Below are positions 1 through 64,000 of a stretch of DNA of 64,000 nt, in pieces. The notes below the pieces were generated by a model that had not been told where the DNA came from, searched no databases, and was given only the letters and a program-made list of their open reading frames with translations. A program made the position numbers and the translations under genes. Origin of the DNA: Hallerella succinigenes (GTDB taxonomy: Bacteria; Fibrobacterota; Fibrobacteria; Fibrobacterales; Fibrobacteraceae); NCBI RefSeq assembly GCF_002797675.1, contig NZ_PGEX01000001.1:744001-808000 (forward strand), written 5' to 3'. Within the stretch, counting starts at the first letter, position 1, and each line of letters begins with the position of its first letter.

Positions 1-345
1 TTTTTCCACTTCTGTAATGCCCGAAGGAACGCCGATTACAACGCGCGGCTTCACAAGGAACAGAGGATACTTCTGGACGCGCTTAATAAACGTCGAAAGC
101 AGGATTTCCACCAACTGGAAGTCTGCAATCACGCCGTCCTTCATCGGGCGGATAGCCACATTCGCACCCGGAGTACGTCCGAGCATTTTTTTAGCTTCAC
201 CACCAATCGCAGTCACACGATCGTTTTTACGGTCCATAGCAACGACCGTAGGTTCATTGATTACAATACCTTGTCCAGCAACGTGAACAAGGGTATTAGC
301 CGTTCCAAGATCAACGCCGATATCGCAAGAGAAAAGTCCGAACAA
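1..345 (-). CDS. mreB: MreB, rod-shape actin homologue (5' part only)
   Basis: This is the first 115 codons of an actin-like protein that polymerises under the inner membrane and guides lateral peptidoglycan synthesis; the rest lies beyond the window edge. The actin nucleotide-binding signature [13 protein letters not shown] sits at residues 8-20, followed by the MreB-typical stretch around [20 protein letters not shown]. No ATG is in frame; the start is taken as TTG at 345 because AAGGA lies nine bases upstream and residue 8 then falls where MreB proteins place this motif. It follows the lipoprotein gene on the same strand with a 60-base AT-rich gap that could carry its own promoter (TATACT near 384). 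It also lies downstream of the envelope machine at 0.8-13 kb. Identification is firm; the start is less so. Confidence 0.93.
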
Positions 346-405
346 AGTATGATTTCCTTCTTAATTTTTTGCTAAAAAATATAGTATAAAAAAGTGACAA
401 GATAT

Positions 406-774
406 TCAATTTTTATCCACGTCTGTACCAAAATGCCACCGTTTCAAATAGCGGTCCCATTGCAGGAATCGATTATCGTAACGGTACTTTCGTTCTTCAA
501 ACATTTCGATGTCGCGGTAGATAAAAAATTCCACATTCGCATAGGCAGAATACATCTTGGAATGTTCCTTGTCAAAGAATCGCAAATCGCGGATCTTAAA
601 ATACGGGGAATCCAGTAAGGCGCCCTTATCGTTGCTCGCCTTGAGCGTCTGCGCCACCATAAACTTCAAATCGTCCTGCAGGTACGCAGAGAGTTTCGCC
701 TCGATATTTTCTTGCGGTTCCGAGCAGCCCCAAAAGAACAGGCACGCGAATAAAATCAACAAACATTTTCGCAT
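406..774 (-). CDS. small lipoprotein, unknown function
   Basis: A 122-residue protein with a hydrophobic signal sequence ending in the lipobox FWGC, so it should be lipidated on Cys17 and held in a membrane facing the periplasm. The mature part is charged and has no motif I recognise. Repeated aromatic and charged stretches suggest a small folded domain rather than a linker. No good ribosome-binding site precedes the ATG, and the hairpin of a terminator ends only about 16 bases upstream of it. Transcription therefore probably comes from read-through of the barrel-protein gene. It sits between the envelope cluster and mreB. Function is not assigned. Confidence 0.75.
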   Translation of the reverse strand: MRKCLLILFACLFFWGCSEPQENIEAKLSAYLQDDLKFMVAQTLKASNDKGALLDSPYFKIRDLRFFDKEHSKMYSAYANVEFFIYRDIEMFEERKYRYDNRFLQWDRYLKRWHFGTDVDKN

Positions 775-780
775 GATTTA

Positions 781-815
781 AATATAAAAAAGCGCTGTTT
801 CAAAGGAACAGCGCT
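781..815 (-). terminator. rho-independent terminator
   Basis: A 9-bp perfect stem (AGCGCTGTT with AACAGCGCT) and a 7-base loop, followed on the minus strand by TTTTTTATATT. It lies 24 bases after the stop of the barrel-protein gene and directly before the lipoprotein start, so leakiness would set lipoprotein expression. Confidence 0.85.
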
Positions 816-838
816 CTTTTCAAAATCAAGAATTTTTC

Positions 839-2128
839 TTAGAAGGAATAGGTGGCGTCCAAACGGGAGAACCAACGGCCTTCACCCTGAAACGGATTGC
901 GGAAGAGAAGGTCTTCTGCGATCGTCACGTCGATTTTCAGCTTTTCTTCGATGTTAATGCCGAAGCCCCAGCCGACATGGTCATCCATCGTGCCGTTGCC
1001 AATCGGATTTGTCGAGAAGAAAGAACCGTTGTCCGAGCAGATGCCGCTCTTGCCTGCGTTGTGGGAATCCACGTCACATTCCGTGTAAAGAATGGACTTC
1101 TGACCGCCCACGCGGATCACGAACCAATCGTACCAGATGTTGCGTTCAATACCGAAGCTGATCACGCCGCCGATATCCTTGCGCTTATCCCAGTAAGAAT
1201 GCTCATCGTCCTGAGCGTCATACGCCGAAACACCGGTATCGTAATCGATGCTCCAGTTATGGGCCTTCTTCTTGTTCCAGACGAAGTCAGCGCCCATCCA
1301 GAAGAAGCCTCTATCCAAGCCCACGTTAATACCGAGACCTGCCTGAGCGTGCGTTTCACGAATGCCAGGAGCCTTGATAAAGTGACCGTTCATCGCCGGG
1401 ACAAGTTCGCCGTCAATGGCTTCGAGAGTCACAAAAGCACGAGAATTGACGAGGTAAGAGAAGTCACCGTCATCAAAGAAGTTCTTGTGTTCCGGACCGT
1501 ACTGCACACGGGCAATACCCGCAGCAAGTTCCCAGTCCATCGTATTCGTCACCTGGAGGTTAAAACCTCCATCAGCACGGATTACAGAGGCGTAGGAATC
1601 ACTGTCAACCTGGTAGTCACCGTTTTCCGTTTCATAACCGCCGTCCTGGTGAGCGATATAAATGTGCAAACCGAGAGCGTTACCGTTCGAAAGCGTACCG
1701 CCGAGGAAGCCGTCAAAGTTCGTCACGGTCTGCGGCAAGCTATGCTTGTTACCGTTTGCGTCGATGTAATAATCCGGAAGGAATCGGAACAAAAGCGCAT
1801 CTTCACGTCCAAAAAGGCCGCCTATCGAAAGACGCGGATCCGGAGATTCTTCGCTGCCAAGGCTGAGCGAGAAGATTCCGCCGAAAGTCGGATGCTGCGG
1901 ATCTTTATTCGTACCCGTTTCCACATTGTCCAAATAAGAGCCAAAACCACCGATAAGGTAGTTCGGATAAAGGTTGATATTGGCCGGATTGCCAAAAATA
2001 CTCACGTCGTCCATGATGTACGTCGTGTTCTTGCCCATGGATTCAACACGGGCAAACGTAGCAAACGCAGAACCTACGCCTAAAATTCCAACCGTAAATC
2101 CCAGCGCAGCAGCAGTTCTCATGTTCAT
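839..2128 (-). CDS. predicted outer-membrane beta-barrel protein
   Basis: A 429-residue secreted protein. A signal peptide runs to about residue 24 (cleavage after AFA). The remainder is rich in alternating aromatic/polar stretches and Gly, with a C-terminal YSF, the pattern of an outer-membrane barrel. Near the N-terminus VSIFGNPANINLYPNY resembles the asymmetric start of PorV/FadL-like barrels. The start was moved to the ATG at 2128 because AGGAG lies seven bases before it; the longer reading would use TTG. It is the last large gene of the envelope cluster, about 120 bases after the AgmX-tail gene and followed by a terminator. No specific family is recognised. Confidence 0.8.
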   Translation of the reverse strand: MNMRTAAALGFTVGILGVGSAFATFARVESMGKNTTYIMDDVSIFGNPANINLYPNYLIGGFGSYLDNVETGTNKDPQHPTFGGIFSLSLGSEESPDPRLSIGGLFGREDALLFRFLPDYYIDANGNKHSLPQTVTNFDGFLGGTLSNGNALGLHIYIAHQDGGYETENGDYQVDSDSYASVIRADGGFNLQVTNTMDWELAAGIARVQYGPEHKNFFDDGDFSYLVNSRAFVTLEAIDGELVPAMNGHFIKAPGIRETHAQAGLGINVGLDRGFFWMGADFVWNKKKAHNWSIDYDTGVSAYDAQDDEHSYWDKRKDIGGVISFGIERNIWYDWFVIRVGGQKSILYTECDVDSHNAGKSGICSDNGSFFSTNPIGNGTMDDHVGWGFGINIEEKLKIDVTIAEDLLFRNPFQGEGRWFSRLDATYSF

Positions 2129-2248
2129 CAATCAACTCCTGTTTTTTTTGTAAAAGTAATTTGCTTTCACAAATTTCGCAAGAAAAAAATAAACAAAAAG
2201 GGCTGGAAACGGATGTTTCCAGTCCTTTTGTCATGCTTGAATAACGAA

Positions 2249-3184
2249 TTATTCAGAGAAGGTGAACGGAATCGTTACCGTAGTGTTGCCCGACTTGACC
2301 TTGCTGAAGGTCCAGCGCTTCACCGTATTCTTCACTGCATTGTCGAATTCACCGTAACCAGTGGTCGAGGATGCAATGGAGATGGAGATGATATCGCCAC
2401 CCGGAGCAATGGTGAAGCGGAGCGTCACCTTACCGGCAAATCCCGGCTGCTTCTTCAAGTACTTATTGTAGATGTGACGCAGACCCGGCGTACGCTGACG
2501 GACAACCTTCATGATGTCTGCAGCAGAACGAGAGCCACCACCTGCACCCATGTCAATGTCACGGGCAGACGGAGTCTTGATCGTTCCCTTGGAGCGGGTA
2601 GCAATGCCACCGCCACCACCGCCGAGAAGGCTTCCGAGACCGTCACCGATACCACCGGAACCACCTTCTGCGTAGCCTTCGTTGAAGCCACCGTCAGCCT
2701 TACCGCGACGACCACCGAGAACGGTCTTACCCGTCGTCTGGAGACCTGCCACGTCCTTCAACACCTTGTTAATGTCCTTAGAGAACTTCTGGTCCTTCAT
2801 AAGGTCATAAGCAGCGTAGTTGGACTTCGTAGTCTGAGCGGTGAGGAGCTTCAGCACGCCACGGGTCTGAGGAGCATTCGGCTGACCCTTTCCGCGCGGC
2901 TTACCGCCACCACCGGCCTTCTTACGAGGCTTCTTCGGTTCTTCTTTCTTCTTTTCTTCCTTCTTCTCTTCCTTCTTCTCTTCAATCTTCATGGTCGTCG
3001 TGAGTTCTTCGGCAGCGGTTTCTTCGAAGATGACTTCGTCAACCACGGCTTCATACATAGACGCCCAAAGAGATACAGAAAGAGCGACAACAAGAGAAAT
3101 CAATGCGACACCCGCGAAGCGTTTGTCGGATTCCGGCATCAAGGAAGCAACAAACGGATCTACTTGCTTTTTCGTTTTTGCCAT
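2249..3184 (-). CDS. AgmX/PglI C-terminal (TonB-like) envelope protein
   Basis: A 311-residue inner-membrane-anchored, periplasm-spanning protein. Visible parts are a short cytoplasmic N-terminus, one membrane segment near residues 24-42, a Lys/Glu-rich linker (about 58-92), a Gly-rich middle (about 150-200) and a C-terminal TonB-like domain (about 225-311) containing GLRHIYNKYLKK and GKVTLRFTIAPGG. That last domain matches the AgmX/PglI tail named in myxobacterial motility proteins. ATG at 3184 is chosen over an upstream alternative because GGGGAGGAATAATC precedes it. It lies two bases after exbD and is presumably co-transcribed with exbB and both exbD genes. By family logic it would transmit force from the ExbB/ExbD motor across the periplasm; that role is inference. 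Confidence 0.85.
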   Translation of the reverse strand: MAKTKKQVDPFVASLMPESDKRFAGVALISLVVALSVSLWASMYEAVVDEVIFEETAAEELTTTMKIEEKKEEKKEEKKKEEPKKPRKKAGGGGKPRGKGQPNAPQTRGVLKLLTAQTTKSNYAAYDLMKDQKFSKDINKVLKDVAGLQTTGKTVLGGRRGKADGGFNEGYAEGGSGGIGDGLGSLLGGGGGGIATRSKGTIKTPSARDIDMGAGGGSRSAADIMKVVRQRTPGLRHIYNKYLKKQPGFAGKVTLRFTIAPGGDIISISIASSTTGYGEFDNAVKNTVKRWTFSKVKSGNTTVTIPFTFSE

Positions 3185-3186
3185 GA

Positions 3187-3681
3187 TTATTCCTCCCCGC
3201 CGTTCTTCATGTTCACTGCGAAGGCAATGTTCGTATAGCCAGAGAAGCCACACGTTGCCATCACCTTGTACATCACATCATAAGGGATGTTCTTGTCGAT
3301 CTGGATAATGATATTACCCGCTTCATCAGCCGGAAGGCCAGCCTTCAAAGCGTGCTCACGTTCCGTTTCACGACGCAATTTCAAGACAGAGTCAACCTTA
3401 GCGATCAACAAGTCTTCCTGAGCCATCACGTCCGGAGTCGCCACAATCTTCTGATTATCGACCACCACGTGACCAGCGTCAACAACCACAGAAAGGGAAA
3501 CTTCCTTCGCCTGCACCTTAGAGGTAGAAATCGGAAGGACAAGGTTTTCCGCCTGGGTAATCAACTGGCCTTCAGCGTCAAGGTTCTTGATAAGGAACAC
3601 CAGAATGATGGTCATCATGTCCATCATGGAGGTGAGGGAGAACGGGACGTCTTCTGAATATTTACGAGTCTTACGTGCCAT
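3187..3681 (-). CDS. ExbD/TolR-family motor protein (with channel Asp)
   Basis: A 164-residue protein with a short cytoplasmic N-terminus, one membrane helix (about residues 17-34) and a periplasmic domain, the layout of ExbD/TolR. These partner ExbB/TolQ and use proton flow to drive envelope work. The helix holds D21 in LTSMMDMMTIILVF, the position of the proton-carrying Asp of the family; Lys32 at the end of the helix is unusual. The periplasmic part contains two possible helices and a beta segment like TolR. The stop is two bases before the AgmX-tail gene and the start two bases after the other exbD, with a GGAGG site inside the upstream gene end, which indicates tight co-translation. Confidence 0.87.
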   Translation of the reverse strand: MARKTRKYSEDVPFSLTSMMDMMTIILVFLIKNLDAEGQLITQAENLVLPISTSKVQAKEVSLSVVVDAGHVVVDNQKIVATPDVMAQEDLLIAKVDSVLKLRRETEREHALKAGLPADEAGNIIIQIDKNIPYDVMYKVMATCGFSGYTNIAFAVNMKNGGEE

Positions 3682-3683
3682 TA

Positions 3684-4571
3684 TTAGCCTCCCAACTTTG
3701 CAAGGTTAACCTTGACAAAACCTGCGGACTTAGCGCGGTCCATCAGCTGGATGATCTTATCGAACTGGACGTTATCGTTCGCCACGATAATGATGTTGTC
3801 CACGTCCTCAAGGTCAATGAAAGCCGTATGGATCTGGATGAGCTGCTTAGAGATTTCGTCATACGCAGAGAGCGGATAAACGACAAGCTTTGCAGCATCT
3901 TCCGGCTTCAGCTTACGGGTTGAGTTCTGTGCGAGAGTAGCGACACCAACACCTGCACCCGGTTTCTTGAGAGCTGCCGGCGGATTAATTCCACCTTCGC
4001 CTTCACCCACGAGAGCGAGGAAGTTGCTATTACCATCGACCAGGACGCTATCCGGCTGGCCTTCAGACTGAGAGGTATAAATACCCCACATCAAACGACC
4101 TGCGTCTTCTTCCGAAGTCTTTTCAATCATATCTAATTCAATCGATTCGATGTCATAGATATACTTTTCTTTGTCCATTTCGCTGCCGTCTTTGCACTTC
4201 GGAGCAGAGCCGGAACTAATAGCCTTCTTTACGTCGTCTGCCGCATACTTGATAAGCTGGCCATCGGACTTGCAACGGAAAACCCAAAATTCCTTAAAGT
4301 AAACGTTGGGTTGGAAACCGCCGCGGGCACCGATAACGAGATACTCATCAGTAATGGCCAAGGACAGATTCAATGCTTGCTCATCTGGAGGTGGAGGAGT
4401 CTGGTCATCCATCTGCATCATAGAGCGTTCCGGAAGATTGACTTCAACAATTGCCAACTTCGAGAACGAGGTCATGGAGAGCAGCATCGGAATCAGAATT
4501 GTGAACAAGCCCATCGCCGGAAGCAAATCCGGTTCTTCGACTTTTCCTGATTTCTTGATTGCTTTTGCCAT
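3684..4571 (-). CDS. second ExbD/TolR-like protein, long, lacks membrane Asp
   Basis: A 295-residue protein, about twice the usual ExbD length. It starts with a Lys-rich tail, then one membrane helix (about residues 16-35, LLPAMGLFTILIPMLL) and a large periplasmic part with a TolR-like end (SAYDEISKQLIQIHTAFIDL, then DVDNIIIVANDNVQFDKIIQLMD). The proton-carrying Asp expected inside the helix is absent; the nearest acid is D15 just before it. Its position between exbB and the canonical exbD, and its length, suggest a structural partner in a hetero-oligomer of two different TolR subunits, as in the myxobacterial motor that has AglQ and AglS. Family call is good; role is inferred. Confidence 0.82.
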   Translation of the reverse strand: MAKAIKKSGKVEEPDLLPAMGLFTILIPMLLSMTSFSKLAIVEVNLPERSMMQMDDQTPPPPDEQALNLSLAITDEYLVIGARGGFQPNVYFKEFWVFRCKSDGQLIKYAADDVKKAISSGSAPKCKDGSEMDKEKYIYDIESIELDMIEKTSEEDAGRLMWGIYTSQSEGQPDSVLVDGNSNFLALVGEGEGGINPPAALKKPGAGVGVATLAQNSTRKLKPEDAAKLVVYPLSAYDEISKQLIQIHTAFIDLEDVDNIIIVANDNVQFDKIIQLMDRAKSAGFVKVNLAKLGG

Positions 4572-4611
4572 TTTAACTCCTATCTAATTAATTGTTCTTA
4601 ACCAACAACAA

Positions 4612-5232
4612 TTACGACAGGGCGTTGATGATCTTGAGTCCCTTTTCTTCCATTTCCTGAATGAGACGTTCGCTGTTCATATTGAGGATACCCACGATGA
4701 CGAGCTGCGGAACTGCAGAAATCAGACCGAGGAGCGTGGTACCCATAGCGATAGCAATACCATCGGAAAGAGCCTTCGGACGTTCAGCAGCCGGCTTGTT
4801 AGCAACAGCGTCGAACGTGAAGATCAGACCGTAAATCGTACCCATAAGTCCGATCAACGTAGAGATGGAAGCCATAACGGAAATGATGGAAATATAACGA
4901 GTGAGACGCGGAGCTTCAGTGAGGAACACAGCATCGCAAGCGTTCACCATCGCTTCACGACCAGCATCGCGGTTGCTAACGATAGCAGCAACGACCTTAG
5001 CGATCGGGAGCTTGGAAGAGTTAGCGAGGCTCAAAGCCTGGTCATACTGCTTAGCGCTGATGAGCTGGCCGAACTGGTTCAAGAACTTGCCGCGACCCTT
5101 TGCGCTCTTGATGAGAATGTAAACGATACGTTCAATCGAGAAACCGATACCGATTGCGAAGACGGCAAGAATGATCCACATAAACTGCCAACCAGAGTTC
5201 GCCGGGTTGAACGATTCAAGCATTTTAGACAT
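4612..5232 (-). CDS. ExbB/TolQ/MotA-family proton channel
   Basis: A 206-residue inner-membrane protein with three hydrophobic segments (about 16-38, 112-135 and 152-178). The family signature appears as LIGLMGTIYGLIFTF followed by ALSDGIAIAMGTTLLGLISA, the TolQ/ExbB pore region. Such proteins assemble as pentamers around two ExbD/TolR helices and form the proton path of the motor. The start at 5232 has AAGGAG seven bases upstream; a longer in-frame reading to 5283 lacks this. It is the first gene of an exbB-exbD-exbD-AgmX block and follows a terminator behind the TPR gene, so it probably has its own promoter in the roughly 110 bases between. Confidence 0.9.
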   Translation of the reverse strand: MSKMLESFNPANSGWQFMWIILAVFAIGIGFSIERIVYILIKSAKGRGKFLNQFGQLISAKQYDQALSLANSSKLPIAKVVAAIVSNRDAGREAMVNACDAVFLTEAPRLTRYISIISVMASISTLIGLMGTIYGLIFTFDAVANKPAAERPKALSDGIAIAMGTTLLGLISAVPQLVIVGILNMNSERLIQEMEEKGLKIINALS

Positions 5233-5339
5233 TAGGATACTCCTTTTATACGAGTGATTTGTGATTGTTTCCTGTAAAGGCATATTTATTTTATTTTTGG
5301 CGATTTGGGGCGCATTTACGCTGTAAAATTTTCATTACC

Positions 5340-5376
5340 CCAAATTAAAAAAGAAAAATCCCGCATTTGCGGGACT
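5340..5376 (-). terminator. rho-independent terminator
   Basis: Stem TCCCGCA with TGCGGGA, then TTTTTCTTTTTT on the minus strand, 22 bases after the stop of the large TPR gene. It separates that gene from exbB. Confidence 0.85.
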
Positions 5377-5397
5377 TTTCTCTTGTAAAAGATCGCT

Positions 5398-8300
5398 TTA
5401 CTGAGCCTGAGCCGGGGCAGTAGCCGGAGTTGCCGAAGGCGGAGGAGCCAGACGAGCCTGGAGTTCCTTGAGTTCAGCACGGAGCTTTTCGTTTTCAGCC
5501 TGTGCATCCTTCAAGATTTCCTGGTAAGTCGCAAGCTGTTCCTGCTTGGTCATGACCTTCGATGCGCGAACCTGTTCCAAGCGAGCCTTCATCTTGAAGT
5601 AGCTCGGATCCTGGAAGAGCTTGGAAGCATCAAACTTCGTGATCTTGATCTGAAGAGCTTCGTTCTGTTCGTCGAGGTTACGGAGCATGTCGTAGAGCTT
5701 CTGAGTCCACTGGTTATCGATACCATAGTGTTCAGAGGCGCGAATACCCGTTGCGCAACGCGGAACAGCAGCTTCGCGAGCAGCCTGAGAACGGCTAGAC
5801 AATTCATCACGGTAGGCCTGGAGGTCTTCGCCAGCAGCGAATGCAGCGTCTTCCTTCGTCATGCCGTCGTATTCCACATACTGAGCCACGATTTCAGCAC
5901 TATCCGGAAGCGGAGAGTTAGCGAAAGCATCACCCACTTCGACGAACACGGCACAACCCTGGTAGTACATTTCGATGTAGCCTTCTTCAGCGGCGATGAC
6001 GTCGGCGTTGTAGAAGCCCTGGTCACGGGCGAGGTCGATGTTCTTCTGGAAGATCGGCTGAGCTTGATCGTAGTAACCCGGCAACTGCTGGACAATGCCG
6101 ATGCGTTCCGCGAACTGTTCTTCATTCGTCTTACCGTTGAGTTCCTGTTCACGAATCTTGGCGGCCATCGTCACGAAGAGGAAGCCAATCTTGTTCGTGG
6201 CACGGAACGTCCACTGTTCAGATGCATAAGTAGCAGACTTCGAGTAGTGACCGACAGCGACCTTCAAGATTTCGGTGAGCTTCTTGACGGCTGCGTCCTT
6301 CTGCTTCTGCTTGCCAGAAACGGTGATTGCGTCCATCTTGGCGTATTCCATTTCGCCAAGGTAGTAAGCAGCTTCAGCCGGAACGCCCGGATCGGCATTC
6401 TTGATCTGAAGACCGTACTTGTCGTAAGCATCAAGAGTCTTCTTGTAGTAATCAGCAGCGTTCTTATCATCCTTGAGTTCGCGGTATGCACGAGCCGTTC
6501 CGATGTAAGCAGCGATGAGCTTTTCCTTATCAGAGGTATAGGTCTTTGCGAAGAAGATGTAAGCGTCAGCAGCTTCAGACCAGCGCTTTGCATTCTGGTA
6601 AGCAACCGGGATGCTGAACGCCGCGTCGAGAGCGTAGGAGCTCTTCGGGTAGTCGCGAACAAGGTCCTTCGAGCAGCGGATCGCTTCTTCCGGAAGCTTG
6701 GCTTCATCGTAAGTCAAGCAAGCACTATAGAGCATGCCCGGAGTCTTTTCGTGATCGTGATACTTTTTGTAAGCAATTTCGTAGGTCTGAGCGGCCATCT
6801 TCTTGTTCGGAATCGAGTCATAGGTAGCAGCGGCGAAGCCGATTGCTGCAAATGCCATAGAATCCTTTTCGAAGTTGTTCGTAATGAAGAGGAACGTCTG
6901 AGCGGCCTGTTCCGGCTTGCCAGCCTTCTTATAAGCCATAGCCGCACGGAGGATACCCTTGATGGTGAGCGGCGAAGAACCGTAGTTCTTCGGAATCATC
7001 ATGAAGGTCTGAGCGGCCTTATCGTAGTTGTTAGCCTTTTCGTAAGCGGTACCGGCTTCGAACACAGCCTTATCCGAGAAGGATTCCTTCGGATAGTGCT
7101 TGACGAGGTCCAAGTAAGCGACAGCACCCTGTTCGTACTGACCGTTCTTCACTGCCTTATCTGCCTTCTGGAAGAGTACAGCGGCGATGGAAGTGCGGAT
7201 AATCTTAGCCATGGAGTCATTGCGAGTAGCCTTGACTTCGGTGTACTGCTTCAAGAGCCATTCGAATTCCTTCTGAGATTCATCCAGTTCTTCGGATTCG
7301 AGGAGAGACTGAGCAAGCATACGGCTGATGAGCAAAATGTATTGGTTATTCGGATAGTTCGTCTTTAAAGCACGGAAGTCGATAACAGCCTGCTTGAACT
7401 GCTTAGCCTGATAGCGGACAATGGCTGCGTTGTAGGCAAGCTCCACTGCTTCCTTCTGCTTGCTGAACTTCTTCATGTACTTGTCCATCTGAGCAAAGTA
7501 AGCCTTGGTTTCCGGAAGATTGTAAGCCTTCACCGGATCATCGCCAGCCTTGTTCTTCTGGGCATCGGCACGAGCTCTATCCATCATGAGGACAGCGTTG
7601 TAACCCGCATCTTCCTTCTTGTACGGAGCAGCGGAACCGAGAGCGCGGCGACCATAGCGGTTCGTGTCTGCGTCCACGATTTTGTTAAACATGTCAGCCG
7701 CCTTGGCGAACTGGTTCATTTCCTGATAGACGAGAGCCAGGTTTGCAAAGACCTTGTATTCATCCCAAGACGGTTCAGCCTTGTAATGGCTCAAGAATTC
7801 GTTATAACCCTTGATAGCGATGTCATAGCGTTTCTTAGCACTTTCGGTGTCGCCCTGCTTCATGAGCTTAGCAGCCTGAGCGTGATCGTACTGCGGAATG
7901 TCGAGCATTGCAGAGCGGATAGCCTTTTCTGCGTTTTCGACAGACTTCGGATACTGCTTGTTCTTCTTGTACCAAGAAGAGTTCTTGCTGTAGCGCTTCA
8001 CGACGAGCTTACGCTGTTCCTGAGCTTCATCAAACTTCTGCTGAATGATAAGGATTTCAACCATGGCGACGTCGGCGAGCGGAGCGTCCACATAATCCGG
8101 GTTGATATCAAGCAAGTACTTGAAGGACTGCACGGCTTCTTCATTCCGGTCGTGGTCCTTGTTTTTCATACCGATACGGTAGTAGAGGGAATCCTTGAAC
8201 TGGACCTTCTTGTCTTTAAGGAACTTAGCGGCCACGCGGACACCGTCATCGATGTCAGAGAAGGAGGCTGCCATGAAGTCCATAGCTTCAAGACGCAAGT

Positions 8301-9153
8301 CGTTCGGATATTTACCCTTGTCGGAACCGTCGATGTAAACGAAATAGGTCTTTGCAGCCACTTCGTATTCGGCGATGTTGTAGTAAGATTCTGCCAAGTG
8401 GTACATGGCAAGAGCGGCTTCCTTACCCGTGAGGTTTTCAAAGCCGGTCACGCGCTTGTAAGCATCGATAGCTTCGCGGAATTTACGGTTCATGAAGTGG
8501 TATTCCGCAATACGGAGCCAGGTCTTCGGAACGAGACCGTTGTCCGGGAATTCCTTCACGAGACGCATACGGAGCTTGTAAGCCTTTTCTTCTTCGCCAC
8601 TTGCTTCATAGACGAAGGAAGCCTGATACATCACGTTCGGAGTTCTGGTTTCCTTCGGATACTTATCAATGTATTCGAGGAAGTAGCCGAGAGACTTGGA
8701 GTGATCGACCTTCGGGCCCGATCCGAGGTTCTGGCACTTAGCCGGTTCGTTATCACGGTCTTCGCACCATGCCACGTTTTCTTCATACTGGGCCATAGCA
8801 TCGACCTGGAGCTTTTCTTCCAAGCGATACTGGTAGTTACCGAGCTGCTGAAGCGCGCTAGCGCAACGAGAGCTCTGCTTACCCTTACAGCGATCGACCT
8901 GCGTACGCCACTGCTTAATAGCGGCCTGCATTTCGTTTTCATCCATACCACCTGAGCGGCATGCCTGCTGAGCCTGGGTTTTTAAAAGGTTATAGGAACT
9001 TGCGCACTGTTTGTAACCAGACGAGCCCTTCTTCATCGCCTTACATTTGGCGAGCATGGTCTTCGCTTCTTTCGTTTTATCTTTACACGGATCTGCGTAA
9101 GTCACACCGGCAAAGGTGAAAAGCGTCAAAGCGACCAGAAATAGTTTTTTCAT
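5398..9153 (-). CDS. giant periplasmic TPR protein
   Basis: A 1251-residue exported protein: signal peptide ending near YADPC, a Cys-containing N-terminal segment (several Cys within residues 23-135), then many tetratricopeptide repeats to about residue 1000. Repeats are seen as recurring motifs such as AYKKAGKPEQAAQTF, ALAMYHLAESYYNIAEYEVA and AYYLGEMEYA. The end is a coiled coil (EILKDAQAENEKLRAELKEL) with a Pro/Ala-rich tail. TPR solenoids scaffold protein complexes, so the likely place is the periplasm, bridging inner- and outer-membrane partners. It lies between the barrel-TPR fusion and the ExbB/ExbD block. Large TPR proteins of this sort (for example GltD/AgnB) are parts of the Myxococcus gliding machine; equivalence here is inference, not shown. 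Confidence 0.88.
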   Translation of the reverse strand: MKKLFLVALTLFTFAGVTYADPCKDKTKEAKTMLAKCKAMKKGSSGYKQCASSYNLLKTQAQQACRSGGMDENEMQAAIKQWRTQVDRCKGKQSSRCASALQQLGNYQYRLEEKLQVDAMAQYEENVAWCEDRDNEPAKCQNLGSGPKVDHSKSLGYFLEYIDKYPKETRTPNVMYQASFVYEASGEEEKAYKLRMRLVKEFPDNGLVPKTWLRIAEYHFMNRKFREAIDAYKRVTGFENLTGKEAALAMYHLAESYYNIAEYEVAAKTYFVYIDGSDKGKYPNDLRLEAMDFMAASFSDIDDGVRVAAKFLKDKKVQFKDSLYYRIGMKNKDHDRNEEAVQSFKYLLDINPDYVDAPLADVAMVEILIIQQKFDEAQEQRKLVVKRYSKNSSWYKKNKQYPKSVENAEKAIRSAMLDIPQYDHAQAAKLMKQGDTESAKKRYDIAIKGYNEFLSHYKAEPSWDEYKVFANLALVYQEMNQFAKAADMFNKIVDADTNRYGRRALGSAAPYKKEDAGYNAVLMMDRARADAQKNKAGDDPVKAYNLPETKAYFAQMDKYMKKFSKQKEAVELAYNAAIVRYQAKQFKQAVIDFRALKTNYPNNQYILLISRMLAQSLLESEELDESQKEFEWLLKQYTEVKATRNDSMAKIIRTSIAAVLFQKADKAVKNGQYEQGAVAYLDLVKHYPKESFSDKAVFEAGTAYEKANNYDKAAQTFMMIPKNYGSSPLTIKGILRAAMAYKKAGKPEQAAQTFLFITNNFEKDSMAFAAIGFAAATYDSIPNKKMAAQTYEIAYKKYHDHEKTPGMLYSACLTYDEAKLPEEAIRCSKDLVRDYPKSSYALDAAFSIPVAYQNAKRWSEAADAYIFFAKTYTSDKEKLIAAYIGTARAYRELKDDKNAADYYKKTLDAYDKYGLQIKNADPGVPAEAAYYLGEMEYAKMDAITVSGKQKQKDAAVKKLTEILKVAVGHYSKSATYASEQWTFRATNKIGFLFVTMAAKIREQELNGKTNEEQFAERIGIVQQLPGYYDQAQPIFQKNIDLARDQGFYNADVIAAEEGYIEMYYQGCAVFVEVGDAFANSPLPDSAEIVAQYVEYDGMTKEDAAFAAGEDLQAYRDELSSRSQAAREAAVPRCATGIRASEHYGIDNQWTQKLYDMLRNLDEQNEALQIKITKFDASKLFQDPSYFKMKARLEQVRASKVMTKQEQLATYQEILKDAQAENEKLRAELKELQARLAPPPSATPATAPAQAQ

Positions 9154-9171
9154 TTGAATTTTCTACCTATC

Positions 9172-9215
9172 AGCTTTTTAAAACAAGGACAGACCCGGAA
9201 TGACCAGGTCTATCC
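9172..9215 (-). terminator. probable terminator
   Basis: Stem GGATAGACC with GGTCTGTCC (one wobble pair) followed on the minus strand by TTGTTTTAAAAA, 14 bases after the barrel-TPR gene stop. Confidence 0.7.
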
Positions 9216-9228
9216 CCTTTTGTTTAAC

Positions 9229-11478
9229 TTATTCCAAATCGTCCAACTCTTCCAATTCCTGGAGTTCCTGAGAGTTAGCACCACCAACAGAACCACCACC
9301 GCTTTCAGCCTTCTTGGTCTTTACAGTAGCCAAGGTAAAGCCTGCATCTTCGAGGACGCGCTTACGGTTGGATTCAAAGCGATCACTCTGCTGAGAACGA
9401 GCCATGAACTTAGCGTAATCGTCAATCGCTTCGTTTGCCTTATCGAAGTCAGGACGGAGCTGATCGCGCTTCATCTGGACACGCGGGGTCGGGAGCTGAC
9501 GAGAAAGATCGAGAGCCTTGGCCTGCACGCTGTCGAAGTGAGCTTCGTTGTCTTCGTAAGCCTTACGAGCGCTGTCACGAGCAGCCATCGAAACGACCGG
9601 CTTTTCGGTGAGCTTTTCAGCGTTGCTCAAAGACTTTTCTGCGTTATTGTAATCCTTCTTCATGTAGAAGCAGTAACCTTCAACAAGGTAAGCTTCAGAG
9701 AGAAGGAAGGAATCCGGCATATTCTTGATGATCCACTGAGCATATTTGAGAGCTTCATCCGGCTTGTTAACCTTGAGGAAGGACCAGCCCAGAGCCAGCA
9801 TCGCTTCATCGTAGACCGGAGAACCCGGCTTCACCTGACCATAGAGACCAGCAGCTTCCGGAATGTTCGCATTTTCGCCAGAGAAGTAGATATGGCCAAG
9901 CTTCACCTTAGCAGCATCCTGGAGATCCAATTCAGACTGATTGGATGCCGGTTGGTCGATGATGTCGCGGAAACAGTTTTCAGCTTCGTCCCACTTACCC
10001 ATACGGCTGTTAGCAATACCCATTGTGTAACGAGCATAGAAGTAGTTTGCGTTACCCGGAAGAATTGCAGAGAGCAGGTCGATGGTTTCCTGATAGAGAC
10101 CCTGTTCGAACTTGATCTGACCTGCAATATAGTCAGCGTCAGCCTTGACATCGCTTTCGCTGAAGTGCTGGACGATGTACTGATACTTCACCATTGCGTC
10201 GTTATACTTGCCTTCCTTATAGTCGATGTTCATCAACTGGAAGTGATACTTAGCGCGTTGGTCACTCTGCGGATAACGCTTCACAGCGTCATCGTAGACA
10301 GCCTTGGCGGCCTTATGCATACGCATATTTTCAAAGGACTTGCCCTTGTAGAAAGCAGCCTGGTCCACCAAGTGGAATGCCGGGTACTTCGTCTGAACCT
10401 TACCGAAGGCATAAGCAGCTTCGAGGAACTGACGGTTCAAGTAAAGACGCATAGCGGCGCGGTAATCGTTTTCCGGTTCAATCTTCAAACGACGATAACG
10501 ATCTTCGCCGATGTTTTCTTCACGGGTATTACCGAAGCGGGTCGTGAGCTTCACAGCCCAGATAAAGCCGCGGTTCTTCTTTTCCACGATATCATCGTGA
10601 GACATTTCAAGGTCAAGTGCGACATAACGGAAAATCGTTACGTCCTTCACATTCACCGTTGCGCCAAGCACCGGGTAGCCTTCCTTCGTGAAACGAAGAC
10701 GGACGCCCAAGTGAGAGCTCAAGTAGTAGGTCAACGTGAAGCTCGTTTCGAGATTCATGCCGTCGCCACCTTCTTCATCATCGTGGAGAACGTCGATGAC
10801 AGAGAATTCAGCCTTCGCTTCGAACATGCGGTTGAAGCCGCGATAGAACAAAGTGAAGTTCAGGTTGCTCGGAACCTTATAGGATTCGTCTGCACCCATG
10901 AAAACGAAGTGATAGGAATCGTTATCGGCTTCCGTGCTAATTGCCGGAGCAACCGCGTTCTGGAATGCAATACCGAGAGTCAAGCTACCGAAACGGGAGT
11001 TGTTGATCGGATTCCAGCTGATACCCACATCCGCGCCCAAGGTCAACTGCTTGTTCATGTCGAACTGGTTGATCTGGAGGATTGAGAGGTCAACGCCCAA
11101 GGCCAAGCAATGCATGAGACGGTAAGCGTAACCGAGCATATAGGCGTTTTCAACGTAGGAATAACCACCATCCACATCGGCACCGTTTTCGAAGAAGCTA
11201 ATACCGAACGTGTGATCGTAGCCAACCGGAATCGTCAAAGATCCGTATTCCTGAGAGGCTTCGCCGCTGATGGTGCTGAAGTAGCCGATAGAAAGTTCAA
11301 TCTGATCGGTTTCGGCAATACCAGCCGGATTCACATACATAGCCGTGTTGTTGCTTCCAAATTCGCCAAACCAGTCATTCTGCTGGTACTTGTGCGGAGC
11401 GTACGACGGAGAAGCAAACGCTGCACTCGTGCAGATAAGCCCAACGGCTGTTGTCTTGATGAAGCTAAAGCGTGTCAT
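9229..11478 (-). CDS. outer-membrane barrel fused to TPR domain
   Basis: A 749-residue secreted protein. After a signal peptide (cleavage near AFASPSYA) come about 330 residues resembling a PorV/FadL-like outer-membrane barrel, with the typical start FGSNNTAMYVNPAGIAE. Residues from about 350 to 690 carry tetratricopeptide repeats (AAYAFGKVQTKYPAFHLVD, AMVKYQYIVQHFSESD, NAEKSLSNAEKL). An acidic tail ends LEELDDLE. The design places the TPR array in the periplasm, tethered to the outer membrane, a natural docking point for the 1251-residue TPR protein encoded next. It follows the OmpA-type gene by 15 bases, so the two are probably one transcript. Fusion of barrel and TPR is uncommon; the function is not known to me. 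Confidence 0.85.
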   Translation of the reverse strand: MTRFSFIKTTAVGLICTSAAFASPSYAPHKYQQNDWFGEFGSNNTAMYVNPAGIAETDQIELSIGYFSTISGEASQEYGSLTIPVGYDHTFGISFFENGADVDGGYSYVENAYMLGYAYRLMHCLALGVDLSILQINQFDMNKQLTLGADVGISWNPINNSRFGSLTLGIAFQNAVAPAISTEADNDSYHFVFMGADESYKVPSNLNFTLFYRGFNRMFEAKAEFSVIDVLHDDEEGGDGMNLETSFTLTYYLSSHLGVRLRFTKEGYPVLGATVNVKDVTIFRYVALDLEMSHDDIVEKKNRGFIWAVKLTTRFGNTREENIGEDRYRRLKIEPENDYRAAMRLYLNRQFLEAAYAFGKVQTKYPAFHLVDQAAFYKGKSFENMRMHKAAKAVYDDAVKRYPQSDQRAKYHFQLMNIDYKEGKYNDAMVKYQYIVQHFSESDVKADADYIAGQIKFEQGLYQETIDLLSAILPGNANYFYARYTMGIANSRMGKWDEAENCFRDIIDQPASNQSELDLQDAAKVKLGHIYFSGENANIPEAAGLYGQVKPGSPVYDEAMLALGWSFLKVNKPDEALKYAQWIIKNMPDSFLLSEAYLVEGYCFYMKKDYNNAEKSLSNAEKLTEKPVVSMAARDSARKAYEDNEAHFDSVQAKALDLSRQLPTPRVQMKRDQLRPDFDKANEAIDDYAKFMARSQQSDRFESNRKRVLEDAGFTLATVKTKKAESGGGSVGGANSQELQELEELDDLE

Positions 11479-11493
11479 CGTCTAACCTTCTCC

Positions 11494-13014
11494 TTACTTG
11501 ATATCCGTACGGGTAAATTCAATGCGACGGTTCTGAGCGCGGCCTTCTGCAGTCTTGTTAGAAGCCTTCGGCTGAGTATCGCCAGCACCGCGGGTCACCA
11601 TACGATTTTCAGCAATGCCGTTGTCAACAAGGAACTTCTTCACTGCTTCAGCGCGTTCCGCAGAGAGCTTCTTGTTCTTTTCAGCGCTACCGACGTTATC
11701 GGTATGACCCACAATTTCAAATGTCGTTTCCGGGAATGCTTCCATGATGTCGACAACCTTGCGGAGGGAAACATCGGAATCCTGCGTGATAGAAGCCTTG
11801 CCAGATTCGAAGTTCACGCCTTCGAGAACGAAGACCTTCTTCGGCGGAACCGGAACTTCATCCGGGCAACCGTCTTCATCCTTATAACCGTTCAACGATT
11901 CTGCGTTATCCGGGCAAGCGTCAGCACCCTTACAGGTGTGAGCGTACTTGTCGAGGAGACCGCTAGCTTCAACCCAAGGATCGCAAACGCCATCACGGTC
12001 GTTATCCGGATCCGGGCAACCATCGTCGTCCTGGAATCCATCGACGTCTTCTGCATCTTCCGGGCAATTATCAATGCCGGCGCAGACTGCGGAATACTTT
12101 TCAGACTGGTTTTCTTCGGAAACCCACGGATCGCAAAGACCATCGCCATCCGTATCCGGATTACGAGTTTCGTTCACAACTTCTTCCTTTTCCGGAACGA
12201 CGTCATGAGCGAGAAGACCGATGTCGAGCTTGCCCTTACCACGCTTGAGCATCGGAGACTTAGAGTTGCAGTAGAAGTTCGGTTCGCCGAGAGACGGGTT
12301 GATGAACTTCGGGTCCAAAGAAACGTTCGTGCGGTTCACCTTGATGAAACGGTTGAACGGGTAGTAGTTCTTGTAGATGTTGTTGTATTCGATCTTCGTC
12401 TGACCGGCGGCCGGGTCAGCGAACACACCGTAATAGTGGTTTTCCATGAAGATGTTGTTACGAGCCACAATGTTCGACGGGCCCTTCAGAGCGAGGCCCG
12501 AGTAACCGTTGCGGAGAACGACGTTCTGTTCGACATACGCATCGAGAGATTTGGCGCCCCATGCGAGAATGCCGGACCAGCGGTTGCCGTAAACAACGTT
12601 GTTGCGGAGATTCGGGAGAGAGATGAAGGCTGCGATACCGGTTGCCTTGTTGTCCATCACGTAGCAGTGGTGGATGTATGGGGCTGCGTTTTCGCAAAGG
12701 ATACCTTCCATGCCGTTTCGGATGGTGAAATGGGACATTTCAGCGCCCGAAGTACCCATCACGGTCGGACCGCGACGGCCACCATCGATGATTGTTGAGA
12801 GAGGGTCTTCACCCTTCAGAACAACACCCATGACGAGGGTAATGTTTTCGTTGTAGGTCCCGCGCTTGACGAAAATCGTATCGCCAGCGTCTGCGTTACC
12901 GAGAGCGTCCGCAATCTTATCGTAATCGCCCGGCACATTGATCGCCTTTGCCGACGCGTATCCCGAAAAGAGCATAGCCCCAGCAAGAACTACGAATACT
13001 TTCTTTAGGGTCAT
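11494..13014 (-). CDS. beta-helix / calcium-repeat / OmpA-domain protein
   Basis: A 506-residue exported protein with three visible parts. Residues about 25-260 form a right-handed parallel beta-helix (VPGDYDKIADALGNADAGDT start, repeating N-x-V/I turns such as NVVLRNGYSG and NNIFMENHYYG). Residues about 285-385 hold thrombospondin type-3-like calcium repeats (DTDGDGLCDPW, DNDRDGVCDPW). Residues about 395-506 are an OmpA C-terminal domain with GHTDNVGSAEKNKKLSAERA, which binds peptidoglycan. The protein would anchor an outer-membrane or surface assembly to the cell wall. The ATG at 13014 is preferred over a TTG six codons earlier because GGAG lies upstream. It heads the envelope cluster with about 190 bases of non-coding DNA before it. 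Confidence 0.88.
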   Translation of the reverse strand: MTLKKVFVVLAGAMLFSGYASAKAINVPGDYDKIADALGNADAGDTIFVKRGTYNENITLVMGVVLKGEDPLSTIIDGGRRGPTVMGTSGAEMSHFTIRNGMEGILCENAAPYIHHCYVMDNKATGIAAFISLPNLRNNVVYGNRWSGILAWGAKSLDAYVEQNVVLRNGYSGLALKGPSNIVARNNIFMENHYYGVFADPAAGQTKIEYNNIYKNYYPFNRFIKVNRTNVSLDPKFINPSLGEPNFYCNSKSPMLKRGKGKLDIGLLAHDVVPEKEEVVNETRNPDTDGDGLCDPWVSEENQSEKYSAVCAGIDNCPEDAEDVDGFQDDDGCPDPDNDRDGVCDPWVEASGLLDKYAHTCKGADACPDNAESLNGYKDEDGCPDEVPVPPKKVFVLEGVNFESGKASITQDSDVSLRKVVDIMEAFPETTFEIVGHTDNVGSAEKNKKLSAERAEAVKKFLVDNGIAENRMVTRGAGDTQPKASNKTAEGRAQNRRIEFTRTDIK

Positions 13015-13208
13015 ACTGCTAGATTTCTCCAATCATGAAACATAAATTCTTCACATCCATGGGATATGGGACAGGGGAACCACACCCTGTGCACCAAATC
13101 ACAACGTGGAATATACCTTCAAAAAGAGCTTTAGTCAAACACTTTTAATGATAAATCTTTGAAAAAAAGCGCAAATTAAAGGGCACATCCACGCGTGGAG
13201 GCCGTTTT

Positions 13209-13418
13209 TTAGGATGCAGCACCTTCTTCTTCAGGTTTCTTTCCTTCGCCTTCTTTCTTCACACCTTGAATCGAGACACGAAGGTCTTGGCAAGTACGCT
13301 TAATGTCCTGGAGGACTTTACGTGCGCGGGTTCCCGCCGATTTGTTGCCTTTTTCGAACTTTTCATACTCGCGCTTGAAAGCTTCGAGCTCCTGTTCCAG
13401 TTGCTGAACCAAGTCCAT
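13209..13418 (-). CDS. histone H1-like (Hc1-type) DNA-binding protein
   Basis: A 69-residue, helical, Lys/Glu-rich protein. The central motif GNKSAGTRARKVLQDIKR closely follows the GNKxAGTRARK pattern of the small Hc1-like histones found in Bacteroidetes and chlamydiae, which bind DNA non-specifically and compact the nucleoid. The chosen ATG at 13418 has GGGAG six bases upstream; a longer reading would start at 13472 with no site. The C-terminal tail (EGEGKKPEEEGAAS) is more acidic than the Lys-rich tails of classical H1. It is a monocistronic-looking gene between the envelope cluster and mqnD. A nucleoid role is inferred from the family. Confidence 0.75.
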   Translation of the reverse strand: MDLVQQLEQELEAFKREYEKFEKGNKSAGTRARKVLQDIKRTCQDLRVSIQGVKKEGEGKKPEEEGAAS

Positions 13419-13504
13419 AAGAAACTCCCTTGAATAAAGATTCTTTGGGAAAATAAATAAAGTTTTGGGCAAAATTCCGCAGCGGAGTAAAAAATTTCTT
13501 TACA

Positions 13505-13540
13505 CATAAGGAAAACCGCCCTTGCCAAGGCGGTTTGTTA
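13505..13540 (-). terminator. probable terminator
   Basis: Stem AAACCGCC with GGCGGTTT around a 8-base loop, just after the mqnD stop; on the minus strand it is followed by TTCC and then AT-rich sequence, so the U-tract is short. Confidence 0.6.
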
Positions 13541-13549
13541 TTCTTTTTT

Positions 13550-14350
13550 TTACAAAACGACGTGTTTTGCAAGAATTTCGAGGGCTTTTCGTCCCGGCAC
13601 CCCCATGTCGCGGGTAAAGTCCGTGACAAACATGCGAATGTGCTGTTCAATAACGGAATCGTCCGGGATCTGAGCCATTTTCCGAATAAAATCCGTGACG
13701 AGGTTCAAACGAGAATGCGCCGAGGCAAGACTTTCGCGAATTTCTGCTTCGACCGCTTGGATCGTGGACTGCCCCAGGGATTTTTTGGCGACGGAGCAGC
13801 CGAGCGGTATCGGAGAAGCCGTTTCAGCTTCCCAGAAGGCGCCCAAATCCATTAAAAGTCCAAGGCCGTCTCGTTGCCAGGTAAAGCGTTTTTCGTGGAT
13901 CACGACGCCCTGAGCGTTTTTGCCGTTCAAAAGACCATCATAGACCTCGTTGAAGAAGGCGTAAGAGACTTGAGGCGTTTTTCCGCCCTGCGTTTTGGCG
14001 TACCAAAAGCGGAAAAGAAGCGAAGCGGTCGTATTTTTGCCCGGCAAGACTGTTTCTTTGTCGTCTTGAAATGCGGCGGGATTCTTCGCGGAGAGCAGAA
14101 GCGGGCCACAACCGTACCCCATGGCTCCGCCACAGGGCAAAAGTTGATAATCCTTTTGAACAAGCGGTAAAACGCCGCAGCTGACCTTTGCCACGTCAAG
14201 TTCCCCACGAAGAACCTTTTCGTTCAAGGTCTGTACATCGGCAAAGGTGACGTCCCAGGTCAATTTTGAGCCTGGAATACCGTGGACTAAAGCCTCATAA
14301 ATAAAGGTATCGTTCGGACAGGTAGAAATTCCTAAACGAAGCCGAGTCAT
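13550..14350 (-). CDS. mqnD: MqnD, 1,4-dihydroxy-6-naphthoate synthase
   Basis: A 266-residue enzyme of the futalosine route to menaquinone; it converts cyclic dehypoxanthinyl futalosine to 1,4-dihydroxy-6-naphthoate. It shows the MqnA/MqnD substrate-binding-protein fold: LGISTCPNDTFIYEAL near the N-terminus, DVAKVSCGVLP, and VIHEKRFTW. The Ser/Thr-Cys-Pro-Asn-Asp-Thr signature distinguishes it from transport binding proteins. Start ATG at 14350 overlaps the mqnB stop in an ATGA arrangement, so the pair is translationally coupled. Menaquinone supports anaerobic fumarate respiration, in keeping with a succinate-producing anaerobe. Other mqn genes are not in this window. Confidence 0.93.
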   Translation of the reverse strand: MTRLRLGISTCPNDTFIYEALVHGIPGSKLTWDVTFADVQTLNEKVLRGELDVAKVSCGVLPLVQKDYQLLPCGGAMGYGCGPLLLSAKNPAAFQDDKETVLPGKNTTASLLFRFWYAKTQGGKTPQVSYAFFNEVYDGLLNGKNAQGVVIHEKRFTWQRDGLGLLMDLGAFWEAETASPIPLGCSVAKKSLGQSTIQAVEAEIRESLASAHSRLNLVTDFIRKMAQIPDDSVIEQHIRMFVTDFTRDMGVPGRKALEILAKHVVL

Positions 14351-15003
14351 TTTACGGCCTCGATAATCGGATTCAATACCGAGCTTTGCAAGTTCAAAAG
14401 CGACTGTTCGATGTTCCAACGGGTTTCGTCGAGATCACCGGTCAAGTTGCTGACCGTTCGAATTTCAAAAATCTGAATTCCGAGGGTTTGGGCGAGCATG
14501 AATGCGGCGACGCCTTCCATGGCTTCGATTTTGGCTCCGTAGAACTTGGCGCGGTATTCAAGCACCTGCTTGCTCGAAGTCATGGTGTTTACAGACATGC
14601 CGCGCACGCCCGGAAGCGAAGCGATTTCTTTGGGGGCGAACTTTTTAGGAGTCGCCTTGACGATTTGCGGTTTTGGAAAATAAGACTGGAATTTATCCTT
14701 ATTCCAATAGCCAATATCGCCTGTGCATTCTTCATCGACGCGGACGATGTCTGCCGTTTGAAGACCGCTAAACGGCAACGCGCCTGCGATGCCCGCGATG
14801 ATGACCCGAGAATAAGATTTTGTACAAATTAACTTCGTGAGATTTCCGACGAAGTTCACAATGCCGATGCCGACGCAAGCCACATCAAACAAGGCATTCT
14901 GCGCGTACGGTTCTTCAACCGTTTTGCTGTACGGAACCTTGGGATAAAGAATTTTCCATTCTTGCGGAGACGGAATCGCGATTAGCGTTTTCGACTTGCG
15001 CAT
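14347..15003 (-). CDS. mqnB: MqnB, futalosine hydrolase
   Basis: A 218-residue nucleoside-phosphorylase-fold protein that removes hypoxanthine from futalosine, one step before the cyclisation in the futalosine menaquinone pathway. Family marks are the glycine-rich GIVNFVGNLTKLI, IIAGIAGALP and the late AKIEAMEGVAAFMLA segment that holds the ribose/catalytic Glu, then TVSNLTGDLDE. Its overlap with mqnD supports the assignment over other phosphorylases such as MtnN. It lies four bases after the PfkB kinase gene and is probably in one transcript with tyrS and that kinase. Confidence 0.9.
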   Translation of the reverse strand: MRKSKTLIAIPSPQEWKILYPKVPYSKTVEEPYAQNALFDVACVGIGIVNFVGNLTKLICTKSYSRVIIAGIAGALPFSGLQTADIVRVDEECTGDIGYWNKDKFQSYFPKPQIVKATPKKFAPKEIASLPGVRGMSVNTMTSSKQVLEYRAKFYGAKIEAMEGVAAFMLAQTLGIQIFEIRTVSNLTGDLDETRWNIEQSLLNLQSSVLNPIIEAVK

Positions 15004-15006
15004 GGA

Positions 15007-15966
15007 TTAATCCAAGAAATTTTCGACTTGAGGAAGCAGTTCGGATTCGAAAGAAGAAACGCGTCCGAGATCGATATTCCAGGGGCGGTCCACTTCGCAA
15101 CGAGCCGATGCAACTGCGGTTGCCTTGGCGAGGCGTTCTGCAACGGAAAGTCCGAGGAAGTCGGCAGCGAGCCAGCCTGCGAGGAAGGCGTCTCCTGCAC
15201 CGATGTCATTCACCACCTTTACCTGCGGCGGTTGAAGGCTTACGCCCATGAACTTACCTTCTTCACGGTAGAATGCGTGAATCGGAGCGTCTTCATCGGT
15301 CACGACAAGATTTGTAATCGGCAAGCGTTCGAGGAGAGTCGAAGCCGTCATCTTCCAGAACTGCGGACTCGAAGTAATCTGTGGAATGCCGAAGCGCTGC
15401 AAGAGCTTGCAGTACTCGTCCAAATTGATTTTGAGAAGTTCCACACCATGTTCAAGCCAACCGTCAATGCCTTCGACGGCGTCAACAAAAAGACGCTTGC
15501 CTTCCAGGTCGAGCTTGCAAAGATTTTCCATTTGGAAGCCCACCGGTGACGAGCCACAGAGAGCCACGTTCAAGACGTCGCTCCAAACTTCGCCGACCGT
15601 CTGCAAGAAGTCCTTGTTTTCGGATTCGGTGATTTTGGGGGACGGTTCAATGAGTTCCGTGGTGTCGCCCTTGGAGACGATTGTGGTGCACATACGCGTT
15701 GCGGCACCGATCCAAATCGGGAGCTGACGAATGCCCGAAGCCGCGACTTCATCGCAGATCGAAACACTGCGGTCTCCGCCGAGGAAATGCGCGAGGATAA
15801 AATCCCCGCCAAGCATACGGAGAACACGAGCGCAATTGATACCCTTGCCCGAAGCAAATTCTTCGACCTTGGAAAGGCGGTTTACTTCCCCAGGCTTGAA
15901 TTCATCCAGGAGAAATAAACGTTGCCAAGTCGGATTGAGTCCGAGTATCAGGGTATCATGGGCCAT
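15007..15966 (-). CDS. PfkB-family sugar kinase (1-phosphofructokinase-like)
   Basis: A 319-residue ribokinase-fold kinase. The N-terminal GLNPTWQRLFLLDEF and EFASGKGINCARVLRMLGG match the FruK/LacC subgroup that phosphorylates hexose phosphates. The C-terminal NDIGAGDAFLAGWLA carries the catalytic Asp and anion hole. The first motif differs slightly from the usual GGKG (here ASGKG). The substrate could be fructose-1-phosphate or tagatose-6-phosphate; no phosphotransferase genes are nearby to decide. Its ATG overlaps the stop of tyrS (TAATG), so it is translated from the same message. The pairing with tyrS and mqn genes seems positional rather than functional. Confidence 0.85.
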   Translation of the reverse strand: MAHDTLILGLNPTWQRLFLLDEFKPGEVNRLSKVEEFASGKGINCARVLRMLGGDFILAHFLGGDRSVSICDEVAASGIRQLPIWIGAATRMCTTIVSKGDTTELIEPSPKITESENKDFLQTVGEVWSDVLNVALCGSSPVGFQMENLCKLDLEGKRLFVDAVEGIDGWLEHGVELLKINLDEYCKLLQRFGIPQITSSPQFWKMTASTLLERLPITNLVVTDEDAPIHAFYREEGKFMGVSLQPPQVKVVNDIGAGDAFLAGWLAADFLGLSVAERLAKATAVASARCEVDRPWNIDLGRVSSFESELLPQVENFLD

Positions 15967-17183
15967 TAGAAATTAACCTTGAAGAAGTTGCGCTTACCGA
16001 CCTGAACCAAAAGCTTGTCGTCACCGGCAATCTTCACTTCGGCCATCGGATCGGCGAGTTTTTCGCCTGCGATCTTGACTCCACCGTTCTGCACCATGCG
16101 GCGAGCTTCACCCTTGGAAGCGAACGCCTTGATGGAAACGAGAAGGTCAAGAGCCTTGTAATCACCGGTTTCCACCTTACATTCCTTGGCGTCGGACGGG
16201 ATAGCGTTACCACTGTGGATTTCCTTTTCCTTTGTGGCAGCAGCTTCGGCGGCTTCCTTGCCGTAATACTGGGCGACGATGTTCTTGGCGAGACGATCCT
16301 TGGCGACGTTCGGATTGAGAGCGCCGGAAGCGACATCTGCCATCATCTTCTTAATTTCTTCCATCGGGATATCGGTCAAAAGTTCGTACCAGTTTTCGAC
16401 GATGGAATCGGCGAGATTGTAAATCTTGTGGTACATGACGTCAGCCGGTTCGTTCACGCCGACGTAGTTACCGAGGCTCTTGCTCATTTTGGACTTGCCG
16501 TCCGTGCCGAGAAGAATCGGCATGAACATACCTATCTGGAGAGGCATGCCTTCGTACATTTGAAGGTCACGGCCCCGGCAAACGTTAAACTTCTGGTCGG
16601 TACCGCCGAGTTCGACGTCGCTTTTGATGGCTACAGAGTCATAGCCCTGCATCATCGGATACATGAATTCATGCAGGCTGATCGGGCTGTTAGAAGCATA
16701 GCGGTTGTGGAAGTCTTCGCGTTCGAGCATCTGGGCGACCGTAAACTGGCCCATGAGTTCCGTCACCTTGGAGAACGGAAGCTTGGAGAACCATTCGCCG
16801 TTGTAATGGATTTCGACGCGATCTTCACGGACAACGCGGAAGAACTGCTGCTGATATTCCTTTGCGTTTTCCAAAACCTGTTCGTGAGAAAGACGCGGAC
16901 GAGCTTTGTTACGGCCTGACGGGTCGCCGATCTGGGCTGTATAGTCGCCGACGATTAAAACGACAGTATGGCCTAGATCCTGGAACTGGCGAAGCTTGCG
17001 CATCACGACGGTGTGGCCGAGGTGAACATCCGGAGCGGTCGGATCGACGCCGAGCTTGATACGAAGAGGAATTCCCGTTTCATAAGACTTTTGGAGCTTC
17101 TGTTCGAGTTCGTCGGCCGGGATGATTTCCGCAACGCCGCGGAGCAAGATGTCCATTTGGTCTTTTACAGGAGGAAATTGCAT
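15966..17183 (-). CDS. tyrS: tyrosyl-tRNA synthetase
   Basis: A 405-residue class I synthetase that charges tRNA-Tyr. The HIGH motif appears as HLGH at residues 54-57 and the KMSKS motif at 232-236. GGTDQKFN at 193-200 is the tyrosine/ATP-pocket element of the bacterial TyrS form with longer spacing. An S4 RNA-binding domain closes the protein (FASKGEARRMVQNGGVKIAG). Length is normal. CAGGAGG lies upstream of the ATG. First gene of the run tyrS-pfkB-mqnB-mqnD; a promoter should lie in the AT-rich 17184-17400. Confidence 0.95.
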   Translation of the reverse strand: MQFPPVKDQMDILLRGVAEIIPADELEQKLQKSYETGIPLRIKLGVDPTAPDVHLGHTVVMRKLRQFQDLGHTVVLIVGDYTAQIGDPSGRNKARPRLSHEQVLENAKEYQQQFFRVVREDRVEIHYNGEWFSKLPFSKVTELMGQFTVAQMLEREDFHNRYASNSPISLHEFMYPMMQGYDSVAIKSDVELGGTDQKFNVCRGRDLQMYEGMPLQIGMFMPILLGTDGKSKMSKSLGNYVGVNEPADVMYHKIYNLADSIVENWYELLTDIPMEEIKKMMADVASGALNPNVAKDRLAKNIVAQYYGKEAAEAAATKEKEIHSGNAIPSDAKECKVETGDYKALDLLVSIKAFASKGEARRMVQNGGVKIAGEKLADPMAEVKIAGDDKLLVQVGKRNFFKVNF

Positions 17184-17419
17184 AGTTGTTTAATCCTTTG
17201 GAAGATTTCCATTTTTAATGTAGAAAAATTTTGTTCTGTGAATCCCTTTGGGGCAAAGGACGGAAATTTCGCCAAATTTTGCGAATTCGTTTAAAAAAAT
17301 TCCATCAAAAAGGAATAGTTCTTCATTATGTAACTCTTTTTGGGCTCAATATAAAAATCATTGAAACGACATCTCGACCATTTTAAAGAGAATCGTGCGT
17401 TTTTAGTATTTTAAGCGCC

Positions 17420-18056
17420 ATGACACAGTTTGAACGTCTTCAATTTTTAACGGATCTTCTTTTAAAAGAATATCCGAGCGATATGCTCCAAAAAAATCCC
17501 GATAACGAGCAGGAATTGTTTCAGGTGTACCGTTCCCTCGTGAACGTGCGCCAGCCGAAAAAGGCTCCCGATGGATTTTTGGAAGTTGAACGCGGCCAAC
17601 AATCAGATGCTCGGCTGTTTTTCGCCCTGTCACCTTTGCATAGACAACTGCATTCACACTTTTGCAGGGATTGAACTACGCAACGCCTGTTTTCGCGTGA
17701 TTCAAAAGCTCGGACACGAAGAAGAAACCGGAAACGCGCAGATGACGCCCGCTTACAACCTTCCCGCAAAGTTCGTTCTGCACACGCCAGGCCCGATTGT
17801 ACACGGCATTTTAACGCCCACGCACAAGGCTTTACTCGCGAGTTCTTACCGCAACTGCATCCAGCTCGCCGAGAAAAACGGCTGTAAAAGCATTGCATTC
17901 TGCTGTATTTCGACAGGCGTCTTTGGGTTCCCCAAAGATGAAGCTTGTAAGATTGCCGTGCGCACGGTTTTAGAGCATAAGAAGCCCGAAACCCAAGTGA
18001 TTTTTAACGTTTTCGGCGACGACGACTACGCCCGTTACAAGCAGGAACTTTCGTAA
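17420..18056 (+). pseudogene. broken macro-domain ADP-ribosylglycohydrolase
   Basis: Two reading frames together resemble a zinc-containing macro-domain protein that removes ADP-ribose from proteins. The first frame (17420-17580) gives the N-terminal helical part, TQFERLQFLTDLLLKEYPS through VYRSLVNVRQPK. The second frame (from about 17571) starts within LNAANNQMLGCFSPCHLCID, then IHTFAGIELR, TPAYNLPAKFVLHTPGPI and FCCISTGVFGFP to a normal-looking end at 18056. The join lacks the usual segment before the NAAN motif (roughly 50 residues) and is out of frame. The zinc-binding Cys/His set and substrate loop remain, so decay appears recent. A separate re-start at 17571 could still yield the catalytic half, but it would lack the first strands. 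Confidence 0.8.
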
Positions 18057-18059
18057 GCG

Positions 18060-18454
18060 ATGATTTTGCAAACGGGCATGCACATGGACATTCCGGCGTT
18101 CTTTTCCAAATGGTTTGTGAACCGTTTGACAGAAGGCTTTGTGCTTGTCCGCAGCCCGTACAATCCACAGCTCGTAACGAAGCACATCATTTCTTTATCG
18201 ATCTTTAGGCAAAGGTTTTGCGGAACTTTCCGGAAACTTCGAGCGTTGCGTTAAACGGCCCAGTTACCCTTGCAAAAGAATTTGTGCGGATCGAGAAAAA
18301 GTTTGACATTCGCATTCAGAGCTGTGCCGAAGGAAAGCATTTGGCGTCTTACGGCGGGACATTAGTGGTTGCATGGAAACTGCTTCCGACGGATAAAATC
18401 CATACAGCGAGCCAATCTTCATGGAAACATTTGCAAACAGGACTTTTTAATTAG
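18060..18454 (+). pseudogene. degraded DUF1848 gene
   Basis: The first 40 codons (MILQTGMHMDIPAFFSKWF, then NRLTEGFVLVRSPYNPQLV) match the start of DUF1848 proteins. After about 18180 the reading leaves the family. In another frame a later family segment resumes (FFIDL, stop, then LAKEFVRIEKKFDIRIQSCAE) up to 18454. More than 100 residues of the middle, and the recognisable C-terminus, are missing. The gene starts three bases after the macro-domain pseudogene, so it was the second gene of the same operon. Both genes have lost internal pieces. No functional product is expected. Confidence 0.7.
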
Positions 18455-18491
18455 GCATTTCCAAGATTCTTTTTTTTATTAGATTATTTCT

Positions 18492-19181
18492 ATGAAAATC
18501 AAGCATCTCTTTTTTGCAGCGAGTCTGATTGCCTGTGCAACGGCCGCTTTTGCCGAAGGTTCTCGGGAAATTCCGGTAAACCGTGGCGCAAACGAGACCG
18601 CCGTTTCGTTTGGATATTCCGCAGAATCTAATTCGCAGTTTTATCCCCGTTGGTTTACAGCCGGTGTCCGTGTTTCTGGTGGCTTTTTTAGCTTTACCGG
18701 CAAAGAAGCGGATTATGTCGGCTGGAAGCATCCGGGTTCCGCTGTGGATGTCGGACCCGTTTTCCGCTTTCGTTTGAACCGTATTTTTGAAATCGATCCG
18801 GCCATTTCTTTTGCCTATCGCTATCACAAGTACAATAGGGACGAATATTCCTTGAAATTTCAGGAATATTTGATCCAGATTCCGGTGGTCGCCCGTGCAA
18901 ACGTCTATGACGGATTCTTTGTGGGTGCAGGCATCCAGCTTTCCCCGATTGTTTATTCGAAAAATAAAGCGACCTCTTACGGATTCCCGACGGAATTCAA
19001 TTCTTCGAATCCGGAATTCGGCGGAATTTTTGAACTGGGCTATGCCTTTACGCATTTTGCGATTGATGCGCGCCTTTATGCAGCGGCAACGGATTATTCC
19101 GATAATGATATCATCGGTGTGTGGAAAGGTTTGACCTACCGTCCACTCGTCGTTTCCCTTGGCGCCACCTATCTCTTTTAA
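18492..19181 (+). CDS. small outer-membrane beta-barrel protein
   Basis: A 229-residue secreted protein: signal peptide ending AAFA, then alternating aromatic strands (AVSFGYSAESNSQFYPRW, LYAAATDYSD) and a C-terminal LGATYLF, typical of an eight-to-ten-stranded outer-membrane barrel of the OMP_b-brl type. The function is unknown. It is followed after 15 bases by a lipoprotein gene, and the two probably form an operon ending at the terminator now split by the IS3 element. Confidence 0.8.
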   Translation: MKIKHLFFAASLIACATAAFAEGSREIPVNRGANETAVSFGYSAESNSQFYPRWFTAGVRVSGGFFSFTGKEADYVGWKHPGSAVDVGPVFRFRLNRIFEIDPAISFAYRYHKYNRDEYSLKFQEYLIQIPVVARANVYDGFFVGAGIQLSPIVYSKNKATSYGFPTEFNSSNPEFGGIFELGYAFTHFAIDARLYAAATDYSDNDIIGVWKGLTYRPLVVSLGATYLF

Positions 19182-19196
19182 TTTGAGGAAATCATC

Positions 19197-19841
19197 ATGG
19201 AAAAACTTTGCATTACCTCTCTTATCGCCTCTTCCCTCGTATTTTTCGGATGTGCCGCATCTGTCGTGGAACAGAAGGGTGCCGAACTCCAGCAGTTTCC
19301 GCAGGCTGAACAGCTGAAGGTTAAGACGGCTCGCACTTTGATGCTCCGCACCGAAACCCAGAACAAAAACTGCGACGTCACCACGTTCCTCCAGATTATG
19401 TCGGAACGCAATCCAGACATTCAGAACATCATCGACGTGCATTATTCCCAGACGGAAATGAACGATAAAACCGAATGTTCTTACTGGGGCATTGGCGTGA
19501 CCTATGAAGATGTTGAAACCTCTATCGCTCCGATGGCTTCTTTTGTAAAACCGGTCAAGGATACGACTGCGGCTCAGTCTGCAGATACCACCAAAGTCAC
19601 TGAAGTCGCAAAGGAAGAAGTGAAGGAGGCTCCGGCAAAAGAAGCAACCCCAACGGATACGTTGAAGGCTACAACCGCCCAGGCAAAAGAAGAGGCTCCG
19701 GCAGAAGCGCCCGCTGACAGGGTGAAGAACGAAACGGCTCCAGTCACAGAAGCTGCCCCAGCGGATACCGCTAAGGCTACGGTTGAAACAGCACCGACAA
19801 CGACTCAGCCCGCCGCTCCGGCCGATTCCACGAAGAAATAA
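19197..19841 (+). CDS. lipoprotein with Ala/Pro/Glu/Thr-rich tail
   Basis: A 214-residue protein with a signal peptide and lipobox FFGC (Cys19). Residues 20-125 may be a folded domain with a pair of Cys (NCDVTTF, ECSYWG). From about 126 to the end it is low-complexity, rich in Ala, Glu, Thr, Pro and Lys with loose repeats such as KEEAPAEAPA and AAPADTAKA, probably an extended linker crossing the periplasm or reaching peptidoglycan. A good GAGGAAATC site precedes the ATG. It pairs with the barrel protein upstream. Function is unknown. Confidence 0.8.
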   Translation: MEKLCITSLIASSLVFFGCAASVVEQKGAELQQFPQAEQLKVKTARTLMLRTETQNKNCDVTTFLQIMSERNPDIQNIIDVHYSQTEMNDKTECSYWGIGVTYEDVETSIAPMASFVKPVKDTTAAQSADTTKVTEVAKEEVKEAPAKEATPTDTLKATTAQAKEEAPAEAPADRVKNETAPVTEAAPADTAKATVETAPTTTQPAAPADSTKK

Positions 19842-19848
19842 TTTTTTG

Positions 19849-19875
19849 AAGTTCAAAAGAAAAGATCTCGCAAAT
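19849..19875. terminator. left half of a terminator hairpin split by IS3
   Basis: The arm AAAAGAAAAGATCTCGCA here is complementary to TGCGAGGTCTTTTCTTTTT at 21302-21320 on the far side of the IS. Together they form a long stem with A-tract and T-tract on the two sides, i.e. a bidirectional terminator for the converging lipoprotein and nifA-like genes. The right half is 21300-21326. Confidence 0.7.
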
Positions 19876-19917
19876 TGATGTGAACCCCGAAAGTTGGACA
19901 CAACTTTCGGAGTTTTC

Positions 19918-20445
19918 ATGTACCAGAAACACACAAAAGAAGAATGGGCCAAGGCCTATGAACTTCACAAGGATGGTTACGACTCTCCGTCAATCTCAAG
20001 GTTGACAGGTCTGGAACTGTCCGAAATTAAGCGCCATATCCGGCTTTACCGACAGACCGGCTGTTGGCAGACTGAAAGGAAAACGAATGTTCGGTCAACT
20101 CCTGCCTTGAGGAGGACTGTCATCGACGCGGTCGTCAAGAAATCTCTATCTTATGCGGAAGTTATCGCCAAGTACAGCATAAGTTTTACCAGCCTGAGTT
20201 CTTGGCTGCGGAAATACCGTCATGGCGGATACGAAGAACTGCTAGCTACCAAGCCGAGAGGGAGACCACCCAAGATGAACAAGGCCAAGCCGAAATGGAC
20301 AACGGGAATGAGCGAGATTGAACGCCTCAGGGAAGAAAATGAGTATCTAAAAGCGGAGAACGCCTACCTAAAAAAATTAAAGGCCCTAGACCAGGAAGAA
20401 AGTGCCGAGATGTTCGGTATAGGGCCCAAGTCGTCCGCGAACTGA
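19918..20445 (+). CDS. IS3 OrfA, DNA-binding part of transposase
   Basis: A 175-residue protein with two helix-turn-helix regions (KDGYDSPSISRLTGLELSEI near residues 19-38 and SYAEVIAKYSISFTSLSSWL) and a C-terminal leucine-zipper-like coiled coil (EIERLREENEYLKAENAYL). It recognises the IS ends. Translation normally stops at 20445, but slippage at A AAA AAA (20370-20376) joins it to OrfB. Confidence 0.9.
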   Translation: MYQKHTKEEWAKAYELHKDGYDSPSISRLTGLELSEIKRHIRLYRQTGCWQTERKTNVRSTPALRRTVIDAVVKKSLSYAEVIAKYSISFTSLSSWLRKYRHGGYEELLATKPRGRPPKMNKAKPKWTTGMSEIERLREENEYLKAENAYLKKLKALDQEESAEMFGIGPKSSAN

Positions 20446-21266
20446 GCGCCGAGTACGCCCTGAGACATCTCCTGAAGGCTAGCGGGCTGTCCCGCTCCAC
20501 GTACTACTACAACCTCAAGGATGGCCCCGACCGCTACGCCGTCGTGCGCAAGCGAATCAAGGCCATACACGCCCAGAACAAGGGCCGCTATGGCTACCGC
20601 CGCATCGTGGCCCAGCTCCGGAACGAGGGCTATGCCATAAACCACAAGACGGTCTATCGGCTCATGAAGGAAGATGGCCTGAAGAACGTGCGCAGGCGCT
20701 GCAAGTACCGCTCGTACAAGGGCGAGGTCGGCAAGACCGCCCCGAACAGGCTCAAGCGGAACTTCAACACAAAGGCCCCCAACAGGAAATGGACTACCGA
20801 CGTGACTCAGATAAACATCGGCATGGACAAGTGCTACCTGTCGCCAATACTCGACATGTATAACGGCGAGATAGTCAGCTACGCAATCTCGGACCATCCG
20901 GACCTGAAGATGGTAATGGACATGCTGGACCGGGCATATGCGAAGAAGCGTACCTGGAAGCGACTGGTTCTGCACTCGGATCAGGGGTGGCACTACCAGC
21001 ATGCGATTTACCAGAAATCGCTGAAAGATCATAAAATCATCCAGAGCATGAGCCGTAAGGGCAACTGCCTGGACAATGCCATGATGGAGAACTTCTTTGG
21101 AATAATGAAGTCAGAGCTTCTCTACCCGAACACGTTCAGAAACATGGACCACTTCAAACAGGAGCTGAGGAAGTATATCGAATACTACAACAACGACCGG
21201 ATAAAGCTGCGCCTAAACGGAATGAGTCCGGTACAATACCGGACTCATAACGCTGTTTTATCCTAA
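20373..21266 (+). CDS. IS3 OrfB, DDE catalytic part (made by -1 frameshift)
   Basis: The catalytic integrase part of the transposase. The DDE residues lie in RKWTTDVTQI (D), VLHSDQGWHY (D) and LDNAMMENFFGIMKSE (E); a helical HTH_21-type domain precedes them (YGYRRIVAQLRNEGYAINHK). The frame is open upstream through the slippery site, so the main product is the OrfAB fusion. A GTG at 20544 is a poor independent start because it would lose conserved sequence. Signal at the junction: A7 at 20370-20376, five-base spacer, then stem GGCCCTA (20382-20388) with TAGGGCC (20420-20426) enclosing a second small stem CCGA/TCGG. Confidence 0.9.
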   Translation, partial: KIKGPRPGRKCRDVRYRAQVVRELSAEYALRHLLKASGLSRSTYYYNLKDGPDRYAVVRKRIKAIHAQNKGRYGYRRIVAQLRNEGYAINHKTVYRLMKEDGLKNVRRRCKYRSYKGEVGKTAPNRLKRNFNTKAPNRKWTTDVTQINIGMDKCYLSPILDMYNGEIVSYAISDHPDLKMVMDMLDRAYAKKRTWKRLVLHSDQGWHYQHAIYQKSLKDHKIIQSMSRKGNCLDNAMMENFFGIMKSELLYPNTFRNMDHFKQELRKYIEYYNNDRIKLRLNGMSPVQYRTHNAVLS

Positions 21267-21299
21267 CTTTAAACTGTCCAACTTTTTGGGTTCAGTTCA

Positions 21300-21326
21300 A
21301 ATGCGAGGTCTTTTCTTTTTGAACTT
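21300..21326. terminator. right half of the split terminator hairpin
   Basis: Carries TGCGAGGTCTTTTCTTTTT, the complement of the arm at 19849-19875. With the IS in the loop the two arms are 1.4 kb apart, so neither flanking gene keeps a compact hairpin. Confidence 0.65.
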
Positions 21327-21366
21327 AAGGATACTTTGGAGATTCCGAAATAGAAGTCTGACGCTA

Positions 21367-22896
21367 TTAAGCAAAACGTTTGGGGTTAATACCAAGCATT
21401 TTAATCTTATAGCCGAGGATTCGCTGGGTCGTTGCCAAAGCTCTTGCCGCAGGCGCCACCTTACCTTTCGCGCTCTTGAGAGCGTCACAGATAATGTCGC
21501 GTTCATAGGTTTCGACCATGCTTTTCAAATCTCCACGGACCGGTGCGCCTGTCGATTCTGCGGTTTGCAAAGTCGATGGCAAATGGTGCGGATAAATGAC
21601 ATTTCCTTCGGCGACAAGAACAGCTCGTTCTATACAGTTTTCCAGTTCACGCACATTACCTGCCCAATGATAACTCATGAGCATGTCGATCGTACCCGTG
21701 GAAAGACGGCGAATGTCCTTGCCGAGCATCTTGTTGTAGCGATCGAGGAAGTGGTCCGCGAGGAGCACGATATCGCTCTTACGCTTGCGCAGAGGCGGAA
21801 CGTAAATCGGGAAAATGTGCAGGCGGTAGTAAAGGTCTTCTCGGAACTTTCCTTCACGGACCATCTGCTGCAAATCCTTGTTCGTAGCCGCAACGACGCG
21901 GATATTCACACGGATTGTTTTATTTCCTCCGACACGCTCGAATTCATGTTCTTGAAGCACGCGGAGAAGCTTGATCTGGAGCGATGCGGAGATTTCCCCG
22001 ATTTCATCGAGGAAGATAGTGCCGCCGTCTGCCATTTCGAAGCGGCCCTTGTGTTCAGCGATTGCACCGGTGAACGCTCCCTTTTCATGACCGAAGAGTT
22101 CACTTTCGATGATGTTTTCTGGGAGAGCGGCACAGTGCACGCGGACAAACGGACCATTGGCGCGGTCGGAGTTGTAGTGGATTGCCTGGGCGACGAGTTC
22201 CTTACCGGTACCCGTTTCGCCGAGGATCAAAACCGTTGAGGGGCTTTTAGCAACGCGAGCGATCTGATCGTAAACCACTTGCATTTCGCGGGAGTTTCCG
22301 ACGATGTTCGACGGGCGAAAACGATCTTTCAATTCCGAACGGAGTCTTTCGTTTTCTGCCTGGAGAATTTCCGTTTCTTCTTCTGCCTGTCGGCGAAGCT
22401 TCACAGCAGAGGCAATCATCATGGCGATGATTTCGAGCAGTCGAAGGTCGTCATCGAGCTGGTCAGAAGTCGGATTGAATTCGTCAACACTCAAAGCTCC
22501 CACGACTTCTTTTTCAATCGAAATCGGAACGCAGATAAAGCCTTTTTCTGCAGACTTTCCACGTCCTGTACGGTCGAGGAAGCGAGGATCCTTGGTCACG
22601 TCTGGAACAACAATCGGCTTGCCGGTTTCCACGACTTTACCCGTGATGCCTTCACCCACTTTGTAACGTCCCTTCTTCGTTTGAAGCGGAGAAAGTCCCG
22701 TAGCGAGTTCGATAGAGATTTCACCCGTTTGACGGTTGTACAAAGTCACCGTCGCATGTTTGAATCCCATGTAATCGCCGAGCGTATTCATCACCGGACG
22801 CAGGACATTGCGCATGTCCATGCTTTCGTCAAGGATTTGGCCTACTCGATAAAGTAATTCCAGTTCCTTTATCTTTTGATCGTCTTTCGTTGCCAT
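21367..22896 (-). CDS. NifA-like sigma-54-dependent activator
   Basis: A 509-residue enhancer-binding protein. Residues about 20-168 are a GAF sensor domain (MDMRNVLRPVMNTLGDYMG start). Then comes the AAA+ domain with Walker A GETGTGKE (226-233), the sigma-54 contact loop GAFTGA (273-278) and Walker B GGTIFLDE (291-298). The C-terminal helix-turn-helix (AARALATTQRILGYKIKMLG) is of the NifA type. It would open sigma-54 promoters in response to a nitrogen or redox signal sensed by GAF. It starts ten bases after gltD, so it is the third gene of the gltB-gltD operon, and nitrogen assimilation is the probable target. No nif genes are nearby; true NifA function is not implied. Confidence 0.9.
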   Translation of the reverse strand: MATKDDQKIKELELLYRVGQILDESMDMRNVLRPVMNTLGDYMGFKHATVTLYNRQTGEISIELATGLSPLQTKKGRYKVGEGITGKVVETGKPIVVPDVTKDPRFLDRTGRGKSAEKGFICVPISIEKEVVGALSVDEFNPTSDQLDDDLRLLEIIAMMIASAVKLRRQAEEETEILQAENERLRSELKDRFRPSNIVGNSREMQVVYDQIARVAKSPSTVLILGETGTGKELVAQAIHYNSDRANGPFVRVHCAALPENIIESELFGHEKGAFTGAIAEHKGRFEMADGGTIFLDEIGEISASLQIKLLRVLQEHEFERVGGNKTIRVNIRVVAATNKDLQQMVREGKFREDLYYRLHIFPIYVPPLRKRKSDIVLLADHFLDRYNKMLGKDIRRLSTGTIDMLMSYHWAGNVRELENCIERAVLVAEGNVIYPHHLPSTLQTAESTGAPVRGDLKSMVETYERDIICDALKSAKGKVAPAARALATTQRILGYKIKMLGINPKRFA

Positions 22897-22906
22897 TTAT
22901 CCTCTC

Positions 22907-24334
22907 TTAGTTTAAAAGTGTTCTGATGATACCGTTTGCAACGTGTTTGCCATCAGTAATGGCTCTCACGACAAGCGATTGTCCAGTAGCACAGTCTCCT
23001 GCAATATACACACCTTTAGCCGAAGTCATACCTGTCGAATCGCGGAAAATACATCCACGTTCGTCGGTTCTGAGGTTAAATGCGCTCACAATTTCCGGAA
23101 TGGCGTGTCCGACGAAGCCCATAGCAAGCAAAACGAGGTCCGCCTGGAGAATAAATTCGCCATCCTTCTTCGGAACATTGTACATGCGACCATCTTCACC
23201 CCGGAGCCATTCGATTTCGGAGCAACGAAGCGCTTTGACCTTTCCGTTTTCTCCGATCGCTTCGAGAGTGTTGATATTCCACTTACGGCTGCAGCCTTCC
23301 TTGTGGGAAGCGGATTCCTTGAAGATGCGCGGCCATTCCGGCCACGGGTTGTCCGCAGCTCGCTTCATCGGAGCGTTTGGCATGATTTCAATCTGCATCA
23401 CGTCGGCAGCACCCTGACGGATGGCTGTACCGATACAGTTTGCACCCGTATCACCGCCACCGATGACAACTACGTGCTTATCCTTAGCGCACTTGGTTTC
23501 ATCGAATTCAAAGATTTCACCGCCGTTGATGCGATTCTGCTGAGTCAAGTAATCCACGGCAAAGTGGATGCCCGAAAGTTCGCGGCCCGGAACCTTCAAG
23601 TCACGCGGCGCGCGAGAGCCGCAGCAGAGAACGATTGCATCGTTTCCGCGCAAGAGATATTCCGGAGAAATGTCCTTCCCGATGCGGACGTTCATTTCAA
23701 AGCGAACGCCTGCGGCCTTCATCAGTTCCACGCGGCGTTCAACGACCGTTTTCGGAAGACGGAAGTCCGGGATACCATAGCGCATGAATCCGCCGACATG
23801 TTCCGCAACTTCGTACACGGTCACGTTGATGCCGGCACGGTTCAAATATTCTGCGCAAGAAAGGCCGGAAGGACCCGAGCCGATGACGGCGACGCGCTTG
23901 TTTGTACGGACCAGCGGAAGGTTCGGACGGACCCAACCATTTTCGTAACCGGTTTCGATTACGCGGTGTTCAATTTCACGGTTCGTCACAGAGTCGCCGT
24001 CCTTGCCGTTCACGCAAGAGCCTTCGCAAAGGGCCGGGCAGACGATACCGGTGAATTCCGGGAACGGGCTCGTGTCGAGCAAAAGGTCCAAAGCCTTGTG
24101 CCATTGTCCACGGGAAACCGCATGGTTGATTTCTGGAATCACGTTCAAGAGCGGACAACCATAATTGTGGCAGAAAGGAACGCCGCAGTTCATGCAACGC
24201 TTTGCCTGTTCCACAACCTGTTCCTGGGTCATTTCCTTAGCGGTCTTGTTGTAGTCGCGAATTCTTTCTTCGACCGGGCGTTCTTCCGCATTGCGGCGCG
24301 GAATCTCCAGAAACGGTTTTGATAAAGTCGTCAT
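22907..24334 (-). CDS. gltD: glutamate synthase small subunit
   Basis: A 475-residue flavoprotein that passes electrons from NADPH to the large subunit. The N-terminal cysteine set (CMNCGVPFC, CPLLNVIPE, CPALCEGSC) binds iron-sulphur clusters; VIGSGPSGLSCAEYLNRAG is the FAD Rossmann motif and VVIGGGDTGANCIG the NAD(P) one; the late AGDCATGQSLVV closes the FAD site. Length is normal. It lies 11 bases after gltB and 10 before the NifA-like gene. Confidence 0.95.
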   Translation of the reverse strand: MTTLSKPFLEIPRRNAEERPVEERIRDYNKTAKEMTQEQVVEQAKRCMNCGVPFCHNYGCPLLNVIPEINHAVSRGQWHKALDLLLDTSPFPEFTGIVCPALCEGSCVNGKDGDSVTNREIEHRVIETGYENGWVRPNLPLVRTNKRVAVIGSGPSGLSCAEYLNRAGINVTVYEVAEHVGGFMRYGIPDFRLPKTVVERRVELMKAAGVRFEMNVRIGKDISPEYLLRGNDAIVLCCGSRAPRDLKVPGRELSGIHFAVDYLTQQNRINGGEIFEFDETKCAKDKHVVVIGGGDTGANCIGTAIRQGAADVMQIEIMPNAPMKRAADNPWPEWPRIFKESASHKEGCSRKWNINTLEAIGENGKVKALRCSEIEWLRGEDGRMYNVPKKDGEFILQADLVLLAMGFVGHAIPEIVSAFNLRTDERGCIFRDSTGMTSAKGVYIAGDCATGQSLVVRAITDGKHVANGIIRTLLN

Positions 24335-24345
24335 CGTTTGTCTCC

Positions 24346-27300
24346 TTATCCGCGATTCTGATTCTTCATGTTGCTAAGTGCGCGGCGATATTCCATCGGG
24401 AACACCTTCACAAAGAGTTCGCGTTCCAGATCCCAGTTGGCGAGAATTCTCTTCGCCTTCGGGCTGCCCGTGTACTTTGCATGGTTTTCAATCAGCTGCT
24501 TGAGTTCCGTTTCGTCTTCTTCGTTCAGCGGATCTAGGTCGATCATTTCGGTGTTGCAGACGCTGTCAAAACGACCGTCTTCATCGTAGACGTAAGCGAT
24601 ACCTCCGCTCATGCCTGCGCCGAAGTTGATGCCGGTCGGTCCAAGGACCACCACGCGGCCACCCGTCATGTATTCACAACCGTGATCGCCGACGCCTTCG
24701 ACAACAGCGAGAGCACCGCTGTTACGGATACCGAAACGTTCGCCAACTCGACCGTTCAAGTAAACTTCACCCGACGTTGCACCGTACAGAATCACGTTAC
24801 CACCGATCACGTTATCTTCCGGAGCGAAGGTGCTTTCCTTCGGCGGACGCACAATGATCTTTGCACCAGAAAGGCCCTTGCCGATGTAGTCATTCGCTTC
24901 ACCTTCCAAATCGATCGTGAGACCGTGAGCAGCGAATGCGCCAAGGCTCTGGCCTGCAGAACCCTTGAGGTGGATCGTAATCGTATCATCCGGAAGGCCC
25001 GCGTAGCCGTACTTCTTTGCGATGCGGCTCGAAATGATCGTTCCAAAAGTACGGTTCGTATTGTGAATCGGAAGATTCAGCGTCACCGGCTGCTTCGTTT
25101 CGATGGAGCTTTCGACCGTCTTGAGAACTTCGTAGTCGAAGACACCTTCGAGGCCCGTTTCCTGCCGCATCGTGCAGCGGACTTCGTCGCTCTTTTCCGA
25201 TGCGCGGTAAAGGATTCCGGAGTAGTCCAAGCCCTGAGCCTTCCAGAAGTCAATCGCCTTGTTCATTTCAAGAAGATCGCTGCGGCCAATCATTTCGTTG
25301 AAGGTGCGGAAGCCGAGCTGAGCCATGTAATGACGGACTTCTTCTGCGACAAAAGTCAGGTACTGGATAATGTGTTCCGGAGTGCCCTTGAAACGCTTGC
25401 GGAGTTCCGGATCCTGCGTAGCAACGCCGACGGGGCAAGTGTTCGAGTGACATTGGCGCATCATCACGCAGCCGAGAACCACGAGAATGGCCGTTGCAAA
25501 GCCAAATTCTTCTGCACCGAGAAGCGCACCAATCACCACATCACGACCCGTTTTCATTTGACCGTCGACCTGAAGGCGCACACGGCTACGAAGCTTATTC
25601 AACACGAGCGTCGTCTGGGCTTCGGAAAGACCAAGTTCCCACGGAACACCGGCGTGCTTCACGGACGACACCGGAGAAGCACCCGTACCGCCATCGTAAC
25701 CGGAAATCAAAATCATATCGGCACGAGCCTTGGCAACACCAGCGGCAACCGTACCCACGCCCACTTCCGACACGAGCTTCACAGAAATGCGAGCCTTGTC
25801 GTTTGCATTGCGCAAGTCGAAGATCAACTGTGCAATGTCTTCGATCGAGTAAATATCGTGATGCGGAGGCGGGCTGATCAGGGTCACGTCCGGAGTCGAA
25901 TGACGCACGCGAGCGATCTGTTCACTGACCTTGTGACCCGGCAGCTGACCACCTTCACCCGGTTTTGCACCCTGAGCGATCTTGATCTGAAGTTCGCTTG
26001 CATTCACCAGGTATTCGTCAGTCACGCCAAAGCGGCCACTTGCCACCTGCTTTGTAGCGCTCGAAAGGGAGTCTCCATTCGGCAGCGGAATGTAACGCGC
26101 CGGATCTTCACCACCTTCTCCGCTATTGCTGCGGGCACCGATACGGTTCATCGCGATTGCGATCGATTCGTGCGCTTCATTCGAAATAGCACCGTAGCTC
26201 ATCGCGCCCGTCACAAATCGTTTCATGATTTCCGAAGCCGGTTCCACTTCATCGAGAGGAATCGCAACCGTCTTCTTGAACGTGAAGAGGCCGCGAAGAG
26301 TACTCTGATACTTTAACTGATTATTGATCCGTTCTGCATAGGAATCGTAACGTTTCTGATTTCCAGTGCGAACTGCAATCTGCAAATCCGCAATCGCTGC
26401 CGGAGTCCAAAGGTGACGTTCGCCATCCTTGCGCAAACGGTATTCACCACCAGGCGGAAGAATCGGGCTGTGGCTTTCGATTGCCGCACGCCAGCGCATC
26501 AGCACTTCCTTCGCAATTTCTTCCATACCGACACCGCCAACGCGACTTGCCGTACCCGTAAAGTACTTGTCGACGACATCCTTCGCGATACCGACAATTT
26601 CAAAGACCTGAGCGTTTCGATAGCTGCGGAGCGTCGAAATGCCCATACGACTCATGATTTTCTTCAAGCCCTTGTTCATCGCATCGATGTAATGTTCCAC
26701 GGCTTCCGTCACACCGAGCGGCTTATCGAGTTCCTGCGAACGGCTCATGTGAGCGATTGATTCGAAAGCGAGATACGGGTTGATCGCCGTCGCACCGAAA
26801 CCGAGCAGGCTCGCCACGTGCATCACTTCGCGAGCTTCACCCGTTTCAAGAATCAGGCCGCAGCTCGTGCGGATGCCCACACGGGAAAGATGCTGGTTCA
26901 CCGCTGACACGGCGAGGATCGCCGGAATCGGGGCGAATTCATCCGGGAGATCCTTATCGCTCAAGATAATGATCTTATTTCCATGGCGAACTTCTTCTTC
27001 TGCCTTTTTGCAAAGGTCCGTCAAAGCCTGTTCCAAAAGCTTTCCTGCAGAAAGGGAATCGGAAAGCACCGGGAAGCCCATCTGCACCGTAGCGCTCTTG
27101 AAGTCCTGCTGCGAAAGGGAGCGAAGGCGTCCCAAGTCTTCGTTCGAAAGCACCGGATAACGGAACTTGAGCAAGCGCGCCTGGGAAGGTTCTTCGGCGA
27201 GGAAGTTGTCATGAATGCCGAGAAACGTCATGAGGCTCATCACGAGTTCTTCACGAATCGGATCGATCGGTGGGTTCGTCACCTGGGCGAAGAGCTGCTT

Positions 27301-28830
27301 AAAGTACCAGTAAAGCAACTGCGGTTTTTCGGAGAGAACGGCAAGAGGCTGGTCAGCGCCCATTGAACCGATCGGTTCCACGCCATTCGAAGCCATGGAA
27401 TTCAAAATGAAGTCCATATCTTCACGGGTGTAGCCAAAAAGCTTCTGACGCTTCATCAAAGTTTCTTCATTCACAGCAACTTCGCCGACTGCGTTGAAGA
27501 AGCCGTGGATGTCGATGTGGTTTTCCTTGACCCAGCGGCGATACGGTTCCTTGCGGGCAAAGCGAGTCTTTACTGCCTTATCCTTGTAGAAACGACCCGT
27601 CTTGAGGTTAATGAGGAGCATCTGACCTGGACGGAGAGAGCCCTTTTCCGCCACGTCTTCCGGAGCAATGTCCAAGACGCCCGATTCCGAAGCGAACACC
27701 ATGAAGTTGTTCTTCAAAATCGTATAACGTGCCGGACGGAGACCGTTTCTGTCGAGAGTTGCACCGACCCATTCGCCATCGGTAAAGGCGACGGCTGCCG
27801 GGCCATCCCACGGTTCCATGATACCGGCATGGTATTCAAAGAAGCCCCGCACATCTGGGCCCATCGCATGCTTTTTGCCCCAAGCCTGCGGCATGAGCAT
27901 CATCATCGAATGACCGACTTCACGACCGCCGAGAGTCAAAAGTTCAAGGACATTATCCAAGTTGCCCGAGTCGCTCGAACCCTTTTCGAGAATCGGCATG
28001 AGCTTCTTGATATCGCTTCCGAAAAGCGGCGATTCCAAATTCTTTTCACGAGCCTTCATCCAGTTGCGGTTACCGCGGATCGTGTTGATTTCACCGTTGT
28101 GCGCCATGTAGCGGAACGGCTGGGCAAGCGGCCAGCTCGGGAAGGTATTCGTGGAATAGCGCTGATGCACAACAGCAACGGCACTTTCAAAATTTTCATC
28201 GTTCAGGTCCGGATAAAAGACCGGAACCTGCGGGCCTGTCATCATGCCCTTGTAAACGATGGTGCGGGCAGAAAGGCTTGCCACGTAGAAACCGTCGGCG
28301 CCATCAGCTTCGAGACCCGATTCATGTTCTGCGCGCTTGCGGATCACGAGAAGAGCGCGTTCCAAAGATTCGCCCGTCAAATCCTTTGTGGACTGCAAGA
28401 AGATCTGAGCGATGAACGGCATTTCTGCGCGGGCAGATTCTCCGATTGAAGAAGCCACCACTGGAACGTCTCGGCTTTCGAGAACTTCGAAATTTTCTTC
28501 CTTCGCAATCTTTTCGATGAGAGCCATTACATCGCTGCGCTTCTTTTCGTTCTGTGGAAGGAAGAGCATACCGACACCGTAATGGCCGAGTTCCGGAAGA
28601 TTCATCTTCAAAGATTTCTTAAAAAAGTTATCCGGAATCTGGACGAGCAAACCGGCACCGTCACCGGTATTGACGTCTGCACCCGTAGCACCTCTGTGGA
28701 GGAGGTTGCAGAGTACCTTCACGCCTTTCTCAACGATTCCGTGTTCTCGATTGCCATTCATGTTCAGGACAAAACCGACACCACACGCGTCGTGTTCGTT
28801 CTGCGGGTTGTATAGACCTTGAGCCTTCAT
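24346..28830 (-). CDS. gltB: glutamate synthase large subunit
   Basis: A 1494-residue enzyme that makes two glutamates from glutamine and 2-oxoglutarate. The amidotransferase nucleophile is Cys16 in NEHDACGVGFVLN; because family members are cleaved just before this Cys, the first 15 residues are a probable propeptide. The central FMN domain has SGYDGGTGASP, with the 3Fe-4S cysteines in CVMMRQCHSNTCPVG. The C-terminal beta-helix domain has repeated G-x-x-G turns (GGRVVVLGPTGINFGAGMSG). GAAGGAGAC precedes the ATG. Together with gltD it assimilates ammonium via the GS-GOGAT cycle; glnA is not in the window. The preceding 540 bases hold a dyad that could be an activator site. Confidence 0.96.
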   Translation of the reverse strand: MKAQGLYNPQNEHDACGVGFVLNMNGNREHGIVEKGVKVLCNLLHRGATGADVNTGDGAGLLVQIPDNFFKKSLKMNLPELGHYGVGMLFLPQNEKKRSDVMALIEKIAKEENFEVLESRDVPVVASSIGESARAEMPFIAQIFLQSTKDLTGESLERALLVIRKRAEHESGLEADGADGFYVASLSARTIVYKGMMTGPQVPVFYPDLNDENFESAVAVVHQRYSTNTFPSWPLAQPFRYMAHNGEINTIRGNRNWMKAREKNLESPLFGSDIKKLMPILEKGSSDSGNLDNVLELLTLGGREVGHSMMMLMPQAWGKKHAMGPDVRGFFEYHAGIMEPWDGPAAVAFTDGEWVGATLDRNGLRPARYTILKNNFMVFASESGVLDIAPEDVAEKGSLRPGQMLLINLKTGRFYKDKAVKTRFARKEPYRRWVKENHIDIHGFFNAVGEVAVNEETLMKRQKLFGYTREDMDFILNSMASNGVEPIGSMGADQPLAVLSEKPQLLYWYFKQLFAQVTNPPIDPIREELVMSLMTFLGIHDNFLAEEPSQARLLKFRYPVLSNEDLGRLRSLSQQDFKSATVQMGFPVLSDSLSAGKLLEQALTDLCKKAEEEVRHGNKIIILSDKDLPDEFAPIPAILAVSAVNQHLSRVGIRTSCGLILETGEAREVMHVASLLGFGATAINPYLAFESIAHMSRSQELDKPLGVTEAVEHYIDAMNKGLKKIMSRMGISTLRSYRNAQVFEIVGIAKDVVDKYFTGTASRVGGVGMEEIAKEVLMRWRAAIESHSPILPPGGEYRLRKDGERHLWTPAAIADLQIAVRTGNQKRYDSYAERINNQLKYQSTLRGLFTFKKTVAIPLDEVEPASEIMKRFVTGAMSYGAISNEAHESIAIAMNRIGARSNSGEGGEDPARYIPLPNGDSLSSATKQVASGRFGVTDEYLVNASELQIKIAQGAKPGEGGQLPGHKVSEQIARVRHSTPDVTLISPPPHHDIYSIEDIAQLIFDLRNANDKARISVKLVSEVGVGTVAAGVAKARADMILISGYDGGTGASPVSSVKHAGVPWELGLSEAQTTLVLNKLRSRVRLQVDGQMKTGRDVVIGALLGAEEFGFATAILVVLGCVMMRQCHSNTCPVGVATQDPELRKRFKGTPEHIIQYLTFVAEEVRHYMAQLGFRTFNEMIGRSDLLEMNKAIDFWKAQGLDYSGILYRASEKSDEVRCTMRQETGLEGVFDYEVLKTVESSIETKQPVTLNLPIHNTNRTFGTIISSRIAKKYGYAGLPDDTITIHLKGSAGQSLGAFAAHGLTIDLEGEANDYIGKGLSGAKIIVRPPKESTFAPEDNVIGGNVILYGATSGEVYLNGRVGERFGIRNSGALAVVEGVGDHGCEYMTGGRVVVLGPTGINFGAGMSGGIAYVYDEDGRFDSVCNTEMIDLDPLNEEDETELKQLIENHAKYTGSPKAKRILANWDLERELFVKVFPMEYRRALSNMKNQNRG

Positions 28831-29122
28831 ATGTCTCCTTCGTCATCAAAGTGGCTACATCGCCACCTCAATCGTACAGGAAAAAATTATTCGCTCAAAG
28901 ATTTCGGGTAAAGGGTTTTGGAAATTTTCAACCGACAAAAATGTAACACAAGTATCAGAATGTTACAAAAATGTTGTTTCATTTTTGGAAAAATTTTTGC
29001 GTGCTTTTTAAACAAAATCGGCGAAATTAATATCAAAATCGCCAATTTTTAAGCATAGAATTATAGGTAATAGTCTTTTTTGTCGAATACAACAGTCCCC
29101 CCCAAAAAAATTTGTCGACTTC
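28831..29122 (-). promoter_or_regulatory. gltB upstream region with dyad and leader hairpin
   Basis: No gene is seen here. Two structures stand out: a perfect 7-bp dyad TGTAACA-N12-TGTTACA at 28942-28967, about 110-135 bases before gltB, and a hairpin GTGGC-N6-GCCAC at 28851-28866 in the presumed leader. I could not find a convincing sigma-54 -24/-12 pair (TGGCAC-N5-TTGC). An operator or enhancer role of the dyad is inference. Confidence 0.4.
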
Positions 29123-29260
29123 TCAGTACACGAATTTCGCAATCAAAAATCCGACTCTTGTCGACACAATCACGCTCGTCAAAACGCCCAAAAGAACCGG
29201 GCCTTCAATGCCCAGACTACAAGCCAGCGGAAGCACCGAAACGACCAAATTTACCCCATT
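29123..29260 (-). pseudogene. possible 3' remnant of a membrane protein gene
   Basis: Reading from 29260 to a stop at 29123 gives 45 mostly hydrophobic residues (for example VNLVVSVLPLACSLGIEG and LLGVLTSVIVSTRVGFLIAK), which would form one or two membrane helices ending FVY. There is no start codon; the frame is closed upstream by TGA. It reads like the surviving C-terminus of a permease. The family is not recognised, and it may be chance. Confidence 0.35.
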
Positions 29261-29369
29261 TCAATCGACTCTTATTTTTGAAAAAGGAAAAGGCTTTTCT
29301 TGCATTCCCTACAAGCCCCTCTAGAATTGATGCTTGTAAGCCACGAAATCGCCGTCAAAGGTCGCATCG

Positions 29370-29945
29370 TTAGTGGCGAATATATGGCTTAATATAAGAC
29401 ATAAATTCCGCGCGCGTCTTTTCGTCGGTCTTAAAACGCCCCAAAAGTTGCGTCGTGACCATCGATGCGCCCGGTTTTTTGACGCCACGCATGGTCATGC
29501 ACATGTGGCTCGCTTCGAGAACGACCGCAACGCCTCTCGGTTGCAGGACCTTCTGGATGAGTTCCGCTATCTGGCGCGTCATCCGTTCCTGAATCTGCGG
29601 AAAGCGCGCATAGAATTCAACGACACGAGGAATCTTGGAAAGGCCGACCACGCAATCGCCAGGGATATACGCCACGTGGGCGCAACCCGTAAACGGCAAA
29701 AAGTGGTGTTCGCACATGCTTGCAAATTCGATGTTCGGCACGACGATCATTTCGTCGTATTTTTCATGGAAACGGGTCTTGAGAATATCTTCCGCCTTGG
29801 TGTCGCCGGAAAGACCCGTCATGAGCTCTTGATACATCTTCGCGACACGCTTCGGAGTATCAATGAGACCTTCACGGTGAATGTCTTCGCCCATACCTTC
29901 CAAAATCATGCGGAAGCCGTCTTCCATCATCTTTAGATTCATCAT
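29370..29945 (-). CDS. folE: GTP cyclohydrolase I
   Basis: A 191-residue enzyme that converts GTP to dihydroneopterin triphosphate, the entry to folate and to queuosine/7-deazaguanine synthesis. The zinc-site and catalytic motifs are present: [40 protein letters not shown] and [15 protein letters not shown]. Length is normal for the homodecamer type. A second folate gene is absent nearby, but queD lies 2.2 kb away on the same strand, separated by insertion elements, so the two may once have been an operon for queuosine precursor synthesis. Confidence 0.95.
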
Positions 29946-30087
29946 GCGGAGAAAGATAACAAAAACAAACCCCTTGTGATATTTCTAAAAATAAATTGAC
30001 CTATTGCCCCAATATATAGTCGTCCCTTAAAATCCCGCCCAGCCCGCATAACTATTGGGAAAAACTGATTTCTACCCTGTGAAAATA

Positions 30088-30125
30088 TTGCAAGGTTTTC
30101 TAAAATATGATTGAAAACCTTGCAA
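30088..30125 (+). terminator. hairpin shielding the IS5-like transposase start
   Basis: A 13-bp perfect stem TTGCAAGGTTTTC / GAAAACCTTGCAA with a 12-base loop, then TTTTTT running into the transposase ATG at 30132. It has the form of a terminator and would also hide the start in an RNA from outside, a known protective device of insertion sequences. Confidence 0.7.
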
Positions 30126-30131
30126 TTTTTT

Positions 30132-31484
30132 ATGTACAGACCGCCAAAATCCCACGCACAGACAAGCCTTTTCTGTTCCCTTGAGGAGCAGTTGAACCAC
30201 AAGCATTCCCTCTACGTTCTCGCGAACAAGATTGACTGGAACAAGTTCGAGACCGAGTTTTCGAAACGGTTTGACGACAAAATGGGTGCGCCGAACAAGC
30301 CGATCCGTCTCATGACCGGGCTCATCATCCTGAAGCACATCCGCAACGTATCGGACGAGTCCGTCGTGGAGCAGTTTCAGGAAAACGCCTATTACCAGTA
30401 TTTTTGCGGAGAACGGTTCTTCTCGACGGAGCAACCCTGCGACCCGAGCGAACTTGTTCACTTCCGGCACATGATTGGCGAAGCGGGCATGGACATGATC
30501 CTCAAGGAAAGTATCCTCGTCAACGATGACCACGATAAACAAGGACCGACAGGATGCGGCACGGTCTTTCTTGACACGACCGTGCAGGAAAAGAACATCA
30601 CGTTCCCTACAGACGCCAAACTTGCGAACAAGATAATAGAACAGGTACAGAGGATCGTGGAAGAGCATGATCTTCCGCAAAGACAGTCCTACAAGAGAAC
30701 CTTGAAGAAGGTCCATCGTGACCAGCGTTTCCGCAATCACCCGAAGAACGGCAAGAAGGCTCACAAGGCAGATCGCAGGCTGAAGACAATCGCGGGACGG
30801 CTCGTCCGTGAATTAGAGCGAAATCTCGCCAGCAAGAACTTGTTGAACACGTACAAAGAAAAAATCGAGCTTTTCAAAAAAGTTCTGGCACAGAAGAAAT
30901 GCGACAAGGACAAGGTCTATTCGCTTCACGAACCCGAAGTAAAATGCATCGGCAAGGGCAAGGAACACAAGAAATACGAGTTCGGCAACAAGGTGTCAAT
31001 CGCCCGGAGCTACAGCGGCATCATTGTCGGCGCGGTCTCGTTCCGGGACGAGTATGACGGACATACGATAGACGATACGCTTGACCATGTTGAACAAATG
31101 CTTGGATTCAGGCCGAGCCAGGCCGCATGCGACCGAGGCTACCGCGGACAAAAGGAATCCGGAACGACAAAGATCGTGATACCGGACGTCCCGAAGAAAA
31201 ACGCGACTTACTACCAGAAGGAAAAGGCTCACAAGCTTTTTTGCAAGAGGGCAGGCATCGAGCCTATCAACGGCCACCTGAAAAGCGACCACCGTATGGG
31301 TAGAAATTTCTACAAGGGAATCTTTGGCGACATGCTCAATGCAAAGCTTGCAGCAGCGGCGTTCAACTTCAAGAGGGCCATGAGGCGCTTTTTTGTCCTG
31401 TTGGAATGGCTATACTGTTGCTTCCTTTGCCGGGAAGGGGTGAATAAAAACGGCGAACCTCCTTATCCTGCGCTCGCGAAGTGA
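30132..31484 (+). CDS. IS5-like transposase
   Basis: A 450-residue DDE transposase. N-terminal DUF772-type region (MGAPNKPIRLMTGLIILKH, then DESVVEQFQENAYYQYFCG). Catalytic residues are apparent in TVFLDTTVQEKNITFPTDAK (first Asp), AACDRGYRGQ (second Asp) and KRAGIEPINGHLKSDHRMGR (Glu). The middle is rich in Lys/Arg. The start is put at the ATG at 30132 since the seven upstream codons lie within the hairpin. It appears intact. Confidence 0.88.
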   Translation: MYRPPKSHAQTSLFCSLEEQLNHKHSLYVLANKIDWNKFETEFSKRFDDKMGAPNKPIRLMTGLIILKHIRNVSDESVVEQFQENAYYQYFCGERFFSTEQPCDPSELVHFRHMIGEAGMDMILKESILVNDDHDKQGPTGCGTVFLDTTVQEKNITFPTDAKLANKIIEQVQRIVEEHDLPQRQSYKRTLKKVHRDQRFRNHPKNGKKAHKADRRLKTIAGRLVRELERNLASKNLLNTYKEKIELFKKVLAQKKCDKDKVYSLHEPEVKCIGKGKEHKKYEFGNKVSIARSYSGIIVGAVSFRDEYDGHTIDDTLDHVEQMLGFRPSQAACDRGYRGQKESGTTKIVIPDVPKKNATYYQKEKAHKLFCKRAGIEPINGHLKSDHRMGRNFYKGIFGDMLNAKLAAAAFNFKRAMRRFFVLLEWLYCCFLCREGVNKNGEPPYPALAK

Positions 31485-31559
31485 CTTTTTAAGGGTCAAC
31501 TATATACATTTCGGATAGGATTTTAGCAACAAGAAGGTAAAATGATTTCAGAAGGATTG

Positions 31560-31919
31560 TTGACAGCCCCTCCTATTGCGCGGCCCCGACTGGTCGGCAA
31601 CTCCTCGACCATCCGCGAATTCGGGAAATCGTTCAGGTATTTCGCTGAAGTCAACTTCGAAATGGATTTGTTGTCTCCAAAGATCGACGCTCTCCTGTTT
31701 GCGTTGGCGTCCCCAGCGTGCTCCGCTTTGGTACAAGCTCATTCGCAGATGCGGCATCTTGTTCACGAATGTCAGCGCGGATGCGTCCACGCGTTAAACG
31801 ACTTCCTGTAACGTTCTCCGCCAGATTCCGTGCTGATCTTGAGGACTTCGTCCCTGTCGAGGTACTTGCAGAGTTGCGCGAAGACCGGCTGTCCGGTAAA
31901 AAATGTACTTTTGACCATA
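31560..31919 (-). pseudogene. IS4-like (DUF4372-type) transposase remnant
   Basis: From an ATG at 31919 the minus strand reads VKSTFFTGQPVFAQLCKYLD, then STESGGERYRKSFNAWTH before a stop. In shifted frames, ELVPKRSTL and GDANANRRASIFG follow. These match the first 110 or so residues of IS4-group transposases carrying a DUF4372 N-terminus. The coding frame is broken at least twice and the catalytic part is missing; the remainder up to the IS5-like end is not recognisable. GTGTCCGGTAAAAATATAGC, read on the minus strand from about 32028, may be its old terminal repeat. Confidence 0.7.
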
Positions 31920-31964
31920 GCGTTTTGTTTTTGTTTGTTTTGTGGTAATTACAAAGTAAAAACA

Positions 31965-32002
31965 AAACGGGCAGGTTCTTCGTCTGAGGAACCTGCCATT
32001 TT
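31965..32002. terminator. hairpin upstream of the IS4-like remnant
   Basis: Stem GGCAGGTTC (31970-31978) with GAACCTGCC (31989-31997); T-rich runs follow on both strands. Directly before the remnant start, so it probably shielded that element from outside transcription. Now it could terminate queD transcripts. Confidence 0.65.
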
Positions 32003-32115
32003 TATTTTTGGCTATATTTTTACCGGACACGAATAATTTTTTCAACTAAGGAACCGCGCTTTTACTGTCAAAAAATTTCCGACCGCCTTAGTTGCGATAA
32101 GCAGCAAAACGTAAT

Positions 32116-32685
32116 TTACGCCTTTTCCTTGTATCCGCACTTAGGACAAACGCCATTTTCGTTCAGGGCAATTCCGCAGAGAGGGCAGCGCTTGACCGTG
32201 CCTGCAACAGGGAATTCCTGGGAAGCGGCATTCACTCCGCTGGTGAAGGTGATCTTTGCAATGTTCAGCTTCGTTTTCAGAAGGTCATAGACAATCTTGA
32301 TCATGCCTTCCACCGTCATGGTCTCCTTCGTCACCACCAGGCGGCAATCCGGGTAAGCCGTAGCAAGATCCGTCTTGAATGCAGGCCCCTTCATCTTGTT
32401 TTGCGGGTGGCCGTTTTTGATGCCCTGCTTTTCGTAAACGTCCAGAATCGCGGGGAGCAGCGGATCGTCTTCTCGCAAAATAAGGGCGTGGTCGAAATTC
32501 CGCAGAATATCCCAGGCCGTCTTCTGGATTTCGTTGCAGGGAAACACCATGTTCACCCCCGCGTCGATGGAATCCTCCACTTCGATGGTCAGGACTCCCG
32601 TGTGGCCGTGAAGGTACTGGGCCTCTCCCTTGAAACCGTAGAAACGGTGGGCGTACTGCAGGCTGAATGTTGTATAACTTCTCAT
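32116..32685 (-). CDS. queD: QueD/6-pyruvoyl-tetrahydropterin-synthase-like, zinc-ribbon tail
   Basis: A 189-residue protein of the T-fold family that makes 6-carboxytetrahydropterin from dihydroneopterin triphosphate in queuosine synthesis. Zinc ligands H13, H26 and H28 (YAHRFYG, YLHGHTG) and the catalytic-type Cys in MVFPCNEIQK with NFDHALIL are visible. The last 23 residues add a CxxC-N9-CxxC zinc ribbon (CPLCGIALNENGVCPKCG), not part of ordinary QueD. AAGGAGG precedes the ATG, with a hairpin GTTCGC/GCGAAC just upstream. FolE, which makes the substrate, is encoded 2.2 kb upstream of the stop side. The exact reaction is inferred from family. Confidence 0.85.
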   Translation of the reverse strand: MRSYTTFSLQYAHRFYGFKGEAQYLHGHTGVLTIEVEDSIDAGVNMVFPCNEIQKTAWDILRNFDHALILREDDPLLPAILDVYEKQGIKNGHPQNKMKGPAFKTDLATAYPDCRLVVTKETMTVEGMIKIVYDLLKTKLNIAKITFTSGVNAASQEFPVAGTVKRCPLCGIALNENGVCPKCGYKEKA

Positions 32686-32836
32686 ATTGCCTCCTTGTTC
32701 GCATGGCGAACGCTGATAGTTCTATAAAGTGGCCGGTTTTTTCCGACAGAAAAAGCCGGTTTCTTCATTGAACTTTTTCCTTATGCGACCGACTTCAGGG
32801 CCACATGGTTAAAATATATCTCCGAGGGTGCGGTTG

Positions 32837-33139
32837 TCAAGAGATGAGTTCCTGCGAGCGGCCCTTGCCATCCATCGACAGCGAGTTCGACAGCCTCGAG
32901 GCAAGCATCCGGCGGCTGTACCAGTCGATAACCGCGGTCAGGTACACGAACCCGTGCTTGAGCCGGATGTAGGTAATGTCGGTACTCCACACCTGGCTCA
33001 CGTGCGTAACCTTCACGCCCCGAAGCAGGTAGGGAAACTTACGGAGCATCGCATTGGGCATGGTCGTGCGGGTGCGCTTGGATGTTTCGGAGATGCTTTC
33101 GCGGCTGCCGACCGGCTTAAATCGCAAGAAATTCAACCA
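32837..33139 (-). pseudogene. IS3 OrfB fragment with internal deletion
   Basis: Reads PYLLRGVKVTH, QVWSTDITYIRL and HGFVYLTAVIDWYSRRMLA, the first catalytic Asp block of an IS3 OrfB. It then jumps from RLSNSL straight to SMDGKGR, a motif that belongs about 60 residues later near the catalytic Glu, and ends. The N-terminal third and both remaining catalytic blocks are lost. It abuts the asparaginase stop. It differs in sequence from the intact IS3 at 19.9 kb and is of another subgroup. Confidence 0.8.
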
Positions 33140-34084
33140 TCAAACAATCGGACGCTTAAAAAACTGTCGGATTTTTTCTATGTCGCGAGTCACCGTCAAA
33201 GAGAGCATCAGTAAAATGCGCGCCTTTTGCGGGTTCAAAGAACCTGCCGCTATGAAGCCGAATTTTAAATCTTCGACTTCACCGCCTTCCGTGTAAACGC
33301 CGCCGTAAGGACACCGTGTAGAACGCACCATCAAAATTCCCTGCTTTACCGCTTTTTCAGCCAGCTGTTGCACAGCGCCATAAAGGTTTCCCCCGCCAAC
33401 GCCCGCAAGCACAATGCCGTCGTAATGAGCATCGATAAATGCCTGTATCGGGAGCGTAGAAGCTCCGCCGTAGCCGTAAACGATTCCCACGCGCGGAAGT
33501 TTCAAAAGTTTTCGCACGTCAAATCCTGCGCTTAAACCGTGTGGCACGCGAAAGTCCGTTTTTACCGCATCCAAAGCGTCGAGCGCGTGGCTGTCTTTTT
33601 TAAAAGCTTCGCTCGCTTCAAAAATTTTTTGACCGAGGCAAAGCAAAACTTCGCGACCCGCATTCGTTGCGCTTACCGCCGACTTCACTGCCACAAGCAA
33701 ATTCGCAGGGCCATCCGCATCCACGGCATCCGAAGGGCGCATGGATCCGACAAGGACAATCGGCTTTGGGCTGTGCACGGTCAGATTCAAAAAGAACGCG
33801 GTTTCTTCCATCGTATCGGTGCCGTGAGTGATTACCACACCGTCCACGTCTTCTAACGCGAGAACTTCATCCACGCGTTTAGAAAGCGCAAGCCAAATGG
33901 ATTCATCCATATCTTGCGAACCGATATTGCAAAACTGCTCATATTCAAGCGAAGCAATTTCTTTTAAACCGGAAACAGCTGCAAGAATATCTTCGATCGA
34001 AGTTTTCCCCGCTTCGTAGCCGTTCCCCGACGATTTTCCGGCGATCGTTCCGCCCGTCGCAATGATTCGGATTTTAGACGCCAT
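33140..34084 (-). CDS. L-asparaginase, cytoplasmic
   Basis: A 314-residue asparaginase that hydrolyses asparagine to aspartate and ammonia. The two catalytic Thr motifs are seen: IIATGGTIAGKSS near the start and ITHGTDTMEETAFF, with the Ser/Asp/Lys support in GSMRPSDAVDADGP. The sequence is of the type II fold but has no signal peptide, so it acts in the cytoplasm. The last residues (RQFFKRPIV) run straight into the IS3 fragment, so the native C-terminus may have been altered slightly. The ATG directly follows the argA stop. Confidence 0.93.
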   Translation of the reverse strand: MASKIRIIATGGTIAGKSSGNGYEAGKTSIEDILAAVSGLKEIASLEYEQFCNIGSQDMDESIWLALSKRVDEVLALEDVDGVVITHGTDTMEETAFFLNLTVHSPKPIVLVGSMRPSDAVDADGPANLLVAVKSAVSATNAGREVLLCLGQKIFEASEAFKKDSHALDALDAVKTDFRVPHGLSAGFDVRKLLKLPRVGIVYGYGGASTLPIQAFIDAHYDGIVLAGVGGGNLYGAVQQLAEKAVKQGILMVRSTRCPYGGVYTEGGEVEDLKFGFIAAGSLNPQKARILLMLSLTVTRDIEKIRQFFKRPIV

Positions 34085-35443
34085 TTACTTTCCAAACGGC
34101 ATAATCAAAATTCTTGAATTCCGTTTATGATTGTAATGGTCACGCTTGGTCTTTGGCAAGTCTTCGAGAGTACCGTCCCTAAAGCCCAGTTGGTAGAACC
34201 AGTCGAGAGCCTGCGTCGTGAGCAAAAAGACCATGCGATAACCACGCATACGGGCTGTCGCCACAAGGTGACGCACAATCGCCGCGCCGACACCCGACTT
34301 GCGGTAGTTTGCCGCTACGGCAATCGCCGCGACTTCTGCCGTGTTGTCTTCGAAAGGATGCAAAGCGCCGCTACCGTGAATGGCGTTGTCTATCGCGTAC
34401 ACCACGTAATCCTGCAACTTGTCGGAAATCGATTCCTGTGTTCTCGGAATCAAGTAACCCTTGGTAATGTAATCCTGCATAATACGCAGAATATCCGGAA
34501 TGTCATCGATCGTCGCCGGACGAATACTCGAATACTGATTCGCGTACACCATGGTACCGTCACCGCGGCTCGAGAAGACTTCCTGCAGAACGCTGCCCTG
34601 CGTTTCACCGCTCACCAAATGCACTCGGTTTGCTCCCGCCTTGCAAGCGCAAATCGCATTCTTCAAATAATCAACCTGGGTGTACGTGAGCTTTTCCGGA
34701 TTCAGGTCCAGAATTTCCTGAGCCTGTTCAATATCCAAAGCCGAAATCACACCGCTTGCGGTCACGTCCAAATACTTGGTATTCTTTCCGGTCGTAAGGC
34801 CGTCTGCACAAATGCCATTTTCACTGCCAATGAAAAAGAGCTTTCCCACCGTCAAATATTTGCAAAGTTCCATCGCAAGTTCGGTACTCGAAATATTATA
34901 CGCGTGACCGATCTTGTTCCAGCCGATCGGCGGAATAATGGGAATGTAGTCTTCCGAAAGAATGTGTTCAATGATATTCTTTTCGATGCGCTCAATGCGA
35001 CCAGTGCGCATGTAGTCCACACCGTCGATAATACCCATGCTGCGCGCGGCAACCCAGTTGCCCTGCATACCGTGGCAACCACCGGCCGTTAAATGGCTCA
35101 TAATGCGCTGGGCAGCACCCAAAGAAGCCTGTTCCACAAGCGGCAAAGCTTCTTCATTCGTGAGGCGTACACCGTTATGAAATTCCGAAGAAATTTCCCA
35201 AGCCTTGAGCTGACGGTCAATGCTCTTACGCGTACCGGGAACAATCAAGATTTTGACACCGATCTTGTGCAAAAGCGTAATATCTCGAATCAGCACGGGG
35301 AACAGCGGATGATCCATCAGGCTGTCTTCGATTTTCAAAATGAAGAGCTGACCCTTGAAACGGGTAATGTAACCGAAGACTTCGCGAATAAATCCGGCGA
35401 CTTCGATATTCTGCACATTCAGATGTTCAATACCATTGTTCAT
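34085..35443 (-). CDS. argA: N-acetylglutamate synthase
   Basis: A 452-residue two-domain enzyme for the first step of arginine synthesis. An amino-acid-kinase-like domain (residues about 20-290; KIGVKILIVPGTRKSIDRQL, GNWVAARSMGIIDG) normally binds arginine for feedback. A GNAT acetyltransferase domain (about 300-452; EVAAIAVAANYRKSGVGAAI, LLTTQALDWFYQLGF) holds the acetyl-CoA loop. Length and order fit ArgA. No SD-like site is strong. It is transcribed with the asparaginase gene (no gap between them). Confidence 0.93.
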   Translation of the reverse strand: MNNGIEHLNVQNIEVAGFIREVFGYITRFKGQLFILKIEDSLMDHPLFPVLIRDITLLHKIGVKILIVPGTRKSIDRQLKAWEISSEFHNGVRLTNEEALPLVEQASLGAAQRIMSHLTAGGCHGMQGNWVAARSMGIIDGVDYMRTGRIERIEKNIIEHILSEDYIPIIPPIGWNKIGHAYNISSTELAMELCKYLTVGKLFFIGSENGICADGLTTGKNTKYLDVTASGVISALDIEQAQEILDLNPEKLTYTQVDYLKNAICACKAGANRVHLVSGETQGSVLQEVFSSRGDGTMVYANQYSSIRPATIDDIPDILRIMQDYITKGYLIPRTQESISDKLQDYVVYAIDNAIHGSGALHPFEDNTAEVAAIAVAANYRKSGVGAAIVRHLVATARMRGYRMVFLLTTQALDWFYQLGFRDGTLEDLPKTKRDHYNHKRNSRILIMPFGK

Positions 35444-35474
35444 ACGACTAATATAATTTTTCCACTTTGCCTTT

Positions 35475-35505
35475 AAAACAAGAACCCGCCATTAGGCGGG
35501 TTTTT
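35475..35505 (-). terminator. rho-independent terminator
   Basis: Stem AACCCGCC with GGCGGGTT and a four-base loop, then TCTTGTTTT on the minus strand; 22 bases after the stop of the unknown gene at 35525. On the plus strand it is followed by TTTTTG, so it may act in both directions. Confidence 0.85.
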
Positions 35506-35524
35506 GTAAAGCTTTTATCGAAGA

Positions 35525-36202
35525 TTAAGCCTGCGGGGCTTCTTCCGAAGCGGCTTCTGCTGCCTGCTGGGCGGCGAGAGCCTTCTTGAATTCTTCGACG
35601 GTTGCGATGTATTCGTCGATCTTGTCGTCTCGGGAATCCAAGTGATCCAAAATGATCTTCGTGTGTTCTTCGTTAAAGACCGTCTTGAGCTGGCGATTCG
35701 CGTGACCCTTGTAACCCCATTCCTTGATACGCTCATCCGTCAGAATGTAGCTGTCCTGAAGAGACACAAAGTGCATCGGGCCCTGGACCGCGATGTTCTT
35801 TTCGAGAGTCATGCATTCCGGTTCTTCTGCACCCGGGGTAGCCATGTAGTTCTGAATATGACGGGAACGGACATCCTTCGTATTCATGATCTTCATGTAG
35901 CCCATGATCAGGTACTTGTCTTTATAATCTGCATCGCCGCCTTCATAGCGGGTGCCGAAGAGGATGTAGCGGCTCTTGTTCGTCTGAACGATCTTGTTGA
36001 TCTGCTTGACGTTGCAGCAAGACATGAAGCCGTAGGTAGAAGTTTCGTAGTTCGGTTCCGAAAAAGAACCCTTTTCGTTTTCATTCAACTGGTCACGGAC
36101 CGGGACAACGGACAAGCGGCTGGTTTCCACATAGAGCAAACTACCCGTGTTCTTACCACGGAAGCCTTGCCAGCCGGTTAAATTAATTTGAATTTGCGGC
36201 AT
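35525..36202 (-). CDS. unknown soluble protein
   Basis: A 225-residue protein, well supported as a gene by AAAGGA eight bases before the ATG, by its own terminators on both sides, and by ordinary codon use. No signal peptide or membrane segment. The body is mixed alpha/beta with a Cys pair (FMSCCNVKQ). The C-terminus from about 195 is a helical stretch rich in Ala and Glu (ALAAQQAAEAASEEAPQA). I do not recognise a family. Residues 80-115 (SRYILFGTRYEGG, KYLIMGYMKIM) look like strands of a compact fold, perhaps nucleic-acid or nucleotide related, but that is a guess. Confidence 0.8.
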   Translation of the reverse strand: MPQIQINLTGWQGFRGKNTGSLLYVETSRLSVVPVRDQLNENEKGSFSEPNYETSTYGFMSCCNVKQINKIVQTNKSRYILFGTRYEGGDADYKDKYLIMGYMKIMNTKDVRSRHIQNYMATPGAEEPECMTLEKNIAVQGPMHFVSLQDSYILTDERIKEWGYKGHANRQLKTVFNEEHTKIILDHLDSRDDKIDEYIATVEEFKKALAAQQAAEAASEEAPQA

Positions 36203-36227
36203 AAATTCGTCCTTTCCTCAGAGTAAA

Positions 36228-36260
36228 AGAATTAAAAGCGGACCAAGGGTGGTTCGTTTT
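36228..36260 (-). terminator. probable terminator
   Basis: Stem CGAACCA with TGGTCCG and a 4-base loop, followed on the minus strand by CTTTTAATTCTTTT; 30 bases after the murI stop. Confidence 0.65.
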
Positions 36261-36286
36261 TCAACAGCAAGATATAAAATTATAGG

Positions 36287-37096
36287 TTAAAAAGACAAAT
36301 TTTTTGAAAAAACATCTTTTTCGCCGAAAAATATCGCTCCTCGGCTAAAAAATTCAGGCGTATCGGTCGTCAAAAACTCCACTTTTCCCTGTCGAGTGAG
36401 CCTTTTTTCGATTTCCGGATGCCTTTTGAGGTAATCTTTGGTTTTTTGAGCAACAATTTCTCCCTGGGACACCACCCGAACCCCTTGCGGAACGACCGAC
36501 TGAATGACCGGCAAGAGCAACGGATAATGGGTACAGGCGAGCAAAATAGCGTCGATTTCAGGATCTTTTAAAAGCAGACGTTCAATGTCCCGCTTGACAA
36601 AAAAACGGGTTCCCTCGCTCTCGATTTCTCCGTTTTCGACGAGAGTCGCCCACAAAGGGCACGCCTGCTGGGTCACCTTCAACTGAGGAAAAAAGTGCCC
36701 GATTTCGAGCGGATAGCTCCCTGAAATGACCGTTCCCGCCGTTCCGAGGACGCCCAAATGGCCCGTTTTAGAAAAAGAACCTGCCTCTTCGGCGGTAGGA
36801 CGAATGATGCCGAGGACGCGGTTGCTCGGGGCGATTTTGGGCAGGTCGTGCTGCTGGATGGTTCTGAGCGCCCGTGCCGAAGCCGTGTTGCAGGCGAGGA
36901 TCACGAGCGGACATCCGCGGTTAAAAAGAGCCTTGACCGCTTCGAGCGTGTAACGATAAATGGTTTCAAAGGTGCGGGAACCGTATGGGGCGCGAGCGTT
37001 ATCGCCCAGGTACGTAAAGTCGTATTCCGGAAGCGCCTTGCGCAGTTCGTGAAGAATCGTGAGACCGCCAAATCCCGAATCGAAGACTCCGATCAT
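36287..37096 (-). CDS. murI: glutamate racemase
   Basis: A 269-residue enzyme that makes D-glutamate for peptidoglycan. The two catalytic Cys are seen in ILACNTASARAL and LLACTHYPLLLP; the N-terminal IGVFDSGFGGLTIL is the Asp/Ser start of the active site, followed by YLGDNARAPYG. Normal length. It starts two bases after the lipoprotein gene upstream and so is the final gene of an operon otherwise made of lipoproteins and a barrel protein. Confidence 0.95.
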   Translation of the reverse strand: MIGVFDSGFGGLTILHELRKALPEYDFTYLGDNARAPYGSRTFETIYRYTLEAVKALFNRGCPLVILACNTASARALRTIQQHDLPKIAPSNRVLGIIRPTAEEAGSFSKTGHLGVLGTAGTVISGSYPLEIGHFFPQLKVTQQACPLWATLVENGEIESEGTRFFVKRDIERLLLKDPEIDAILLACTHYPLLLPVIQSVVPQGVRVVSQGEIVAQKTKDYLKRHPEIEKRLTRQGKVEFLTTDTPEFFSRGAIFFGEKDVFSKNLSF

Positions 37097-37098
37097 GT

Positions 37099-37563
37099 TT
37101 ACCTCCGCATGCGGGACTGCACCTTGCGAATAGAATCCTTGGCGAATTCTCCCGGCAAGAGCTCTCCCGGCGAAGTGCGAAGGTCATCTTGATTGCGAAA
37201 ACGCGCCTTGGACGGAGCGTTCATCTTCGCGACTTCCTTTTGAAGTTCGCTCAGGTACTTTTCCCAGTCCTGAATGGACTCGTCGAGTTCCCCGCGCGTT
37301 TGCAACATGATATCGCGGAGCTGTTCAAGTTCACGCATCTGGTCGCGCTTCATAATCCAAAGCTCTTCTTCTTCGGGCATGCGCTCGATGTTAAAGAGCA
37401 AATTCAGATACTTGTTTTCGGCGGCGATGTAAGCGGAGTAAGCTTCCTTGTACATGTAGGCACGGTCTTCGGCCATCGTCTGCTGCGCGGACTTGGTGCC
37501 CGAGCAAGCGGAAAGCAGGGCGAACGTGCCTACAAAAAAGAATGGTACAAGGGACGTTCTCAT
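37099..37563 (-). CDS. lipoprotein with helical body
   Basis: A 154-residue protein: signal peptide and lipobox LSAC (Cys20), then a long, mostly helical body (RDQMRELEQLRDIMLQTRGE, DWEKYLSELQKEVAKMN) that may form a coiled coil, and a basic tail. The ATG overlaps the stop of the next gene upstream (ATGA), so the two are translationally coupled. Function is unknown; position among envelope genes and murI suggests a cell-envelope role. Confidence 0.8.
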   Translation of the reverse strand: MRTSLVPFFFVGTFALLSACSGTKSAQQTMAEDRAYMYKEAYSAYIAAENKYLNLLFNIERMPEEEELWIMKRDQMRELEQLRDIMLQTRGELDESIQDWEKYLSELQKEVAKMNAPSKARFRNQDDLRTSPGELLPGEFAKDSIRKVQSRMRR

Positions 37564-38468
37564 TTTTCCACCGGAGTCGTTGCACCGTACGTATAAAGGC
37601 GTTCAAGGCCTGTGCTGCTGCGGAACGTCGCCGTGTCACCGGTCTTTGCGTTCACCATCGTATGCACGCCATGCTTGATTTCCTGTTCCTGGCAAGGAAT
37701 GCCGTTTGTCGGATCGATCGCAACACGGTAAGCCGTTTCATATTCCGCCGAAAGCCCCTTGTTGTAAGCCTGGAACTTTTCGGTGCCTATCTTGCTATTC
37801 ACGTGCTGTTCCCAGATGTAGTACGGGAAATTTTCCTTTTCCTTGATGTACACCGTGTAGTTCAAGCATTCGCGCTTGTCTAAAGTCTGGAAGCCGCTCG
37901 TGACCACGGAGTCAATCTGGATTAAGCCGAACTTGAGACGTCCGCGTTCTTCGAGAATCTTTGTGATGTTTCCCTTGGTGGGAACCGGGCCTTTGAGCAG
38001 ATGCGTCATTTCGTAGCGGTGGCGTTCCTGACGTTCCAAGTGCTTGATGTAGTCCGGGTTCAAAAGCTGGTTGCGCCAACGCTGCGGCATCGGAATGCGG
38101 TAGAGCAGGGAGTCGAATTCGTCAAAGCCTTGGATGCTCACCGTGCGAAGGTCCACGCCTTTCGTTTCGACTACCGGAAGCCTCCACTGGAGTTCCGCCG
38201 GGTGCGAATTTTTGAGGTAGCCGCGGGAATTGTCAATTTCGAAGCTGCGACGGATGACCGTGGTGTCGCCATTCTGCGAATAGTCCAGGTGAACGTAGTC
38301 GGCGGTAATCGTTCCAACGCGTTCTACGCCTGTTAAGTCAAACGTAGAATAAATACTTTCGACATAAAGTTCTACAGGAACCGTTTCCGAGAGCTTGTAA
38401 TTCACTTCAACTTCCGAGGAACAAGCCATCAAGGAAAGAGCCGCTAAAGCGAGGATGCTGTACTTCAT
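37560..38468 (-). CDS. lipoprotein, unknown
   Basis: A 302-residue protein with lipobox LMAC (Cys16). The mature part seems globular with many strands (ELYVESIYSTFDLTGV, TITADYVHLDYSQNGD) and a later region with aromatic residues. No family recognised. Its start overlaps the stop of the preceding lipoprotein gene, and its stop overlaps the start of the following one, so three lipoproteins are made in a coupled manner, probably as parts of one complex. Confidence 0.8.
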   Translation of the reverse strand: MKYSILALAALSLMACSSEVEVNYKLSETVPVELYVESIYSTFDLTGVERVGTITADYVHLDYSQNGDTTVIRRSFEIDNSRGYLKNSHPAELQWRLPVVETKGVDLRTVSIQGFDEFDSLLYRIPMPQRWRNQLLNPDYIKHLERQERHRYEMTHLLKGPVPTKGNITKILEERGRLKFGLIQIDSVVTSGFQTLDKRECLNYTVYIKEKENFPYYIWEQHVNSKIGTEKFQAYNKGLSAEYETAYRVAIDPTNGIPCQEQEIKHGVHTMVNAKTGDTATFRSSTGLERLYTYGATTPVEK

Positions 38469-38917
38469 TCTTCTCCGTCAATTTTTTCGCTGTTGAGCAC
38501 GACGCGAATCTGCTTTTCGAGGAGGAGCGCATCCGAATCGGCATTGATAAATCGAACCTTAAAGTTTCCTTCTTTCGCTCTAAAGATTTCTGCCGCATTG
38601 GCAATGCCTCCCTTACGAGCCGAAGAAACGAGAATCGTATAGGAACCTTCCTTTGCATTCACTTTGCTCGTTTTGGAAGAAATCTGCTTGCCGTCCGCAC
38701 TCAAGACTTCCCACTTGATTTTCGAAAAGTCAAAGTTCTTGCCGTAGCGGAACTGCATCACGAACGGATCGGAACTGTGGAAGACACTGCCCGTGTCCAC
38801 GACGACAGCACGGTTCGAAATAAAATCCTTACCCGTCACAATCGACATCGGTTCCGAAGAACAGGCCGCAAGAATCAAACCTGCAGCGAAAGCCAGTAAA
38901 AGTTGAAGTTTTTTCAT
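38465..38917 (-). CDS. lipoprotein, unknown
   Basis: A 150-residue protein with lipobox LAAC (Cys19). The mature part has alternating strands (DPFVMQFRYGKNFDFSKIKW) ending KQIRVVLNSEKIDGEE, suggesting an Ig-like or small beta domain. First lipoprotein of the coupled set; 15 bases after the barrel-protein gene. Confidence 0.8.
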   Translation of the reverse strand: MKKLQLLLAFAAGLILAACSSEPMSIVTGKDFISNRAVVVDTGSVFHSSDPFVMQFRYGKNFDFSKIKWEVLSADGKQISSKTSKVNAKEGSYTILVSSARKGGIANAAEIFRAKEGNFKVRFINADSDALLLEKQIRVVLNSEKIDGEE

Positions 38918-38932
38918 TGTTTCCCCTATGAT

Positions 38933-39490
38933 TTAAAACCAGAAGCGCAAGCCGAAGCGCACATAAAAGTCCGGCAGTTGCCAATCGGATTTATGGTCGT
39001 CATCATACCACATGTAGTGATATTCTCCGACCGGATTGAGTTCGATGTAAAATTCCAGAGGGACCGGCTTCGGGAATTCCCAGCCCCAGCCGCCCACGAT
39101 ACCCGCGCGGAACGCCAAACCGGATTCCGAATCATACTCATTGCCGAGTTCATCAAAAAGATCCGATTGCCACCAGCCCATACCAGCTGCAGGACCAAAA
39201 TAAAGGCTCATACGGCCGTACTGCTGCGGTAGCGGAATCACATCGTAAAGATGCCAGTAATAGCCCAGGTAAACACCCAAGGAATTATCGTGCTTGCTAA
39301 ATTCAAAACTCGTGTAAAGATCGAGCGTGTTCATTGCACCATGGCGAAATTCCAAATCCAAGCCGGCATGTTCACCGCTGTTCCCGCCCTGAAGCCATCC
39401 GCCGACAGCCATATTCTTATCTTCCGAACCGACTGCGGCAAAGGTAATGCCTGTGGCGAGCATAATTCCTAGAATCCACTTTTGAAGCAT
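38933..39490 (-). CDS. small outer-membrane beta-barrel protein
   Basis: A 185-residue protein with a signal peptide (cleavage near TFA-AVG), then Trp/Tyr-rich alternating strands (LGVYLGYYWHLYDVIPL, GRMSLYFGPAAGMGWW) and a C-terminal VRFGLRFWF. Such Phe-ended short barrels resemble PagL/OmpX-size proteins; no active-site motif is evident. It heads the operon barrel-lipoprotein-lipoprotein-lipoprotein-murI. Confidence 0.8.
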   Translation of the reverse strand: MLQKWILGIMLATGITFAAVGSEDKNMAVGGWLQGGNSGEHAGLDLEFRHGAMNTLDLYTSFEFSKHDNSLGVYLGYYWHLYDVIPLPQQYGRMSLYFGPAAGMGWWQSDLFDELGNEYDSESGLAFRAGIVGGWGWEFPKPVPLEFYIELNPVGEYHYMWYDDDHKSDWQLPDFYVRFGLRFWF

Positions 39491-39524
39491 ACACGTTACC
39501 TCGTTACACGGGAAAATTACAAAA

Positions 39525-40715
39525 TTACACGCGCTTTAATTCGAGGAACATTTCAAAATGCGGGGTCTGCGGGTAAAAGGCAAAGCCTTCTGCGTTCAAA
39601 ATTTTGTAACCAAAATTTTCAGAAAGCAGTCTAAAGTCCCGAGCAAGAGTTGACGGGTCGCAAGAAATGTAAATCCATTTTTTCGGATTCGCCTTGGCGA
39701 TCGCTTCGAGGGCGCTGCTCGGAAGCCCTGTGCGCGGCGGATCTACAATCAGAACGTCTGCGCCCGAAGCATCATTTTGAGCGAGCCAGTCTTCGGCAGG
39801 GGAAGAAACATTGTGCGCTTCGGGTACATTTTTGTTCGCATGGAAAAGCGCCTTACCTTCACGTTCCACGGTGACGATCTTTTTGAAATTCTTTTTTAAG
39901 ACCGTGGCAAAAAATCCGACGCCGCTGAAAAGGTCAATCAGATATTCCCCAGTTCCCGCCGCCTTTTTGACCGTTTCCACAAGTTCCGGGAGAACTTCTA
40001 AATTCGACTGGAAGAAGCAAGCGGAATCCATCGAAATTTTGGCGTCGCCGATTTGCACGGAATTCATGGCGCACTTTTCAAATTCCGCAGGCGACATGCC
40101 TTTGTAGTAGTAAGAGATTTTTCCGCTGCCGTTATCGAAAACGGAAAGTTCCGGCACATTCGGGAATGTGTTTGCGGCAAGAGCCTTGTTGAGCGCAGGC
40201 GTTAGAACTTTGCACTGCGCAACAGGAATCACATTGTGGCTTTGCGTTTCACGGAATCCCCAGCCTTTGCCGATGCGGACAAGGCGTGCCCGGTTGCGGT
40301 AGCCGTAAGGCTTTCCAGAATGGATTTTCCAACTTGCAGGGAGTTCCGTTTTGGCAAAACGGCGGAACAGTTCTTCGATCGATTTGCGGTACGCTTCCAG
40401 CTGAAATTCAAAAGTCGCATGCTCCATGGAGCAGCCACCGCACTTGCCGTAAAATGGGCACTGCGGTTCTGTGCGAAATTCCGAAGGCTCTAAAATCCTT
40501 TTGGCAAAGCCTTTGGCAAAATCCTTTTTGTTCTGCGAAAGAACGACTTCGGCAAGTTCGCCCGTTAATGCGCCCGAAACAAAGCAGACTCGGCCATCTT
40601 GCAAATGGGTCAAAGCGTCACCGCCTTGCGCCATGCGTTCCATGCGAAGCGTTACCGTTTCTGCAGGTGCGGACTCTTTAGAAAAGTTCCGTTTATGCGA
40701 ACGGCGAAAATTCAT
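39525..40715 (-). CDS. RlmD/TrmA-type rRNA m5U methyltransferase
   Basis: A 396-residue SAM enzyme that methylates uracil C5 in RNA, most likely 23S rRNA. It has an N-terminal TRAM domain (about residues 20-72), iron-sulphur cysteines C86, C92, C95 and C167, the SAM motif LIDLFSGVGFFATVL, DPPRTGLP and the catalytic Cys in YISCDPSTLARD. The four-Cys cluster argues for the RlmD/RlmC group rather than TrmA. The ATG overlaps the stop of the ABC ATPase gene. The last residues (ELKRV) are normal. Confidence 0.9.
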   Translation of the reverse strand: MNFRRSHKRNFSKESAPAETVTLRMERMAQGGDALTHLQDGRVCFVSGALTGELAEVVLSQNKKDFAKGFAKRILEPSEFRTEPQCPFYGKCGGCSMEHATFEFQLEAYRKSIEELFRRFAKTELPASWKIHSGKPYGYRNRARLVRIGKGWGFRETQSHNVIPVAQCKVLTPALNKALAANTFPNVPELSVFDNGSGKISYYYKGMSPAEFEKCAMNSVQIGDAKISMDSACFFQSNLEVLPELVETVKKAAGTGEYLIDLFSGVGFFATVLKKNFKKIVTVEREGKALFHANKNVPEAHNVSSPAEDWLAQNDASGADVLIVDPPRTGLPSSALEAIAKANPKKWIYISCDPSTLARDFRLLSENFGYKILNAEGFAFYPQTPHFEMFLELKRV

Positions 40716-41578
40716 GAAGCAGACTCCGTCGGAGTTTCCACGTCGGCAAGGAAGAGGCTCGGATCACCGGTAAAAACCTGCGGAGGGCGTTCAAAATCCA
40801 ACGTCGGAACGCTTGCAATCAAGGCCTTGGTGTAAGCGTGCTGTGGATTTTTTAAGACTTCCGAGGCAACTCCTTTTTCGACTTCACGACCCTTGTACAT
40901 CACAATGACGTTATCTGCAAAAGAACGTACTGTCAAAAGATCGTGCGAAATAAAGATGATCGAAATGCCGAGTTCCTGGCGAAGCTTTTCAAGCAATTTT
41001 AAGACTTGAGCCTGAACGGAGACGTCGAGAGCGCTTGTGACTTCGTCCGCAATGATTACCTTGGGATCGACCATCAAAGCGCGGGCAATTCCGATGCGCT
41101 GACGCTGGCCTCCCGAGAATTCATGCGGATAGCGTGACAGCGAATCGTTTGGAAGCCCGACGAGATCGAGTTCCTTTTTCGCCTTTTCCAAGGCTTCGCT
41201 TTTGGAAGTTCCACGGGCGATCAACGGATACGTTAAAATCTGCGCAATCGTCTGGCGAGGATTCAAACTGGAATACGGATCTTGAAAGACCATCTGCACG
41301 GACTTGCGCACCTGTGCAATGGCTTTTGCCGAATTCACGTCGACTTCTTTTCCGAAGACGGAATAGGTTCCGGAATGCCACGGCAAAAGGCCCACCAGAG
41401 CCTGCGCTAGCGTACTTTTTCCGCAGCCCGATTCCCCGATTACCGCCAAAATTTCTCCTTCTGCCAAAGAGAAGGAAACATTCTGGACTGCTTTCAAATA
41501 ATCGGAAACACGGGAAAATACCCCACTGCGCATGGGATAGTAAACGGAAATTTTCTCAACACGCAGAGCTTCTTTCAT
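40712..41578 (-). CDS. ABC transporter ATPase, OppF/DppF-like
   Basis: A 288-residue ATPase. Walker A GESGCGKST, Q-loop VFQDPYSSLNP, signature SGGQRQRIGIARAL, Walker B VIIADEVTSALD and the His switch FISHDLLTV are all intact. FQDPYSSLNPRQ and the late position of the ABC domain are characteristic of the dipeptide/oligopeptide subgroup. No permease or binding-protein gene is next to it, so it is an orphan ATPase or energises a system encoded elsewhere. It sits one base after xseB on the same strand. Confidence 0.9.
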   Translation of the reverse strand: MKEALRVEKISVYYPMRSGVFSRVSDYLKAVQNVSFSLAEGEILAVIGESGCGKSTLAQALVGLLPWHSGTYSVFGKEVDVNSAKAIAQVRKSVQMVFQDPYSSLNPRQTIAQILTYPLIARGTSKSEALEKAKKELDLVGLPNDSLSRYPHEFSGGQRQRIGIARALMVDPKVIIADEVTSALDVSVQAQVLKLLEKLRQELGISIIFISHDLLTVRSFADNVIVMYKGREVEKGVASEVLKNPQHAYTKALIASVPTLDFERPPQVFTGDPSLFLADVETPTESAS

Positions 41579-41579
41579 T

Positions 41580-41804
41580 TTAAGATTCGGAATCCTTTTC
41601 CGCTTCTTCGTTCAAATCGGAAAGAGCCTTCTGCACATTCTTTTCGGTATCCGAAAGGATTGCCTTGCATTCGCGCAAAAGCTTGGTCGCTTCTTCTACC
41701 TGACTTGCGAGTTCGTCAACGCTCACATCGCTCTGGTCGATTTTGGAAAGGATTTCTTCCAAGCGATTCATCGCGTTCTGATAGCGGTTATTTTGTTCGC
41801 TCAT
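41580..41804 (-). CDS. xseB: exodeoxyribonuclease VII small subunit
   Basis: A 74-residue helical protein with the XseB pattern AMNRLEEILSKIDQSDVSVD and LLRECKAILSDTEKNVQKAL. Exonuclease VII degrades single-stranded DNA ends; XseA is not in the window. The ATG overlaps the stop of the murC-like gene. Confidence 0.9.
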   Translation of the reverse strand: MSEQNNRYQNAMNRLEEILSKIDQSDVSVDELASQVEEATKLLRECKAILSDTEKNVQKALSDLNEEAEKDSES

Positions 41805-43195
41805 GCAAGCTCCTTGGAAACTTCTTTGGCAAAATCGGAAAGGCTCGGATCGCGAGCGCCCATCACAAGTATCGTGTCACCGGGTTTTGCAAACTTGGCC
41901 ATTTCGACGCCACAGGCAGAACGGTCTGCGACAAAGTGGGCATCCACATTCTTGGCCTTTAGATCGCTTGCGAGATCTCCCGAAGAGATGTCTCGGGTCA
42001 CGGTTCCGCCCGCGTAATAAATTTCACTGAAGAAAACACTGTCCTGTTTGCGGAGAGCGCCTGCAATCGAAGCGACCAGATCGTTACGCAAAAAACGGGT
42101 CGGGCCAAATCCATGCGGCTGGAAGTAGGCGATGACGCGGCCCTCGGTAAAGTCTTGGGCAGCAGAAATGCTCGCTGCGATTTTCGCAGGATTGTGGGCG
42201 AAGTCATCGACCACGGTCACGCCGTTAAAGGTTCCAAGGATTTGATGGCGGCGATGGATGCCCTCGAAGGATTCGAGCGCATCCGCACACTTGCGAAGTG
42301 GGACGCCGATGCGCACCGCGACGGCGATCGCCGCAAGAGCGTTCATCATATTGTGATGTCCGGGCAGTGGGACTTTGAACTTGACAAGCTCTCCTCGGTA
42401 ATGCACGCGGAACGTGATGGAGTAGCCTTCCGGCCTAAAATCGGAGCCTTGAATTCCGCATTTCGATTCGAGTCCAAAATCGTCCAGGTGATTTACACTA
42501 TAAGCTTCGGCAAGCTCGTCGGCTTCGTTCACAATGAGCGTTTTATTTTTGCTCGTCACATTGTGCGAAAATTCAGCAAAAATCTTTTGTAATTCGGAAA
42601 TTTCCTTGTGGTCCTTTCCAATGTTCAAAATCACGCCGATTTCTGGAGAATAGCGGACAAGAGTTCCATCGCTTTCATCGGCTTCGGCAACGAGCCATTC
42701 GCCTGTGCCCGCGACGCCGTTTCCGATCTTGCCCTGCTTTTCGAGCGTCACAAGACCCGCGCCCGAAAGAATCGAAGGCGAGAGCTTTGCGTCATTCAGA
42801 ATATGCCAGATCATACCGGTCACGGTGCTTTTACCGCTCGTACCGCTGACGCAGATCGTTTTGGTGCTTTCCGAAATTTTGGCGAGCATTTCGCTGCGAT
42901 GCATACGGGGAACATTCAGTTCAAGTGCCCGTTTTAAATCCGGGTTGGATTCTTCAATGGCCGTACTGACGACTATCGCCGTCAATTTTTCGTTCACGCC
43001 AGAGCCATCTTGAGGAAAGCACTTGATGCCTTCCGCTTCGAGCTGAGCGCGAACCTTGTCGCCATCGGCGCTCGAAAATTTACGGTCCGAACCGGAAACA
43101 GAAAAACCTTTTCCGGCCAAATATTGAGCGATCGCGCTCATGCCAGAGCCTGCGACGCCTACAAAAAAGAACGACTGATCTTGAGAAAGTTTCAT
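41801..43195 (-). CDS. Mur ligase, MurC/Mpl-like
   Basis: A 464-residue ATP-dependent ligase that joins L-alanine, or a peptide, to UDP-N-acetylmuramate. Parts: UDP-binding FFVGVAGSGMSAIAQYLAG, central ATPase domain and a C-terminal Rossmann-like domain with TVVDDFAHNPAKI. The P-loop is GTSGKST (residues 118-124) where MurC and Mpl normally have GTHGKTT, and the DDYGHHP element is DDFAHNP. It may be a divergent MurC, a Mpl-like recycling ligase, or a ligase of other specificity; a second murC would be expected elsewhere if it is the latter. The ATG of xseB overlaps its stop. Confidence 0.8.
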   Translation of the reverse strand: MKLSQDQSFFFVGVAGSGMSAIAQYLAGKGFSVSGSDRKFSSADGDKVRAQLEAEGIKCFPQDGSGVNEKLTAIVVSTAIEESNPDLKRALELNVPRMHRSEMLAKISESTKTICVSGTSGKSTVTGMIWHILNDAKLSPSILSGAGLVTLEKQGKIGNGVAGTGEWLVAEADESDGTLVRYSPEIGVILNIGKDHKEISELQKIFAEFSHNVTSKNKTLIVNEADELAEAYSVNHLDDFGLESKCGIQGSDFRPEGYSITFRVHYRGELVKFKVPLPGHHNMMNALAAIAVAVRIGVPLRKCADALESFEGIHRRHQILGTFNGVTVVDDFAHNPAKIAASISAAQDFTEGRVIAYFQPHGFGPTRFLRNDLVASIAGALRKQDSVFFSEIYYAGGTVTRDISSGDLASDLKAKNVDAHFVADRSACGVEMAKFAKPGDTILVMGARDPSLSDFAKEVSKELA

Positions 43196-43197
43196 CT

Positions 43198-44517
43198 TTA
43201 TTCCAAATACGCAGGGTCGATTGTCGGTTCGTATCCGGTCACCGTATCCGAGGCTTTTTTCACATAGACTTCGCCACGTTTTTCGGCTTCGCGCTTAGCT
43301 TTCTTTTCCCGTTTTTCCGCTTCGATCGCCTTGCGCTTTTTGATGCGTTCCTTTTTCATCGCCAAGCGTTCGGCACGCGTTAAACGTTCCTTCACCGGTT
43401 CTTCTTCGTAATCGGATTCCTCTTCTTCGATCGGATCTTCTTCCAAATACGGATGGTTGACTTCCGCTTCGTCAAAGTCGCGGAAGCTCGAATCTTCATC
43501 GAACGTCGGAGCCTTCTGCAAGCATTCCTTTTCAAGGAATTTCACAGCCTTTTCAAAAGGTTTTTCGAGAGGCACCGAGAACGTCATCTTCTTACGCGTT
43601 TTCGGATGCACGAACATGATTTCGACCGCCTGCAAAAGCTGCGCCGGAGCGATTTTCAAAAGTTCTTCCGCAGTATCGTGGTAAAGCGGCGGAATGCGGT
43701 GCAACGAAGCTTCTCGGCCTTCATAAATGGGGTCGCCCACAATCGGATGTCCTGTATAACGGGAATGTACACGAATCTGGTGAGTACGGCCCGTATCCAG
43801 TTCATATTCCATGAGCGTCGCAATCGCAAAAAATTCCTTCGCCTTGTAACGCGTCTTCGCATACTTTCCATCGCGGACAACCGCCATGCGCACGCGAGAC
43901 TTGGGATCGCGTCCCACCGGCAATTCGATTTCTCCAGAAAGATCGCGCGGATGTCCCCAAATCAAAGCTTCGTACTTGCGGTGAAGCGTTCTCGTTTCAA
44001 GCTGCTTTGCGAGACTGCGGTGCGCCTTGTCGTTCTTGGCGACAACCATTAGGCCCGGCGTATCCTTGTCCAGACGGTGAACAATCCCCGGACGGAGCGG
44101 ACCGTTCACGGTCGAAAGCTTATCCTTAAAGTGGTACAGAAGTCCAGCGGCGAGAGTTCCCGAAAGAGCGCCTGCGCCCGGGTGTACTACCACTCCGCGC
44201 GGCTTAAAAATCACAGCCACATCGTCATCTTCATAGACGATGTTCAGCTTCATCTTTTCTGGCTTCAGTTCTGAGGCTTCCTTTTGCGGAAGAGCGTCGA
44301 GGGCAACGAGCATGCCTTCGGTCAATCGCAAATTCTTTTTGGCGACAGAACCGCCCGCGACGACGTGACCTTCCGTGATGAGCTTTTGGACATCCGTGCG
44401 GGAATAATCCTTCAGCTTTGCCTGAAGGAACTTGTCTAAGCGTTCCCCGACATCCTTTTCGGAAATGACAAACTTAGGAAACTCAGGAGAGGGATTCTTC
44501 GTTGTTTTCTTCTGCAT
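43198..44517 (-). CDS. RluD-family pseudouridine synthase with charged tail
   Basis: A 439-residue enzyme. An S4 domain (about 25-85) precedes the RluA/RluD catalytic domain with HRLDKDTPGLMVVAK (catalytic Asp in the LDKDT block) and LDTGRTHQIRVH. It converts uridines of the large-subunit rRNA to pseudouridine. A C-terminal extension of about 100 residues has an acidic part (YLEEDPIEEEESDYEEEP) and a Lys/Arg-rich helix (MKKERIKKRKAIEAEKREKK). The ATG at 44517 has AGG five bases before it; a longer TTG start would overlap lspA even further. It overlaps the lspA end by 35 bases. Confidence 0.85.
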   Translation of the reverse strand: MQKKTTKNPSPEFPKFVISEKDVGERLDKFLQAKLKDYSRTDVQKLITEGHVVAGGSVAKKNLRLTEGMLVALDALPQKEASELKPEKMKLNIVYEDDDVAVIFKPRGVVVHPGAGALSGTLAAGLLYHFKDKLSTVNGPLRPGIVHRLDKDTPGLMVVAKNDKAHRSLAKQLETRTLHRKYEALIWGHPRDLSGEIELPVGRDPKSRVRMAVVRDGKYAKTRYKAKEFFAIATLMEYELDTGRTHQIRVHSRYTGHPIVGDPIYEGREASLHRIPPLYHDTAEELLKIAPAQLLQAVEIMFVHPKTRKKMTFSVPLEKPFEKAVKFLEKECLQKAPTFDEDSSFRDFDEAEVNHPYLEEDPIEEEESDYEEEPVKERLTRAERLAMKKERIKKRKAIEAEKREKKAKREAEKRGEVYVKKASDTVTGYEPTIDPAYLE

Positions 44518-45067
44518 TCGAACCTGCTGGATTATACGCAATCCATTTATAGATTACCGGGGAAATAAGGACCAGAGCCACACCGACCGTAACACAGCAA
44601 TCGGCAAAATTGAACGTGGGCCAACGCTGCATAATAAAATCCGGGAAATCGCAGTCAATAAAGTCCACCACCTTACCGATGCGGACGCGGTCTGCCAAAT
44701 TTCCAAGCGCCCCGGAAAGAATCATCGCAATTCCCGTGCGCACCAAAAAATCGCCCTGCTTGACCGAACGGTAAAAGCTGAACAGCACCACGACGGCGAC
44801 AAGGGAAATGACCAAAAAGAAAACTGTCGGAGAGAGGAACGGCAAAAGATCCTGCGGACGGCTGCTGAACGCGGCGCCAAAGTTATACGCCAAACGGAAT
44901 TGCAGCAAGTCGCCGATTACCGGCACGATTCTTCCGGTCGGAAAATCTTCGCTCGCTTCGAGATACGCCACCGCCCAGATCTTTGTCGCTTGATCGACAA
45001 AGATGGATGCGAAAATAAAGGCAAGGTGGAACTTCCACGACTTCAAAAGACGAAAACGTTCACTCAT
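44483..45067 (-). CDS. lspA: lipoprotein signal peptidase
   Basis: A 194-residue inner-membrane aspartic protease that removes signal peptides from prolipoproteins, relevant to the many lipoproteins here. Four membrane segments. Conserved motifs: FVDQATKIWAV, YNFGAAFS, GNLADRVRIGKVVDFID with the first catalytic Asp, and FNFADCCVTVG with the second. Slightly long C-terminal tail (EENNEESLS). Its ATG overlaps the stop of the squalene-synthase-like gene. Confidence 0.95.
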   Translation of the reverse strand: MSERFRLLKSWKFHLAFIFASIFVDQATKIWAVAYLEASEDFPTGRIVPVIGDLLQFRLAYNFGAAFSSRPQDLLPFLSPTVFFLVISLVAVVVLFSFYRSVKQGDFLVRTGIAMILSGALGNLADRVRIGKVVDFIDCDFPDFIMQRWPTFNFADCCVTVGVALVLISPVIYKWIAYNPAGSNAEENNEESLS

Positions 45068-46128
45068 ACACCATCCCTCAAAGCTTCGAAAGTCTTCCTG
45101 ATCCAGGAATTGGAATAGAAGTGAAGCGTCGTTGACTTGATGATATCCTTTACGTCGTCACGGGTAATCTTGACCTTGTGATCCTTATCGAAAAGATGCG
45201 AGCAGTCGCCCATGATCGAAAGGTTCTTGGCCGCCATAAAAAGCGGCCAAAGGCAGAAGAGTCGAATCTGCGGATTGCGACGCGGAAGCGTCACCGTGTA
45301 TTCGATTGCATCCGACAAATGCTTCCAGGCTTCGCCGACGAGTTCTTTCATGACCGAAGCACGCGCCTTGCGGTCTGCATTCGGGGCAAACATCGCCGGG
45401 GAACTTTCAAAACCGTGACAGTGGCAGATCATTTCCGGAACAAAGCAAACCTTGCGTTCGGAATCTTCACGCACGTCCTTGATGATGTTCGTGAGCTGCA
45501 AGGCAAGTCCAAAGCTCACGTCATAGGTCTGGAGCTTATAAAGTTTTTCTTCGGTAATCGCCGAGTTTTTGGCGGCAAAAACTTTGGTCAAAAGTTTACC
45601 GACGATTCCTGCAACGTAATAGCAATAGCGCGAAAGGTCTGACATCGTTTCGAGGGTAAACCATCCCTTTTCAAGCGATGCGCTCATCTGCTGAATGGAA
45701 CTTGCCATGCCTTCGCACATTTCGACGACCGTGTCACAGACCGGCTGCACATATTCCTTGTCCAGAGTCCAGAGCAGCGGAACGACCGTCTGGGAATGCA
45801 GGCAAAGGTCGTAATTCGGATCATCGGAATTTTTGAAATATTCCGGGAGAGCCTTCACAAAGGCTTCCGTCGCAGAGTCCACATCGGCGTCTTTCGCAAA
45901 GATCGCAGAGAAGAGTCCGAGAAGGCGAAGCTTGTCGTCTTTGGGAAGATTCGCATCGTCTTCGACCGTATCCGCCATGCGCAGATACAGGTAAGCGAGA
46001 AGCACCGACTTGCGCAGGTTTCCAGAAAGGCGGTTGATATTCAGCGCAAAAGTACGCGACACGAGCAAAAGCATCTTGTCGGCATACTGGAACGCGTTCT
46101 TGATTTCTGTCGCGTTAAGCTTGCTCAT
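45064..46128 (-). CDS. squalene/phytoene synthase family enzyme
   Basis: A 354-residue head-to-head prenyl synthase that joins two farnesyl-type diphosphates to make squalene or a related C30 product. The first Asp-rich motif is LRMADTVEDD (about residues 49-58) and the second is LTNIIKDVREDSER. The sequence TFALNINRL and SRYCYYVAGIVGKLL are typical of squalene rather than phytoene synthases. No partner for cyclisation or desaturation is nearby. In an operon with lspA and other envelope genes, which suggests its product ends in the membrane. The start overlaps the upstream gene by 14 bases. Confidence 0.87.
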   Translation of the reverse strand: MSKLNATEIKNAFQYADKMLLLVSRTFALNINRLSGNLRKSVLLAYLYLRMADTVEDDANLPKDDKLRLLGLFSAIFAKDADVDSATEAFVKALPEYFKNSDDPNYDLCLHSQTVVPLLWTLDKEYVQPVCDTVVEMCEGMASSIQQMSASLEKGWFTLETMSDLSRYCYYVAGIVGKLLTKVFAAKNSAITEEKLYKLQTYDVSFGLALQLTNIIKDVREDSERKVCFVPEMICHCHGFESSPAMFAPNADRKARASVMKELVGEAWKHLSDAIEYTVTLPRRNPQIRLFCLWPLFMAAKNLSIMGDCSHLFDKDHKVKITRDDVKDIIKSTTLHFYSNSWIRKTFEALRDGV

Positions 46129-46687
46129 AAGCAGATCTTTCCTTTTCCGCGGCGATTTCCATTTTAGATCTTTCTCGCAAATACTTGAGCAGTTGCTTTT
46201 CGGATTCCGCCTTCTTCATCGCGTTGCGGAAAGCCCAAGCCGTGTGGCCGTTAAGGTCATCTTCCGAAAGCGGACGTCCGAGCTTGCTGTAGTATTCGCT
46301 CTGCTTTTTATATTCCAAAAAATACGCATTGACCTGCAAGCGGTAAATGCCATTCATCGCAAATTCCGTCAGGGGCTTGACCACTATCAGGAAGGCGAGG
46401 AACATAAAAACGAACCAGTACGGAACCGAAGGGAAGAGCGAGAAAAGGCTCGCTGCCGACGAAAACGCCGCCAAAACGCCTAAAATCACCAAAAAGAACA
46501 AAGTTCCGAGTCTTAAAAGTGGCTTTTTGGACCACCACTCGGGGACGTAGCACCAGTTTTTTCCCATGCGAATTCGACGTTTGAGCGCAACCGGGTAAGC
46601 CAAAAAGCGGGCCCACAAGAACAGTGTGACCCAGAAAATGGGGGGCAGCCAAAAGAACGCCCCGACAGAGCAGATGTAATCCATCAT
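46115..46687 (-). CDS. membrane protein, unknown
   Basis: A protein of 190 residues with at least three hydrophobic segments in its first 115 residues (FFWLPPIFWVTLFLWA, RLGTLFFLVILGVLAAF, WFVFMFLAFLIVV) and a charged, helical C-terminal part (MKKAESEKQLLKYLRERSKM). No family recognised. Divergent from dnaA with only 28 bases between the chosen starts; an alternative ATG at 46717 would overlap dnaA. The stop overlaps the next gene start. Confidence 0.7.
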   Translation of the reverse strand: MMDYICSVGAFFWLPPIFWVTLFLWARFLAYPVALKRRIRMGKNWCYVPEWWSKKPLLRLGTLFFLVILGVLAAFSSAASLFSLFPSVPYWFVFMFLAFLIVVKPLTEFAMNGIYRLQVNAYFLEYKKQSEYYSKLGRPLSEDDLNGHTAWAFRNAMKKAESEKQLLKYLRERSKMEIAAEKERSAYEQA

Positions 46688-46715
46688 ATTCGCAATAATA
46701 GTTAAATTATAGAGC

Positions 46716-48017
46716 ATGAATCCGCAACTTGAGAAATGTTTGGAACTTTTGCACGGCAAGATTTCTGATGCCGTCTACAATGATTTATTTGCGAATTTGG
46801 AGCTTTCGAATGTAACCGATCGCCGTGTCTCCGTCCTGTTCCCTGCGGGCAAGGATGTGAAGGCGTATTTGCCGTATAAGGTCCTTTTGGAAATGAGCTG
46901 GCAGGAAGCGACCGGCCAGCATCTTGAATTTGAATTTCAGCACCCAGAAGCCAACCCTTCCGTTTCGACCCCGACAAACGAATTTTGCCAATCGATTAAA
47001 CTCGCGGAAGAATTCAGCTTCGAAAACTTTGTGGTCGGCGACAAGTCGAAACTCGCCTTTAGCGCAGCCTTTGCCGTTGCCGAAAATCCGGATCACAGCA
47101 AGTACAATCCGCTGTTCATCTACGGAGCTTCGGGTCTTGGCAAAACGCACCTTTTGCAGGCGATTGGCAATTACATTCTGGGCAATGCGACGGGCAAGGT
47201 CGTCCGTTACATCCCGGCAAACGACTTCCAGCGCGAATACACGGAAAGCATTCGAAACGGTAACACGAACGAATGGTCTTCCTTCTACCGCAATGATGTG
47301 GACGTCTTGTTGATTGACGACATTCAAAACTGGAGCGGTTCGACCGAAACCCAAAACGAATTCTTCCACATTTTCAACACGTTGCACCAGGCGGGCAAGC
47401 AAATCGTTCTGACCTCCGACGCCCCAGCAGCCGAAGTCAAGAGTCTTTCCGACCGCCTCGTGAGCCGTTTTTCTTCGGGCCTCACCGTCGACATTCAGCC
47501 GCCGGCGCTCGAAACGCGCGAAGCCATTCTCCGCAAAAAGGCGATTAACAGCCACCTGGACATTTCCGACGACGTGTTCGCCTACCTCGCTGAAAACATC
47601 GAAGGCAGTGTGCGACCGCTCGAAGCGGCGATCGTTCGCCTTGCGATGCAGTCGAGCCTTTTGAAGCAGGACATCAGCATTTCGCTCGCCCGCCAGGTCG
47701 TCGCAGACATTATCCCGAACATCAAGCGTCGCGTCGGAATCGAATCCGTGATTCACGCCGTTTCGCAATACTTTGAAGTTCCGGAAGACAAGCTTTTGGA
47801 AGCGGGCCGCGGTACAAAGGAGGTCGCCCACGCTCGCCAGGTCGCCATGTACCTGATGAAAACGCTCACGACCCTCAGCTTAAAGAGCGTCGGTATGCGT
47901 TTTGGCAACCGCGACCATTCCACGGTCATGCACGCGATTAAAACCATTGAAAACGAAATGAGGGAAGACGCAACGTTCTCGCGTGTGGTCGAAACCTTAA
48001 AGGCTAACATCCACTAA
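46716..48017 (+). CDS. dnaA: DnaA replication initiator
   Basis: A 433-residue initiator ATPase. Domain I is short (to about residue 85). The AAA+ domain has Walker A GASGLGKT (137-144), Walker B DVLLIDDIQNWSG and box VII SDRLVSRFSSG. Domain IV ends with SVGMRFGNRDHSTVMHAI, the DNA-binding signature, in which NRDHST replaces the usual GRDHST arrangement. Length is near normal. Unlike in most bacteria, dnaN, recF and gyrB are not next to it, and I saw no cluster of TTATCCACA boxes. Whether this is the chromosomal initiator or a second copy cannot be settled here. Confidence 0.9.
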   Translation: MNPQLEKCLELLHGKISDAVYNDLFANLELSNVTDRRVSVLFPAGKDVKAYLPYKVLLEMSWQEATGQHLEFEFQHPEANPSVSTPTNEFCQSIKLAEEFSFENFVVGDKSKLAFSAAFAVAENPDHSKYNPLFIYGASGLGKTHLLQAIGNYILGNATGKVVRYIPANDFQREYTESIRNGNTNEWSSFYRNDVDVLLIDDIQNWSGSTETQNEFFHIFNTLHQAGKQIVLTSDAPAAEVKSLSDRLVSRFSSGLTVDIQPPALETREAILRKKAINSHLDISDDVFAYLAENIEGSVRPLEAAIVRLAMQSSLLKQDISISLARQVVADIIPNIKRRVGIESVIHAVSQYFEVPEDKLLEAGRGTKEVAHARQVAMYLMKTLTTLSLKSVGMRFGNRDHSTVMHAIKTIENEMREDATFSRVVETLKANIH

Positions 48018-48021
48018 AAAA

Positions 48022-49158
48022 ATGCTTTTCGAAGACCTAATCCAGGAACATTACGACTCAAACGAGTATCCCGCTTTAGCGGCTCTTGCCGAAGAATGGG
48101 AAGAAACCCGTCCTTTTGAAGGACTCAAGGTTCTGGTCGCAACACCGATCTTCCGAAACAGTCTGGTCCAGTACGAAGCTTTGATTGCAGGCGGAGCCGA
48201 TCTTTATGCGGGCCGTACTGTCGAAGGTACCGTCGTACCATGCGACGTCGAAATCGTGGAACTTTTACAGGAAAGTGAAATTCCCGTTCTTTCGCCCGAA
48301 ATGGTTCTGGACATGGAACAGGAAGATGATTATTTCGATCTGATCCTCGACTGCGCTGGACAGTTTTCCGCCTGCCATCCGAGAATCGGATTTGTGGAAC
48401 TGACAAAGACAGGCGTTCCCTATTACGAAGATGTCGATTTCCCCGTTTTCATTGCCGACAGCGGCATTATTAAGCGGATAGAGACTTCCCTTGGCACTGG
48501 CGACGGTTATTTCCGCGGTCTTGAAAAGGCCGGCTATTCGAATTTTGAAAAGAAGAAGTTCGTCGTTTTCGGAAGCGGTAAAGTCGGCTGCGGAATCGCC
48601 CTGCAGGGTTTAAGCCGTGGCGCAGAAGTGGTGACGGTTACGGACACCAGCCGTCGCAATACTTCGAACGATTTCATCTTGACCTTGGAAGCGAACGGCA
48701 TCGAAGTCGTGGACAAGAACGACTCGGCAAAGGTTTCCCAGCGGATTCTAGAAGCGGACTTTGTCGTGACAGCGACCGGTATGAAGGACGCCCTCGCAAG
48801 CGAAGCGTTGCAAAGCGCCTTGGCAAACACAAAGGCTGTCCTTGCAAACATGGGCGTCGAAGATGAATTCAGCGAAGACTTTCCGGAAGAACGCGTTCTG
48901 AACAAAAAGCTCGCGTTGAACTTTAGCCTAGAAGAGCCTACGCATTTGAAGTACATAGACGCATCCCTTGCGCTGCATGCGGCACTCGGCGAGCGCCTGG
49001 TTTTGGAACGCGATGGCGTGATCGACGCGGAAGACGAAAACAGCAAGGGCCTTCGCAATCCACCGGCAGAAATCGAACAAAAACTTTTGGGCATCACCAT
49101 GCAAAATGGCATCATCGGGGCTGAAATTGCCGAAATGATGGGATTCAAAGAGACTTAA
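48022..49158 (+). CDS. S-adenosylhomocysteinase-like protein
   Basis: A 378-residue protein with the NAD-binding Rossmann motif GSGKVGCGIALQGLSRGAEV (184-203) and the overall layout of S-adenosylhomocysteine hydrolase, which splits S-adenosylhomocysteine to homocysteine and adenosine. The N-terminal substrate motifs of true AHCY (HMTxQTA, STQDHAA) are missing; in their place is ATPIFRNSLVQYEALIAGGA. It is also shorter than AHCY (about 430). Next to metF, four bases away, it probably belongs to the methyl cycle, but substrate and activity are open. Confidence 0.7.
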   Translation: MLFEDLIQEHYDSNEYPALAALAEEWEETRPFEGLKVLVATPIFRNSLVQYEALIAGGADLYAGRTVEGTVVPCDVEIVELLQESEIPVLSPEMVLDMEQEDDYFDLILDCAGQFSACHPRIGFVELTKTGVPYYEDVDFPVFIADSGIIKRIETSLGTGDGYFRGLEKAGYSNFEKKKFVVFGSGKVGCGIALQGLSRGAEVVTVTDTSRRNTSNDFILTLEANGIEVVDKNDSAKVSQRILEADFVVTATGMKDALASEALQSALANTKAVLANMGVEDEFSEDFPEERVLNKKLALNFSLEEPTHLKYIDASLALHAALGERLVLERDGVIDAEDENSKGLRNPPAEIEQKLLGITMQNGIIGAEIAEMMGFKET

Positions 49159-49162
49159 GAGC

Positions 49163-50050
49163 ATGAAGATTATCGACATTCTCAAAAAAAACAAAATGAG
49201 CCTTTCTTTTGAAGTTTTCCCGCCAAAAAAGGCGACTAGCTTTGAAAGCGTCAAATCGGCAACGGAATCGATCGCCGCTCTAGGCCCTTCTTTTATGAGC
49301 GTGACCTATGGCGCAGGCGGTGGCGTTAGCCAGTACACTTTGGAAATCGCCAAGAACCTGAAGACTAAATTCAACGTATCGATGCTTGCGCACCTGACCT
49401 GCGTTTCGAGCAGCAAGGAAACCGTGAAGCAACGCATTGCCGACATGAAGGCGGCAGGCATCAAAAACGTGATGGCTCTCCGTGGCGACTTGACCCCGGA
49501 GCTGATTGAAAACAATCGCGAAAAATGCGACTACCATCATGCGATTGAACTCATTCATGAACTCAAGGCCAGCGATGCGGACTTTTGCATTGGCGCGGCC
49601 TGCTACCCGGAAAAGCACCCAGAAAGTGCCAACCAGCGCGAAGACATTCAGCACTTGAAGGAAAAGGTCGACGCTGGCGCGGACTTTTTAACGACGCAGA
49701 TGATCTTTGACAACAACCTCTTCTTCAGCTTCCTCTACAAGCTGCGTGAAGCGGGCGTGACCTGCCCTGTTCTTCCGGGCATTATGCCGATCACGAACGC
49801 GAACCAGGTGGAACGTGCGATCAAGCTTTCCGGATCCTTTATGCCGCAACGTTTTAAGTCTCTTGTGGACAAGTTCGGCAGCGATCCGGATGCGATGAAG
49901 CAGGCAGGCATCATTTACGCAAGCGATCAGATTATTGACCTTTACGCAAACGGCATTACGAATGTTCACGTCTATTCGATGAACAAGCCCGATGTGGCTG
50001 AAGGAATTTTGAAGAACGTTTCTGCAATCCTCGGCAAGAACTTTGTCTAG
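49163..50050 (+). CDS. metF: methylenetetrahydrofolate reductase
   Basis: A 295-residue TIM-barrel flavoenzyme that makes 5-methyltetrahydrofolate for methionine synthesis. Marks: SFEVFPPKKATSFES at the start, FMSVTYGAGGG, LAHLTCVSS, VMALRGDLTPE, GAACYPEKHPES, GADFLTTQMIFDN and LPGIMPITN. Normal length. Transcribed with the AHCY-like gene and perhaps dnaA. It ends two bases from the stop of lptE on the other strand, so no terminator fits between the genes. Confidence 0.95.
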   Translation: MKIIDILKKNKMSLSFEVFPPKKATSFESVKSATESIAALGPSFMSVTYGAGGGVSQYTLEIAKNLKTKFNVSMLAHLTCVSSSKETVKQRIADMKAAGIKNVMALRGDLTPELIENNREKCDYHHAIELIHELKASDADFCIGAACYPEKHPESANQREDIQHLKEKVDAGADFLTTQMIFDNNLFFSFLYKLREAGVTCPVLPGIMPITNANQVERAIKLSGSFMPQRFKSLVDKFGSDPDAMKQAGIIYASDQIIDLYANGITNVHVYSMNKPDVAEGILKNVSAILGKNFV

Positions 50051-50052
50051 AC

Positions 50053-50550
50053 TTACCACTTCGCCAAGGCATTGGCAATGATCAGATCCTGTAGTTTTTC
50101 GATGGCGCGCGCCTGACCGTGGCGGTCTTCCGTTTCGTTTTGCAGAACGTCATAGGTTCCGTCGGCGGAAAGGTTGTCGCCCTTGTAAATCATCTTTTCT
50201 GCCACGTTGTCATAAAAGCGAACGTTTACCTTCATCGTGACGCGGTACGTTTCGACTTCGGAACCGCTGGTGAAGTTTTCTGGTTTGTTCGTATAACTTA
50301 ACAGGGTGAGTTGAAAGTCCGCATCGGCTTCGGAATTCACCAGGCGAACACTGCCTGCGTTTTTTCGGAAAAGTTTTTCGACGCTGTCCCGGAGCGTATT
50401 CGCAAGGACCGGATCCAAAGTCTTGTTATCCACTTCATGAATCTGTACCGTCCGGATATGGCTCGGAAGTGTACTCGCGGTAAAGCTGTAGCAACCGCAC
50501 AAGGCGAGCAGGGGAAGCAACGTGAAAAAGAGGAGTTTCAAACGATTCAT
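50053..50550 (-). CDS. LptE-like LPS-assembly lipoprotein
   Basis: A 165-residue lipoprotein (lipobox LCGC, Cys19) with the LptE pattern YSFTASTLPSHIRTVQIHEV, NRTLxP-like KTLDPVLANTL and ADFQLTLLSYTNK. LptE plugs the LptD barrel and helps place lipopolysaccharide in the outer membrane. Its presence implies an LPS-bearing outer membrane. Converges with metF; divergent from serS. Confidence 0.82.
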   Translation of the reverse strand: MNRLKLLFFTLLPLLALCGCYSFTASTLPSHIRTVQIHEVDNKTLDPVLANTLRDSVEKLFRKNAGSVRLVNSEADADFQLTLLSYTNKPENFTSGSEVETYRVTMKVNVRFYDNVAEKMIYKGDNLSADGTYDVLQNETEDRHGQARAIEKLQDLIIANALAKW

Positions 50551-50612
50551 GTTTCCAAAGATAAATTCTAAATACTAGATTTTGCCCGTACCAAACTTTA
50601 AAGAGGCATCCC

Positions 50613-51899
50613 ATGCTTGATATTCGTAAAATCCGTGAAAATCCGGATTACTATCGTGAAGAAACCAACAAGAAGTACACGACCGTCGACATCAAGGACG
50701 TCTTGGCCATCGACGAAGTGCGTCGCCCGCTCCTGACCGAAGTCGAAAAGCTGAAGAGCGAACGCAATGCGGAATCCAAGAAGATTGGCGAACTCAAAAA
50801 GAAGGGTGAAAACGCCGATGAAGCCGTGAAAGCCATGCGCGATCTCGGCGACAAGATCGACGAACTCGACAAGAAGCTCAAGGATCTCGCCTTTAAGCAG
50901 ACCGAAATGCTCATGCACGTCCCGAACATCGCTCCGCGTTCCCCGGAAGGCAAGGATTCGAGCGACAACACTGTGGAAAAAGAAGGTCCGCTTCCGTTTG
51001 ACTACTACTCCAAGAATCGCGACTTCACCCCGGTCGATCACAAGACCCTGGGCGAACGTCTTGGCATTTTTGACTTCGAACGCGGCGCAAAGATTTCCGG
51101 CAACGGTTTCCCGGTTTACCGCGGTCTCGGCTCGCGCCTCGAACGCGCATTGATCCAATGGTTCCTCGATGAACACCAGAAGAACGGCTTTGAAGAAATC
51201 ACCCCGCCGTATCTCGTAAACCGCACTTCCATGCGCGGCACGAGCCAGCTTCCGAAGTTCGAAGAAGACATGTACCGCTGCGACAAGGACGACGACCTGT
51301 TCCTCATTCCGACTGCAGAAGTTCCGCTCACGAACCTCTATGCAAACGAAGTGATTCCAGCAAACGAACTTCCGAAGCGCATCTGCGGGTATTCCGCTTG
51401 CTTCCGCCGTGAAGCAGGTTCCTACGGTAAGGACACCCGCGGTCTTCTCCGCTTGCACCAGTTCAACAAAGTCGAAATGGTGTTCTTCTCCCGTCCGGAC
51501 AATAGCTACGAAATGCACGAAGAACTCACCCAGTTCGGCGAAAAGCTTCTCGAAAAGCTCAAACTCCCGTTCCACCGCCTGGCTCTTTGCAAGGGCGACC
51601 TCGGCTTCGGTGCAGCCAAGTGCTATGACTTGGAAGTGTTCGCTCCGGTCGAAAACAAGTGGCTCGAAGTCAGTTCCTGCTCGAACTTTGAAGACTTCCA
51701 GGCTCGCCGTGCAAACATCAAGACAAAGATCGACGGCAAGAACGTTTACGTGCACACGTTGAACGGTTCGGGCCTTGCAACTCCGCGCGTGATGGTCGGC
51801 ATCTGCGACAACTATCAGCAGAAAGACGGCTCTCTCGTCATTCCGGAAGTTCTCCGTCCGTACATGGGCGGGCTTGAGGTTATCGAACCGAAAGCCTAA
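50613..51899 (+). CDS. serS: seryl-tRNA synthetase
   Basis: A 428-residue class II synthetase. The N-terminal antiparallel coiled coil (residues about 1-105) contacts the long arm of tRNA-Ser. The catalytic core has GFEEITPPYLV (motif 1 region), ACFRREAGSYGKDTRGLLR (motif 2) and GSGLATPRVMVGICDNYQ (motif 3). Normal length. AAAGAGG precedes the ATG. Ends at a clear terminator. Confidence 0.96.
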   Translation: MLDIRKIRENPDYYREETNKKYTTVDIKDVLAIDEVRRPLLTEVEKLKSERNAESKKIGELKKKGENADEAVKAMRDLGDKIDELDKKLKDLAFKQTEMLMHVPNIAPRSPEGKDSSDNTVEKEGPLPFDYYSKNRDFTPVDHKTLGERLGIFDFERGAKISGNGFPVYRGLGSRLERALIQWFLDEHQKNGFEEITPPYLVNRTSMRGTSQLPKFEEDMYRCDKDDDLFLIPTAEVPLTNLYANEVIPANELPKRICGYSACFRREAGSYGKDTRGLLRLHQFNKVEMVFFSRPDNSYEMHEELTQFGEKLLEKLKLPFHRLALCKGDLGFGAAKCYDLEVFAPVENKWLEVSSCSNFEDFQARRANIKTKIDGKNVYVHTLNGSGLATPRVMVGICDNYQQKDGSLVIPEVLRPYMGGLEVIEPKA

Positions 51900-51930
51900 C
51901 CATAGTCCCGCTTCAAAATCCAAATTTGGG

Positions 51931-51957
51931 AAGGCTCCGCAAATGCGGGGCCTTTTT
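51931..51957 (+). terminator. rho-independent terminator of serS
   Basis: Stem AAGGCTCCGC with GCGGGGCCTT and a four-base loop, then TTTTTG, 32 bases after the serS stop. Confidence 0.88.
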
Positions 51958-52109
51958 GACTACCGACCACTTCATTTATACGCATTCTGCATGATTTTGT
52001 CTGATAAACTTAACACACTTGATACAGTTTTTATATATTCAAAATAGCGCTCAGGAGTACTTTTCGATTTGATATCTACTTTATTCATAACAACAATGAG
52101 GGTATCACC

Positions 52110-53030
52110 ATGAAATTCAAAAAGGTTCTCTTTATGCTCGGACTCGGACTTCTTTCTTCTACAGCAGTCGCTCAAGACAAGGATTATTCCGGAGCCGAAC
52201 TTTTCACCAACGAAACTCAGATGTACGGCAAGTACGAAGCCCGCATGATGATGGCTACGGGCTCAGGCCTTGTCAGCTCCATGTTCCTGTATCACAACGA
52301 TTCCTACAAGGGAGATCCGGAACCGTGGGTGGAAGTGGATATTGAAATCTTGGGCAAAGCTCCGGGAAAGTTCCAGTCCAACATCATCACCGGTAATGCC
52401 GCCAAGCAGATTACGAGCGAAAAGCATCACGATCTTCCGGGCAACGCCAACGAAGGCTACCACACCTACGGAATGGAATGGACTCCGAATTACGTCGCTT
52501 GGTTTATCGATGGCGTGCAGGTCCGTAAAACGATGACCGATTCGAACGACACCAAGAATCAGGTTGCAGCCTTGATCCGCGAACAGGGCCTCCGCTTTAA
52601 CCTGTGGTCTTCGGAAGTGACCAGCTGGGTCGGTGAATGGAACGACGCCATTCTTCCTGTCCATCAGTACATCAACTGGGTGAAGGTTTACACCTACACA
52701 CCGGGCGCTGGCGAAAACGGCTCGGACTTCACTCTCGCCTGGACGGATGACTTCGACACCTTCGACGATTCCCGCTGGGGCGCAGGCAACTGGACCTTCG
52801 ACAAGAACCGCGTAACGATGAGCCCGGACAATGTGAACGTCCAAGACGGCACCTTGATCTTGAGCCTTACCAAGGCAGGCCAAGAAGGCTTTACAGGAGT
52901 CGTTCCGGTAGACACCGACAATACTGCTATCCGCAAGAGCAAATCCGTGAATAGCGTCGGTGCTAGCTACCCGGAATACCTGAGCACCTTTGACTTGATC
53001 GGTCGTTACAAAGGCGAAAAGAAGCGCTAA
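52110..53030 (+). CDS. secreted GH16 1,3-1,4-beta-glucanase, circularly permuted
   Basis: A 306-residue exported lichenase that cuts mixed-linkage beta-glucan of cereal walls. Signal peptide to about residue 22 (cleavage VAQ-DK). The catalytic EXDXXE motif is WVEVDIEILG with E75, D77 and E79. In Bacillus lichenases the segment FTLAWTDDFDTFDDSRWG lies at the front of the fold; here it is at residues about 208-262, after the catalytic motif, the circular permutation known from F. succinogenes. Unlike that enzyme, the C-terminus has no Ser-rich linker and basic tail; it ends soon after the catalytic domain. It is followed after eight bases by a regulator gene. A sigma-70-like pair TTAACA-N17-ATATAT lies upstream. 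Confidence 0.93.
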   Translation: MKFKKVLFMLGLGLLSSTAVAQDKDYSGAELFTNETQMYGKYEARMMMATGSGLVSSMFLYHNDSYKGDPEPWVEVDIEILGKAPGKFQSNIITGNAAKQITSEKHHDLPGNANEGYHTYGMEWTPNYVAWFIDGVQVRKTMTDSNDTKNQVAALIREQGLRFNLWSSEVTSWVGEWNDAILPVHQYINWVKVYTYTPGAGENGSDFTLAWTDDFDTFDDSRWGAGNWTFDKNRVTMSPDNVNVQDGTLILSLTKAGQEGFTGVVPVDTDNTAIRKSKSVNSVGASYPEYLSTFDLIGRYKGEKKR

Positions 53031-53038
53031 AGGTTCCC

Positions 53039-54385
53039 ATGAAGAATACCGTTATCGAAGCCCTGTTAAACAGTCCGCATGCTGATGGAGACAAACTTCC
53101 ATCCGTCCGTCAGCTGATGCAGTACTTACACACGGCTTCGGGTACAGTACAAAGCGCGTTGCGCGAACTTGCAAGCCGCGGATTCATTTACACAGATCCG
53201 GGCAAGGGATGCTTTTGGGGAAAGCGGAAAGCGGTGGAACTTCCACCGCTCAAGCCTTCCGCCCAGAACGAACTTTCGGAAAAATTCTTTGCCGACGTCC
53301 GCTCCGGTTACTTTTCCCTGCAAGGCGCTTTACCTTCTCAAAAAGAACTCGCCTTGCGCTACCGCGTATCGATTACGCGCATGCGCCAATTCTTAAAAGA
53401 CATTCAGCAAAAAGGAATGCTCGAACGCGAGGGCAAGAGTCGCTACTTCTTCCCGAAGCAGGATGAACGTTCCGAAACGGAAATCCTTTTTATTACACGT
53501 TCAACCGAATGGGGTGCCTATAGCCCGGTCAGCGAACGTGAAATGGATTTTTTGAAATTCGTGTACCGCACTGGTGCCGAAAAGAATTTAAACCTGCGAC
53601 TGCTCGGCTTTAACGAAGAAACGGAACAGTTCTTTGACCGCAACGGAAACACGAAGCAGATTTCCGAATATCCGAATGTGGTCGGCGCAATCGTTTCAAC
53701 GCTTTTGATGCAAAAGCCTTTCCGCATTTTAAGTCAACTGCAAAACGCGAACTTTCCGATTTCAATCTGGTGGGAACACGCCGCGTTAGATTTGCCAAAA
53801 TCTTTTTTGAAAAAAGAAGGCTGGGCCTTTTTCAATTCCACCTTCGGTAAGAACCCCGGCAAAACGGTCGGCAAATATCTTTTGCAAAAAGGCATTCAAA
53901 AAATCGAATACATTTCCCCGTACCATGCGAGCACCTGGTCCAGGGATCGTTTAAAAGGCCTTGAAGAAAGCGGTCTCGAAGTAATTCCGCATGTCGATGG
54001 AAAATTTGCGAGTCCTTGGGATTTTCGAAAACTCGAAAAGGATAACGGTCCCAAGCACACGATTGATTTGCGAGCAAAGAATCACGAAAAAGAAATTCTC
54101 CGTTCCTTGGTGAGCGAAGCCTCTCCTGAAATTCCTTGGGTCACCGTAAACGACGAAACCGCTGGGCTTTTGCTTGAACTGAAAGAAGAAAAGGTTTTAG
54201 CCAAGACGCCTTATATGGTGGGATTCGACAACTCTGTCGAAAGCTACCTGTTGCGCTTGGATTCGTTCGATTTCAACACGGAAGTTCTTGCAGCCCAGAT
54301 GTTCTACCATTTGGAACTCGGCAAGAACGATCCGTTCAAAAGTCCCCATCTGCGTGAAATTTCGGGGAAAATCGTCGAAAAATAA
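53039..54385 (+). CDS. regulator with two winged helices and a sugar-binding domain
   Basis: A 448-residue transcription factor. Residues 18-61 form one GntR-type winged helix (LPSVRQLMQYLHTASGTVQS), and residues 96-140 form a second (LPSQKELALRYRVSITRMRQ). From about 150 to the end is a LacI-like periplasmic-binding fold (EWGAYSPVSEREMDFLKF, GFDNSVESYLLRLDS). The double DNA-binding head is unusual; a single GntR head is the rule. It begins eight bases after the lichenase gene, so it probably senses a sugar (perhaps beta-glucan oligosaccharides) and controls that gene; this is inference. Confidence 0.82.
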   Translation: MKNTVIEALLNSPHADGDKLPSVRQLMQYLHTASGTVQSALRELASRGFIYTDPGKGCFWGKRKAVELPPLKPSAQNELSEKFFADVRSGYFSLQGALPSQKELALRYRVSITRMRQFLKDIQQKGMLEREGKSRYFFPKQDERSETEILFITRSTEWGAYSPVSEREMDFLKFVYRTGAEKNLNLRLLGFNEETEQFFDRNGNTKQISEYPNVVGAIVSTLLMQKPFRILSQLQNANFPISIWWEHAALDLPKSFLKKEGWAFFNSTFGKNPGKTVGKYLLQKGIQKIEYISPYHASTWSRDRLKGLEESGLEVIPHVDGKFASPWDFRKLEKDNGPKHTIDLRAKNHEKEILRSLVSEASPEIPWVTVNDETAGLLLELKEEKVLAKTPYMVGFDNSVESYLLRLDSFDFNTEVLAAQMFYHLELGKNDPFKSPHLREISGKIVEK

Positions 54386-54433
54386 AGCATAAAAATAGCC
54401 TACGCATTTTCCTTTTTAGGGTATATTTATGGC

Positions 54434-55027
54434 GTGTTCAAGTCTCTTTTTTGCATTTTTTGTGTTTTTGTCGGAATTGCCTTTTCGCATCCGCACGTTT
54501 TCATCCATGCAACAGTAGACCTTATTTTTGACGAAAACGAATTCGTCGGCGTGCAGAACCGCTGGGAATTCGACCTGATCTACAGCCAGGCGATGATTGC
54601 CGCAGCCGATGCAAACGGGAACGGCACTTTTGAAACAGACGAACTTCAGCTTTACAAAAATCAGATCGTCGACGCGGCGACTGAATACAGCCGTTTCAAT
54701 TACATCGGCGACGGTACCCACTTTTTCTCTCCCAAAGAAAGCAAAAACTTAAAAGCATCGGTCACCAAAGAAGGAAAGCTCGTGGTGGAATTTTTGAACA
54801 CGTTCCACATTCCAAGCAATCCCGATGATTACACAATGCTCGTTTTAGCCGTAACCGATCCGACAAATTACATCTTGATTACCGTCGATATGGAACAGAG
54901 CGAAGTTCATGCTCCCGATGCGATGGCAGTGGAATATTTTATGGACGCCCTCGACGGTCTTACTCAGTTCAAGAATTTTTCTGGCACAGTAAAGGGGCTT
55001 TATGTTCGATATCAAAAAGCACAGTGA
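54434..55027 (+). CDS. DUF1007-family exported protein
   Basis: A 197-residue secreted protein with GTG start. The signal peptide is followed immediately by HPHVFIHATVDLIFDENEF, the start of DUF1007 proteins, and DANGNGTFETDEL looks like a calcium-binding EF-type loop. Members of this family accompany NicO/RcnA metal exporters and probably bind metal in the periplasm. It overlaps the exporter gene by 26 bases. Confidence 0.82.
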   Translation: MFKSLFCIFCVFVGIAFSHPHVFIHATVDLIFDENEFVGVQNRWEFDLIYSQAMIAAADANGNGTFETDELQLYKNQIVDAATEYSRFNYIGDGTHFFSPKESKNLKASVTKEGKLVVEFLNTFHIPSNPDDYTMLVLAVTDPTNYILITVDMEQSEVHAPDAMAVEYFMDALDGLTQFKNFSGTVKGLYVRYQKAQ

Positions 55028-55961
55028 CTTCTTTTGCATTTTTTTTATCTGTCTTCTCTTTGGAAGCGCCCTTTCTTTTGCCGGTGCAAGCAACAAGCGT
55101 TTTGATTTTAAAAAGCCCGAGCCTGCAAAGACGACTGTCGTTGCTGACTCTTCTGAAGTCAAGACGACTTCAAGCTATTTCTTTATCGGTTCTGACGCGA
55201 TGTGGGAATGGCTCGTTTCAAGCCAAAAGAATCTTCGGGAAAAGATTTCGCAGCACGTGACGCACCTTAAAAACGGGGAGCTTGCGAGCCTTGGCATTTT
55301 CCTTTTCATCTGCCTGATTTACGGGCTGATTCACGCCCTAGGGCCTGGCCACGGTAAAACGATCGTGGCGAGTTACTTCATTGCACGCCGAGGAAAAATC
55401 CTACAGGGCGTGGGACTTGGAACAGCGATTACAACAATCCACACGCTCTCTGCCGTGGCGCTGCTTTTTGCCTTGTACGGCGCGACCAAGGCAGCGCTCT
55501 TCCCCCTTTTTGAAGCGAGCCGTATCCACATCGAAAAAGCGAGTTACGCTCTCATCATTTTGACAGGCCTGATTTTGACCATCATCGCGATCCGCGAAAC
55601 GGTTCACAGCCATCAAAATAAAACCGTACAGGCGAACGCTTCTTGGAAGGAACTTCTCTGGTTCGCCTTCATCACGGGCATTGTCCCCTGCCCCGCTGTC
55701 GCCCTGATCGTCTTCTTCTGCCTTTTGAACGACCTTCCGGGAATCGCCCTACTCGGAGCCGCCGCCATCTGCATCGGCATGTCCATGACCAACACAGTCT
55801 TTGGCATTGGAGCGATCCTTGCCCGCCGAGGATTCGACAAGGGCGTTCACCACATGAGCAAGCTCCACAAGTACGCAGGCACCATCAACACGTTGATTTC
55901 GCTTCTCTGTGGCACGGGCATTACCCTTTTCGGCATTTTCCTGTTTCTGAACGCCCGTTAA
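55002..55961 (+). CDS. NicO/RcnA-family nickel-cobalt exporter
   Basis: A 319-residue protein with about six membrane helices. After an unusual N-terminal stretch of about 85 residues with its own hydrophobic segment, it has the family motif HALGPGHGKTIVASYFIA and the later TTIHTLSAVALLF plus GIVPCPAVALIVF. These proteins export Ni or Co, or take up Ni with a partner. The loop between helices carries few His residues (HSHQNK). It is coupled to DUF1007 upstream. Metal specificity is open. Confidence 0.87.
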   Translation: MFDIKKHSDFFCIFFICLLFGSALSFAGASNKRFDFKKPEPAKTTVVADSSEVKTTSSYFFIGSDAMWEWLVSSQKNLREKISQHVTHLKNGELASLGIFLFICLIYGLIHALGPGHGKTIVASYFIARRGKILQGVGLGTAITTIHTLSAVALLFALYGATKAALFPLFEASRIHIEKASYALIILTGLILTIIAIRETVHSHQNKTVQANASWKELLWFAFITGIVPCPAVALIVFFCLLNDLPGIALLGAAAICIGMSMTNTVFGIGAILARRGFDKGVHHMSKLHKYAGTINTLISLLCGTGITLFGIFLFLNAR

Positions 55962-55990
55962 ACGCACCTTTTATAACGCACCAAGCCTAC

Positions 55991-56018
55991 CCAAAAGTTA
56001 CAATTTACTAACTTTTGG
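55991..56018 (+). promoter_or_regulatory. perfect inverted repeat before the ZIP gene start
   Basis: CCAAAAGTTA, eight bases, TAACTTTTGG: a 10-bp perfect dyad that ends two bases before the ATG at 56021. It covers the site where a ribosome-binding sequence would lie, and none is seen. It may be an operator or an RNA hairpin blocking translation. Confidence 0.55.
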
Positions 56019-56020
56019 AT

Positions 56021-56800
56021 ATGAATCCAACTGTTACCGGATTACTGATTCCTTTTTTAGGAACTTCGCTCGGCGCTGCGATGGTCTTTTTTCTGCGTGA
56101 CAAAATCCAGCGTTCCGTAGAAATGATGCTCATGGGATTTGCCGGCGGCGTGATGATTGCAGCGTCTATTTGGAGTCTTCTGATTCCGGCGATCAACCAA
56201 GCCGAATCCATGGGAAAGCTTTCCTTCATTCCTGCAGTTGTTGGATTCTGGGCGGGCATTCTCTTTTTACTGCTTTTGGACCATTTTATTCCGCACTTGC
56301 ACAATCACGCGAATCATCCGGAAGGTCCTCAGTCCCATTTAAAGCGTTCGACAATGCTCTTGCTCGCCGTGACGTTGCACAACATTCCAGAAGGCATGGC
56401 TGTCGGTGTTGTTTACGGTGGAATTCTGGCCGGGAACGCGACCATCACTTGGGCAGGCGCCCTTGCTCTGAGCCTTGGCATCGCCATTCAAAACATTCCG
56501 GAAGGCGCGATTATTTCAATGCCTCTTAAGGCTTCGGGCTTTAATCGGCCCAAAGCTTTCTTTTACGGTGTCCTTTCGGGAACCGTGGAACCGATTGCAG
56601 GCGCTTTGACATTCTTTGCATCATCGATGATTACCCCGGCGATGCCCTTCCTGTTGAGCTTTGCCGCAGGCGCCATGATTTACGTTGTAATCGAAGAACT
56701 CGTTCCCGGCACAAAATCCGGCGATCACTCCGATATCGGAACTCTTTTCTTCGCTTTCGGCTTTAGCCTCATGATGATTCTCGATGTGGCACTCGGCTAA
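56021..56800 (+). CDS. ZIP-family zinc/metal transporter
   Basis: A 259-residue inner-membrane transporter that brings divalent metals such as Zn into the cytoplasm. Eight hydrophobic segments. The metal-site motifs are TLHNIPEGMAVGVVYG (helix IV) and IAIQNIPEGAIISMPL (helix V). The short His-rich loop DHFIPHLHNHANHPEG probably also binds metal. GufA/ZupT subgroup by length. ATG at 56021 is used; a TTG two codons earlier is possible. No good SD is present because a dyad occupies that space. Confidence 0.9.
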   Translation: MNPTVTGLLIPFLGTSLGAAMVFFLRDKIQRSVEMMLMGFAGGVMIAASIWSLLIPAINQAESMGKLSFIPAVVGFWAGILFLLLLDHFIPHLHNHANHPEGPQSHLKRSTMLLLAVTLHNIPEGMAVGVVYGGILAGNATITWAGALALSLGIAIQNIPEGAIISMPLKASGFNRPKAFFYGVLSGTVEPIAGALTFFASSMITPAMPFLLSFAAGAMIYVVIEELVPGTKSGDHSDIGTLFFAFGFSLMMILDVALG

Positions 56801-56827
56801 AAAAGAATTCTTTGAAAGATTCCATAT

Positions 56828-56888
56828 TTAGTCTTGACTAACATCCAGTTCCGTTGTATATTATCTTGGAAGAATTAGACAAGACTAA
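56828..56888 (+). promoter_or_regulatory. flavodoxin promoter with two metal-regulator boxes
   Basis: A strong promoter TTGACT (56834-56839), 17 bases, TATATT (56857-56862). Two palindromes TTAGTCTTGACTAA (56828-56841) and TTAGACAAGACTAA (56875-56888) overlap the -35 and the region just downstream of the start. They match TTAGnCnnGnCTAA, also found at the feo promoter. A DtxR-family repressor would block transcription in iron-rich cells. Confidence 0.8.
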
Positions 56889-56900
56889 TAAAGGACAACT

Positions 56901-57323
56901 ATGAAAATTGCAGTCATCTATTGGAGCGGCACCGGTAACACCGAAGCCATGGCAAATGCTGTTCTCGAAGGCGCTAAAGATGCCGGTGCAGACGCACAGC
57001 TCTTCACCTGTTCTGATTTCAACCTCGCCACCGCAGATTCCTTCGACGGTTTCGCTCTCGGTTGCCCGGCCATGGGTGCTGAAGAACTCGAAGATTCTGA
57101 ATTCCTTCCGTTCTACAACGATCTCAAATCTTCTCTCGCTGGCAAGAAAGTTGCCCTCTTTGGCTCTTACGGCTGGGGCGGTGGCGAATGGATGAAACTT
57201 TGGGAAGCCGACTGTTTCACAGGCGCTCCGGTGAAGGCTTGCGAAAGCGTGATCTCGGAAGAAGCTCCGAGCGATGATGTTCTCGCTCAGTGCAAGGAAC
57301 TCGGCGCAGCCGTTTCCAAGTAA
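56901..57323 (+). CDS. flavodoxin
   Basis: A 140-residue short-chain flavodoxin. FMN phosphate loop WSGTGNTEAMA (residues 8-18), the 50s-loop FALGCPAMGAE and GSYGWGGGEWM with the aromatic that stacks on FMN. It replaces ferredoxin as electron carrier when iron is short. AAAGGA upstream. The promoter palindromes predict repression by iron through the DtxR-type protein. Monocistronic, closed by a strong terminator. Confidence 0.93.
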   Translation: MKIAVIYWSGTGNTEAMANAVLEGAKDAGADAQLFTCSDFNLATADSFDGFALGCPAMGAEELEDSEFLPFYNDLKSSLAGKKVALFGSYGWGGGEWMKLWEADCFTGAPVKACESVISEEAPSDDVLAQCKELGAAVSK

Positions 57324-57344
57324 TTTCCCAAGATATTGTCTCCT

Positions 57345-57390
57345 GGAAGGTTGGTAAGGAAGAGTCAACACCTTACCAACCTTCCTTTTT
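57345..57390 (+). terminator. strong terminator of flavodoxin
   Basis: A 15-bp perfect stem GGAAGGTTGGTAAGG with CCTTACCAACCTTCC, 11-base loop, TTTTT; 21 bases after the stop. Confidence 0.92.
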
Positions 57391-57446
57391 AGCGTCAAGG
57401 CTGCTCAGCCGCTTTTAACGCAAAAGAAATAAATCGTTTTCACTTT

Positions 57447-57478
57447 AAAAAGGCTTTCCCAAAAAGGAAAGCCTTTTT
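57447..57478. terminator. bidirectional terminator between flavodoxin and feo operon
   Basis: AAAAAGGCTTTCC with GGAAAGCCTTTTT around a six-base loop; T-tracts on both strands. On the minus strand it probably ends the feo transcript. Confidence 0.8.
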
Positions 57479-57541
57479 CATTTTCAAAGTTCTTCCACAA
57501 AAAAATTCCCTCAAGAAGGGGGGAAGCTTTTTTATAAATCC

Positions 57542-57565
57542 CCCCCGGAGCTTTCGCCCCGAGGG
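57542..57565 (-). other. GC-rich hairpin after the feo operon
   Basis: Minus strand CCCTCGGGGC, GAAA, GCTCCGGGGG: a 10-bp stem with two G-T pairs and a GAAA tetraloop, 18 bases after the last feo gene. It lacks a T-run directly behind it, so it may stabilise the 3' end rather than terminate. Confidence 0.55.
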
Positions 57566-57582
57566 AATCGTCTATGGCAATT

Positions 57583-57747
57583 CTATCGACTGCAATGTTT
57601 AGAGGCGCTCGAAGAACATCCTTGGGAACAACCTACACAACCAAGGTTATGGTTCACGACCGCTTCCTTTGCGTTCTTGCACACGAAGGCGATTGCGCCA
57701 GTGCTCCATACCAACAGAATTGCAACGACAAGGATATTTGCGAGCAT
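57583..57747 (-). CDS. FeoB-associated Cys-rich membrane protein
   Basis: A 54-residue protein: one membrane helix (ANILVVAILLVWSTGAIAFV), then a Cys-rich tail with CVGC, CSSSASKHC. This matches the small FeoB-associated membrane proteins found at the end of feo operons; they may help FeoB gating or bind ferrous iron. AGAGG lies six bases before the ATG. It follows feoB by 15 bases. The gene is short and easily overlooked. Confidence 0.85.
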   Translation of the reverse strand: MLANILVVAILLVWSTGAIAFVCKNAKEAVVNHNLGCVGCSQGCSSSASKHCSR

Positions 57748-57762
57748 ATAAACCTCTCATCC

Positions 57763-60081
57763 TTACTTCTGATTCGCAATCGCGTCCACCGAGCGGACTG
57801 CGCCAAAGGCATTACCCTTGTATGGATCCGGACGGAAGAGCTGGAAGAGAATGCCTGCGAGGAAGAGGATTGCTATCACGGTTCCCACGCCAAAACCTGC
57901 ACCCAAAATCACACTACCAATCTGGTAGACGATAAAGGTGATGACCCATGCCCAAACATTCTGGAAAATCACTGCGAACCAGAACCACTTGCGGTCATTG
58001 AGTTCGCGAGCCATGGTCGCAATCGCAGCCAAGCACGGAGAATTGAGAAGGTTGAAGATCAGGAAGCAGAAGGCTGCAAGAGCCGACGGGAACCAGGTCA
58101 TCAAAGCCTTACTGAACGGGTTATCCGCATCCAGATCGTCTTCTGCACCCGAAGCTTCTTCGACAGCGGCTTCGTTACCACCGGCGAGAACCGCCATGGT
58201 ACCGACAATCGCTTCCTTCGCGGAGAAGCCCGAGAGGGATGCGGCAGCTGCCTGCCAGCCACCCTGTTCACCACCGAAGCCGAGCGGAATGAAGATGTAA
58301 CGGAGCTTGTCACCGATACGGGCGAGAATCGAGTTAGCCGAGTTTTCAACAATACCGAACTGGAGGTTTTCCGAATCAGCGGCAAGGCCTGTTTCGTAAG
58401 CGACTTCTTCCGCAGCCGGAGCTTCAGCTACCTGTTCCGTAGCCGTTTCTTCAGCTTCCGGAGCCGGAGTTTCAAAGCCGTAAGTAGAAAGGAACCACAT
58501 TGCCAAGCAAGCGAGGAAGAGGATCGTACCGGCCTTGATCAAGAAGCCCTTGGTACGTTCCCAAGCGTGCATCAAAACGGTTTTGAGCTGCGGCATGTGA
58601 TACTGCGGGAGTTCCATCACGAACGGAGCCGCTTCACCGTGGAAAGGCTTCGTCTTCTTGAGCATGATGGCGGCGAGGAGAACGCTACCGAGACCGAAAG
58701 CGTACACGCCCGGAGCAACCCAGGAACCGAAGCCGCCCGCAGCTGCAATCACGCCCGCCATGCAAGCAATCACCGGAAGCTTTGCACCACACGGAACCCA
58801 AGTCGTGGTCATAATCGTCAAACGGCGGTCATTATTATTTTCAATGGTCTTCGAAGCCATGATGCCCGGAATTCCGCAACCCGAAGAAACGAGGAGCGGA
58901 ATAAAGCTCTTGCCCGAAAGACCGAAGCGACGGAAGATACGGTCCATCACGAATGCGATACGGACCATGTAACCGCAGTCTTCAATAAAGGAGAGCAAAA
59001 CAAACAAGATGAACATCTGCGGAGCGAAGCCGACAACGGCACCCACGCCACCGATGACACCGTTCACGAGAGCATCGGTCAGGATCGGATTTGCACCGGC
59101 ACCTTCCATCCATCCCTGGACAGCTTCCATGATACCGCCGACGAAGTCATCGTTCGTCCAGTCCGTAGCCATGGAGCCCACAGTCGTGACGGAGATGTAA
59201 TACACAGCCCACATCACAAAGAGGAAGATCGGAAGGCCGAGAATGCGGTTCGTTACAATGCGGTCAATCTTGTCAGAAAGGGTCAAGTACTTTCCAGACT
59301 TCTTGAGCACGCCCTGCAGGATGTCGCAGATGTAGTTATAACGTTCATCGGTGATGATCGATTCGCTGTCATTGTCACGGGCGGTTTCGAGGGCCTTCAC
59401 CAATGCTTCAACCTTAGCCTTGTCCGCATCAGAAAAAGCGATGCGTTCTTTCACGTTCTGGTCGCGTTCAATCAGCTTGATCGCATACCAGCGCTTGAGA
59501 CTTTCTTTGATCGTTGCCGGAAGAAGAGCGGTCACGTCTGCGATTGTTTTTTCGACATCATCGGCAAACTTCGTTTGAGCCTGTGTAGCCTTGGACTGGC
59601 AAAGTTCCACAGCCTTCTGAGCGGCTTCCTGAACACCCTTGCCGTAAAGGGCCTGGGTTTCGACGATCACGACTCCGAGCTTTTCGGAAAGCTTCTGCAC
59701 GTCGATCGTGTCGCCGGACTTCTTCAAAGCGTCCATCATGTTAAGCGCAATGACAGTAGGCTTGCCGAGTTCGAGAAGCTGAGTCGTCAAATAGAGGTTT
59801 CGTTCAATGTTCGTCGCATCAACGATGTTTAAAATGACGTTCGGAGCGTCACTCATCAAATAGTCGCGGGAAACGACTTCTTCCTGAGTGTACGGGGAAA
59901 GGGAATAGATACCCGGAAGGTCCGTGACGACCGTGTCCTTGGACTTCTTGAGGCGGCCTTCCTTGCGTTCCACCGTCACGCCCGGCCAGTTACCCACATA
60001 CTGGTTTGCACCCGTCAGGGCGTTGAACATGGTAGTCTTACCGCAATTCGGATTACCTGCGAGAGCAATTGTCGTTGCCAT
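57763..60081 (-). CDS. feoB: ferrous iron transporter FeoB
   Basis: A 772-residue inner-membrane Fe2+ transporter. The N-terminal G domain shows GNPNCGKTT (residues 9-17), NWPGVTVER, DLPGIYSL and NMMD; a helical spacer follows, then about ten membrane helices with the Cys-containing SSGCGIPGIMA and WVPCGAKLPV motifs. A 29-residue Glu/Ala/Pro-rich insertion (about 537-565) lies after a helix near WFLSTYGF. The G domain spelling of G4 is NMMD. Coupled to feoA, 14 bases upstream. Ferrous uptake suits an anaerobe. Confidence 0.96.
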   Translation of the reverse strand: MATTIALAGNPNCGKTTMFNALTGANQYVGNWPGVTVERKEGRLKKSKDTVVTDLPGIYSLSPYTQEEVVSRDYLMSDAPNVILNIVDATNIERNLYLTTQLLELGKPTVIALNMMDALKKSGDTIDVQKLSEKLGVVIVETQALYGKGVQEAAQKAVELCQSKATQAQTKFADDVEKTIADVTALLPATIKESLKRWYAIKLIERDQNVKERIAFSDADKAKVEALVKALETARDNDSESIITDERYNYICDILQGVLKKSGKYLTLSDKIDRIVTNRILGLPIFLFVMWAVYYISVTTVGSMATDWTNDDFVGGIMEAVQGWMEGAGANPILTDALVNGVIGGVGAVVGFAPQMFILFVLLSFIEDCGYMVRIAFVMDRIFRRFGLSGKSFIPLLVSSGCGIPGIMASKTIENNNDRRLTIMTTTWVPCGAKLPVIACMAGVIAAAGGFGSWVAPGVYAFGLGSVLLAAIMLKKTKPFHGEAAPFVMELPQYHMPQLKTVLMHAWERTKGFLIKAGTILFLACLAMWFLSTYGFETPAPEAEETATEQVAEAPAAEEVAYETGLAADSENLQFGIVENSANSILARIGDKLRYIFIPLGFGGEQGGWQAAAASLSGFSAKEAIVGTMAVLAGGNEAAVEEASGAEDDLDADNPFSKALMTWFPSALAAFCFLIFNLLNSPCLAAIATMARELNDRKWFWFAVIFQNVWAWVITFIVYQIGSVILGAGFGVGTVIAILFLAGILFQLFRPDPYKGNAFGAVRSVDAIANQK

Positions 60082-60095
60082 TTTCAGAACACTCC

Positions 60096-60323
60096 TTATG
60101 CGTCTTTGACTTCAACACGTTCCGCATCATCTTTGCGAATGCTGAGTTCATAACCGCGCACAGTCACTTCCACCGGATCCCCGAGCGGAGCAACCTTGCG
60201 AACGTACACTTCTGCACCGTTTGTGAGACCCATGTCCATCAAACGACGCTTGAGAGCACCTTCACCATGGAGCTTGGCAACCTTCACGGTTTCGCCAACC
60301 TGTACATCACGTAAAGTTTTCAT
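60096..60323 (-). CDS. feoA: FeoA, first copy
   Basis: A 75-residue SH3-like protein that interacts with FeoB. Pattern GETVKVAKLHGEGALKRRLM, DMGLTNGAEVYVRKVAPLGD, VRGYELSIRKDDAERV. Lies 14 bases before feoB. Confidence 0.92.
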   Translation of the reverse strand: MKTLRDVQVGETVKVAKLHGEGALKRRLMDMGLTNGAEVYVRKVAPLGDPVEVTVRGYELSIRKDDAERVEVKDA

Positions 60324-60345
60324 GTCATCTCCAAAGAATTAAAAA

Positions 60346-60555
60346 TCAGACCATAATACGGCATGCCAACTTGCGGTCCAGAGCAATGCGAGATTCTTTC
60401 ACCTTCACAATCACGTTGCCGCCAAGGCTCGCCACGACCGTCACCGGCGTACCGACACTGAAACCGAGTTCGTTCAAGTGCTGTTTCACAACGTTATCGC
60501 CACCCAAACGCTTGACCGTAAAAATTTCTCCAATTGTGCAAAAAGTTAAAGGCAT
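60346..60555 (-). CDS. FeoA-like, second copy
   Basis: A 69-residue FeoA-family protein (TIGEIFTVKRLGGDNVVKQH, LNELGFSVGTPVTVVASLGG, VIVKVKESRIALDRKLA). AGAGG before the ATG at 60555; the longer frame extends only into the barrel gene on the same strand and lacks family sequence. Operons with two FeoA copies are common in some anaerobes; the two proteins differ clearly, so they may have different jobs. Confidence 0.88.
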   Translation of the reverse strand: MPLTFCTIGEIFTVKRLGGDNVVKQHLNELGFSVGTPVTVVASLGGNVIVKVKESRIALDRKLACRIMV

Positions 60556-60577
60556 CTCTGAACCTCTTTGAGTTGGA

Positions 60578-61810
60578 TTAGAAAGACAGCGCAACGGATG
60601 CACCGGCGACGAGGTACATCTCATCGCTTTCACCGTAATCGTCACCCATCGGGACGCAAACGCGGAAGTAACCATCGAAGCCGAAGTTATCCGAAACGGT
60701 GTAATAAGCCTTCGGAGCGAGCCAAAGCTGGGAAAGCTCTGCATCGGTGTCGAGAGTCATCGAGTGCAATTCAACCTGTGCACCGAGGCTCAAGTTTTCG
60801 GTAAGGCCGAAGACCGGTTCCGCATAGACGAAGAAGTGTTCAGGAACTTCCAAGTCCGTCGGATCATCGTCATCGAGGAATGCCTTGAAGACGGTTGCCT
60901 TGAGGCTTACCTTGCCGAAGTTGAATTCCGGTTCTGCAGCAAGAGCGTGGGTCATCTTCGGAGTGTCTTCGGTGAGAGCGTCAGACTTCAAGCCGTAAAC
61001 GAGCTGGAGGGTACCGATCGAGCCGAGAGCGAGGTTAGCCGTCACGCCGAAGCGGAGGCTGTTATGGGATTCCGTCTGGTAGCTCTTGTAATTGAAGAAC
61101 GGACGGATTGTATGGTTGCCCAGGGCGAGTTCATAAGCGGCATGGAAGTCGTAAGTGGTGCAGCCGACGTCCGAATCGCTGCAGTCATCGTCATCGCGAC
61201 CCCAGCCGAGTCCCACGAGAAGACCGTGTGCATTCAATTCGAGACCACGGGTATTGCGTTCCACCATGCCAATCGCATAGTCACCCGGATCATCGTAATC
61301 GTAGTAACGGAAGGCGCCTTCTGCATAGGTGAAGTCACCAGCCTTGATAGCGACGCCTTCGCCTAGCTGATACTGAATGAAAGCACCGTCATAGGCAAAA
61401 TGCGGAGCGGTACCGTCGCCGTCAGCGGAAATAGCCGCTTCAGCAGACCACTTGTCCGTGAACTGCACGCCGAACACGAGATTGAACGTCGAAGCGTAAT
61501 CGTGGAACCATTTGTTTTCTTCTGCGTTGTTGTTCGTTTCATCACGCGGATCGACCTTCTTGTAATCCGTATTGGCTTCGAATTCCACTTCGCCAGCCAC
61601 CGTGAACTTCGGGCCTTCATTCGAAGCGGCCGGAGCAGAAGCTTCCGTTGCGGCAGCGGTTGCAGCCTGCTGGACATCAGCCGGCTGAGATGCTTCCCGC
61701 TGAACTTCTTTCTGAACGGCAGCCGGTTCTTCTTCGTAATTACCGTCTTGAGCATAAAGCGGAGCTGCAAAGAGTGCAGATGCAAGCATTAAACCAAAAG
61801 TCTTTGTCAT
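60578..61810 (-). CDS. outer-membrane barrel protein of the feo operon
   Basis: A 410-residue exported protein: signal peptide to about residue 20 (PLYAQDG), a roughly 50-residue Ala/Glu/Gln-rich linker, then alternating strands and a C-terminal GASVALSF, as in porins. Acidic runs (DDDDCSDSDVGC with two Cys; DYDDPGDY) could bind metal. First gene of the feo operon, 22 bases ahead of the second feoA, and controlled by metal boxes. It may be an outer-membrane pore for ferrous iron. ATG 61810 has AAAGGA six bases before it; the ATG just before is too near. Confidence 0.83.
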   Translation of the reverse strand: MTKTFGLMLASALFAAPLYAQDGNYEEEPAAVQKEVQREASQPADVQQAATAAATEASAPAASNEGPKFTVAGEVEFEANTDYKKVDPRDETNNNAEENKWFHDYASTFNLVFGVQFTDKWSAEAAISADGDGTAPHFAYDGAFIQYQLGEGVAIKAGDFTYAEGAFRYYDYDDPGDYAIGMVERNTRGLELNAHGLLVGLGWGRDDDDCSDSDVGCTTYDFHAAYELALGNHTIRPFFNYKSYQTESHNSLRFGVTANLALGSIGTLQLVYGLKSDALTEDTPKMTHALAAEPEFNFGKVSLKATVFKAFLDDDDPTDLEVPEHFFVYAEPVFGLTENLSLGAQVELHSMTLDTDAELSQLWLAPKAYYTVSDNFGFDGYFRVCVPMGDDYGESDEMYLVAGASVALSF

Positions 61811-61851
61811 CATGATTCCTTTCGTTATTGCCAAATTGACCTATCTGAATC

Positions 61852-61949
61852 TTAGCGATCGCTATCTGAATTAGATTCAACTAGAGTTTTTAGTTTTGGC
61901 TAATTTCTAGGACAAATTTAGCTATAGCTAAATAATTAGTCAAGGCTAA
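61852..61949 (-). promoter_or_regulatory. feo promoter with four metal-regulator boxes
   Basis: Minus strand promoter TTGACT (61943-61938), 17 bases, TAAATT (61920-61915). Four palindromes of the same kind: 61936-61949 (TTAGTCAAGGCTAA on the plus strand) over the -35, 61918-61931 (TTAGCTATAGCTAA, perfect) next to the -10, 61890-61903 (TTAGTTTTGGCTAA) near the start region, and 61852-61865 (TTAGCGATCGCTAT). The same spacing logic is seen at the flavodoxin promoter. Confidence 0.82.
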
Positions 61950-61985
61950 ATTTAACAGAAATTGCAGATACCCAAGGCAACCTTG

Positions 61986-62396
61986 CTAGGTGGTCTTCTT
62001 GGATTCTTTCTTTTTTGAGTTTTTTTTGACGTTTTTTTCGACAAAGGACTCAATTCGGTCCAAAGTTTCGCTAGAAAGGACGTGTTCAATGGCACAGGCG
62101 TCTTCATTTGCGATTTCCGACGGGACCCCTAACTGTTCAAGAAAGCCGCGCAAGAGCTTGTGACGGCAAAGGACCGACTTGGCCGCAGCCATGCCGGACG
62201 GGGTGAGTTCTACGAGCCCATAAGGTTCCTGTTCCACGTACCCCAAAGCTTTCAACTCGCCCAAAGCCCGAACGACGGAGGGAGCCTTAACGCGAAGTTC
62301 CGCAGCAATGTCTTTGAGGCGAACAGCCCCTTTTGACAAATGCAGCACGAGCACCGCTTCTAAGTAATCTTCTAGACTTTGGCTGAGCTTTTTCAT
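61986..62396 (-). CDS. DtxR/MntR-family metal-dependent regulator
   Basis: A 136-residue repressor. N-terminal winged helix SLEDYLEAVLVLHLSKGAVR with recognition part VKAPSVVRALGELKALGYVE; dimerisation and metal part with CRHKLLRGFLEQLGV and EDACAIEHVLSSETLDRI (Glu, His and Cys ligands). The SH3-like third domain is absent, so it is of the short type; a Lys-rich tail replaces it. Immediately upstream of the feo promoter, it is the natural candidate to bind the TTAGnCnnGnCTAA boxes with Fe2+ (Mn2+ is possible). Confidence 0.9.
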   Translation of the reverse strand: MKKLSQSLEDYLEAVLVLHLSKGAVRLKDIAAELRVKAPSVVRALGELKALGYVEQEPYGLVELTPSGMAAAKSVLCRHKLLRGFLEQLGVPSEIANEDACAIEHVLSSETLDRIESFVEKNVKKNSKKKESKKTT

Positions 62397-62435
62397 AGTT
62401 CTACCAATCTACATAATTCCAAGATTCCCAAGAGC

Positions 62436-63512
62436 TCAGCGGATTTTCCACAGGACCCTTTTCGGGGCATTTTCCGAGATTTTTTGCACGTAAAAAGTTT
62501 TGGAGCCGATGACCGAGCCGCCCTTCGCCGCAGTTTCGACCTTCCACTTGCCCTCGGGAACGTTCTTTTTGGTTGTATAGATGCGGAAACCTTCTTCTCG
62601 ACTGCCCCGGGTCGTCATGCGCGCCGAGGTAATCGTGTTCAAAAGTTCATACTTGCCCGTCTTTGCATTCTGATGGTACCAGCGGTGTTCAAGCTGCGTT
62701 TCGACCTTCGCCGGGGCAAAAACCGCGCTTACAAAGGTTACCCCTTCCCCTTCAGCAATCGAAAGTGTCGGAGAAAATCCCAAATAAACGCTCAGTCCGC
62801 CGAGAAAATCGTTTTCATCGACGTAACACGTATAATCCTTGGAAAATCCCGTACAAGCATTCTGGTCCTTGAGCACGAGCGGCACAGGCGCAATCCAGTT
62901 CGCGAGATAAGCGATGAGCAACATCCCGGAAATCACCGCCGGAGCGATCAACGCCCGCTTCGAACGGCGCGAAAGCTTGAAGGCCCCAAAGCAAATTCCA
63001 AAAGACATCGCGACCGAAACCAAGAACCAAAAAAAGCCGATCCCATTCACCAGATGCGGAATCAAAAAATTCAGGTACATCGTCCCGAGCAAATTAAAGA
63101 GAGCCAGCGAAAATTCAAACTTGGCATAGCTTTGCTGCAAGAATTCATTCGCCACCAGGAACACCGCAAGAAGCGCCACCAAAAAGAAGGCGCCCAACGA
63201 CCCGCTACTTTTAAAGTAGCACACGACCAGCGCACTGAAAAGGCTACCAAAGCAGAACTGTACCGCATAGGTAAAACGGTTCTGCCATTTTTCGTTCCAT
63301 GCGCGATTTAAGAATTTACCAGGCTCTGCGGCGAGCAACAGCAAAAAGACAAGCGACGCCACATAGTACAGCAAAAGAATCGCCAAGTCCGTCGTCTGAA
63401 CGAGCTTGCCAAGTGTAATGGAATCCCACGTAAACCCGCCAAAAAATGCGGCAGCCGGAAAGAATTTGCGTATTTTTTGAACAACAGAATTTTGCAGAGC
63501 ATTTTGAAGCAA
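62436..63512 (-). CDS. DUF2914 membrane protein
   Basis: A 358-residue protein with about seven membrane helices between residues 40 and 220, then a periplasmic C-terminal domain (about 260-358) with VFAPAKVETQLEHRWYH, GKWKVETAAKGG and IGSKTFYVQ, the DUF2914 pattern. Function is not known; the family often goes with lipid or cell-wall genes. It ends 40 bases from dtxR on the same strand. Confidence 0.82.
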   Translation of the reverse strand: MLQNALQNSVVQKIRKFFPAAAFFGGFTWDSITLGKLVQTTDLAILLLYYVASLVFLLLLAAEPGKFLNRAWNEKWQNRFTYAVQFCFGSLFSALVVCYFKSSGSLGAFFLVALLAVFLVANEFLQQSYAKFEFSLALFNLLGTMYLNFLIPHLVNGIGFFWFLVSVAMSFGICFGAFKLSRRSKRALIAPAVISGMLLIAYLANWIAPVPLVLKDQNACTGFSKDYTCYVDENDFLGGLSVYLGFSPTLSIAEGEGVTFVSAVFAPAKVETQLEHRWYHQNAKTGKYELLNTITSARMTTRGSREEGFRIYTTKKNVPEGKWKVETAAKGGSVIGSKTFYVQKISENAPKRVLWKIR

Positions 63513-63517
63513 TTAGA

Positions 63518-63868
63518 CTAACCCTCAAACAAAACGATTCCCATAAAGAACAGAAAGACGATTATCAAAGCCGAAAAAACCGCCAAACCGCCGAAAATCC
63601 ATTTCACATAACGGGCAATCTTGACCGTTTTCGACTTGGAATCTGACGCAAAATGCTGATAGAGATTCAAACCGGCAAGCAATGTAGCGGCGGCATCGTC
63701 CACCCAGCCAGTTCCAGGCACCGAATCTGGAATCAAATCGACCGGGAAAATATCATAAATCAGCACCAATACCGCAAAAGCAATCGCCACCCCTTTGCAA
63801 AGGGGAGAACAGCCATCCGCTTGGCATTCTTCACACTTAAATTTTAGATCTCGATTCTCTTCCATCAT
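63518..63868 (-). CDS. DUF1232 (YkvA-type) membrane protein
   Basis: A 116-residue protein with two hydrophobic segments. The first part has CEECQADGCSPLC, a possible metal site with four Cys. The YkvA motif YDIFPVDLIPDSVPGTGWVD is intact. Function is unknown. Five bases separate it from the DUF2914 gene, so the two form one operon. Confidence 0.85.
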   Translation of the reverse strand: MMEENRDLKFKCEECQADGCSPLCKGVAIAFAVLVLIYDIFPVDLIPDSVPGTGWVDDAAATLLAGLNLYQHFASDSKSKTVKIARYVKWIFGGLAVFSALIIVFLFFMGIVLFEG

Positions 63869-63984
63869 AAACTCCGCTGCTCTTAAAATAATAAAACGAT
63901 TTTTTCACAAATAATGCAAAGGAAAAATTTTTTTATATTCTACCTGTCTAAATCATTCCACTTGAAAAATACAAGGAAATAAAA

Positions 63985-64000
63985 ATGAGTTACAAAATCG
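63985..64000 (+). CDS. start of a gene cut by the window edge
   Basis: ATG AGT TAC AAA ATC with AAGGAA nine bases upstream. Only five codons (MSYKI) are visible, so no product is proposed. Confidence 0.5.

Follow-up and report, generated by a model that had tools for sequence, protein, structure and literature searches.

A porin-like gene of the feo regulon in Fibrobacteraceae and its probable role in ferrous-iron entry across the outer membrane

General porins are usually credited with the passage of ferrous iron across the outer membrane. An operon of Hallerella succinigenes, in which the gene for a porin-like protein precedes feoA and feoB, raises the question of whether Fe(II) may have an outer-membrane route of its own. 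The stretch of DNA analysed (hereafter the window) comprises 64,000 nucleotides and corresponds to positions 744001-808000 of a single-contig genome of 3.13 Mb. The genes follow one another on the minus strand in the order barrel, feoA1, feoA2 and feoB, with gaps of 22, 22 and 14 nt, and the features of this part of the window are as follows.

61986-62396, minus strand, DtxR/MntR-type regulator of 136 aa (PF02742 and PF01325 over cut-off)
61915-61943, minus strand, sigma70-like promoter TTGACT-17-TAAATT upstream of the barrel gene, from a promoter scan
60578-61810, minus strand, outer-membrane porin-like barrel of 410 aa (its ATG ends at 61810, its TAA lies at 60578-60580)
60346-60555, minus strand, feoA1, 69 aa (Pfam PF04023, E 3.3e-18)
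60096-60323, minus strand, feoA2, 75 aa (Pfam PF04023, E 2.5e-23)
57763-60081, minus strand, feoB, 772 aa (TIGR00437, 522.4 bits against a cut-off of 315.65)

An earlier note on this DNA had placed an outer-membrane protein at the head of the feo operon, and this was borne out by the predicted barrel and the closely spaced feoA-feoA-feoB genes that follow it. The FeoB and FeoA domains PF02421, PF07670, PF17910, PF07664 and PF04023 all scored above their cut-offs, as expected of a FeoAB transporter, and the feoB gene of the window gave the only FeoB match of the genome at E <= 1e-30. Tight gaps, a promoter-like site and three palindromic boxes upstream make up the arrangement of a porin belonging to a feo operon (FeoP-like), from which we infer a single barrel-feoA-feoA-feoB transcript. 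The promoter scan, which covered 56.7-62.5 kb, gave one other minus-strand match, located inside feoA1; since five matches were found compared with 3.2 in shuffled sequences, the scan is weak when taken alone. TTGACT and a downstream TAAATT could also be read by eye in four loci of the genus. A terminator-like hairpin was found at the 3' end of the barrel gene (60605-60587), one of 10 such matches where 7.1 were expected. A DUF2914 gene lies upstream of the barrel on the same strand, as does the regulator gene, and a multi-pass protein, which we take to be a ZIP-type metal transporter, is encoded on the plus strand close to the feo operon (56015-56800).

The control of the operon is suggested by palindromes of the form TTAG-N6-CTAA. 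Five such sites are present in the window, three upstream of the barrel and two upstream of a flavodoxin gene.

61936-61949, unstranded, box 1, TTAG-N6-CTAA containing the -35-like hexamer
61918-61931, unstranded, box 2, TTAG-N6-CTAA forming the core of a 16-bp palindrome, TTTAGCTATAGCTAAA, at 61917-61932
61890-61903, unstranded, box 3, TTAG-N6-CTAA
56875-56888, unstranded, second TTAG-N6-CTAA box upstream of the flavodoxin gene
56828-56841, unstranded, flavodoxin-promoter box, TTAG-N6-CTAA with TTGACT at 56834 inside it
56901-57323, plus strand, flavodoxin of 140 aa, predicted to be co-regulated (PF00258, E 7.7e-14)

The sequence TTTAGCNNNNGCTAAA occurs at one place in the whole genome, at box 2. 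The feo and flavodoxin promoters resemble each other in that TTGACT lies inside a box in both, and the flavodoxin gene is predicted to be the second operon of an iron regulon. Genome-wide, 16 TTAG-N6-CTAA sites were found, compared with 115 for the pattern read backwards. When the sites of this genome were ranked by a box matrix built from 62 distinct sites in loci of other genomes (both the matrix and the scan being confined to perfect TTAG-N6-CTAA sites), the five sites of the feo and flavodoxin promoters came out on top. The sixth-ranked site, at 264624 (score 16.91), falls within an ORF, and the seventh, at 1879237 (score 16.35), is intergenic, with another DtxR-type gene starting beside it. 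The product of this gene (L186:1096-1485) is 54% identical to the regulator of the window over 118 residues; with a box just upstream of its start, this gene is possibly autoregulated, and either of the two DtxR-type proteins of the genome is a candidate for binding the feo boxes. The metal-controlled promoter assumed in the earlier note is thus a supported prediction, given the three boxes and the adjoining gene of a DtxR/MntR-type protein.

The association of barrel and feoB was then followed through 101 genomes of Fibrobacteraceae, with a cut-off of E <= 1e-5 for the barrel and E <= 1e-30 for FeoB. A relative of the barrel was present in 99 of these genomes and a FeoB match in 90. At least 54 of 143 barrel matches, from at least 54 of the 101 genomes, have FeoB within 5 kb, with barrel and FeoB sharing a strand in all 54 cases, where about one such linkage would be expected by chance (by rough arithmetic, over genomes that are related to one another). 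These linkage counts are lower bounds drawn from the barrel and FeoB matches listed. Seven barrel rows were omitted from the 143 (G011 twice, G007, the second piece of G095, G082:C21, G005 and G016:C12:4064), none of which is on a contig with a listed FeoB match. Some of the genomes that have FeoB and lack a linked barrel reflect broken contigs, as in G018, where the feoB contig (L200) ends behind feoB with the box in place and the barrel starts another contig; in others the absence is real. Fourteen of 15 further feoB loci are without a barrel match, several of these loci being incomplete. A distant relative of the barrel (L187:11221-11961; 24% identity) is encoded about 4 kb from feoB in a second feoB locus of G010, a genome belonging to the same genus as the window.

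The order of the genes is less constant than their association. Among the matches listed, the nearest FeoB lies upstream of the barrel in 44 linked cases and downstream in 10; five of the latter belong to the genus of the window, four of the other five have a FeoB further upstream as well, and in the remaining one (G051) the contig starts just before the barrel. The earlier note had suggested conservation of the order barrel-feoA-feoA-feoB as a check; this order is kept in five of the six genomes of the genus, the sixth genome (83% complete) having only a 33% FeoB among the matches listed, and its strict conservation is confined to that genus. Other genera mostly show regulator-feoA-feoB-barrel, with a palindrome of the barrel's own, so that co-regulation appears to be conserved more widely than gene order. 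A flavodoxin match follows this set in 9 of 71 named loci, and several loci have a second regulator-feoA-feoB set. In one of the loci (L099:10080-10854), a box also stands upstream of a DUF3793 gene between the barrel and the flavodoxin gene. In L099 and L140, a GC-rich hairpin, noted by eye in these two loci, is located between feoB and the barrel, before the box, so the barrel looks separately transcribed there, yet co-regulated. Separate transcription, which the earlier note had regarded as evidence against the proposed link, probably does occur in other genera, and there the operator still points to co-regulation.

The boxes accompany this linkage closely. Of the 71 named loci, three had no usable start and were left out of the count; in the others, a box was found within 300 nt upstream of 38 of 41 feo-linked barrels compared with 2 of 27 unlinked ones. 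Both of these exceptions sit near a contig end (364 and 1060 nt away), and their linkage can hence not be judged. A perfect box is lacking in three linked barrels: L140 has a one-mismatch box, and L119 and L142 have nothing better than two mismatches. Two control patterns were absent from the same 300-nt upstream stretches, and over the whole loci 173 TTAG-N6-CTAA sites were counted, compared with 24 and 16 for the two controls.

With regard to evolution, the feo-linked members of a tree of 74 barrels fall into three parts separated by unlinked clades, and within the genus of the window linked and unlinked copies are interleaved. In a quick tree with long branches, a deep split sets the group containing the FeoB of the window apart from the FeoBs found in other genera. 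Such trees would fit either a repeated assembly of barrel and feo or an old linkage followed by many losses. In 112 of 150 genomes of the phylum, a profile search gave matches at E <= 1e-5; the best match outside the family reached E 2.9e-29 among the matches listed, compared with about 1e-60 to 1e-188 for close members. Many of the barrel-linked FeoBs outside the genus of the window have about 880-1040 codons (e.g., L099:5701-8610), and some are shorter, at about 770-800. The long ones carry extended Ala/Glu/Pro-rich inserts, which could be a contact or a mere linker; the insert of this kind in the FeoB of the window is shorter.

What kind of protein the barrel is was addressed by structure prediction and family searches. 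Read by eye, the protein starts with a signal-peptide-like segment (residues ~1-21), followed by an Ala/Glu-rich stretch to ~64 and the barrel itself (~66-410), and its C-terminal residue is Phe. An AlphaFold2 model built from 48 aligned relatives had a mean pLDDT of 78.6 and a pTM of 0.76, with residues 1-64 below 50 pLDDT and 209 of the 410 residues at 90 or above. Eighteen strands were counted by eye in its DSSP line; Campylobacter MOMP likewise has 18 strands. The top Foldseek matches in the PDB were OprD-family porins and Campylobacter MOMP. VIA-align placed Campylobacter jejuni MOMP (5ldv) first (Z 22.6, rmsd 4.9, 318 residues, 13% identity), almost level with LamB, AlgE, ScrY and OprD-type porins, at identities of 7-13%. 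The barrel is accordingly predicted, from this model, to adopt the 18-strand outer-membrane porin fold of the MOMP, OprD/Occ and LamB class; the structure searches show only the families listed, and a family not listed is not thereby excluded as a relative.

Close homology to a known porin found no firm support in the sequence searches against Pfam, NCBIfam and the PDB. No relative of the barrel, MOMP included, was found in the PDB sequence search at E <= 1, and no significant family in the NCBIfam scan. Pfam assigned the barrel of the window to no family at E <= 0.1, its sole match at E <= 1 being NtrZ (E 0.12). OprB (PF04966) is absent from the 15 families matched at E <= 0.1 by any of the 48 members, and the phosphate-selective porin family O/P (PF07396) gave weak matches in 8 of the 48 (best E 0.0083) and none for the protein of the window, which does not suffice to place the barrel in that family. 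A TonB-dependent receptor was rejected: the plug domain PF07715 has no match in the barrel at E <= 1, and the two plug matches of the genome are elsewhere.

The features of the pore itself proved less informative about iron. The acidic runs on which the earlier note had drawn are present (the net charge of the barrel part is -37 in the window), but they are a family trait common to barrels away from feo and do not mark an iron pore. The barrel part has a median net charge of -50 in linked members (-55 to -34, 31 rows) and of -39 in unlinked ones (-52 to -17, 17 rows, including the contig-cut L091), so that linked barrels are somewhat more acidic overall and that of the window is not. The Cys pair that the same note had singled out is real, but it was rejected as an iron-binding or feo-specific trait, being found in unlinked barrels and missing from 11 of 31 feo-linked rows, namely the long-barrel clade and its sisters. 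Most conserved acidic, His and polar residues of the feo-linked barrels are common in unlinked ones as well, the exceptions listed being D207 and D396 (and A106). As residues and charge are shared with unlinked barrels, a role in iron uptake is indicated by context and control rather than by the pore. In addition, the genome has three further barrel relatives, paralogues of 70% identity at 266740, 41% at 2783737 and 24% at 925775, and a profile search gave five barrel matches in all (four besides the barrel of the window); with these further relatives, the pore of the window is not the sole candidate. The 70% paralogue (L042:7738-9606) adjoins an Fe/Mn superoxide dismutase gene and has none of the 16 boxes upstream.

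These observations bear on a rival explanation, in which the barrel is a general porin, or a porin for another substrate, that belongs to the iron regulon as part of a starvation response or for iron chelates or carboxylates and has no metal specificity. The predicted fold resembles that of sugar and carboxylate porins, unlinked barrels share most of the conserved polar residues, and in Escherichia coli Fe(II) is described as entering via the general porins OmpC/OmpF (PMC7315122). However, barrels paired with feoB are found in three parts of the tree and come with the operator, and a general porin is on balance an unlikely explanation. Genuine selectivity of the barrel for Fe(II) or divalent metals is a separate matter and appears doubtful.

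The metal to which the operon responds was considered from the regulator. This protein, placed in the DtxR/MntR family by its DNA-binding and metal domains together with its metal ligands, carries a mixed metal site (D10/E13/H79/C101/E104/H105). By the residue equivalences given for MntR and DtxR in PMC4805248, its ligands are those of MntR, except for a Cys at the position of MntR E99 and DtxR C102. Among 54 regulator rows, this Cys at the DtxR iron-site position is present in all 54, and the position of MntR D8 is occupied by Asp in 51, by Met in 2 and by a gap in 1.

FB2 of Porphyromonas gingivalis is a FeoB homologue. By analogy with it, the operon might import Mn(II), or manganese together with iron, with FeoB, FeoA and the porin under an MntR-type repressor, which we consider improbable. 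The closest PDB relatives of the regulator are MntR proteins, and the Asp at the D8 position is nearly general. The MntR of P. gingivalis, with the same Asp/Cys site, is reported to bind both Mn(II) and Fe(II), to dissociate from DNA when Fe(II) is high, and to control the manganese transporter FB2 but not to bind the promoter of FB1, the ferrous transporter (PMC4805248). Given this precedent, sequence leaves the choice of metal undecided, and the precedent itself counts against iron. Nramp was not found in the genome, in a search that was positive in only 7 of 14 control genomes, and the neighbour of the 70% paralogue could also be read in favour of manganese. On the other hand, an anaerobe of this kind needs iron, and the genome has a single FeoB match at the above cut-off and no match to Fur (PF01475), which was found in 13 of 14 control genomes. 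The same boxes stand before the gene of flavodoxin, an iron-saving protein, and an iron-repressed flavodoxin has been predicted in Desulfovibrio (PMC545781). Moreover, the Cys present in every regulator row was required for tight Fe(II) binding in the P. gingivalis protein (PMC4805248). Iron is the favoured metal, given the flavodoxin co-target, the single FeoB match and the absence of a detected Fur.

That the barrel is a mere chance neighbour of feo is highly improbable, because the 14 further feoB loci without a barrel match and the only distant one in L187, which would agree with it, are set against 54 same-strand linkages out of 54, a gene order that changes between genera and, outside the genus of the window, an operator belonging to the barrel itself.

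As judged from sequence context, the barrel very probably belongs to the feo regulon as an outer-membrane component. Gene order, boxes, the conserved association and the predicted fold are results of computation; in the scheme proposed for the ferrous-iron reading, we infer the repressor and its metal, the pore activity and Fe(II) as the substrate. In iron-replete cells, a metal-loaded repressor of the DtxR/MntR type would occupy the TTAG-N6-CTAA boxes, one of which covers the -35 hexamer, and shut the promoter off. Under iron shortage, the repressor would leave the DNA, and a single transcript would supply FeoB, both FeoA proteins and the porin; flavodoxin, expressed from another promoter built in the same way, would spare iron-sulphur ferredoxin. 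The porin, a predicted acidic barrel of 18 strands, might make the outer membrane more permeable to Fe(II), or to Fe(II) in a small complex, and so keep entry from limiting FeoB.

As the pairing is kept in many relatives in another gene order, the barrel is probably an outer gate for iron; it is likely to be the outer-membrane part of a system that imports ferrous iron, and an increase in Fe(II) entry through it is likewise probable. Of the dedicated ferrous route proposed in the earlier note, membership in the feo regulon stands, as indicated by linkage, operators and the change of order, and selectivity is only plausible. A broader view can be offered tentatively: Fibrobacteraceae may have a porin family of their own, without a Pfam or NCBIfam name, which is tied to feo in several lineages with different FeoBs and serves as a dedicated channel for divalent metal (Fe(II)); the porin, FeoA/FeoB, the repressors and flavodoxin would then make up a minimal iron regulon of the DtxR type that replaces Fur. 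A porin kept in step with FeoB in many species, by linkage and by an operator of its own, makes the question of Fe(II) entry testable.

Several known systems may be compared with this one. The porin-FeoB route of E. coli is similar for Fe(II), but OmpC and OmpF are general porins under EnvZ/OmpR (PMC7315122). FupA of Francisella is an outer-membrane protein for high-affinity Fe(II) uptake that acts with FeoB (PMC4905997), which is a functional parallel; it is described as FslE-like with a predicted plug, whereas a porin-like barrel encoded with feo is found here. MnoP of Bradyrhizobium, described in a review as an outer-membrane protein mediating divalent metal import (PMC9334652), is again a functional parallel, likened by description, and differs in that its metal is manganese. 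C. jejuni MOMP is the best structural match, with no sequence relation detected. No title or abstract on a feo porin of Fibrobacter was found in the open-licence PMC literature; a proteomics paper mentions an uncharacterised 'Porin' protein of F. succinogenes, FSU_1029, which has no established tie to the feo-barrel family. The one paper listed for a DtxR-type regulator combined with feoAB, flavodoxin and a porin concerned Laribacter.

The closest precedents are also exceptions to the premise of the earlier note that feo operons normally encode only inner-membrane and cytosolic parts. In Geobacter sulfurreducens, an OprB-type porin gene stands in the position X of X-feoA-feoA-feoB2 behind a Fur box, and a role of this porin in ferrous iron transport was suggested (Rodionov et al. 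2004, PMC545781). The likeness is a porin gene heading feoA-feoA-feoB behind a metal-regulator box; the differences, with families compared via Pfam, are that no OprB match was found in the 48 members here, and that the present case has DtxR-like boxes with no Fur detected and belongs to the phylum Fibrobacterota. In feoPABC of Acidithiobacillus (2008), the porin FeoP was suggested to admit Fe(II) to the periplasm (PMC2631029, PMC2621215); its gene also lies ahead of feoABC, and it differs in its OprB family (compared via Pfam), its Fur box and its acidophilic host. The present case is novel relative to these porin-feo pairings in showing no OprB match, DtxR-like boxes and another phylum, and the recurrence of the pairing with a non-OprB porin and another regulator argues that entry across the outer membrane can limit ferrous uptake.
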